From assembly GCA_905235995.1 (NCBI GenBank), contig CAJONI010000041.1, positions 1 to 34,694 of the forward strand: a stretch of 34,694 nt of DNA, written 5' to 3'. Every line of letters begins with the position of its first letter. Within the stretch, counting starts at the first letter, position 1. The stretch is from an uncultured Bacteroidales bacterium (lineage in GTDB: Bacteria; Bacteroidota; Bacteroidia; Bacteroidales; UBA932). The notes under the pieces were generated by a model. That model saw only the letters and a program-made list of their open reading frames with translations. It was not told the DNA's origin and searched no databases. The translations under genes and the position numbers were made by a program. Below, piece after piece: positions 1 to 34,694 of this stretch.

Positions 1-56
1 AACACCCGACCTCTGCGTCCCGAACGCAGCGCGCTAGCCAACTGCGCCACTTCCCG
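1..56 (-). tRNA. tRNA-Pro (anticodon CGG), 3' part cut off by the window edge
   Basis: On the minus strand the acceptor 5' strand CGGGAAG (56 to 50) is followed by a D arm and an anticodon arm with stem CTGCG/CGCAG and loop TTCGGGA. This reads anticodon CGG with G at position 37, as usual for proline tRNAs. About 20 bases (the T arm and 3' acceptor strand) lie outside the window. The gene has its own -7 box at 76-83, between it and the trmH-like gene. Confidence 0.9.
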
Positions 57-75
57 AGTTCCCGAAATGGGACTG

Positions 76-83
76 CAAATATA
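76..83 (-). promoter_or_regulatory. -7 box (TATATTTG) for tRNA-Pro
   Basis: The minus-strand sequence TATATTTG fits the Bacteroidetes TAnnTTTG -7 element and lies 19 bases before the mature tRNA 5' end. No good TTTG -33 element is visible at the expected distance. Confidence 0.6.
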
Positions 84-92
84 GTAATTTTT

Positions 93-623
93 TTAAATAC
101 GGTTCACAATTATCTGCCAAAGGACTATTCCGATGGATACCGACACGTTGAACGAGTGCTTAGTGCCGAACTGCGGGATTTCCAGGCAGATATCCGAGGC
201 GTCGACCACTTCCTGGGCCACGCCGCGGACCTCGTTGCCGAAGACGAGGGCGTAGCGGCGGCCTGCCTCCGGACGGAAGTCCTGCAGCTGCACCGCACCT
301 TCGGCCTGCTCCACGCTCACTATGGTCCAGCCTTCGGAGCGAAGCTTCTCCACGGCTTCGAGCGCAGTGTCGAAGTGCTCCCACTCGACGCTGAACTCCG
401 CGCCGAGGGCCGCCTTGTGGATTTCGGGCGTGGGTGGCGTAGAAGAGATACCGCATAGGCAGAGCCTTGCGATGCGGAAGGCGTCGCCGGTGCGGAAGGC
501 CGAGCCGATGTTGTGCTGGCTGCGAACGTTGTCGAGCACCAGCGCGATGGGCGATTTTTCAGCATCCCTGAAGGCTTCGCGGCTCATCCGGCCAAGTTCG
601 TCATTCTTAAGTTTGCGATACAT
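93..623 (-). CDS. TrmH/SpoU-family RNA 2'-O-methyltransferase
   Basis: This is a small SPOUT-class methyltransferase of about 176 residues that should transfer a methyl group from S-adenosylmethionine to a ribose 2'-OH in tRNA or rRNA. The three family motifs are present: [18 protein letters not shown] near the N terminus, [10 protein letters not shown], and [18 protein letters not shown], which forms the trefoil knot that binds SAM. The sequence stops soon after motif 3, as in the short TrmH-like proteins of Bacteroidetes, and no RNA-binding N-terminal domain is seen. I prefer the ATG at 623 (MYRKLK...), because relatives as I remember them begin at this point. The ATG at 632 (MRFMYRKL) is the alternative and would leave only a few leader bases. 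The gene diverges from glyA across about 50 bp. The RNA target cannot be told from the sequence. Confidence 0.9.
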
Positions 624-642
624 AAAACGCATTTAGAGGCTG

Positions 643-650
643 CAAATTTA
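643..650 (-). promoter_or_regulatory. -7 box (TAAATTTG) for the TrmH-like gene
   Basis: Minus-strand TAAATTTG fits TAnnTTTG and lies 10 or 19 bases before the two candidate start codons. It is back to back with the glyA box at 662-669, so both promoters share a very short spacer. Confidence 0.55.
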
Positions 651-661
651 GGAAAATGTTT

Positions 662-669
662 TATCTTTG
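662..669 (+). promoter_or_regulatory. -7 box (TATCTTTG) for glyA, almost touching the start codon
   Basis: TATCTTTG matches TAnnTTTG exactly. Only five bases separate its final G from the glyA ATG at 675, so the transcript should begin at or within a few bases of the start codon. This leaves no room for a ribosome binding site or riboswitch. Confidence 0.7.
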
Positions 670-674
670 TGAAC

Positions 675-1955
675 ATGAAACAGGACGTCCAAATATCCGA
701 TCTGATCCGCAAGGAAGAGGAGCGCCAGAGCGAAGGTATCGAGCTGATCGCATCCGAAAACTTCGTTAGCAAACAGGTGCTCGAGGCGCTGGGAAGTGTC
801 TGTACCAACAAATACGCAGAAGGTTACCCCAACGCCCGCTACTACGGCGGCTGTGAAGTGGTCGACCAGATCGAGCAGCTGGCGATAGACCGCCTCTGCA
901 AGCTCTTCGACGCCGAATACGCCAACGTGCAGCCGCACTCCGGCGCCCAGGCCAACATGGCGGTGTTCTTCACCTGCCTCCAGCCAGGCGACACTTTCAT
1001 GGGCCTCGACCTGGCCCATGGCGGCCACCTCACCCACGGTTCCCCCGTCAACATGTCGGGCAAGCTCTACAAGGCTGTGGGCTACCAGCTCGACAAGGCG
1101 ACCGGCCACGTGGATTACGACGACATGGAGCGCAAGGCCCGCGAATGCAAGCCCAAACTCATCATCGGCGGAGCCTCGGCCTATTCCCGCGAATGGGACT
1201 GGGAGCGCATGCGCGCCCTGGCCGACGAAGTGGGCGCCATCTTCATGGTCGACATGGCGCACCCTGCCGGCCTGATCGCGGCAGGTCTGCTCAAGAACCC
1301 TGTGAAATACGCCCATATCGTGACCTCCACCACCCACAAGACCCTGCGCGGCCCGCGTGGCGGCGTGATTCTCATGGGCAAGGACTTCGACAACCCCTGG
1401 GGCGTGACCACTCCCAAGGGCGAGATCAAGAAAATGAGCGCGATGATCAACTCCGCGGTCTTCCCCGGGATCCAGGGCGGTCCGCTGGAGCACTGCATCG
1501 CCGCCAAGGCCGTCTCGTTCTACGAGGCCCTTCAGCCCGAGTTCCGCGAATACCAGGCCCAGGTGCAGAAGAACGCCCAGGCCCTGGCCAAGGCCTTCAT
1601 CGAGAAAGGCTATTTCATCGTTTCCGGCGGTACCGACAACCACCTGATGCTCATCGACCTGCGTCCGAAGTTCCCCGACCTCACCGGCAAGGTGGCCGAA
1701 AAGGCCCTGGTCCGCGCCGGCATCACGGTCAACAAGAACATGGTGCCCTTCGACACCCGCAGCCCCTTCCAGACCTCCGGCCTGCGCGTCGGCACCCCTG
1801 CCATCACCTCCAGAGGCCTCGTCGAGAAAGACATGCCGGGCATCGTCGAGATGATCGACCGCGTGCTCTGCAACGTGGAGGATGAATCAGTGATCGAGGA
1901 AGTGCGCCAGCAGGTGAAGATGAAGATGAACGGTTTCCCGCTGAACCGCTGGTAA
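675..1955 (+). CDS. glyA: Serine hydroxymethyltransferase
   Basis: This 426-residue PLP enzyme interconverts serine and glycine while loading one-carbon units on tetrahydrofolate, in the cytosol. The N-terminal signature [13 protein letters not shown], the substrate-loop region [18 protein letters not shown], the cofactor region with [12 protein letters not shown], and the PLP lysine in [15 protein letters not shown] (about Lys222) are all present, and the length is normal for the family. The frame stays open upstream to 513, but that part is antisense to the TrmH-like gene and unlike SHMT. The start at 675 matches the usual N terminus and sits just after the promoter box. The gene is monocistronic and ends at a hairpin terminator. 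Confidence 0.98.
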
Positions 1956-1982
1956 AAAAAGATGCCGGGGCAAACCCGGCAT
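1954..1982 (-). terminator. Rho-independent terminator for the epimerase operon
   Basis: An 8-bp perfect stem ATGCCGGG/CCCGGCAT (1962-1969 and 1975-1982) with a 5-base loop is followed on the minus strand by a T run (the A run at 1954-1960 on the plus strand). It serves transcripts coming from the epimerase gene. Confidence 0.75.
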
Positions 1983-1993
1983 GACGAGATGCG

Positions 1994-2025
1994 TCGCCCC
2001 CGGCTTAGCCGGGGGTGATTTTTTT
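1994..2025 (+). terminator. Rho-independent terminator for glyA
   Basis: A GC-rich hairpin with CCCCCGG (1997-2003) pairing with CCGGGGG (2009-2015), extended outward to 1994/2018 with one wobble pair, runs directly into a seven-T tract at 2019-2025. The T tract overlaps the stop codon region of the opposing epimerase gene. Confidence 0.8.
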
Positions 2026-3196
2026 ATATGCTGATGATTCCTGGCTTCTTGGTCAGGCCGAGGCCCGGCTTGTCGGCCAGGGTGATGCGGCCGTCGACGA
2101 GCTTCATGCCGTCGAAGCAGTCGTTGGCCAGGAGATAGTTGCCGTCGAGATCGGCCCAGATGACCTTCGGGGAAATCTGCGCCGCGGCCGAGATGGCGAC
2201 CGAAGTCTCGGTCATGCAACCCACCATCAGTTTTATGTGGAGCTGCTCCGCCATGGTGATCATCTGCCGGGCCTCCCAGAGGCCGGTGCACTTCATGAGC
2301 TTGATGTTTATGCCGTGGAACGCTCCCTTCAGGCGCGGGATGTCGTAGATGCGCTGGCAGCTTTCGTCGGCCATCACGGGCAGGGGGCTGCGCTCCGTGA
2401 CCCAGGCCGTCTCGTCGAGCATCAGTTTGCTCATGGGCTGCTCAATCATCTCTACTCCGCGTTCGGCCAGCCAGTGGATCATGTCGAGGGCGTAGTACTT
2501 GTCTTTCCAGCCCTGGTTGGCGTCGATCACGATGGGCCGCTGGTCGCGGGCGCGGATGAGGTTGATCATGCGCTTGTCTTCGGCTTCGCTCATGCCGAGC
2601 TTCACCTTGATGATCTTGTTCCAGGAGGCTTCGGTGATCTTGGTGTTGACCATCTCGTCTGAGGCGTCGTAGCCTATGGTGTAGCAGGTGTAGGGCGTGT
2701 CCTTGGGGTTGAAGCCCCAGATCTTCCACCACGGCTGGCCGAAGATGTTGCCCACCAGGTCGTGCAGGGCGATGTCGATGGAAGCCTTGGCGGCAGTGTT
2801 GTTGGTCGTCAGCTTGTCGACGGCGGCCATGATGGCTTCGATCTGGAACGGGTTGTCGAACCTGGGCAGCACGTTGTCGACCACCTTCTTGTAGAACTCA
2901 TGGCAGGAGGCCTGCGTCTCGCCGAGATAGGGGGGCATGGCTGCCTCTCCGTAGCCCGAGTAGCCGTCCCAGCTGAGGCGGGTGATGACTATGGGGGTTG
3001 TGGTGCGGGAACTGCCGGAGATCGTGAAGGTGAATTTCATCATACCCTGGAAGTCTTCCCATGCGAGCTCGAGCTTCTTGCTGCCCGATTTCTTCCTGGC
3101 TGCGTCGCTGCGGGCGAAAAGGCTGGCGGGGTTGACCAGCGCGGCGCCGGCTGTCATCAGACCGGCGGTCTTGAGGAATGTTCGACGATTGGTCAT
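2024..3196 (-). CDS. Tat-exported dipeptide epimerase (L-Ala-D/L-Glu epimerase type, enolase superfamily)
   Basis: This 390-residue protein belongs to the muconate-lactonizing branch of the enolase superfamily. The barrel residues are in place: the KxK base pair in IIKVKLG (Lys197/Lys199), metal ligands Asp225 (DANQGW), Glu252 (EQPM) and Asp277 (ADES), the opposite lysine in NIKLMK (Lys299), and the DLDGN motif near 349-353 seen in dipeptide epimerases. It should convert L-Ala-D-Glu from murein to L-Ala-L-Glu. The N terminus has a twin-arginine signal (NRRTFLKTAG followed by a hydrophobic stretch), so it probably acts outside the cytoplasm, unlike the cytosolic E. coli YcjG and Bacillus YkfB. 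It starts three bases after the NlpC/P60 gene stops, so the pair forms one operon. The exact dipeptide specificity is inferred. Confidence 0.88.
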   Translation of the reverse strand: MTNRRTFLKTAGLMTAGAALVNPASLFARSDAARKKSGSKKLELAWEDFQGMMKFTFTISGSSRTTTPIVITRLSWDGYSGYGEAAMPPYLGETQASCHEFYKKVVDNVLPRFDNPFQIEAIMAAVDKLTTNNTAAKASIDIALHDLVGNIFGQPWWKIWGFNPKDTPYTCYTIGYDASDEMVNTKITEASWNKIIKVKLGMSEAEDKRMINLIRARDQRPIVIDANQGWKDKYYALDMIHWLAERGVEMIEQPMSKLMLDETAWVTERSPLPVMADESCQRIYDIPRLKGAFHGINIKLMKCTGLWEARQMITMAEQLHIKLMVGCMTETSVAISAAAQISPKVIWADLDGNYLLANDCFDGMKLVDGRITLADKPGLGLTKKPGIISI

Positions 3197-3199
3197 ATA

Positions 3200-4222
3200 C
3201 TAAAAATAAATATTACCATTTGATACTGAAAGGACGTCCCTGCCGGAGTCCTGGGTGCCGATGATGCGGCATGCGCGCAGGGGCTTGCGGTCATAGTAGT
3301 CGGGTTCGCCCTCCACCAGCGAGCTGATCCTTACCATCTGCGAGGAATGGATGATCCTGCCGTCGCCCATGTAGATCGAAACGTGCGTCATGCGCTCCGG
3401 TTTGTCGGCAGTGGCTTCTCTTCCGAAAAACACGAGGTCGCCAGGCAGGAGCTTGTCGAGCCCTTCCGAGATGTCAACAGGCTCGCCGGTCTTGTACTGC
3501 TGCGAGGCGTTGCGGAGCAGGACGTAGCCGTTGAGGAAATATACCGTCTTCGAAAGGCCGCTGCAGTCCACTCCCTTGATCGAGGTGCCGCCCCAGAGAT
3601 ATGGTACGCCGATGAACTGGCGTGCGGTCGCCACTATCAGCTCGCGGGCCTTCTGCAGTTCGGTTTCGGAAGCGTCGTGGCCTACGAGGGCTTCGCGGGA
3701 ATCCGCCCATGCGCGGAAATCGGCCACTTCGCAGGAAAGGATCCAGGCCTCGCGACCGTCGGGCAGCTGCACCTGCGTCCATCCGCCGGCCTCTCCGACA
3801 TATTCTGCCACATCTCCCCAGACAGCGTCGCTCACGGGATCGGCGTCGGCGCGGGGGACTGATTTAAAAGAGGTATACAGACTGGTGACGATTACCCTGC
3901 GCGAGGCTTTCCAGTCCGCGAACCCGGCCGAATCGACGGGGGCGATGGCCATTTCGTTTACCCAGGCCTTGTAGCCGTCGGGCGTCTCGACGCGGGCCCA
4001 GTATCTGTCGTGGCCGAGTACCTTGACGGGGGTGCCCATCAGGGCCTGGGTGCCGAGCTCCGCCGAATAGTCGGCCTGCTCGCGCATGTTGATGACCGAA
4101 AGGTTGGCGAGTGCCAGACCTTCCTCTTCCTGAGGGACCGTGGATTCAGGGCCCTGCTTCCCGGTGGAAGTGCAGCTCCAGACCAGGAAAAGGCACAGAA
4201 AAAATGATAATAACCGTTTCAT
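3200..4222 (-). CDS. NlpC/P60 cysteine peptidase lipoprotein with SH3b domains (murein peptide hydrolase)
   Basis: The 340-residue protein has a lipoprotein signal ending at Cys17 (FLVWSC), two bacterial SH3-like regions (about 40-95 and 105-165), and a C-terminal NlpC/P60 domain. The catalytic Cys220 lies in GVDCSGLS, His280 in MTHVSIYMGDG and the third polar residue His292 in RIIHSS. The layout resembles YkfC-like gamma-D-glutamyl-L-diamino-acid endopeptidases, which cut murein peptides and release L-Ala-D-Glu, the substrate of the epimerase encoded just downstream. The ATG at 4222 is chosen because it gives the lipoprotein signal; the frame continues 18 codons upstream without a plausible N terminus. 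Its -7 box lies eight bases upstream. The enzyme is expected in the periplasm, anchored to a membrane. Confidence 0.92.
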   Translation of the reverse strand: MKRLLSFFLCLFLVWSCTSTGKQGPESTVPQEEEGLALANLSVINMREQADYSAELGTQALMGTPVKVLGHDRYWARVETPDGYKAWVNEMAIAPVDSAGFADWKASRRVIVTSLYTSFKSVPRADADPVSDAVWGDVAEYVGEAGGWTQVQLPDGREAWILSCEVADFRAWADSREALVGHDASETELQKARELIVATARQFIGVPYLWGGTSIKGVDCSGLSKTVYFLNGYVLLRNASQQYKTGEPVDISEGLDKLLPGDLVFFGREATADKPERMTHVSIYMGDGRIIHSSQMVRISSLVEGEPDYYDRKPLRACRIIGTQDSGRDVLSVSNGNIYF

Positions 4223-4230
4223 GACGAAGA

Positions 4231-4238
4231 CAAAAGTA
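4231..4238 (-). promoter_or_regulatory. -7 box (TACTTTTG) for the NlpC/P60-epimerase operon
   Basis: Minus-strand TACTTTTG fits TAnnTTTG and ends eight bases before the ATG at 4222, implying a very short 5' leader. Confidence 0.6.
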
Positions 4239-4345
4239 CTAAAATAATCCGCGTATTTTGCCACGCATGCGTTCATTTCACCCCAAAAATGGAAGAATTC
4301 GCCACAAACGGCAAGGAAAGATAGCGATGCTGACCATGAAATGAC

Positions 4346-4353
4346 TATCTTTG
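4346..4353 (+). promoter_or_regulatory. -7 box (TATCTTTG) for acpP
   Basis: TATCTTTG is an exact TAnnTTTG match placed 24 bases before the acpP ATG, leaving a leader of roughly 20 bases. Confidence 0.7.
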
Positions 4354-4377
4354 CGGCCTAATTAAAACCTGACTGAA

Positions 4378-4617
4378 ATGGACAAAGCAACTATTGAAAC
4401 CAAAGTCGTTGACATCATTGCCAACAAGCTCGGCCTCTCCAAAGAAGAAGTAATCCCTACGGCCAACTTTACGACCGACCTGGGCGCCGACTCCCTCGAC
4501 ACCGTGGAACTCATCATGGACTTCGAAAAGGAATTCGGCCTGAAGATCTCCGACGAGGACGCCATGGGCATCAAGACCGTCGGCGACGCCATCGAATACA
4601 TCGCAGCACGCCAGTAA
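4378..4617 (+). CDS. acpP: Acyl carrier protein
   Basis: This 79-residue acidic protein carries growing acyl chains on phosphopantetheine in type II fatty acid synthesis. The attachment site is Ser39 in TDLGADSLDTVEL, and the helical layout and length are those of AcpP. It has its own promoter and is separated from fabF-fabZ-fabI by a divergently oriented regulator gene, whereas acpP-fabF is a direct pair in most bacteria. It converges on that regulator with 27 bp between the stops. That gap holds a small inverted repeat (TTCCGG-CT-CCGGAA, 4630-4643) but no T run. Confidence 0.97.
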   Translation: MDKATIETKVVDIIANKLGLSKEEVIPTANFTTDLGADSLDTVELIMDFEKEFGLKISDEDAMGIKTVGDAIEYIAARQ

Positions 4618-4644
4618 TCTGGCAGGCGATTCCGGCTCCGGAAG

Positions 4645-5490
4645 CTACAGGGTCGTGCGGCCAGTCTGTTCCGCAACGGCCTTGTAGTAACTCTTCGAGA
4701 CCGGGATTTTTTTTGCCTCGGGGTGAGATAGAATCAGGAATAACCTGGAGTTTTCCCGCTTGAACTGCGACACCTTGTCGACATTTACTATGTAGGAGCG
4801 GTGGCAGCGGATCAGGGAAGTCCCTTCCAGCTGCTTTTCAAGACGGGTGGTGCGACAGCGCATCAGATAGTTGAGCAACTTGCCATCCATCTCGTAGCGT
4901 ATCTCCACATAGTTGTCCTGTGAGGCGATGTAGTAGATGCTGTCGGAAGCGACAGATATCTTCAGGGCTCCGCTGTAGTCGTAGAAAGGAATGGTTTCCG
5001 CCTTCGAGGGCTTCCCGGACTCCAGGTTGAGGCGCAGGGCGTTGATCTCCTCCTCCTTGTCACGGTTGGCGGCTATGAGCGCGAAGATGGTGTAGGGGAT
5101 GGCCAGGATCAGGGCTACGCAGTAGGAGGTACGGAACAGGAGTTTCGGAGAGAGGAGCATCTCCGGGTCGAAGTATCGCGATGCGAACAGCAGGTAGACC
5201 GTGGCGATGATCACGAATTCCCCGAAGAGCCAGAGGAGGTATTGAGGCACTGTGACCGTGTGGCGCAGCTGATAGCCCATCAGGGCAAACTTGCTGATCA
5301 GCAGGATAAGTATGTCGACAAGATAGAAGAGCAGGATCGGACCAAGGTTGGATTTTGAATCCAGAGTGATCCAGATGGTATCGGAGAACGGACGGTAAAT
5401 GAAGAGGAAGAGGAGCGAAAACCCTACCACGAACGGTACCGATTTCAGAAGAAACGATTGCTGCAGCAGGTATTTAGGTGCTTTCTCCAT
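4645..5490 (-). CDS. Membrane-bound LytTR-family transcriptional regulator
   Basis: The 281-residue protein has four hydrophobic segments (about 18-34, 48-68, 84-104 and 121-142), a charged linker (143-168) and a C-terminal LytTR DNA-binding domain (about 175-275). That domain shows the family pattern ISVASDSIYYIASQDNYVEI and LIRCHRSYIVNVDKV. There is no receiver domain, so it is a one-component membrane regulator rather than a response regulator. The start at 5490 is the first ATG that gives this layout; the open frame upstream is antisense to fabF. It sits between acpP and fabF on the opposite strand and shares a 33-bp divergent promoter with fabF. This makes control of fatty acid genes by membrane state an attractive but unproven idea. 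Confidence 0.88.
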   Translation of the reverse strand: MEKAPKYLLQQSFLLKSVPFVVGFSLLFLFIYRPFSDTIWITLDSKSNLGPILLFYLVDILILLISKFALMGYQLRHTVTVPQYLLWLFGEFVIIATVYLLFASRYFDPEMLLSPKLLFRTSYCVALILAIPYTIFALIAANRDKEEEINALRLNLESGKPSKAETIPFYDYSGALKISVASDSIYYIASQDNYVEIRYEMDGKLLNYLMRCRTTRLEKQLEGTSLIRCHRSYIVNVDKVSQFKRENSRLFLILSHPEAKKIPVSKSYYKAVAEQTGRTTL

Positions 5491-5501
5491 GCCTGTCCAT
5501 T

Positions 5502-5514
5502 TTTTGCAAAAGTA
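5502..5514. promoter_or_regulatory. Divergent promoter core shared by the LytTR gene and fabF
   Basis: Only 33 bp separate the LytTR ATG (5490) from the fabF ATG (5524). The minus-strand box TACTTTTG (5507-5514) fits TAnnTTTG. It overlaps the 10-bp palindrome TTTTGCAAAA (5502-5511), which also presents a weaker ATTTTTTG-like box on the plus strand. The two promoters therefore overlap physically. Confidence 0.5.
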
Positions 5515-5523
5515 AGAATTTTT

Positions 5524-6771
5524 ATGGAAAATCGAAGAATAGTGATTACCGGAGCAGGGGTGGTTTCCCCTGTCGGGAACGATATACAGTCTTTTTGGAA
5601 AGCGCTTTGTGAGGGACATTGCGGCATAGGGCGCATGACAGGATGGGATGAATGGCACCTGCCCGTGACCGTTGCCGGCCAGGTGCGCGGTTTCGACCCG
5701 CTTTCCTACGGCCTTACTCTCAAGGAGGCCCGCCGCAACGACATCTACTGCGTGTATGCCCTTGCGGCTGCGGCGCAGGCTGTCGCCGACAGCGGCATCG
5801 ACAGCTCGTCGAACATCGCCCCGGAGAGGCTCGGTGTCTATATGGGCTCCGGCATCGGCGGCCTGAACACCTTCGCCGAGCAGAGCAAGGTGCTCTTCGA
5901 TGAAGGCGCGGAGCGCGTGTCGCCGCTCTTCATCCCGACCATGATCCCCAACATCGCCGGAGGCAACATCGCCATCAAATACAACGCGCAGGGCCCCTGC
6001 GTCACGCATGTGGCGGCCTGCGCTTCAAGCACCTACACCGTCGGCGAGGCGTTCCTGACCCTTAAGCTGGGCCGGGCCGACGCCATCATCGCTGGCGGCT
6101 CGGAGGCTGTGGTGCATCCCCTCGCAGTGGGCGGTTTCGCCAACAGCAAGGCACTCACCCTCGAGTCGGATCCGCTTAAGGCCTGCCTGCCCTTCGACGC
6201 CCGGAGGGCCGGTTTCGTGATGGGAGAAGGCGCTGCAGTCATGGTCCTGGAGGAATATGAGCACGCCCGCAAGCGCGGTGCGAACATCCTGGCCGAGGTC
6301 ACGGGCTACGGAAGCACCTGCGACGCCTACCACTTCACCGCTCCGCGTCCCGACGGCACGGCGGCATCGCGGGCTATGGCCCAGGCGCTCGGCGAATCCG
6401 GCTACGATTGTTCCCGCGACACTCTCTATATCAACGCCCACGGCACGGGTACCGTGCTCAACGACAAGTCCGAGACCCTGGCTATCAAGCTGGCGCTCGG
6501 CGAGGAGGACGCCCGCCGCGTGTCCATCAGTTCCACCAAGTCGATGACGGGCCATCTGTTCGGAGCGGCAGGCGCCCTGGAAATCCTCGTTTCCGCCCTG
6601 GCCCTGCGCGACGGCATCGTGCCGCCCACGCTCGGTCTCCGGCAGCCCGACCCTGAATGCGACCTTGACTACACTCCGCTCGAAGCGCGGAAGAAAGACA
6701 TCGACATCGCCCTGTCGAACTCCCTGGGATTCGGCGGGCACAACGCCTGCGTGGCACTTCGCAAAATCTGA
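5524..6771 (+). CDS. fabF: Beta-ketoacyl-ACP synthase II
   Basis: This 415-residue condensing enzyme adds malonyl-ACP units to acyl-ACP. The Cys-His-His active site is complete: Cys166 in VAACASST, His306 in NAHGTGT and His344 in SMTGHLFGAAGA, with the conserved lysine in STKSMTGH. The start at 5524 (MENRRIVITGAG) gives the family N terminus; the 22 upstream codons are antisense to the LytTR gene. It is first in a tight operon: fabZ begins six bases after its last stop-codon base and fabI follows. Confidence 0.96.
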   Translation: MENRRIVITGAGVVSPVGNDIQSFWKALCEGHCGIGRMTGWDEWHLPVTVAGQVRGFDPLSYGLTLKEARRNDIYCVYALAAAAQAVADSGIDSSSNIAPERLGVYMGSGIGGLNTFAEQSKVLFDEGAERVSPLFIPTMIPNIAGGNIAIKYNAQGPCVTHVAACASSTYTVGEAFLTLKLGRADAIIAGGSEAVVHPLAVGGFANSKALTLESDPLKACLPFDARRAGFVMGEGAAVMVLEEYEHARKRGANILAEVTGYGSTCDAYHFTAPRPDGTAASRAMAQALGESGYDCSRDTLYINAHGTGTVLNDKSETLAIKLALGEEDARRVSISSTKSMTGHLFGAAGALEILVSALALRDGIVPPTLGLRQPDPECDLDYTPLEARKKDIDIALSNSLGFGGHNACVALRKI

Positions 6772-6776
6772 CAATC

Positions 6777-7208
6777 ATGAACAGAGAACAACTCAAGACC
6801 ATACTGCCGCACCGCGAGCCCATGCTCCTGGTCGACGAATCGGAGCTGGACGGAGAATTCGTCCACTCGAAATATCATGTCCGCGGGGATGAATTCTTCC
6901 TCCAGGGACATTTCCCGGGATATCCCGTGGTACCTGGCGTCATACTCTGCGAGATAATGGCGCAGTCGAGCGTCCTGCTTGTAGGAGAGGGGGAACTTGC
7001 CACCAACACGGCTTTCTATGCCGGGCTGGAAGGCATCAAGTTCCGCAAGTCCGTGTTCCCGGGCGACACGGTGTGCGTCGAAGCGCGTGTTGCGCAGCAA
7101 CGCGGTCCGGCCTACGTCATCGAGGCCACGGCGAGCGTCGACGGGGCGGTCTGCTGCTCCGGCACGCTCAAGATAATGCTGGTTCCCAACGATTCTTTGA
7201 AAAAATAA
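6777..7208 (+). CDS. fabZ: 3-hydroxyacyl-ACP dehydratase
   Basis: This 143-residue hot-dog-fold protein removes water from 3-hydroxyacyl-ACP. The signature GHFPGYPVVPGV carries the catalytic His45, and the partner acid is Glu59 in ILCEIMAQ. Length and motif order match FabZ rather than FabA; the lysine-rich C-terminal end is short. It lies five bases after the fabF stop and four bases before fabI, so the three genes are almost certainly cotranscribed. Confidence 0.92.
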   Translation: MNREQLKTILPHREPMLLVDESELDGEFVHSKYHVRGDEFFLQGHFPGYPVVPGVILCEIMAQSSVLLVGEGELATNTAFYAGLEGIKFRKSVFPGDTVCVEARVAQQRGPAYVIEATASVDGAVCCSGTLKIMLVPNDSLKK

Positions 7209-7212
7209 GGTT

Positions 7213-7998
7213 ATGGCATACAATCTCTTGAAAGGAAAGAAGGGCATCATCTTCGGAGCCCTCAACGAACAGTCGATCGCATGGAAGGCGGCTCTTCGCG
7301 CCCATGAGGAAGGGGCCGACCTGGTGCTCACCAACACTCCCGTCGCCCTTCGTCTCGGCACCCTCCAGGGGCTTGCCGACCAGACCGGGGCGCTGCTCGT
7401 TCCGGCGGACGCCTCTTCGGTCGACGACCTGAAGGCCCTGGTCGACCAGGCGCAGGAGTATTTCGGGGGCAAGATCGATTTCGTGCTGCATTCGGTGGCG
7501 ATGTCGCTGAATCTCCGCAAGGGCCGTCCCTATGAGGCCGCGGACTACGATTTCTTCAACAAGACTCTCGACATCTCGGCACTGTCGTTCCACAAGCTGC
7601 TGCAGGTGCTTTTCGAGAAGGATGCGATGGCTGAGTGGGGCTCGCTGGTAGCGATGACCTACATCGCGGCGCAGAGGGCATTCGAGGGCTACAACGACAT
7701 GGCCGACGCGAAGGCGCTGCTGGAGTCGATCTGCCGGAGTTTCGGTGTGATCTACGGAAGGCGCAGGCATGTGAGGATCAACTGCGTGTCTCAGTCGCCG
7801 ACGCTGACCACCGCGGGACAGGGCATTGCGGGGATGGAGGAGATGTTCGGCAAGGCCGATGCGATCTCGCCGCTGGGCAACGCTTCGGCCGACGACTGCG
7901 CCGACTACCTCGTGTCGCTCTTCTCCGACCTCACGCGCCACGTCACGATGCAGACGCTCTTCCACGACGGTGGCTATTCCATGACAGGAATCATTTAA
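7213..7998 (+). CDS. fabI: Enoyl-ACP reductase (NADH-dependent, FabI type)
   Basis: The 261-residue short-chain dehydrogenase-like enzyme catalyses the last step of each elongation cycle. It has the FabI-type cofactor loop IIFGALNEQSIAW and the catalytic Tyr-x6-Lys pair Tyr160/Lys167 in YNDMADAKALLE. A second tyrosine lies ten residues earlier (Tyr150 in AMTYIAA), as in FabI, and the C terminus has the expected SPLGNAS and DGGYSMTG motifs. It is the third gene of fabF-fabZ-fabI. No clear terminator is seen in the 36-bp gap to the convergent antiporter gene. Confidence 0.93.
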   Translation: MAYNLLKGKKGIIFGALNEQSIAWKAALRAHEEGADLVLTNTPVALRLGTLQGLADQTGALLVPADASSVDDLKALVDQAQEYFGGKIDFVLHSVAMSLNLRKGRPYEAADYDFFNKTLDISALSFHKLLQVLFEKDAMAEWGSLVAMTYIAAQRAFEGYNDMADAKALLESICRSFGVIYGRRRHVRINCVSQSPTLTTAGQGIAGMEEMFGKADAISPLGNASADDCADYLVSLFSDLTRHVTMQTLFHDGGYSMTGII

Positions 7999-8034
7999 CC
8001 ATTGCTGGGCTTTGCGGCTCTGGTGTCGCGCGTG

Positions 8035-9306
8035 TTATCTCTTGGGATAATTGAAGAATATCGACCCCAGGGCGCAGAGGCCCATGATGGCCGGATAGTA
8101 CAGATGTGGAATGATGGCGGTGGGGGCAAGTCCTGCGATCCCTGCCGCCATCAGTATCTGTGCCCCATAAGGCAAAATCCCCTGCACCAGGCAGGAGAAG
8201 GTGTCGAGGAGGCTGGCCAGCTTGCGCGGTGCGACTCCGAAGCGGTCGGTGATGTCCTTGGCTATGCCGCCCACCGTGATGATGGCGATGGTGTTGTTGG
8301 CCGTGCACACGTTGGCCAGGCTCACCAGCGCCGCAATGGCCAGCTGCGCGCCTCTGCTCCCGCTTATCCTGTGCGTGAGCCCGCGCACTATCAGGTCGAG
8401 CCCGCCTCCGGCGCGTATGAGCTCCAGCATCCCGCCGGCAAGCATCGTCACGATTATCAGGTCGCTCATGCCGCCGAGGCCCCGCCCCAGCGAATCGAGC
8501 CATGAGGTCCAGGTGAAGTCGCCGTAGGCAAAGCCTATGACCGCGGCGGCGGCGATGCCTATGGTCAGGATTATCGTCACGTTCTGTCCCGTCAGCGCCA
8601 GGGCTATCACCAGCAGGTAGGGCAGCATCTTCACCCAGTCGACGTCCTGATGCTGGGTCAGGAAGCTTACCGACTGTCCCTGAAACAGATAGATGACCGT
8701 CACCACTATCACTGCCGGGGCTGTGATGCGTATGTTGGTGCGGAACTTGTCGCGCATCGCGCAGCCGGCGGCACGGGTGGCGGCTATGGTCGTATCGGAT
8801 ATGAACGAGAGATTGTCGCCGAAAAACGCGCCGCCCACCACTATCGCGGCCAGGTGGGCGGTGCTGATGCCCGTCTCCGCGGCTATGCCCGCGCCCAGCG
8901 GCATCAGGGCCACTATCGTGCCCACGCTCGTGCCCACTGCCATCGAGATGAAGCAGGCGGTCAGGAAAAGGCCCGCATAGAGCATCGAACCCGGCATCAG
9001 GTTGAGGGTCGCGCCCACTGTCGCCTCCACCGCGCCCATGTCCTTCGCTGTCCCGGCGAAAGCGCCGGCAAGCAGGAAAATCATTATCATCAGCAACACG
9101 TTCTCGTGCCCCGCCCCGCGCAGGAAATGTCCCAGACGCTCCTTCAGCGGTCCCTGGGCCACGCACACGCCGTAGATGCACGCCAGCAGGAACGCCGCCG
9201 AGATGGGGACCCTGTAGAAATCCCCCGTGACTATCGAAGTGACCAGATACACCGCCAGAAACACAATCAGCGGCGTCAGTGACAGAAACTGTCTTCCCTT
9301 TTGCAT
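8035..9306 (-). CDS. NhaC-family Na+/H+ antiporter
   Basis: The 423-residue protein is almost entirely membrane helices and carries the NhaC hallmark FFGDNLSFISDTTIAATR near its centre, with conserved polar stretches such as LANVCTANNTIAII further on. It should exchange Na+ (or another cation) for protons at the cytoplasmic membrane. Members of this family also include malate/lactate-type antiporters, so the exact substrate is uncertain. The ATG lies one base after the stop of the upstream LRR lipoprotein gene. A -7 box is embedded in the final codons of that gene, so it may be expressed both from the operon and from its own promoter. Confidence 0.9.
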   Translation of the reverse strand: MQKGRQFLSLTPLIVFLAVYLVTSIVTGDFYRVPISAAFLLACIYGVCVAQGPLKERLGHFLRGAGHENVLLMIMIFLLAGAFAGTAKDMGAVEATVGATLNLMPGSMLYAGLFLTACFISMAVGTSVGTIVALMPLGAGIAAETGISTAHLAAIVVGGAFFGDNLSFISDTTIAATRAAGCAMRDKFRTNIRITAPAVIVVTVIYLFQGQSVSFLTQHQDVDWVKMLPYLLVIALALTGQNVTIILTIGIAAAAVIGFAYGDFTWTSWLDSLGRGLGGMSDLIIVTMLAGGMLELIRAGGGLDLIVRGLTHRISGSRGAQLAIAALVSLANVCTANNTIAIITVGGIAKDITDRFGVAPRKLASLLDTFSCLVQGILPYGAQILMAAGIAGLAPTAIIPHLYYPAIMGLCALGSIFFNYPKR

Positions 9307-9307
9307 G

Positions 9308-10423
9308 CTACAAAGGTAGTGAATATACTATTTCAGTATGAGCGTCCTTCTCGAGGGTTTCGATGGTGACTCCGGGGCGCAGGATTATCCGGCGGAGCTG
9401 CGGACAGTTGTTGGCATGGATATGCTCCATCTTGGAGCAGACGGAGGCTGTCAGGTCGAGTTCTTCAAGTAAAGGAGAGTTGTCGCACCATACTGAACTG
9501 ATGTAAGGGTTCTGTGAGAGGTCGAGGAACCTGCCCTTGAAATCACCGATGTCGAAGGAATAAAGTCCAGGGAAATGATGGAAGTAATCTTCTGGCATAT
9601 AGCGCGCTACGCCTCCCATATGCAGGCTTCCAAGATGCAGGAAGGTCATGTCGGGCAGACCGGTCAGGTCGGTGCCGTTGAGGCCGATTTCCGTCAGCTT
9701 GGGATTATGGGAGAAATCGATGGAGTCCAGCGGATTGACGCAGGCCGAAAAGTTCCATAGCAGGGGGTTGTGCGAAATGTCGACACTATGGAGCCGGTTG
9801 CTTTCGAGGTGGCAGAATTCCAGCAGCGGGTTGCCCGAGAGGTCGATTTCCTGCAGCTGCCCGTATCCCCACGGGGAGCCGTCGGCTACCAGTTTTCTGA
9901 GCCGGCTCATCTTTTCGAGGCCTTTCATGGAGTAGATGGAGTCGGTGCAGACCGTGAATTCCGTGATTGTCTGCGCTTCAGTCACGGTAAGGACATCGTC
10001 GTGGTTTTCGTCGAAATTTTCCAGGATGAAGCGGCGGAACACCGGGTCCGGGATGTCCACGGTTTCTTCGCTCTTGTCAGTGCTGAATGTTATGGTTTCG
10101 GTAAAGAGTGTTACAGAGCCGTTGCCCATGAAGGCCTCCACGTGGTAAATCGTTTCCGGGCTCAGTCCCTTTATTGTAGCGCTGAGCTGTCCGTCCGCCA
10201 GCGTTGCCGGGATCTCCCGCAGCGCATCTTTCCCGAAGCGGAAGCCATACGTGGCAATGCCCGCCGTCTCCCCTTCCACATGGCAGCTGACCCGCGCCTG
10301 GAATGCCTCCGCATCGACCGTCACCTCCCCAAGCTTCGGTGCCGCAAAATTGTCCGCCGCCGGATCAGGCGCGCAGCCGGCCAGGACGGCGAATGCCAGG
10401 AATATGGAAAGGAAACGGTTCAT
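9308..10423 (-). CDS. Surface lipoprotein with leucine-rich repeats
   Basis: The 371-residue protein begins with a lipoprotein signal (Cys17 in AVLAGC). An immunoglobulin/FN3-like region (about 25-120) follows, then a linker with an EF-hand-like acidic loop (DENHDDVLTVTEA), then about eight irregular leucine-rich repeats of the Bacteroidetes type (units such as LQEIDLSGNPLLEF and LHSVDISHNPLLWN). Such proteins are usually surface-exposed binders; no ligand is evident. The start at 10423 is set by the signal peptide and overlaps the ATPase stop codon in ATGA, suggesting translational coupling. Its last codons contain the promoter box of the antiporter gene. Confidence 0.85.
   Translation of the reverse strand: MNRFLSIFLAFAVLAGCAPDPAADNFAAPKLGEVTVDAEAFQARVSCHVEGETAGIATYGFRFGKDALREIPATLADGQLSATIKGLSPETIYHVEAFMGNGSVTLFTETITFSTDKSEETVDIPDPVFRRFILENFDENHDDVLTVTEAQTITEFTVCTDSIYSMKGLEKMSRLRKLVADGSPWGYGQLQEIDLSGNPLLEFCHLESNRLHSVDISHNPLLWNFSACVNPLDSIDFSHNPKLTEIGLNGTDLTGLPDMTFLHLGSLHMGGVARYMPEDYFHHFPGLYSFDIGDFKGRFLDLSQNPYISSVWCDNSPLLEELDLTASVCSKMEHIHANNCPQLRRIILRPGVTIETLEKDAHTEIVYSLPL
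9311..9318 (-). promoter_or_regulatory. -7 box (TACCTTTG) for the antiporter, inside the LRR gene's last codons
   Basis: Minus-strand TACCTTTG fits TAnnTTTG. It overlaps the codons for the final Leu-Pro-Leu of the LRR protein and lies four bases before the antiporter ATG at 9306. Any transcript from it would be leaderless or nearly so. Confidence 0.5.
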
Positions 10424-11538
10424 CGATTGATCCACAACCCCATGACAGGATCGGCCAGAAAGCATTTGCCGTCTTCGCAATAGACCAGTCCTTTCTCAAG
10501 CAGCGCCTTTTTTGTCGCGACGGCGGCGGCGGAAGATCCCAGTTTGAATTTACTGATGACTTCCGAGGAGGAAAATCCATTATGGATGCCGTTTGCCACC
10601 GCTTTCAGGAACCGCATCTGGACGGGACTCAGGTTTTCCGTCCGGCTCTCAAATAGAGCAGTGTTCTGGTCAATCAGTTCTTCGATGCCCGCATCAATGT
10701 TCTGCCAGGTCACCATCTCATTCGAAAACAGGTAGACATACCAGCAGAGCTGCTGTACGTAAGAAGAGTGATAATCAACGACTTGGCATATTCTCTCAAT
10801 CTGGTCTGCAGAAATAGCCTTTCCGGCTGCATTGAATTTGTCGGTGATATATTCTTCCCAATAAGAGAGGGGGATTCTTTTCAAATAGAGGATGTCGCCG
10901 AATTTGTAAAAGGGCTTGGAGGCATCATCGAACAAACCCTCCATCATGTGTTTTTTGCTGCCGAACAGACAGTAGGAAACCCGTTTCTGATGCTGCCAGA
11001 CGGTCCTTAATTGCTTTTGGAAAGACAGGCTGTCGGCGAATTCCGTGATCTGCTGGAATTCGTCGAGGCAGACTACAATGCGAATATCTTTCTTCTCAGC
11101 AATCCTTTCGGGCAGATTGAGAATGTCTTCCACTGTCTGTTGTTCGTCATTCAGACCAAATTGCACCTTGATTGGATTCATGGGGTCAGGAGAAAGATTC
11201 ACCCCCAGATTGATTCTTCCCAGAAATCTTTTTGCATTGTCAATGAATTCATCGACAGCGGAAGCGCTTTGCTTCAGTACGGCGTTTCCCAACATTTCGC
11301 AGAATTCTTCGGGCGTCCTGGCCATGAATACGTCTGCGAAGATGCAGAGAATCTTTTCGCTGTCCGTTTCCCGGATGACTTTCTTGACGAGCGATGTCTT
11401 TCCCCATCGTCTGGGAGAGATGATGAAAGTATTAATCCCACCCGCGAAGTTCGCCGCCAGTCTGGCGGATTCTTTCTCTCTGTCCGTGAATGCGTTATCC
11501 TCCACGGGCTTTCCAAAAACAAATACTTGGTCCGTCAT
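10420..11538 (-). CDS. AAA/STAND-like ATPase of the archaeal-ATPase type with C-terminal winged-helix region
   Basis: This 372-residue protein has a P-loop SPRRWGKTS (41-49) and a Walker B strand IVVCLDEFQQI (Asp159/Glu160), followed by a helical lid and a C-terminal part (about 290-372) with the look of a winged helix (LSPVQMRFLKAVANG, then SSEVISKFKLGSSAAAVATKKALLEKGLVY). This is the layout of the family often called 'ATPase domain predominantly from Archaea', whose members are common and poorly understood in Bacteroidales. The gene is visibly more AT-rich than its neighbours, suggesting transfer. It is preceded by a -7 box and a strong inverted repeat and overlaps the downstream LRR lipoprotein gene by four bases. 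The function is unknown; DNA binding by the C terminus is inferred. Confidence 0.85.
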   Translation of the reverse strand: MTDQVFVFGKPVEDNAFTDREKESARLAANFAGGINTFIISPRRWGKTSLVKKVIRETDSEKILCIFADVFMARTPEEFCEMLGNAVLKQSASAVDEFIDNAKRFLGRINLGVNLSPDPMNPIKVQFGLNDEQQTVEDILNLPERIAEKKDIRIVVCLDEFQQITEFADSLSFQKQLRTVWQHQKRVSYCLFGSKKHMMEGLFDDASKPFYKFGDILYLKRIPLSYWEEYITDKFNAAGKAISADQIERICQVVDYHSSYVQQLCWYVYLFSNEMVTWQNIDAGIEELIDQNTALFESRTENLSPVQMRFLKAVANGIHNGFSSSEVISKFKLGSSAAAVATKKALLEKGLVYCEDGKCFLADPVMGLWINR

Positions 11539-11555
11539 GGCGAAATAGTTTTTTG

Positions 11556-11563
11556 CAAATGTA
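11556..11563 (-). promoter_or_regulatory. -7 box (TACATTTG) for the ATPase operon
   Basis: Minus-strand TACATTTG fits TAnnTTTG and lies 17 bases before the ATG. A TTG about 20 bases upstream on the same strand (in GTTGTTTC) can serve as the -33 element, which places the inverted repeat at 11572-11595 between the two. Confidence 0.65.
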
Positions 11564-11571
11564 AGTATTTA

Positions 11572-11609
11572 TTTAGTAAGAAACAACTTACTAAACGATT
11601 ATTTACTAA
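11572..11609. promoter_or_regulatory. Operator-like repeat cluster (TTTAGTAAG-N6-CTTACTAAA plus a third half-site)
   Basis: A perfect 9-bp inverted repeat (11572-11580 and 11587-11595, 6-base spacer) lies between the -33 and -7 elements of the ATPase promoter. The hexamer TACTAA occurs in it inverted (11573-11578) and direct (11589-11594), and again direct at 11604-11609, giving three copies about 15-16 bases apart. Position, symmetry and helical spacing suit a repressor binding site; the ATPase's own winged helix is one candidate binder. Confidence 0.5.
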
Positions 11610-11674
11610 GCAACTACTTATATTTATAGAATCCTGGCATGTCAATTAGATTGATGTCCCAAACGAAGAAATCG

Positions 11675-11682
11675 TATCTTTG
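11675..11682 (+). promoter_or_regulatory. -7 box (TATCTTTG) for the EamA permease gene
   Basis: TATCTTTG is an exact TAnnTTTG match 15 bases before the ATG at 11698. ATTG at 11650-11653 lies about 21 bases upstream as a possible -33 element. Confidence 0.65.
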
Positions 11683-11697
11683 CGCCTTTAATCGGCC

Positions 11698-12591
11698 ATG
11701 GCAAAGGAAAAACTAGCGGGACATCTGGCGGTCGGAGGGGCGTACGTCATCTTCGGGCTGAACCTTGTGTTTTGCAAGGATATCGCCAACAGCGCGGTGG
11801 TGCCGCCCATCGTGCTCTTCGCTTTCCGGGCGATGGGGGCGACGGCGCTGTTCTGGCTGCTGTCCCTGTTTCTGCCGAAGGAAAGGATTGAGCGGGGCGA
11901 TTTCTGGAAGATTGCACTTGCGTCTCTGCTCGGGCTGTTCCTGACACAAATCACCTTCCTGAAAGGCATCACCATGGCCAGCGCCATCGACGCGGCCATC
12001 CTCGGCACGCTGGGTCCCATCTTTACGATGATCTTCGCCTTCCTGTTCCTGAAGGAGCCAATCACGGGCATGAAGGCCGGGGGCGTGGCCCTGAGTTTCG
12101 GCGGCATCCTGTATCTGATCCTGCACTCGGCCCACACAGGCGGTGCCAGCTCCACGAGTCCGGCCGGCATCATGCTCCTGCTGCTCAACAGCCTCTTTTT
12201 CGCCATTTACCTGGCCTTGTTCCGGCCGGTCATAGCCAAATACAGCGTGGTTACATTCATGAAGTGGATGTTCCTCTTCTCGATGCTCATGTGCCTGCCC
12301 TTCGCAGCGCGGGGGCTGCTGGCCACCGACTACGCCGCCATCACCCCGAAGGTGGGGTTGGAGATCGGCTACCTCGTGTTCTTCGCCACTTTCGTGGCTT
12401 ATTTCCTGATTCCGTACGGCCAGAAGCGCATACGCCCCACGCTGGTCAGCATGTATTCCTATCTCCAGCCCGTCCTTGCCACCGCCCTGAGCATCATCCT
12501 GGGAGTTGACGCCCTCACCTGGCAGAAGATCCTTGCCACCGCCCTGGTCGTCGGAGGCGTGGTCCTCGTCAGCAAGAGCCGCGCGCTTTGA
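11698..12591 (+). CDS. EamA/DMT-family permease
   Basis: The 297-residue protein has about ten hydrophobic segments arranged as two EamA repeats, with the usual internal similarity (GAYVIFGLNLVFCKDIAN in the first half; YLQPVLATALSIILGVDALT closing the second). Drug/metabolite transporters of this group export or import small metabolites; the substrate cannot be read from the sequence. It appears monocistronic, with its own promoter. Glutamine synthetase follows after 110 bp behind a separate leader. Confidence 0.88.
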   Translation: MAKEKLAGHLAVGGAYVIFGLNLVFCKDIANSAVVPPIVLFAFRAMGATALFWLLSLFLPKERIERGDFWKIALASLLGLFLTQITFLKGITMASAIDAAILGTLGPIFTMIFAFLFLKEPITGMKAGGVALSFGGILYLILHSAHTGGASSTSPAGIMLLLLNSLFFAIYLALFRPVIAKYSVVTFMKWMFLFSMLMCLPFAARGLLATDYAAITPKVGLEIGYLVFFATFVAYFLIPYGQKRIRPTLVSMYSYLQPVLATALSIILGVDALTWQKILATALVVGGVVLVSKSRAL

Positions 12592-12670
12592 CGCTCATGC
12601 GCATCGAGAATCTGGCGTGAGATTTCTTCGAATTTGACGGAAAACCCGGGGAGCAAGAAAATTTTATCAT

Positions 12671-12699
12671 TATATTTACGGCTTCAAAAATCTGAAGCC
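12671..12699 (+). promoter_or_regulatory. Candidate -7 box and leader hairpin of the glutamine synthetase gene
   Basis: TATATTTA (12671-12678) is a one-base variant of TAnnTTTG. It is followed at once by a perfect 7-bp hairpin GGCTTCA/TGAAGCC (12680-12686 and 12693-12699) with a 6-base loop, which ends two bases before the ATG at 12702. The hairpin occupies the place of the ribosome entry site, so it may control translation. Confidence 0.45.
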
Positions 12700-12701
12700 C
12701 T

Positions 12702-14882
12702 ATGAGTATCGACCGTTTCGACCTGGCGCGGGAGGCTTTCGACAAGAAGGCGCTGCCCGTGGAGATTCCGTCCAAAAAGATGTCCGAGTATTTCGGAGAG
12801 CGCGTTTTCGGCCGCAATGCAATGCGGAAGTATCTTGATCCGCAGGCACTTGGAGCCCTGCTCGAATGCATCGACAAGGGCCGGCCGCTCGACAGGGCGA
12901 CAGCCGACAGCGTGGCCCGCGGCATCAAGGAATGGGCGCTGGAGAACCATGTGACCCACATCACCCACTGGTTCCAGCCCCTGACCGAAGGAACGGCCGA
13001 GAAACACGACTCGCTCATCGACCTCGACGGCAAGGGCGGAGTGGTCGAGACTTTCGACGGCTCTTCTCTCGTGCAGCAGGAGCCCGACGCCTCGTCGTTC
13101 CCCAACGGCGGCATCCGCGCCACCTTCGAGGCGCGCGGCTATACGGCCTGGGACCCTACCTCCCCGGTCTTCATCCAGGGCGACACCCTCTGCATCCCCA
13201 CCGTATTCGTCGCCTATACCGGCGAAGCGCTCGACTACAAGACCCCGCTCAAGCGTTCGCTGAAGGCGGTTTCCGACGCCGCCATCCCCGTGTGCCGCCT
13301 CTTCGACCCCGCTGTGAACAAGGTGAAATGCTACCTCGGCTGGGAGCAGGAATATTTCCTGGTGGACGAAGACCTCTACGCCGCCCGCCCCGACCTCATG
13401 CTGTCCGGCAGGACGCTGATGGGGCACATGTCGTCGAAGAGCCAGCAGCTCAGCGACCACTATTTCGCGGCCATCCCGGCCCGCGTGGCTGCGTTCATGC
13501 GGGAGCTCGAGGTTGAGGCGCTGCGCCTCGGCATCCCTCTCAAGACCCGTCACAACGAGGTGGCCCCCAACCAGTTCGAGATGGCGCCCATCTTCGGTGA
13601 GGCCAACCTTTCCAACGACCAGAACCAGCTGGTGATGAACCTGATGAACGGAATAGCCCGCAAGCACGGCTTCGTGGTGCTGCTCCACGAGAAGCCTTTC
13701 GCCGGCATCAACGGCTCGGGCAAGCACTGCAACTGGTCGCTGGGCACCGATACCGGCACGATGCTGATGGCCCCGGGCAAGGACCCGATGGGCAACCTTC
13801 AGTTCCTGACATTCTTCGTCAATACCCTGGCTGCGGTGCAGAGGCACAACGCGGTGCTGAAGGCCTCCATCGCCAGCGCCACGAACGCCCACCGCCTGGG
13901 CGGCCACGAAGCCCCGCCGGCCATCATCTCGGCCTTCCTCGGCCGTACCATGAGCGCCGTGCTCCGCAAGATACTGGAAGTTCCTTCCGATACCCCCATA
14001 GAGATCGCAGGCAAGAAGGGCCGGAGCGTGGGCCTGATCGAGATCCCGGAGATTTTCATCGACAACACCGACCGCAACCGCACTTCTCCCTTCGCCTTCA
14101 CCGGCAACCGCTTTGAATTCAGGGCCGTGGGATCGAGCGCCAACTGCGCCGGAGCCCTTACCACCCTCAACGCGGCGGTGGCCGAGCAGCTGCTCGACTT
14201 CAAGCAGCAGCTCGACAGGGAGCTCTCTGGCGGCAAGTCGCTGCAGGTGGCCGTGATGGATACCCTCAAGCCCATCATCGCCGACATCATCGACAAGGTC
14301 TGCTTCGACGGCAACGGCTATACCGAGGAATGGAAACAGGAAGCCGTCCGCCGCGGCCTCGACACCGAGACCAGCGTACCCGAGATGTTCAAGGCCTTCA
14401 CCACCCCCTCGTCGGTGGCGATGTTCACCCGCACGGGAGTCTATACCGGTAAGGAGCTCTCCGCCCGCAATGAGGTGAAGTGGGACATGTATGTGAAGAA
14501 AGTGCAGATCGAGAGCCGCGTGATGGTCAGGATGGCCATCAACCACGTCATCCCCGCTGCCCTGGAATACAAGAAGCGCCTGCTCCGCGAAGTGGCCCTG
14601 TACAGGCAGGTCATGGACAACGAACTCGGCTGCAGGACCGAGCTCGAACTGATTGGCCGCATAGGGGAGTACGTCGACGACGTGAGCGTCAAGTCCGAAG
14701 CCATGCGTCTGGCCCGCAAACGGGCGAACGCCATCGAGGACGACTATGAGCGCGCCATGGCCTACCATGAGATCGCCGGCCAGATCGAAGAGCTGCGCCG
14801 TCCCATCGACAAGCTGGAGGAACTGGTCGACAACCAGCTCTGGCCGCTGCCGAAATATCGGGAGCTGCTGTTCATCAGCTGA
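12702..14882 (+). CDS. glnN: Glutamine synthetase type III
   Basis: This 726-residue enzyme makes glutamine from glutamate and ammonia. Length and sequence identify the GSIII class: the N-terminal region with LVQQEPDASSFPNGG and RATFEARGYTAWDP, the metal-site region YLGWEQEYFLVD, KTRHNEVAPNQFEMAP, the ATP-site region NGSGKHCNWSLGTDTG, and NRTSPFAFTGNRFEFRAVG. GSIII is the usual form in Bacteroidetes and is much longer than GSI (about 470). The start at 12702 is the only sensible ATG after the promoter-like box. No PII gene or ammonium transporter is adjacent in the window. Confidence 0.97.
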   Translation: MSIDRFDLAREAFDKKALPVEIPSKKMSEYFGERVFGRNAMRKYLDPQALGALLECIDKGRPLDRATADSVARGIKEWALENHVTHITHWFQPLTEGTAEKHDSLIDLDGKGGVVETFDGSSLVQQEPDASSFPNGGIRATFEARGYTAWDPTSPVFIQGDTLCIPTVFVAYTGEALDYKTPLKRSLKAVSDAAIPVCRLFDPAVNKVKCYLGWEQEYFLVDEDLYAARPDLMLSGRTLMGHMSSKSQQLSDHYFAAIPARVAAFMRELEVEALRLGIPLKTRHNEVAPNQFEMAPIFGEANLSNDQNQLVMNLMNGIARKHGFVVLLHEKPFAGINGSGKHCNWSLGTDTGTMLMAPGKDPMGNLQFLTFFVNTLAAVQRHNAVLKASIASATNAHRLGGHEAPPAIISAFLGRTMSAVLRKILEVPSDTPIEIAGKKGRSVGLIEIPEIFIDNTDRNRTSPFAFTGNRFEFRAVGSSANCAGALTTLNAAVAEQLLDFKQQLDRELSGGKSLQVAVMDTLKPIIADIIDKVCFDGNGYTEEWKQEAVRRGLDTETSVPEMFKAFTTPSSVAMFTRTGVYTGKELSARNEVKWDMYVKKVQIESRVMVRMAINHVIPAALEYKKRLLREVALYRQVMDNELGCRTELELIGRIGEYVDDVSVKSEAMRLARKRANAIEDDYERAMAYHEIAGQIEELRRPIDKLEELVDNQLWPLPKYRELLFIS

Positions 14883-14906
14883 TGCCTTGCGCTTCTGATT
14901 TTTTCT

Positions 14907-14914
14907 TATATTTG
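14907..14914 (+). promoter_or_regulatory. -7 box (TATATTTG) for yraN-manC-arcA
   Basis: An exact TAnnTTTG match ends four bases before the GTG at 14919, so the mRNA would start at or next to the start codon. Confidence 0.6.
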
Positions 14915-14918
14915 TTAC

Positions 14919-15287
14919 GTGAAAAAGAGCGAGACGGGAAGAAGGGGAGAAGACATCGCGCTGGAGTGGCTCCTGGGCCACGGGTTCCGGCTGCTCGACC
15001 GCAACTGGCGGTCGGGCCACAAGGAACTCGACCTGGTGATGGCCGGCGAAGGCCGGGTGCATGTGGTGGAAGTGAAGACCATGACTCCGCCCCTGCTGAT
15101 CCAACCCTATGAGAAGGTGGATGCGATCAAGCGGGCGCGGCTGGTTGCCGCCGCTAACCACTACATCGCCGAGCACCGGGTGCAGGAGGAGGTTCAGTTC
15201 GATGTCGTGTCAGTGGTCCTGGACGGTGAAAACACGCAGGTGGATTACATCCCGGAAGCCTTTTACCCGATTAAAAACAAGTATTGA
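14919..15287 (+). CDS. YraN family (UPF0102) endonuclease-like protein
   Basis: The 122-residue protein starts with GTG and begins KKSETGRRGEDIALEWLLG. It carries the restriction-endonuclease-like core of the family: Glu11, Asp38 in HKELDLVM and the Glu51-x-Lys53 pair in HVVEVKT. YraN proteins are widespread and probably act on branched or damaged DNA, but their role is not settled. The GTG sits four bases after a -7 box, so translation is likely leaderless. manC starts two bases after its stop. Confidence 0.88.
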   Translation: MKKSETGRRGEDIALEWLLGHGFRLLDRNWRSGHKELDLVMAGEGRVHVVEVKTMTPPLLIQPYEKVDAIKRARLVAAANHYIAEHRVQEEVQFDVVSVVLDGENTQVDYIPEAFYPIKNKY

Positions 15288-15289
15288 AA

Positions 15290-16387
15290 ATGAATCCCAA
15301 TCACTATTGCATCATCATGGCTGGAGGAATCGGCAGCCGCTTCTGGCCCAAGAGCCGCCAGACCCGCCCGAAGCAGTTCCTCGACATCCTCGGCGTCGGC
15401 AGGACCTTCCTGCAGATGACCTACGACCGCTATTCCAGCTTCATTCCGGCCGACCACATCCTGGTGGTGACCGCAGACCGCTACCGCGACCTGGTGAGGG
15501 AGCAGCTGCCCCAGATCTCCGAGGACCATATCCTGCTCGAGCCCTACAAGCGCAACACCGCCCCCTGCGTGGCCTATGCGACCTACAAGCTCTACCAGGA
15601 GAATCCCGACGCGACCGTGGTGGTGGCTCCTGCCGACCATCTCATCATCGGTGAGGACGCCTTCCGCGATACCATCATCACCGCCCTGGAAGAAGCCTCG
15701 CAGAGCGACCGTCTCTTCACCATCGGCATCGAACCCACCCGTCCCGAGACCAACTACGGCTACATACAGGTCAACAAGGCCGTCTCCAAGAAAGTGAACG
15801 GCATCACTTCCTGCCAGGTGAAGACCTTCACCGAAAAGCCCAACGCCGAACTGGCCAAGGTGTTCCTCGAGACCGGCGAATTCTTCTGGAACTCAGGCAT
15901 GTTCATCTGGAGCCTGAAGACCATCAAGGATGAGCTTGAGCGCTGTCTGCCCGAGGTGACGAGCCTGTTCAAGGGCGGAGAGGAAGCCTATTTCACCCCT
16001 CAGGAGAAAGGCTTCATCCAGCGCGTCTACGAAGACTGCCCGGCCATCTCGATCGACTACGGAGTGATGGAAAAGACGCAGAAAGCCTGGGTTTTCCTCT
16101 CCGACTTCGGCTGGAGCGACCTCGGCACCTGGGAGTCGGTCTACGAGCGCTCTGATCGGGACGCCGCCGGCAACATGGTGAGCTGCGCCGTGCCAATGGT
16201 CGACGAGGTGAACAATTCGGTGATAATCTGCGACGATCCCGACAAACTCGTGGTGGCCAGGGGCTTCGACAACCTCATGATAATCGACATGCCCGACGTG
16301 CTGCTGGTCTGCCATCGCGACGACCGCACCGTAAAAGACATATTGACCGACCTTACCATGAAGGACAAGGTCGACAAATACCTCTGA
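15290..16387 (+). CDS. manC: Mannose-1-phosphate guanylyltransferase
   Basis: This 365-residue nucleotidyltransferase makes GDP-mannose from mannose-1-phosphate and GTP, feeding polysaccharide and GDP-fucose synthesis. The glycine-rich GTP loop MAGGIGSRFWPKSRQTRPKQF, the VVVAPADHLI motif, the sugar-site TFTEKPN and the NSGMFIW motif are all present. It is the short monofunctional form without the phosphomannose isomerase domain. I use the ATG at 15290; a TTG two codons earlier would overlap the yraN stop. It is cotranscribed with yraN and the arginine deiminase gene. Confidence 0.95.
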   Translation: MNPNHYCIIMAGGIGSRFWPKSRQTRPKQFLDILGVGRTFLQMTYDRYSSFIPADHILVVTADRYRDLVREQLPQISEDHILLEPYKRNTAPCVAYATYKLYQENPDATVVVAPADHLIIGEDAFRDTIITALEEASQSDRLFTIGIEPTRPETNYGYIQVNKAVSKKVNGITSCQVKTFTEKPNAELAKVFLETGEFFWNSGMFIWSLKTIKDELERCLPEVTSLFKGGEEAYFTPQEKGFIQRVYEDCPAISIDYGVMEKTQKAWVFLSDFGWSDLGTWESVYERSDRDAAGNMVSCAVPMVDEVNNSVIICDDPDKLVVARGFDNLMIIDMPDVLLVCHRDDRTVKDILTDLTMKDKVDKYL

Positions 16388-16390
16388 CGC

Positions 16391-17680
16391 ATGACCAGGA
16401 AAACTGCCGTGCCCGAACTTCCGCTGCCGATTGACGTGCGCTCCGAGATCGGACGCCTCGACGCCGTGCTGCTCCATACCCCGGGCCTCGAGGTGGAGAA
16501 CATGACTCCCCGCATGGCCCAGCGTGCCCTTTACAGCGACATCCTCAACCTGTCGATAGCCCGTCGTGAGTACGAGCAGATCGAGGGCGTGCTCTCGCAG
16601 GTGGCCCGTGTCTATCAGGTGACCGACCTGCTCGCAAAGGTGCTCGACCAGCCGGAACCCCGGCGCCGCCTCCTGACCAAGATCTGCATCGACGAGCAGG
16701 CGGGCGGATACTTCGACATGCTGATGGAAATGTCCACGCCGCAGCTGGTGCGGGCTCTCATCGAAGGCCTGCCGGCACGGATCGATACGCTGACAGCCTT
16801 CCTGAATGAAGACTACTACGCGCTTTTCCCGCTCTACAATTTCTACTTCACCCGCGACTCCTCGGTGACGATGGGCTCCCATGCTCTGCTCTGCCGCATG
16901 GCCAACCAGGTCCGCTCGCGCGAGGCTACGATCATGGAGGCCATCTACCGCCACAGCGGATGCTTCGACGTCCAGACCATCGACCTTCGCAACGCCGTTC
17001 CCACCAAGGGGCCGCTGTACATCGAGGGCGGCGACGTGCAGGTGGTCCGCGACGACCTGCTGGTGGTGGGCAACGGCATGCGCACCAGCGCGGCCGGCGT
17101 CGATGCGCTCACCCAGCGAATCTGCGAGATACGCAAGGAAGGGAAGGTCAACATCCTGGTGCAGCAGCTGCCGTCTTCGCCCGAGTCGTTCATCCATCTC
17201 GACATGGTGTTCACGCAGCTCGACCGCGACCAGTGCATGGTCTTCGCGCCGCTGATCCTCCACGACCGTTCCTTCAAGACCGTCCAGATCACGATCGAGG
17301 GCGGCAGGGTGTCCCGCATACGCGGAGTCAACGGCCTGCTTCCGGCGCTCAGGAACCTGGGAGTGGACCTGGAGCCCATCCCCTGCGGCGGTACGGCCGA
17401 CAGCTGGGTGCAGGAACGCGAGCAGTGGCACAGCGGCTCGAACCTCTTCGCCGTAGCGCCGGGCAAGGTGCTCTGCTATTCGCGCAACGAGGCGACGCTC
17501 GCGGAGCTCGACAAGAGCGGCTATGCGGTTCTGGCGGCCAACGACGTGATAGCCGGCAAATGCCGTATCCAGGACTATCCGAAGTGCTGCATCACCCTCC
17601 AGGGCTCGGAACTTCCCCGTGGCGGCGGCGGAGCGCGTTGCATGACCATGCCGCTTTCCCGCAGGGCAGTCCAATGGTAG
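16391..17680 (+). CDS. arcA: Arginine deiminase
   Basis: The 429-residue amidinotransferase-fold enzyme hydrolyses arginine to citrulline and ammonia. It has the N-terminal IGRLDAVLLHTPG, the substrate motif YFTRDSS, IEGGDVQ with the conserved acid, HLDMVFT with the catalytic histidine, and RGGGGARCMTMPL with the nucleophile Cys417. The usual FTRDPF is FTRDSS here, so it is a divergent branch, yet all catalytic residues stand. No ornithine carbamoyltransferase, carbamate kinase or antiporter gene is adjacent, so the standard ADI operon is absent. It starts three bases after manC. Confidence 0.92.
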   Translation: MTRKTAVPELPLPIDVRSEIGRLDAVLLHTPGLEVENMTPRMAQRALYSDILNLSIARREYEQIEGVLSQVARVYQVTDLLAKVLDQPEPRRRLLTKICIDEQAGGYFDMLMEMSTPQLVRALIEGLPARIDTLTAFLNEDYYALFPLYNFYFTRDSSVTMGSHALLCRMANQVRSREATIMEAIYRHSGCFDVQTIDLRNAVPTKGPLYIEGGDVQVVRDDLLVVGNGMRTSAAGVDALTQRICEIRKEGKVNILVQQLPSSPESFIHLDMVFTQLDRDQCMVFAPLILHDRSFKTVQITIEGGRVSRIRGVNGLLPALRNLGVDLEPIPCGGTADSWVQEREQWHSGSNLFAVAPGKVLCYSRNEATLAELDKSGYAVLAANDVIAGKCRIQDYPKCCITLQGSELPRGGGGARCMTMPLSRRAVQW

Positions 17681-17691
17681 CAAATTCTTAT

Positions 17692-17699
17692 TACTTTTG
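17692..17699 (+). promoter_or_regulatory. -7 box (TACTTTTG) for pheS
   Basis: TACTTTTG fits TAnnTTTG, 20 bases before the pheS ATG and 11 bases after the arcA stop. No T-box-like leader is possible in this short space. Confidence 0.65.
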
Positions 17700-17719
17700 C
17701 GGTCTAAATCCGAAAAGTC

Positions 17720-18757
<1,038 letters not shown>

Positions 18758-18763
18758 AAAAAA

Positions 18764-18794
18764 TTTGCAGAGTTAAAAAAACTTCATACCTTTG
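18764..18794 (+). promoter_or_regulatory. Full consensus promoter (TTTG-N19-TACCTTTG) of tRNA-Gly
   Basis: TTTG at 18764-18767 and TACCTTTG at 18787-18794 are exactly 19 bases apart, a perfect fit to the Bacteroidetes -33/-7 consensus. The mature tRNA begins 14 bases downstream. Confidence 0.85.
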
Positions 18795-18807
18795 CAATCC
18801 CAATGAC

Positions 18808-18880
<73 letters not shown>

Positions 18881-18919
18881 CAAAACAAATCGGCAGCTTC
18901 GGCTGCCGATTTTGTTTTG
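18881..18919 (+). terminator. Strong hairpin directly after tRNA-Gly
   Basis: CAAAACAAATCGGCAG pairs with CTGCCGATTTTGTTTTG around a C(TTCG)G loop (16 bp with one bulged T). The hairpin begins at the first base after the tRNA, and its 3' arm is T-rich, so it probably ends the tRNA transcript. Confidence 0.65.
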
Positions 18920-19018
18920 AGAGGAGACTCGAACGAAGCGGCCCCGAAAGCCCCTCCTGAGGAGGGGTTTGGGGAGGGTCAGAAAACAAATCGCGAGAAA
19001 GCCCGCGCAAGCGCGGGC
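18920..19018. other. Gene-free palindrome-rich spacer between the tRNA-Gly tail copies
   Basis: No coding sequence is seen between pheS (18757) and the D-aminoacylase stop (19075) apart from the tRNA. This spacer holds two near-perfect palindromes: CCCCTCCT-G-AGGAGGGG (18951-18967) and GCCCGCGC-AA-GCGCGGGC (19001-19018). The first, with its flanking TTTGGGGAGGG, has the look of a dispersed Bacteroidetes repeat. Confidence 0.6.
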
Positions 19019-19038
19019 TCGAGTCTCGTTTTCCGCTC

Positions 19039-19074
19039 AAAAAAAACAGCAACCTTCAGGTTGCTGTTTTTTTA
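19039..19074. terminator. Bidirectional terminator between the tRNA-Gly region and the D-aminoacylase gene
   Basis: The stem CAGCAACC/GGTTGCTG (19047-19054 and 19059-19066) has a four-base loop, an A run on its left (19039-19046) and a T run on its right (19067-19073). It can end transcription from both sides. Confidence 0.85.
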
Positions 19075-20706
19075 TTATCTGCTTAATTGGGAGCGGTCGA
19101 GGATGATGCCGGGGAGGGCGCCGGTGTGCGCGCCGTCGCGGATCGTGTGGACACCGTTGACGAACACATGGGCTATGCCTGAGGGGAACTGGTGCGGCTG
19201 GGCATAGGTGGCACGGTCGGCGATGGTCTCTGGATCGAAGACCGTGATGTCGGCCGCGTAGCCGGGGATGAGCTGCCCCCTTTCCTTGAATCCTGCCCGT
19301 GATGCCGGCAGGCCCGTGCACTTCCAGATGGCCGTCGCCAGGTCGAGGAGCTTGTCCTGACGGACGAATTTCTCGAAGAAGCGAGGGAAAGTACCGTAGG
19401 AACGAGGATGCGGCAGTTCCCTGCCCAGCGGGCCCTCGGGCGAATAGACGCTGCCGTCGGACGCGGGCATGGTCAGGGGGTGGGCATATATCTTCGACAG
19501 GTTCTCCTCCTTCATGGCGAAGGTGGCCTGGTTGACCTGCAGTTTCTCGGAAATGAGCAGGTAGCGTATCATCTCCCATTCGTCCATGCCTGAGATCCGG
19601 CAGCATTCGGCCAGGTCCTTGCCGGCGTAGACGGCATTTGCGGGGTCGCTGCAGCCGGCCACGACCACCTGCTGCGGGCCGCCGAAGCGCTCCAGACGGC
19701 CATAGGCGTAGCGCTTGATCTTCTCGCAGGCGGCGGGATCGTCGAGCCGCCGGTAGATGTCCTCGTCGGTACCGTCGCGCAGCTCGATGGGGATGAACGA
19801 CTTGAAGCCCGTCGAGAAGGCGGTGTAGGGATAGCGGTCCGCGGCGATGTCGATGCCCTCGGCGTGCGCGTCGTCGATCTTGCGAAGCATGCGGTCGATC
19901 TTGTCGAAGTTTGCCGGGTTCTGCGCCTTGAGATGGGATATCTCAAGCCGGGCTCCAGATTCGCGTGCCGCAGCGATGGCTTCGTCCATGGCCTCGAGCA
20001 CATGGTCGTCCTCGTTGCGCATGTGGATGGTGTAGAGCGCGCCGTGCCTTGCCACCACCTTGTTGAGCGCGACCATCTCGCGTGTATCGCAATAGCAGCC
20101 AGGTGCATATTCCAGCCCGTACGAGAGGCCTACGGCACCCATCTCAAGCTGCCTGTCGAGGATTTCTCCCATCTTTTTCAGGTCGTCGTCGCCGGTCGGC
20201 ACGTTGTAGGGCCCGACCACCGCCTCGCGTACGTCGCCGTGACCCACGAGGCTGGCGTAGTTGATGCCTATCCCGTGGTCGGCGAGGTCCTGGTAGAAGT
20301 CTGCGATGTCGGGATAATTCGCGCTGGTGATGAAAGGGCAGTAGCCGCAGTTGCCTCCCACCTCGGAAGTGACGCCCTGGAAGATACGGCTGTCACCCTT
20401 CGGGGCCAGGAGAAGGTTGGTGTCGGTATGGACGTGGAGGTCGATGAAACCGGGCGAGACCACGAGTCCATTGGCATAGACCACATGGTCGGCGCTCGTG
20501 CCCAGATCCTTGCCTATGGCTGCGATGCGTCCGTCGCGTATCGCGACATCGCCCCTGACAGGCGGGCGGCCGTCGCCGGCGTGGATCACACCGTCCTTGA
20601 TGATGGTGTCGAAGGAGTTTCCGGCCCTTACCTTGCACCCGGACAGGCCGGTAAGTCCCAGGGCTGCGCCCAGGGCGGATGTCTTGAGGAAATCGCGGCG
20701 GTTCAT
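19075..20706 (-). CDS. Exported N-acyl-D-amino-acid deacylase family amidohydrolase
   Basis: The 543-residue protein has a twin-arginine signal (MNRRDFLKTS and a hydrophobic stretch) with a lipobox at Cys24 (LSGC), so it is probably a Tat-exported lipoprotein. The catalytic part is a D-aminoacylase-type amidohydrolase: HVHTD (His91/His93), Cys120 in GGNCG, IHMRNE, EISHLK and ASDGS supply the metal and active-site residues. The family motif PHPRSYGTFPR is near the end. Such enzymes release D-amino acids from N-acyl or peptide conjugates. The start at 20706 is set by the signal peptide; 18 codons upstream are open but uninformative. It diverges from the GH109 operon and ends at a bidirectional terminator. 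Substrate is uncertain. Confidence 0.9.
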   Translation of the reverse strand: MNRRDFLKTSALGAALGLTGLSGCKVRAGNSFDTIIKDGVIHAGDGRPPVRGDVAIRDGRIAAIGKDLGTSADHVVYANGLVVSPGFIDLHVHTDTNLLLAPKGDSRIFQGVTSEVGGNCGYCPFITSANYPDIADFYQDLADHGIGINYASLVGHGDVREAVVGPYNVPTGDDDLKKMGEILDRQLEMGAVGLSYGLEYAPGCYCDTREMVALNKVVARHGALYTIHMRNEDDHVLEAMDEAIAAARESGARLEISHLKAQNPANFDKIDRMLRKIDDAHAEGIDIAADRYPYTAFSTGFKSFIPIELRDGTDEDIYRRLDDPAACEKIKRYAYGRLERFGGPQQVVVAGCSDPANAVYAGKDLAECCRISGMDEWEMIRYLLISEKLQVNQATFAMKEENLSKIYAHPLTMPASDGSVYSPEGPLGRELPHPRSYGTFPRFFEKFVRQDKLLDLATAIWKCTGLPASRAGFKERGQLIPGYAADITVFDPETIADRATYAQPHQFPSGIAHVFVNGVHTIRDGAHTGALPGIILDRSQLSR

Positions 20707-20731
20707 ATCGGCGGGGGATTGTCGTTTCACG

Positions 20732-20761
20732 CAAATGTACGATAAAAAGCGCAAATTCAAA
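20732..20761 (-). promoter_or_regulatory. Promoter (TTTG-N18-TACATTTG) of the D-aminoacylase gene
   Basis: The -7 box TACATTTG is at 20732-20739 and TTTG at 20758-20761, 18 bases apart, close to the ideal 19. The -33 end lies only 17 bases from the divergent box of the GH109 operon. Confidence 0.7.
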
Positions 20762-20778
20762 TATTGTGCAATTTTTCA

Positions 20779-20786
20779 TAATTTTG
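20779..20786 (+). promoter_or_regulatory. -7 box (TAATTTTG) of the GH109 operon
   Basis: TAATTTTG fits TAnnTTTG, 18 bases before the ATG at 20805. Its -33 region would overlap the -33 element of the divergent D-aminoacylase promoter. Confidence 0.6.
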
Positions 20787-20804
20787 TGGAAAACCTATTG
20801 TCCG

Positions 20805-22163
20805 ATGAAACATACTCTGATTGTGCTTTGCATGGCTGCGCTCGCGGTTGCGGGATGCGGCAAGGCTGCGGACGGAATCATCCGTACCGAAGTTCCCGCC
20901 AGGCCCGCGGGACAGGAGAACGTGATAGGCCTTACGGCCGAACCCATTGAGACAGTGCGCATAGGCGTGGTGGGGCTTGGCATGCGCGGCGGCGATGCCG
21001 TCGGGCGGCTCTCGCTCGTGCCCGGCGCCGTGGTCACTGCCCTCTGCGACCTGCTACCCGAACGCGTGGAGAACAGCCTGGGTACCCTTGCCTCCATGGG
21101 CAAGCCAGCCCCTACAGGCACCTACAGCGGTGAAGAAGAGTCCTGGCGGGGGCTCTGCGAGCAGGAAGACATAGACCTGGTGTACATCTGCACCGACTGG
21201 CTGCACCACTATCCCATCGCCATGTACGCCATGGAGTGCGGCAAGCACGTGGCCATCGAGGTGCCCGCGGCCCTCGACATGGAAGAGATATGGGGGCTGA
21301 TAAACCAGTCGGAGAAGACCCGCAGGCACTGCATGATGCTCGAGAACTGCTGCTACGATTTCTTCGAGATGTCGACCCTCGAGATGGCCCGCCGCGGCTG
21401 CTTCGGCGAGGTGATCCACGTCGAAGGCTCGTATCTCCACAACCTCGACCCCTTCTGGGATGAGTACTGGAACGACTGGCGGCTCTCCTACAACCGCAGG
21501 TTCCGCGGCGACAACTATCCCACCCACGGGCTCGGCCCCATCTGCCAGGTGCTCGGCATCCATCGCGGCGACCGCATGACCACCCTCGTGTCGATGGACA
21601 CCAAGCCGTTCCGCGGCGCAAAGACCGCGTCCGAACGCTACGGCAAGGAAGTGACCGACTTCGCGCACGGCGACCAGACCTCGACCCTCATCCGCACCGA
21701 GAAGGGCAAGACCATACTCATACAGCACGACGTCATGACGCCCCGGCCCTACAGCCGCATGTACCAGGTGGTAGGCACCGACGGCTATGCCGCCAAGTAC
21801 CCCGTGCAGCAGTACTGCTTCCGTGAAGGCGAAAAGGGCGAGAAGACCATCTCCGGTGAGGAACTGAAAGCTTTTCAGAGCGGTTACCGCAACCCGATCC
21901 TGACCGCAGAACTGGAACGCGTGGCCAGGGAGGTGGGCGGCCACGGCGGGATGGATTTCATCATGGACTACCGCCTGGTGTACTGCCTGCGTCACGGCCT
22001 TCCGCTCGACATGGACGTGTACGACCTGGCCGAGTGGTGCTGCGTGGCCCCGCTTTCACGCCTTTCGCTTGAGAACGGTTCCATGCCGGTCGAGGTGCCC
22101 GATTTCACCCGCGGCGCCTGGGACCGCGTCCCGGCATTCCACTATGCATTGGTGGAGGAATAG
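20805..22163 (+). CDS. GH109-type alpha-N-acetylgalactosaminidase lipoprotein (Gfo/Idh/MocA fold)
   Basis: The 452-residue protein has a lipoprotein signal (Cys18 in AVAGC), a Rossmann NAD-binding region (IGVVGLGMRGG at 53-63) and an oxidoreductase C-terminal fold. Motifs typical of glycoside hydrolase family 109 are present: AIEVPAAL, NYPTHGLGPICQVLGIHRGD, and GHGGMDFIMDY followed by the long PLDMDVYDLAEW. GH109 enzymes cleave alpha-linked GalNAc, as on mucins and blood group A, by an NAD-dependent redox mechanism. The start at 20805 gives the signal peptide. It is first in an operon with a sugar-kinase-like gene (three bases later) and a secreted zinc peptidase gene, which fits host-glycan use. 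Other Gfo/Idh activities cannot be excluded from sequence alone. Confidence 0.87.
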   Translation: MKHTLIVLCMAALAVAGCGKAADGIIRTEVPARPAGQENVIGLTAEPIETVRIGVVGLGMRGGDAVGRLSLVPGAVVTALCDLLPERVENSLGTLASMGKPAPTGTYSGEEESWRGLCEQEDIDLVYICTDWLHHYPIAMYAMECGKHVAIEVPAALDMEEIWGLINQSEKTRRHCMMLENCCYDFFEMSTLEMARRGCFGEVIHVEGSYLHNLDPFWDEYWNDWRLSYNRRFRGDNYPTHGLGPICQVLGIHRGDRMTTLVSMDTKPFRGAKTASERYGKEVTDFAHGDQTSTLIRTEKGKTILIQHDVMTPRPYSRMYQVVGTDGYAAKYPVQQYCFREGEKGEKTISGEELKAFQSGYRNPILTAELERVAREVGGHGGMDFIMDYRLVYCLRHGLPLDMDVYDLAEWCCVAPLSRLSLENGSMPVEVPDFTRGAWDRVPAFHYALVEE

Positions 22164-22166
22164 GCC

Positions 22167-23255
22167 ATGGCGGATGATCTGAGAAAGGTGGCGGCCCGTT
22201 TCCCCGTGGAGGGAGAGGTCAACGATATCCGTCCGCTTGGCAGCGGCCTTATCAACGACACTTTCCGCGTCTGCACCGACGGCCCGCGCGACTATGTGCT
22301 CCAGCGCATCAACCAGGCCATCTTCCAGGACGTGGACCTGCTTCAGCACAACATCGACTGCGTCACGCGTCACATACGCTCGAAGCTGGTGGCTGCGGGG
22401 GAGACGGACATCGAACGCAAGGTGCTGGAGTTCCTGCCCTGCCGCTGGACAGGCAGGAGCTACTGGACCGACGGAACGCAGTGGTGGCGGATGTCGGTGA
22501 TGATTCCCGACGCGCTGACCTTCGAGGAGGTGACGCCCGAATATGCTGGTTATGCAGGCGAGGCGTTCGGCCGTTTCGAGGCCATGCTCTCCGACCTGCC
22601 AGACAAGCTTGGCGAGACGATTCCCGACTTCCACAACATGGAGCTCAGGGCGCGCCAGCTGCGCGAGGCTGTCGCCGCCGATGCGGCCGGTCGCATGGCT
22701 GATCCTGAAGTGCGGGCTCTGGTAGCTGATATCCAGACACTTGAAGATGAGATGTGCAAAGCCGAACGGTTGTTCAGGGAAGGCATCCTGCCCAAGCGCA
22801 TCTGTCACTGCGACACCAAGGTCAACAATATGCTCTTCGACCGTGACGGCAGGGTGCTTTGCGTGATAGACCTCGATACGGTCATGCCCTCGTTCGTCTT
22901 TTCGGATTTCGGCGATTTCATGCGCACTGCGGCCAATACGGGTGCGGAAGACGACCCCGACCTTGACAGGGTGTCCCTCGACATGGAGATTTTCAAGGCC
23001 TTCACCAGGGGATACCTGTCCTCTGCCGGAGAGTTCCTCACTCCGGTCGAGCGGGAAAACCTGCCTTTCGCAGCCACTCTCTTCCCCTACATGCAGGCCG
23101 TACGCTTCCTTGCCGACCATATCAACGGCGATACCTACTACAAGATCAAATATCCCGGACACAATCTGGTCCGGACGCGCGCGCAGTGGAAGCTCTGCTG
23201 CGACGCACGGGCCAAGCTGCCCCTGATGGAAGGTTTCATCAGGGATTGCAGATAG
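22167..23255 (+). CDS. Aminoglycoside-phosphotransferase-fold kinase, probably N-acetylhexosamine 1-kinase (NahK-like)
   Basis: The 362-residue cytosolic protein has an APH-type kinase core: the nucleotide region PLGSGLINDTF, the Brenner motif ICHCDTKVNNMLFD with catalytic Asp216, and the metal motif CVIDLDTVMPS with Asp235. The stretch SDFGDFMRTAANTGAEDD resembles NahK, which phosphorylates GalNAc and GlcNAc at C1. It begins three bases after the GH109 gene, so released GalNAc is the likely substrate. No signal peptide is seen. Choline or homoserine kinase activity is less likely given the DTKVNN and DLDT motifs and the neighbour. Confidence 0.83.
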   Translation: MADDLRKVAARFPVEGEVNDIRPLGSGLINDTFRVCTDGPRDYVLQRINQAIFQDVDLLQHNIDCVTRHIRSKLVAAGETDIERKVLEFLPCRWTGRSYWTDGTQWWRMSVMIPDALTFEEVTPEYAGYAGEAFGRFEAMLSDLPDKLGETIPDFHNMELRARQLREAVAADAAGRMADPEVRALVADIQTLEDEMCKAERLFREGILPKRICHCDTKVNNMLFDRDGRVLCVIDLDTVMPSFVFSDFGDFMRTAANTGAEDDPDLDRVSLDMEIFKAFTRGYLSSAGEFLTPVERENLPFAATLFPYMQAVRFLADHINGDTYYKIKYPGHNLVRTRAQWKLCCDARAKLPLMEGFIRDCR

Positions 23256-23270
23256 AGCAAAACGTTGAAT

Positions 23271-25259
<1,989 letters not shown>

Positions 25260-25271
25260 TTTCCGCCGCTG

Positions 25272-26456
25272 CTAGGCCAGCATCGCGTCGGCCAGGGCCT
25301 CGAGTTTGGGAAGGTCCTCCGAGTGCATGCGGCTGCGGATCGTGACCATGGGCTCGACAATCTCGACGTCCTTCATGGCGCCGAACATCTCCTTCATCGT
25401 GCGGCCGGCGCTGGGGGCCCAGCTGCCGTTCTCCAGCAGTCCGACCTTGCGCCCCTGCCAGCCCTTGGCCTGCAGGCGGTAGAGGAAGTCGTGCATGGGG
25501 GTGAAGACGCCGCCGTCGTAGGAGGAGGCGCAGGCGACCATCTTTCCGTAGCGGAAGGCGTCTTCCACTCCTTCGGCCAGGTCGGAGCGGGTCAGGTCGG
25601 CGACAGCCACTTTGGGGCAGCCCTTTTCGCGAAGGATTTCGGCCAGCTTCACGGCCGCTGCGGCGGTACCGCCGTGGATCGAGGCGTAGGCTACGAAGAT
25701 GCCTTCGGTCTCCACTCCGTAGCTGCTCCAGGTCTGGTAGAGCCCGAGATGGTAGTCGAGGTTCTCGTTGAGGACGGGACCGTGGAGCGGGCAGATGGTT
25801 TCGATCTCCACTCCGGCGAGCTTCTTCAGCAGAGCCTGCACCTGCACTCCGTACTTGCCGCAGATGTTGAAGTAGTAGCGGCGCGCTTCGCAGGCCCAGT
25901 CATCGTCTTCGGAGACGAGGAAGCCGGTGGTGGCCATGGCGCCGAAACGTCCGAAAGCGTCGGCGGAGAAGAGCTTCTTTTCGCAGGCGTCATATGAGAC
26001 CATGACCTCAGGCCAGTGGACCATCGGGGCCATGTAGAATTTCAGGGAGTGCTCGCCAAGGTCGAGGGAGTCGCCTTCCCTGACGGTCAGGGTGCGGTCT
26101 TCAAGGGCTATGCCCTCGAAGAACTGGGGCAGCATCCTGAGCGCCGTCGCCGTGGCCACCAGCTTCACGGAAGGGTATTCCTCGAGCATCCAGGCCACGA
26201 GTGCGGAGTGGTCGGGCTCCATGTGGTGGACCACCAGATAGTCGGGCTTGCGTCCGGCGAGGGCTTCGGCCAGGTTGGCCTTCCACTCTTCGCCTTTGCG
26301 GGCATCGGCGGTGTCGAGTACGGCGACCTTCGAGTCGAGGATGACATATGAATTATAGGACATGCCATCGGGGACGACGTACTGGCTTTCGAAAAGGTCG
26401 AGGTCGGTGTCGTCGACTCCGATGAACTTGACTGACTGGCTGAGGGAGCGGATCAT
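25272..26456 (-). CDS. Flavodiiron protein (A-type flavoprotein, oxygen or NO reductase)
   Basis: The 394-residue protein has an N-terminal metallo-beta-lactamase-like diiron domain and a C-terminal flavodoxin domain. The diiron ligands are complete: VHHMEPDHS (His78, Glu80, Asp82, His83), the later histidine in MVHWPE, the aspartate in SADAFG and the histidine in CPLHGP. The FMN phosphate loop is AYASIHGGTAAA. It should reduce O2 to water (or NO to N2O), protecting an anaerobe. The ATG at 26456 is preferred to an in-frame TTG ten codons upstream that overlaps the promoter box. It is transcribed from a palindromic divergent promoter shared with the Dcp-like peptidase gene. The electron donor is not encoded alongside. 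Confidence 0.94.
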   Translation of the reverse strand: MIRSLSQSVKFIGVDDTDLDLFESQYVVPDGMSYNSYVILDSKVAVLDTADARKGEEWKANLAEALAGRKPDYLVVHHMEPDHSALVAWMLEEYPSVKLVATATALRMLPQFFEGIALEDRTLTVREGDSLDLGEHSLKFYMAPMVHWPEVMVSYDACEKKLFSADAFGRFGAMATTGFLVSEDDDWACEARRYYFNICGKYGVQVQALLKKLAGVEIETICPLHGPVLNENLDYHLGLYQTWSSYGVETEGIFVAYASIHGGTAAAAVKLAEILREKGCPKVAVADLTRSDLAEGVEDAFRYGKMVACASSYDGGVFTPMHDFLYRLQAKGWQGRKVGLLENGSWAPSAGRTMKEMFGAMKDVEIVEPMVTIRSRMHSEDLPKLEALADAMLA

Positions 26457-26483
26457 CTCTTGCTTATTTTTGAATATGATTGG

Positions 26484-26501
26484 CAAAAATACGTATTTTT
26501 G
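26484..26501. promoter_or_regulatory. Palindromic divergent promoter: two TATTTTTG boxes back to back
   Basis: CAAAAATACGTATTTTTG is a perfect 18-bp palindrome. Its right half (26494-26501) is the -7 box of the Dcp-like gene and its left half read on the minus strand (26484-26491) is the -7 box of the flavodiiron gene, with only CG between them. One RNA polymerase bound here should exclude another. Confidence 0.7.
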
Positions 26502-26530
26502 CGGAAAATAATAAACGGATACAGAATCTT

Positions 26531-28546
26531 ATGAAACGCGTCTTCGCCCTTGCGGCAATCCTTCTCACCATGACAGCTTGCACCCAAAGAACCAATCCGT
26601 TCTTCGTAGAATGGAACACCCCCTACGGCATCCCGCCGTTCGAACAGATTGAAGAAGCCGACTACCTCCCCGCCATCCAGGAGGGAATCGCCCGTCACGA
26701 CGCCGAGATACAGGCCATTGTCGACAATCCCGAAGCACCCGGCTTCGACAATGTGATAGCGGCCTACGACGCCTCCGGCGAACTGCTTTCCAAGGTGATG
26801 GGAGTGCTGTTCAACCTCGCCGAGACCGACATCACCCCGACCTTCGAGACCATCGTCGAGGATGCGACCACCCTGGTGTCGCAGCACTCCAACGACGTGA
26901 CCTTCAACAAGGAACTCTTCGCCAGGGTTGAGGCGGTCAACAATCAGAAAGCCTCCCTCGGCCTTACCCGCGAGCAGGAGATGGTGCTCGACAAGGTGTA
27001 CCGTTCCTTCGCCGACAACGGCATCGCCCTCGACGAGGCCGGCCAGGAGCGCATGAAGGAGATCAATACCGAGCTCTCGAAACTCTCCAACCGTTTCGGC
27101 AATTACCTGCTGAAGGAGAACAACGCTTTCAAGGAGCGCTTCGGCGTGGCGATTTCCGAATATACGGACGCCATGGCCACTGAGGAAGACCGCGCCCGCC
27201 GCGAAGAAATGTTCCGCGCATATTCGAACCGCGGCAACAACGGGGGAGACACCGACACCAAGGAGATTATATTCAATATCCTGAAACTCAAGGAAGAGCG
27301 GGCGAAGATGCTGGGCTTTGACTCTCCCGCCGCCCATATCCTCAGCGACAAGATGGCCCACGACCCGGCCACCGTCGACGTGTTCCTCGCCGGCATCTTC
27401 AAGCATGCAGTGTCCAAGGCCAGGGAAGAGGTCTGCGACATGCAGAAGGTCATGGACCGCGACATCGCTGAAGGCAAGGTCGAGGCCGGCGCCCGCATCC
27501 AGCCCTGGGACTGGTTCTATTATGCCGAAAAGGTGCGCAAGGAAAAGTTCGACCTCGACGAGGAACTCACCAAGCCCTATTTCCAGATGGAAAACGTGCG
27601 TGAAGGCGTGTTCAACACTGCCTCCCGCCTCTACGGCCTGCAGTTCGAGCCCATCGCCGACGCGCCCAAATACCATCCCGAGATGGAAGCCTTCCGCGTG
27701 AGCGACGCCGACGGCTCGCTTATCGGAGTGCTGCTGACCGACTACTACCCCCGCGAGAGCAAGCGTGGCGGCGCCTGGATGAACAACGTCCGCGACCAGT
27801 ATGTGACCCTCGACGGCGAGATGGTCCGTCCGATCATAGTCAACGTGGGCAACTTCAACAAGCCCACCGCAGAAGCCCCCTCGCTGCTGAGCATCGACAA
27901 CGTGGAGACCATGTTCCACGAGTTCGGCCACGCCCTGCACGGCCTGCTGAGCCAGTGCAACTACTCCACCGTCAGCGGCACCGCGGTCGCCCGCGACTTC
28001 GTGGAACTGCCTTCGCAGATCAACGAGAACTGGGCCTTCCAGAAAGAGGTCCTGACCGGTTACGCCCGCCACTATCAGACCGGCGAGGCCATCCCCGACT
28101 CCCTCGTGCAGAAGATCCTGGCCGCCCGCACCTTCAACCAGGGCTTCATGACCACCGAGCTCTGCGCCGCCTCCATCCTCGACATGAAATGGCACGAGCT
28201 GCCTTCAGTGGAAGGAATCGATATCGCAGGGTTCGAGAAGAAAGTCTGTGACGAGATGGGCCTGATCGACGAGATCATCCCGCGCTACCGCACCACCTAC
28301 TTCAACCACATCTTCAACAGCGGCTACAGCGCTGGCTACTACAGCTACCTCTGGGCGGAGGTGCTCGACAAGGACGCCTTCGAACTCTTCAAGGAGAAAG
28401 GCATCTTCGATCCCGCCACGGCCATGAGCTTCCGCAGGAACATCCTGGAGAAGGGTGGCAGCGAAGACCCGATGGTCCTCTACCGCAAGTTCCGCGGTGC
28501 CGATCCCGATCCCGACGCCCTGCTCCGCGCCCGCGGCCTGAAATAG
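26531..28546 (+). CDS. M3-family peptidase lipoprotein (peptidyl-dipeptidase Dcp type)
   Basis: The 671-residue protein has a lipoprotein signal (Cys17 in LTMTAC) and a full M3 catalytic core: MFHEFGHALHGLL (His463, Glu464, His467) and Glu492 in ARDFVELPSQ, then the helix FNHIFNSGYSAGYYSYLWAE that lines the active site in Dcp/oligopeptidase A. It should remove dipeptides from peptide C termini, probably in the periplasm. The ATG at 26531 is chosen for the signal peptide; the 17 upstream codons overlap the promoter. Its stop directly abuts the stop of the convergent aldo-keto reductase gene. Confidence 0.94.
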   Translation: MKRVFALAAILLTMTACTQRTNPFFVEWNTPYGIPPFEQIEEADYLPAIQEGIARHDAEIQAIVDNPEAPGFDNVIAAYDASGELLSKVMGVLFNLAETDITPTFETIVEDATTLVSQHSNDVTFNKELFARVEAVNNQKASLGLTREQEMVLDKVYRSFADNGIALDEAGQERMKEINTELSKLSNRFGNYLLKENNAFKERFGVAISEYTDAMATEEDRARREEMFRAYSNRGNNGGDTDTKEIIFNILKLKEERAKMLGFDSPAAHILSDKMAHDPATVDVFLAGIFKHAVSKAREEVCDMQKVMDRDIAEGKVEAGARIQPWDWFYYAEKVRKEKFDLDEELTKPYFQMENVREGVFNTASRLYGLQFEPIADAPKYHPEMEAFRVSDADGSLIGVLLTDYYPRESKRGGAWMNNVRDQYVTLDGEMVRPIIVNVGNFNKPTAEAPSLLSIDNVETMFHEFGHALHGLLSQCNYSTVSGTAVARDFVELPSQINENWAFQKEVLTGYARHYQTGEAIPDSLVQKILAARTFNQGFMTTELCAASILDMKWHELPSVEGIDIAGFEKKVCDEMGLIDEIIPRYRTTYFNHIFNSGYSAGYYSYLWAEVLDKDAFELFKEKGIFDPATAMSFRRNILEKGGSEDPMVLYRKFRGADPDPDALLRARGLK

Positions 28547-29935
28547 CTACAACGGCTTCTGGTCGCGCAGGAGCTGCTCCGTGTGGGCCTCGATGCGGCG
28601 CATCTGGTCAGGAATCCGGATGTTCTGCGGGCAGAGGTCCACACACTGGCTGCAGCCTATGCAGTGGTTTGCCTGCTCCAGCTTGGCGACGCTGCGGTCG
28701 AGCGACACCAGGTAGGCCCTGCGTGCCTTCCGGTATTCGGGGTCCTGTTTCTCTTCCTTGATGAAGCCTTCGTTGACGCACTTGTTGTAGTGCACGAAAA
28801 CTCCCGGGATGTCCACCCCGTAGGGGCAGGGTACGCAGTACTTGCAGTCGTTGCAGGGGATGATGGGGTGGTTGGCGTAGTCGTCGCCTATCTCTTCGAG
28901 CAGGGCCAGGTCGTCCAGGGAAAGCGGCTCAAGCGGGCAGAAGGTCGCAAGGTTGTCTTCCAGATGTTCCTTGTAGGTCATGCCGCTCAGGGCGCACATC
29001 ACTCCGGGGTAGGTGCCGCAGAAGCGGAAGGCCCAGGATGCGAGCGAGGCGCCGGGGTCGCGTGCCAGCAGCTTGTCGGCGGCGTGTTGCGGGAGATTCA
29101 CCAGACGTCCGCCGAGCAGCGGTTCCATGATCACTGCGCTGATGCCGCGGCGCTCGAGCTCTCCGTAGAGGTAGTTGGCGTTCACGTTGCGCGACGACAT
29201 CATCTTCGCGTGGGTCCAGTCGACGTAGTTCATCTGTATCTGCACGAAATCCCAGAGTTTCCTCTCGCCGCGTGCTTCAGCTTCGTCGTGGAGCTGCAGC
29301 AGGTGGTCGAACACCCGCTGGTCGCCGTGGAACGAGAAGCCGAGGTGGCGGATGCGGCCCGCCTCGCGCTCCCTGAGCAGGAAGTCGAGCATTCCGTTGT
29401 CGAAGAAACGTCTCCGCAGAACCTCCATGCCGTCCATTTCTCCGCGTGAACCGCCTACGGAATGGAGCAGATAGAAATCTATATAGTCGACCTGGAGGGC
29501 CTCGAAGGAGTGGCGATACATGGTCATCGCCGATTCACGGTCGTATTCGCGGGAGTTCGACAGCTTGGTGGCTATCAGGAATTTTTCGCGGGGATGCCGT
29601 TTCAGCGCTATTCCGGTCACAGTTTCCGAGAGTCCCTGCCCGTAGACGGGGGCCGTGTCGAAGTAGTTGACTCCGTGCTCTATGGCGTAATCGACCAGAG
29701 CGTTTACCTGTTCCTGGTCGATGACCTGTTTCCCGTCGGGACCGACGGTGGTGGGCCAGCGCATGCAGCCATAGCCCAGGAGGGATACGTCGTCTCCGAG
29801 CGCGCTCTTGCGGTAGGTCATTGTGCCGGGTTCACGCTTCTGCGTGCCGGTCTGGGGGACTTTGCCCGTGCAGGCAGATACTGCCGTGGCGGCGGCGCCT
29901 GCACCGAATATCTTTAGAAAATCGCGTCTTTCCAT
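28547..29935 (-). CDS. Tat-exported aldo/keto reductase with two C-terminal [4Fe-4S] motifs
   Basis: The 462-residue protein begins MERRDFLKIF, a clear twin-arginine signal, with a lipobox at Cys22 (AVSAC), so it is probably a Tat lipoprotein. The barrel keeps the aldo-keto reductase tetrad: Asp93 and Tyr98 (FDTAPVYGQG), Lys124 (IATKLS) and His158 (YLLHSV). The C terminus adds ferredoxin-like clusters CNDCKYCVPCPYG and CIGCSQCVDLCPQNI. Family members are widespread in anaerobes, mostly of unknown substrate. It starts two bases after the NapH-NapG fusion gene, so electrons may come from menaquinol rather than NADPH, which is not found outside the cytoplasm. That link is inference. Confidence 0.9.
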   Translation of the reverse strand: MERRDFLKIFGAGAAATAVSACTGKVPQTGTQKREPGTMTYRKSALGDDVSLLGYGCMRWPTTVGPDGKQVIDQEQVNALVDYAIEHGVNYFDTAPVYGQGLSETVTGIALKRHPREKFLIATKLSNSREYDRESAMTMYRHSFEALQVDYIDFYLLHSVGGSRGEMDGMEVLRRRFFDNGMLDFLLREREAGRIRHLGFSFHGDQRVFDHLLQLHDEAEARGERKLWDFVQIQMNYVDWTHAKMMSSRNVNANYLYGELERRGISAVIMEPLLGGRLVNLPQHAADKLLARDPGASLASWAFRFCGTYPGVMCALSGMTYKEHLEDNLATFCPLEPLSLDDLALLEEIGDDYANHPIIPCNDCKYCVPCPYGVDIPGVFVHYNKCVNEGFIKEEKQDPEYRKARRAYLVSLDRSVAKLEQANHCIGCSQCVDLCPQNIRIPDQMRRIEAHTEQLLRDQKPL

Positions 29936-29937
29936 GG

Positions 29938-31464
29938 TTATCTCTCCTTATGGACTTCGTGTCCTTCAACATAAATTGCGCTGACCGGGCGGGCAGGGCA
30001 GTGGTATTCGCAGGCGCCGCAGCCTATGCACTGTTCGGGGTTCACAGCAGGGACCTGCAGTTTGGGATTGCCTTCCATGGGGACCATGGTGATGGCGCCC
30101 ACGGGGCAGTGGCGGGCGCAGTTGCCGCAGCTCACGCCGTCTTTTTCCACTACGCAGTTCGTGTGCGTGACCACTGCGTGGCCTATCTGGATGGCGCTCT
30201 TGTCGGAGATGCTGTCCACGAGATTTATGGCGCCGGTAGGGCAGACTTCGGTGCAGGTGTTGCATTGGATGCGGCAGAAGCCCTTTTCAAAGGACATTTC
30301 GGGCTGCATGAGGGTCTCAATCCGGGTGGAGGGTTTCAGCACGTCGTTCGGGCATTTGCTGACGCAGAGCTGGCAGGCGGTGCAGTGGCTGTAGAAATTC
30401 TTGTGGCTGATGGCGCCGGCGGGTACGGGGGCGAGCTTCCGGGGCGGGATCTCCCTGCCCTCAAGGGCGGCTACTCCTTCAGCTATCTGTTTCTTCTTCG
30501 CCTCCACTGTCGCCGCTCCGGCAAACAGTGTCAGGCCTGTTATGAACTGGCGACGCTCCATTCCGCTCTGATGTTTCGCCGCGCTCGCAGAAAAATGCTC
30601 GCTCGTCGAAACATCACCCGCGGAATTCCGCTGTCCACGGCCATAGGCAAAACGGTAATGCATCGCCCCGAACTTGCAGTTGTCGATGCAGTCGAAACAT
30701 GCCACGCAGCGGCTGTAGTCGACCTTCCTGGCTGCGATGTCGATGCAGGAGCTCTTGCAGCGCTTCTCGCACATCTTGCAGTCCTTGCATTTATCGGTAT
30801 CGATCACGGGACGGAACATCGAGAAGCGGGAAAGCAGTCCCAGCGTAGTGCCTACCGGGCATACCGTATTGCACCAGGTGCGTCCGCCGCGCCACGCGAG
30901 CACGACCAGCACCACCACCGTGACGGCCGCCACGATCAGCACGGGCAGGCTCTTGAGATATACTTCCGTGGGATAGAATGCGTAGCTGCCGAAGTGGATG
31001 GACACTGCTGCCAGCAGGTTGTTGCACCAGCCGTAGACGGGGGCCAGGAGGGCGGTGGCGATGCGGCCCCAGGCGCTGTAGGGAGCGATCAGCAGCGCTG
31101 CGGCGTTGAGGCCGGCCACCATCAGCACGATGAAGAGCGCCAGCAGTCCGTAGCGGAGCCATTTTATCTCCTTTTTGTAGGTGAAGCGGTTTTTCTTACC
31201 CTTGCGCCGGCCATTGAACCAGGACACGATGTCCTGGAAGACGCCTAGCGGGCAGATGACCGAGCAATAGACACGGCCGAACAGGAGGGTAAGCAGGACG
31301 AGGCCTGCCACTACGGCGAGATTCAGCGCCAGCACTGCCGGCAGAAGCTGAATCCTGGCCATCCAGCCGAACCAGTGGTGGATGGCTCCGGTAAAGTCGA
31401 GGAACAGCAGAGTGACCAGCACAAAAAATACTGCAGCTGCCGCAATTCGGATTTTTCTCAGCAT
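29938..31464 (-). CDS. NapH-NapG-like fusion: membrane quinol dehydrogenase with internal Tat-like segment and polyferredoxin
   Basis: The 508-residue protein has an N-terminal NapH-like membrane part with four hydrophobic segments (about 4-24, 45-64, 103-127, 173-191), two CxxxCP motifs (CSVICP at 67-72 and CNTVCP at 198-203) and two clusters (CKDCKMCEKRC, CVACFDCIDNC). A linker leads to MERRQFITG (302-310) and a hydrophobic stretch that looks like an internal twin-arginine signal. Then comes a NapG-like part with four cluster motifs (CTACQLCVSKCP, CNTCTEVCP, CGNCARHCP, CIGCGACEYHCP). NapH and NapG normally are separate and pass electrons from menaquinol to periplasmic nitrate reductase. No napA is near; the partner is probably the exported aldo-keto reductase encoded two bases downstream. 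The start at 31464 follows a -7 box. Confidence 0.88.
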   Translation of the reverse strand: MLRKIRIAAAAVFFVLVTLLFLDFTGAIHHWFGWMARIQLLPAVLALNLAVVAGLVLLTLLFGRVYCSVICPLGVFQDIVSWFNGRRKGKKNRFTYKKEIKWLRYGLLALFIVLMVAGLNAAALLIAPYSAWGRIATALLAPVYGWCNNLLAAVSIHFGSYAFYPTEVYLKSLPVLIVAAVTVVVLVVLAWRGGRTWCNTVCPVGTTLGLLSRFSMFRPVIDTDKCKDCKMCEKRCKSSCIDIAARKVDYSRCVACFDCIDNCKFGAMHYRFAYGRGQRNSAGDVSTSEHFSASAAKHQSGMERRQFITGLTLFAGAATVEAKKKQIAEGVAALEGREIPPRKLAPVPAGAISHKNFYSHCTACQLCVSKCPNDVLKPSTRIETLMQPEMSFEKGFCRIQCNTCTEVCPTGAINLVDSISDKSAIQIGHAVVTHTNCVVEKDGVSCGNCARHCPVGAITMVPMEGNPKLQVPAVNPEQCIGCGACEYHCPARPVSAIYVEGHEVHKER

Positions 31465-31480
31465 ATTTTGATATTTTTCG

Positions 31481-31488
31481 CAAATATA
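31481..31488 (-). promoter_or_regulatory. -7 box (TATATTTG) of the NapHG-aldo/keto reductase operon
   Basis: Minus-strand TATATTTG fits TAnnTTTG, 16 bases before the ATG at 31464. Confidence 0.65.
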
Positions 31489-31512
31489 AACGAAAAAATA
31501 AAAAAAGATTCC

Positions 31513-31520
31513 TAACTTTG
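31513..31520 (+). promoter_or_regulatory. Upstream -7 box (TAACTTTG) for the OmpA/TPR gene
   Basis: An exact TAnnTTTG match 81 bases before the ATG. With the box at 31570 it would form a tandem promoter pair, fitting a strongly expressed gene. Confidence 0.5.
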
Positions 31521-31569
31521 GGGTTGCCAATTATATTAGGATTAAACCGTAGTAATTGATACACAGGTA

Positions 31570-31577
31570 TATATTTG
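31570..31577 (+). promoter_or_regulatory. Proximal -7 box (TATATTTG) for the OmpA/TPR gene
   Basis: An exact TAnnTTTG match 24 bases before the ATG at 31602. The leader after it is very A-rich (AACAGAAAAAATG), as is common for well-translated Bacteroidetes genes. Confidence 0.55.
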
Positions 31578-31601
31578 ACAATTAACTTAATAACAGAAAA
31601 A

Positions 31602-33074
31602 ATGAAAAAACTGAGTACTTTGTTCGCAGCCGTTGCACTGATGCTCGTTGCGACATTCTCTGCTTCCGCGGTTGACAATGTATTCCGTGTTTCTGAAGGC
31701 AGGGTCACGGTGACGATCACCGACCTGGCTCCCAACGCTTTCGGAACCGGATACGTGGCCTGCTACAATGTCGATGTGGCCGCCGACGCCATCAGCGACT
31801 GCGAGTCTCTGGTCATCACCCCGCTGATCCGCGACTCCCGTGGCAACAAGAAGATCGTCGAGATGATCGTCGTCAATGGCAAGGGCCGTCAGGTCAACAC
31901 CGAATGGCTTCAGAAGGTATGCTATGGCGTATGCGATCCCAACAGCGTCCGCTTCTTCACCCTCAAGGAAGGTGAGACCCTCCACGTGAAGACCTGCACC
32001 GAAGTCCCCTATGATGAATGGATGGACGACAATGCCGCATTCTACGTGACGACCCAGAAAGCCACCTACCGTCCCAACTGCATCGTGGCCTATCCTGGCG
32101 AAGAGTTCATCTTCGACATTCCTTTCCTCACCGAGCCTCTCGAGGTCACTCCGGTCTTTATCCCGGTTCCCGTCCAGGCGGTGGTCGAAGGCACCCGCGT
32201 GCTGCGCACCAAACTCTTCTATCCGGTCAACGTGACCCGCAAGGTTGACAACTACCTCGAGAACGCTGAGGCTCTCTCCCTCCTGTCCACTCTCGACCAG
32301 GGCAACTTCAAGGTCACCAATGTCGAAATCGAAGGCTGGGCTTCCCCCGAAGCAACTGTGGCTTACAACCAGAACCTCTCGATCAACCGTGCCAAGACAG
32401 TCAAGGGCATCATCTCCGAGATGTACAACTTCCCTCAGGAAGTCTACTCTGTGAAGGGTAACGGTGAGTACTGGGAAGACATCTACGACTACGTGGCCAA
32501 TACCGACAACCAGGTCGTTGCCGAGAACCGCGCAGCCATCCAGGATGCCATCAACGCCAATGGCGACCTCGACCGTCGTGAAGCGGCCATCAAGCGCATC
32601 GCCGGTGGTCGTCCGTACCGCGCCATCTTCGACGCCGTGTACCCTCGCAGCCGTTTCGCCGAAGCGATCGTGACCTTCCAGAACAAGGGTTACAACAGGG
32701 CCGACGCGCTGGCTCTCTTCCGCGCCAACCCGGCCAACCTCTCCGCTGACGAGTATGTGTTCCTGCTCCAGGACAACGCTCCGATCGAAGTGGCCGAGCA
32801 GGCCGTGAAGGTCTACCCGAACGACGCCCGCGTGGCCGCCGTGGCCGCCGCCGCCCAGTACCAGGCCGGCAACGTCGACGAAGCCATCGCTCTCTACAAG
32901 AAGGCCGGCAACAGCCCCGAGGTCTACAACAACCTCGCTGCCTGCTACCTCGCCAAGGGTGACGTCGAAAACGCCAGGGCTTGCCTCGACAAGGCCGGTG
33001 ACACGAAGGCTGCCGAGGCCAACGCCTACGAGCTTCGCAAGGTGGTCCTGAACAACAAGTATTTCGGCAAATAA
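31602..33074 (+). CDS. Exported envelope protein with OmpA-like and TPR regions
   Basis: The 490-residue protein has a Sec signal peptide (MKKLSTLFAAVALMLVATFS, cut near SASA). The middle part (about 190-265) has an OmpA-like peptidoglycan-binding pattern: VTNVEIEGWASPEATVAYN followed by LSINRAKTVKGII. The C-terminal third (about 390-480) contains tetratricopeptide-like helices (AAAAQYQAGNVDEAIALYKK, NNLAACYLAKGDVENARACL). Such proteins probably link outer membrane and murein or serve fimbria-like assemblies; no precise role is recognised. Codon use is strongly biased to C-ending codons and there are two candidate promoters and a good terminator, all signs of high expression. The start at 31602 is set by the signal peptide. 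Confidence 0.82.
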   Translation: MKKLSTLFAAVALMLVATFSASAVDNVFRVSEGRVTVTITDLAPNAFGTGYVACYNVDVAADAISDCESLVITPLIRDSRGNKKIVEMIVVNGKGRQVNTEWLQKVCYGVCDPNSVRFFTLKEGETLHVKTCTEVPYDEWMDDNAAFYVTTQKATYRPNCIVAYPGEEFIFDIPFLTEPLEVTPVFIPVPVQAVVEGTRVLRTKLFYPVNVTRKVDNYLENAEALSLLSTLDQGNFKVTNVEIEGWASPEATVAYNQNLSINRAKTVKGIISEMYNFPQEVYSVKGNGEYWEDIYDYVANTDNQVVAENRAAIQDAINANGDLDRREAAIKRIAGGRPYRAIFDAVYPRSRFAEAIVTFQNKGYNRADALALFRANPANLSADEYVFLLQDNAPIEVAEQAVKVYPNDARVAAVAAAAQYQAGNVDEAIALYKKAGNSPEVYNNLAACYLAKGDVENARACLDKAGDTKAAEANAYELRKVVLNNKYFGK

Positions 33075-33095
33075 TCGCCGGATACCTCAATCTAA

Positions 33096-33129
33096 ATAAG
33101 GGGAGGGCCACCATCCTCCCCTTATTTTT
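33096..33129 (+). terminator. Terminator of the OmpA/TPR gene, one base before tRNA-Leu
   Basis: The stem AATAAGGGGAGG/CCTCCCCTTATT with an 8-base loop ends in a short T run (33125-33129). The tRNA-Leu 5' end follows at 33131, so either some transcripts read through or the hairpin is also a processing site. Confidence 0.75.
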
Positions 33130-33130
33130 A

Positions 33131-33433
33131 GCCTTGGTGGTGGAATGGTAGACACGAGGGACTTAGATACATTTGAGTGCACTCTCTGAAATAGAGGGAT
33201 GTAGAATGCCGTAAATTCAAGGAAACCTTAACGGGAAAGGCCGATGGCAACCTTGAGCCAAGCCTTCGGAAGAAGGAAGGTGCAGAGACTAGACACGGCA
33301 CACCTAAAAAGTCATAGGACTTCATGGTGAAGGAATAGTCCGGACTACAAACAGCGATGGTGGCGAAAGCCATAGTGGTAAGAAAATCCCTTGGCCCGAA
33401 GGGGCCGTGCGGGTTCGAGTCCCGCCCGAGGCA
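33131..33433 (+). tRNA. tRNA-Leu (anticodon TAA) interrupted by a group I intron
   Basis: Exon 1 is 33131-33164 and exon 2 is 33383-33433, joining to an 85-base class II tRNA. Acceptor GCCTTGG pairs with CCGAGGC (one G-T pair), the D stem is GTG/CAC, and the anticodon stem AGGGA/TCCCT encloses CTTAAAA once spliced, giving anticodon TAA. There is a long variable arm (GGCCC-GAAG-GGGCC) and a T arm GCGGG-TTCGAGT-CCCGC; discriminator A is at 33433. The intron splits the anticodon after its first base. CCA is not encoded. No -7 box is seen between the preceding terminator and the tRNA. Confidence 0.95.
33165..33382 (+). ncRNA. Group I intron (IC3-like) in tRNA-Leu(UAA)
   Basis: This 218-nt intron follows an exon ending in T and ends in G, as group I introns do. 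Its core matches what I recall of the cyanobacterial tRNA-Leu intron: TTGAG near the 5' end as internal guide (GAGT pairs with ACTT of exon 1, with a G-T pair at the splice site). P4 is TCAAGG (33217-33222) with CCTTGA (33251-33256). The conserved Q-like string CCTTGAGCCAAGCC and R-like string GTGCAGAGACTAGAC are present, and P7 is GACTA (33287-33291) with TAGTC (33336-33340). Hairpins CTTC-GGAA-GAAG (P6a), AAGTC-ATAG-GACTT (P8 region) and TGGC-GAAA-GCCA (P9, 33361-33372) complete it. It holds no ORF, so no homing endonuclease. Confidence 0.93.
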
Positions 33434-33472
33434 CAGGAAAGGCCGCGCAAAAGCGCGGCCTTTCCTGTGCCT
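33429..33472 (+). repeat. 20-bp perfect inverted repeat overlapping the tRNA-Leu 3' end
   Basis: Bases 33429-33448 and 33453-33472 are perfect complements with an AAAA loop. The left arm starts inside the tRNA acceptor strand (last five bases AGGCA). No T run follows on either strand, but it is the only hairpin between the convergent tRNA-Leu and phosphoesterase genes and probably stops or trims both transcripts. Confidence 0.75.
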
Positions 33473-33486
33473 TACGGCACCTGTTT

Positions 33487-34602
33487 CTACCGGGGCACAT
33501 CCCCGGGCCCCTCGGCCTCCGGCCGATGCTCAACACGTAGTACCAGGTATTCCGACCGGGTGCCGATACGGATTTTTGGTCCCCAGATGCCCAGTCCTGA
33601 ACTCACGTAATACTGCGTGTGGCCACGTTGGTGATGTCCCCAGGACTTTTCATACATGGCATCAGTCAGCCAGCTCAGGGGCCATACCTGCCCGCGGTGC
33701 GTGTGCCCGCTGAACTGGAAGTCAATTCCGGCGGCTTCGGCCTCTTCCAGATGATAGGGCTGATGGTCCAGCAGGATGCTGAATCCATGCAGGGAATCGG
33801 CCAGTTCCGCAAGCGGTTTCCGCTCCGGATTGCTCCTGTCGTCGCGACCGATAATGGTAATTCCTTCCACCCGTACCACTGAATCCCGCAGCAGGCCGAT
33901 GCCGGCATCTTTCAGGAAGCGTTCGGCGTCCGCCTCGCCTCCAATATATTCGTGGTTGCCCAGCACTGTGAAGGCTGGAGCGGTCAGACGGTGGAGTTCC
34001 TCGGCGTAGTTTCCTTCCACAAGAGGCCTGAGTTGGATGTCCATTATATCGCCGCCAAATAACACGATGTCCGGATGCTCGGCGTTGATCAGGTCAATCC
34101 ATCGTGCCAGTTCCGCCTTGCGGTTGCTATAGCCGATGTGGAGGTCGCTGGCAAGGACAATGGTCAGGGGCCTGTCAAGAGGCTTTTCTGTCCGGATGGT
34201 TAGTTCTTCACGGTACTTGTGCTTGTAATGGATACCACCGGCAGTAAGCACGACGGCAATCACGCCAAGGATACTTGCCATTGAAATTGCATTGCTGATG
34301 AGCCAGCCTTTGGGAATAAGCCGGACAAGGGCACCGATATCAGCCAGGATGAAAACAATCAGAAGGTACAGGAACGCAATCATCCAGGGGTGTCCCAGCT
34401 CGTAGAGTGCGGTGATGGTGGAAATGGAAGTCTTTTCGCGCAGCATCATACTGGCGAATGCGGCAGCCATCCAGAGAAGGAACAGCCCTGCAGCCAGCAG
34501 TTTGGCCGCCCAGCCGCCCGGCGTGATGCGCCAAAGGTGCCACGAGACGTAGGCCACACCCAGCAAGGCTCCAAGCAAAATGACGATGATTCCGGTTCTC
34601 AT
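33487..34602 (-). CDS. Membrane-anchored metallophosphoesterase (calcineurin-like, YkuE/YaeI type)
   Basis: The 371-residue protein has four hydrophobic segments in its first 125 residues (about 3-20, 33-53, 73-92, 104-124). A calcineurin-like phosphoesterase domain follows: LASDLHIGYSN (Asp153, His155), FGGDIMD (Asp185), LGNHEY (Asn216, His217) and SGHTHRGQ (His300, His302). Relatives include UDP-diacylglucosamine or lipid phosphoesterases, but no substrate is evident here. It starts 22 bases after the stop of another minus-strand gene cut by the window edge, so the two may form an operon. No -7 box is seen in that gap. Confidence 0.9.
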   Translation of the reverse strand: MRTGIIVILLGALLGVAYVSWHLWRITPGGWAAKLLAAGLFLLWMAAAFASMMLREKTSISTITALYELGHPWMIAFLYLLIVFILADIGALVRLIPKGWLISNAISMASILGVIAVVLTAGGIHYKHKYREELTIRTEKPLDRPLTIVLASDLHIGYSNRKAELARWIDLINAEHPDIVLFGGDIMDIQLRPLVEGNYAEELHRLTAPAFTVLGNHEYIGGEADAERFLKDAGIGLLRDSVVRVEGITIIGRDDRSNPERKPLAELADSLHGFSILLDHQPYHLEEAEAAGIDFQFSGHTHRGQVWPLSWLTDAMYEKSWGHHQRGHTQYYVSSGLGIWGPKIRIGTRSEYLVLRVEHRPEAEGPGDVPR

Positions 34603-34624
34603 TTCCGGATAAATTCGAATTTAC

Positions 34625-34694
34625 CTAATGTGCCGAAGGCGCATTGGGATCAATGCCCGGTCCGGCTGTGCGCGTGGTGAATACCATGGCAGTC
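34625..34694 (-). CDS. C-terminal end of an unidentified gene (truncated by the window edge)
   Basis: On the minus strand an open frame enters from the right edge and ends at TAG (34627-34625), giving ...TAMVFTTRTAGPGIDPNAPSAH. The 22-base gap to the phosphoesterase start suggests an operon. Too little is present to name a family, and the frame could be chance. Confidence 0.35.
   Translation of the reverse strand, partial: TAMVFTTRTAGPGIDPNAPSAH

Follow-up and report, generated by a model that had tools for sequence, protein, structure and literature searches.

A group I intron of 218 nt splits the anticodon of the tRNA-Leu(UAA) gene near the end of the window (the whole stretch of 34,694 nt analysed, from contig CAJONI010000041.1 of an uncultured Bacteroidales bacterium). 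It is predicted to be a self-splicing intron from a lineage that is mobile by HNH homing, with phages as its likely carriers, and the copy in the window would have lost its endonuclease. The probability of this reading as a whole is put at roughly 0.87. The intron is a real feature of this genome and very probably functional.

The intron and its tRNA gene

A cmscan search of the whole window against Rfam returned two matches, namely a tRNA-Gly at 18808 and Intron_gpI (RF00028) at 33155-33358, the latter scoring 51.8 bits (E 1.6e-10), barely over the gathering score of 50. The covariance-model search that had been proposed in a preliminary description of this DNA thus confirmed its identification of the 218-nt insert as a group I intron. 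The interrupted gene was not detected by ARAGORN in the unjoined window, where tRNA-Gly was the sole report. When positions 33131-33164 and 33383-33434 were joined, the program returned an 86-base tRNA-Leu(taa) starting at 33131 with all arms present, as expected from the earlier claim that the exons form a clean tRNA-Leu. The splice sites given there (33164/33383) were likewise recovered, whereas the 3′ end of the tRNA has to be moved from 33433 to 33434.

On the + strand, the 5′ exon (33131-33164) ends with U34 and the 3′ exon (33383-33434) begins with A35, and the insertion point in the anticodon loop of the joined tRNA is CUU|AAAA. The intron itself (33165-33382) is preceded by U at 33164 and has G at 33382 as its last base; these splice sites are also supported by the uninterrupted allele of relatives. 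The G+C content of the insert is 47.2%, compared with 59.4% for the window, and no ORF was found in this copy. The insert can be described as a compact, IC3-like group I ribozyme, the subgroup name being one that we presume from its likeness to other tRNA introns that share its core string.

Directly after the tRNA, a long G+C-rich inverted repeat was noticed by eye at 33431-33470, which is absent from the terminator-scan list. Around the 3′ end of the tRNA (33383-33434 and the 3′ flanks of relatives), near-identical genomes diverge in the sequence that follows, and the ends of several contigs fall within or shortly after the intron. The tRNA end may be an integration site or a repeat.

Ribozyme fold and covariation

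The predicted fold of the 303-nt precursor was better than those of 100 out of 100 shuffled sequences (z -4.17), and that of the intron alone better than 200 out of 200 (z -3.04). Helices assigned as P1-P5, P6a, P8 and P9 were present in the minimum-energy fold of the precursor, to which P7, a pseudoknot, was added by hand. For the analysis of covariation, 38 introns were tried, two of which were duplicates (L316 was left out on this ground), and the final alignment held 36 distinct introns, including 31 from Bacteroidales, four from IMG/VR contigs and one from a 735-kb phage. The group I helices were drawn on the window copy and pairs were then counted over the alignment. Standard pairs occupied 96.2% of 1978 cells, a share biased in favour of the structure because it was drawn from one of the aligned sequences. 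Changes on both sides were found in 28 of 55 core pairs, with a shuffled mean of 13.4, while slid controls had 29.6-40.5% of cells paired and no more than 12 pairs with both-side changes. For the group I core helices (P3, P4, P6, P7 and P8), covariation was above both the shuffled and the slid controls, although P6, like most pairs of P7 and P8, is invariant and therefore uninformative in this respect. Judged from these alignments, the fold is under selection.

All helices lie on the + strand. The internal guide sequence (33172-33178) contains GAGU, which pairs with ACUU of the 5′ exon to form P1 with a U-G pair at the splice site; UUGAG is invariant across the aligned introns and the U-G pair is present in 36/36, in agreement with the G-U pair noted in P1 beforehand. 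At the splice site, none of the three pairs varies, and the inner P1 extension of the energy fold is not conserved, its last pair being found in 6/36. It is conceivable that UUU before GAGU pairs with AAA of the 3′ exon as P10. P2 (33179-33202) shows both-side changes in 7/9 pairs, and P3 (5′ strand 33207-33212, partner 33295-33300) in 6/6, the window having C-G at one P3 pair where 27/36 introns have U-A. The P4-P5 domain occupies 33217-33256, with P4 formed by 33217-33222 and 33251-33256 (both-side changes in 3/6 pairs of P4 and 1/2 of P5). Next to it is P6-P6a (33257-33281), in which P6 is invariant and 4/5 pairs of P6a changed on both sides. The guanosine-binding helix P7 (5′ strand GACUA at 33287-33291, partner 33336-33340) is paired in 36/36, with a both-side change at one pair in one sequence. 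P8 (stem-loop 33301-33329, pairing 33301-33304 with 33326-33329) is also paired in 36/36 and has one pair with a both-side change. For P9-P9a (33345-33378), both-side changes were counted in 2/4 and 3/4 pairs, and P9 contains a U-G wobble specific to the window (1/36).

Predicted splicing and the need for the tRNA

From the intron anatomy and established group I chemistry, a splicing pathway can be proposed in which the ribozyme folds within the transcript and exogenous guanosine held in P7 attacks after U34. The released 5′ exon would then attack after the terminal G, and ligation of the exons would yield mature tRNA-Leu(UAA).

UUA codons are rare but used, with 11 among 10,650 codons, in 8 of the 26 genes of the window. 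No other tRNA-Leu(UAA) was found by ARAGORN among the 46 tRNA matches of the genome, of which the assembly is 88% complete, so that a second gene could be missing from it. Since UUA is used and no other such tRNA was found, the tRNA-Leu(UAA) of the window most likely must be spliced. Two of the 46 matches, which are weak or truncated (L160, L166), gave no ARAGORN call. According to the passage available, tRNAscan-SE is not designed for self-splicing introns (PMC8450103). As ARAGORN also misses the gene in the window, genomes can seem to be without tRNA-Leu(UAA).

Distribution among bacteria and phages

Within the genus of the window, 10 of 40 genomes have the intron (nine by an exact core pattern and G003 by a looser one); the exact uninterrupted site is present in 25, the two forms occur together in none, and five have neither. 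The search of related genomes suggested beforehand therefore did recover the same intron. Matches to RF00028 were obtained in 13 of 100 relatives, in eight of them above the cut-off; the flanks identify 11 of these 13 as tRNA-Leu introns (L011 being cut by a contig end), including three, L009, L010 and L011, that score below the cut-off. L012, from a genome of the same genus (G020; 37.3 bits), was rejected as a tRNA-Leu intron and taken for a different one because, by eye, it is flanked by sequence resembling 23S rRNA, and L013 (G044; 27.7 bits) was dropped as unlike any tRNA intron.

Across the family, the core was matched in 62 of 398 genomes and 4 of 25 genera, and 31 of the 62 loci were fetched and read. 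An under-reported bacterial clade of this intron, one of the origins considered in the preliminary description, is borne out. Among 395 genomes sampled from the phylum, the core was found in none but the window's own, using an exact pattern by which diverged copies can be missed. In GTDB contigs, at least 119 stretches match the core; among the matches listed, 76/119 sit at the tRNA-Leu(UAA) site, with Alphaproteobacteria, Acidobacteria and Binatota represented, and 23 of the 25 Bacteroidota stretches do so, the other two being cut by contig ends. L280, a Bacteroidota stretch at this site, comes from a lake, and the L208 intron lies in a Candidatus Cryptobacteroides genome. IMG/VR contributed 108 stretches matching the core, 91 of them at the tRNA-Leu(UAA) anticodon site, including five introns of 537-756 nt. 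Sites were assigned by a heuristic combining exon strings with a stem match of at least 4/5 pairs, on which these counts rest because the ARAGORN intron-mode calls were unusable: 35 phage loci were labelled tRNA-Tyr(ata), and 17 phage and 22 genome loci yielded nothing usable. The site had been described beforehand as that of cyanobacterial and plastid introns, which is correct but incomplete, as it is also used in the three bacterial groups named above and in phages. Among the papers listed by open-literature searches, no title or opening of an abstract dealt with group I introns in tRNA genes of Bacteroidales, an absence that carries little weight with subscription journals mostly outside their scope.

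HNH endonuclease genes in related introns

The introns at 54 Bacteroidales loci (duplicates included) comprise 34 short ones, three of intermediate length, five cut by contig ends and 12 longer than 600 nt (607-734) that carry an HNH motif, the frameshifted L208 included. The L231 intron measures 234 nt. Thus the earlier statement that there is no endonuclease ORF, the component expected of a homing group I intron, holds for the window copy but not for its lineage. Full HNH ORFs of 183-214 aa were read in six relatives. By eye, they sit in the P1 loop and run in frame into the ribozyme core, four of the six with their stop at the UAG that is conserved in the P7 3′ strand, and a stem of the GUUCUU/AAGAGC type closes the loop in 8 of 10 armed introns inspected. 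All seven proteins scanned, four of them from Bacteroidales, matched PF01844 or PF13392 at E 0.001 or better, the Pfam match of the L009 protein being only below the curated cut-off; the L183 protein matched phrog_10822 at 5.4e-46. Comparison of L183 with L308, the only non-identical pair with dS below 1.5, gave dN 0.071 and dS 1.295. These values suggest purifying selection on the HNH ORFs, which would point to gain of the intron.

The ORF of L208 is frameshifted, those of L192 and L232 are shortened, and the closing stem is kept (by eye) in some short introns such as L196, L307, L322 and L001, a pattern consistent with armed introns decaying into disarmed ones. Most likely, the window copy descends from an armed intron and has lost the endonuclease. 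On the intron tree, ORF state requires 8 changes over 44 scored rows (shuffled mean about 11.4; so low a number was reached in 5 to 7 of 500 shuffles), and only one change is forced by branches with good support. Given this slight clustering and the single forced change, repeated loss of the ORF in the lineage is suggested only.

Presence of the intron on the host tree

A host tree was built from type III glutamine synthetase, which was obtained from 24 of 30 chosen genomes, and genomes with the intron and with an empty site stand side by side on it. The nine intron genomes need nine changes, eight of which are forced by well supported branches, against a shuffled mean of 7.5. Simple vertical ancestry, left open in the preliminary description, fits poorly with this unclustered presence. 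The closest contrast is between G033, which has the intron, and G036, which does not. Their glutamine synthetases are near-identical, and for 1.4 kb upstream of the tRNA every 100-nt segment shows 98-100% identity; the intron differs at the site, and downstream only about the first 100 nt are shared (95%). Six genome pairs were compared at the locus, and G033/G036 is the only one with a near-identical upstream region; upstream identity is 65-94% for G039/G018 and 82-94% for G006/G021, and the three other pairs are more distant or non-collinear. Patchy presence of this kind can equally stem from losses. Taken with the other evidence, the intron looks like a mobile element of the tRNA-Leu gene rather than an old inheritance.

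Phage relatives and intron trees

A tree of 220 unique cores was built from 269 loci (seven without a usable core were dropped, leaving 262 cores), and a 67-row tree was made from a sample of these cores plus the 735-kb phage. In the larger tree, the introns of the family make up a single clade (support 1.0) with a long stem and adjoin phage tRNA-Leu introns with weak support (0.17, 0.56). In the 67-row tree, the Bacteroidales clade of 14 rows (100/99.9) has the phage introns L077 and L027 as its sister (94/92), followed by the 735-kb phage (89/87). The seven cyanobacterial tRNA-Leu introns group with cyanobacterial fMet introns in the 220-row tree and fall with L014-type phage introns in the 67-row tree. 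The lake copy L280 is outside the family clade in both trees. Overall, the tie of the Bacteroidales introns to phage introns receives moderate support from these cores.

A search of IMG/VR with an HNH alignment found at least 570 viral relatives, of which 80 were kept. Four of the best five of these genes (L350, L351, L352 and L354, but not L353) lie in tRNA-Leu(UAA) introns of 727-781 nt. This figure comes from reading the best five and from ARAGORN, and the other 75 stand on a string test that proved too strict, by which the 80 were divided into two of P1 type, eight with the core and the HNH gene elsewhere, 65 with neither sign and five partial. RF00028 misses several phage introns that have clear exons and core strings, with no match in the record of L351 and one below the threshold near L354; with loose settings, too, L347, L348 and the introns of Lak megaphages gave none. 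Because the closest armed relatives found outside the family are in phage tRNA-Leu genes, phages are likely to be the carriers between hosts.

The 101-kb record containing L352 is crAss-like, judged by a gene unlinked to its introns. TAG reads as a sense codon in an 18-kb stretch of it, and its tmRNA end matches cr272_1 (Crassvirales) at 87%. The flank match to crAss-like phages overlaps the intron and HNH gene and is thus not independent; the independent evidence is an unlinked ORF of 581 aa, far from the introns, with 10 phage matches, eight of them listed: Dulem virus 42, a Bohxovirus and crAss-like cr phages. PHROG matches were weak or absent for two of the three large ORFs of this record, one being to a virion protein. 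Crassvirales are stated to infect Bacteroidetes in the passage available (PMC10136315). Beside the tRNA-Leu intron of this record, a second group I intron was observed at L352 239-485, near or in the tmRNA gene. The cultured cyanophage S-CAM4 has an uninterrupted tRNA-Leu-TAA gene, both exon halves of which are 89% identical to IMG/VR type L014, so that polymorphism for the intron seems to be present in phages too.

Proposed homing route and competing explanations

In the armed relatives, the HNH endonuclease encoded in the P1 loop most likely acts on the anticodon region of uninterrupted tRNA-Leu genes, by a cut or a nick, and repair there would copy the intron into the gene. Phages would carry the intron between hosts, the step from phage to host being inferred. 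Inheritance from the ancestor of the family, followed by repeated precise removal, is an unlikely alternative to this route. The family introns do form a single strongly supported clade, and precise loss via a reverse-transcribed tRNA is conceivable; nevertheless, nine changes for nine intron genomes are no fewer than with shuffled labels, the core was matched in only four of 25 genera in the family and, among the phylum sample, in no genome besides the window's own (0 of 394), and the apparent purifying selection on the HNH ORFs points to gain. Transfer of the classical cyanobacterial tRNA-Leu intron, as a direct copy, is still less probable. The insertion site is the same, and a joint clade of Bacteroidales and cyanobacterial tRNA-Leu introns was not rejected by the AU test (p-AU 0.151), yet the cyanobacterial copies fall elsewhere in both trees and the Bacteroidales ones adjoin other phage introns. 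The cyanobacterium-like donor of the preliminary description is hence disfavoured by the nearest relatives, which are phage tRNA-Leu introns, without being rejected by this test.

It is very improbable that the insert is only intron-like, having lost splicing and left the tRNA a pseudogene. The window-specific wobble in P9 would fit such decay, but the core pairs are intact and covarying, the exons form a perfect tRNA, and no replacement tRNA-Leu(UAA) was found in the genome. Hardly credible is an artefact of assembly or binning, or contamination by a phage or another bacterium. The genome is admittedly a draft in 78 contigs, the contig of the window ends 1.3 kb downstream, and in several relatives no more than a few hundred bases separate the match from the end of its contig. 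Against this, the core recurs in the 62 family genomes, half of whose loci were read, and in 24 named records with Bacteroidales titles, one being titled only Bacterium, while the glutamine synthetase on the same contig is 83-86% identical to that of 13 genomes of the same genus. Contamination, including the cyanobacterial kind raised beforehand, is unlikely since same-family genomes from several projects have the intron. The preferred reading thus remains a mobile, phage-carried lineage with a disarmed copy in the window.

Comparison with known systems

The seven cyanobacterial tRNA-Leu introns share with the window the gene, the U34/A35 site and the layout of the ribozyme. They differ in belonging to another core clade in both trees and in their match lengths of 205-268 nt, which leave no room for an ORF, whereas the Bacteroidales introns are patchy and partly HNH-armed. 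The Azoarcus-type tRNA-Ile(CAU) introns of Betaproteobacteria and the tRNA-Arg(CCU) introns of Methylobacterium have nearly the core string of the window and are found by the same pattern, but they interrupt other tRNAs and are inserted after the third anticodon base. ARAGORN labels the Betaproteobacterial tRNA as tRNA-Met(cat); its identity as tRNA-Ile and the name Azoarcus are our assumption. Thiomargarita and Beggiatoa, which are Gammaproteobacteria, also need to be considered. Putative group I introns have been reported in their tRNA-Leu(TAA) genes, the gene interrupted in the window and again outside Cyanobacteria, their type and structure being left undetermined in the part of the source available (PMC4853749). 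I-PfoP3I (PMC3428280) and the tRNA-fMet endonuclease (PMC3984707) are, from the excerpts at hand, group I intron-borne homing endonucleases like those of the armed relatives, but of other genes or sites, while here a phrog_10822-like HNH protein is encoded in the P1 loop of tRNA-Leu introns.

The ribozyme class and the site were already known, and the HNH-armed lineage in tRNA-Leu genes of Bacteroidales and phages seems to be new. A review of 2014 stated, in the passage available, that every phage group I intron observed until then was in a protein-coding gene, although phages have many tRNA genes (PMC3984707). By contrast, 91 of the 108 core-matching IMG/VR stretches sit at the tRNA-Leu(UAA) anticodon site. 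A wider proposal falls slightly short of even odds: this anticodon may be a homing site common to bacteria and phages, with HNH-armed introns shuttling between phages and Bacteroidales and the Lak gene hit twice. If so, a translation gene of host or phage would have been repeatedly colonised, disarmed and emptied, with crAss-like, jumbo and other phages as carriers. Near-identical genomes with and without the intron, together with armed, damaged and disarmed copies, make this a tractable system for tests of homing between host and phage.

Lak megaphages, phages of a Bacteroidales genus, also have introns in tRNA genes; these were termed enigmatic, and phage tRNA introns were unreported to the authors' knowledge, in passages that name neither group I introns nor tRNA-Leu (PMC6784885). 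The tRNA-Leu(UAA) genes of the Prevotella phages Lak-B1 (L344, 846-1517) and Lak-C1 (L345, 855-1517) apparently contain two introns each, of 309 and 308 nt in the D-loop and of 348 and 340 nt at the anticodon; the three exons joined give tRNA-Leu(taa), and the lack of an RF00028 match is mildly against this two-intron reading. A 595-kb phage (L348, LR756511.1) has a tRNA-Leu intron of 700 nt in which an HNH gene of the same family is apparently located in the P6 loop rather than in P1. At L063, L072 and L098, the phage HNH reading frame continues, by eye, across a partial intron core and on into more coding sequence, a tRNA 3′ exon being absent, and the core there may have turned protein-coding.

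The 39 archaeal group I introns of a 2018 survey were all placed in rRNA, according to the part of that survey available (PMC6125680). The tRNA-Asn genes of two Pacearchaeota records are apparently split by a group I intron, at L168 1943-2170 (RF00028, 83.1 bits) and near L279 5688, the latter with no match over the cut-off but with a core string and an HNH-like ORF seen by eye.
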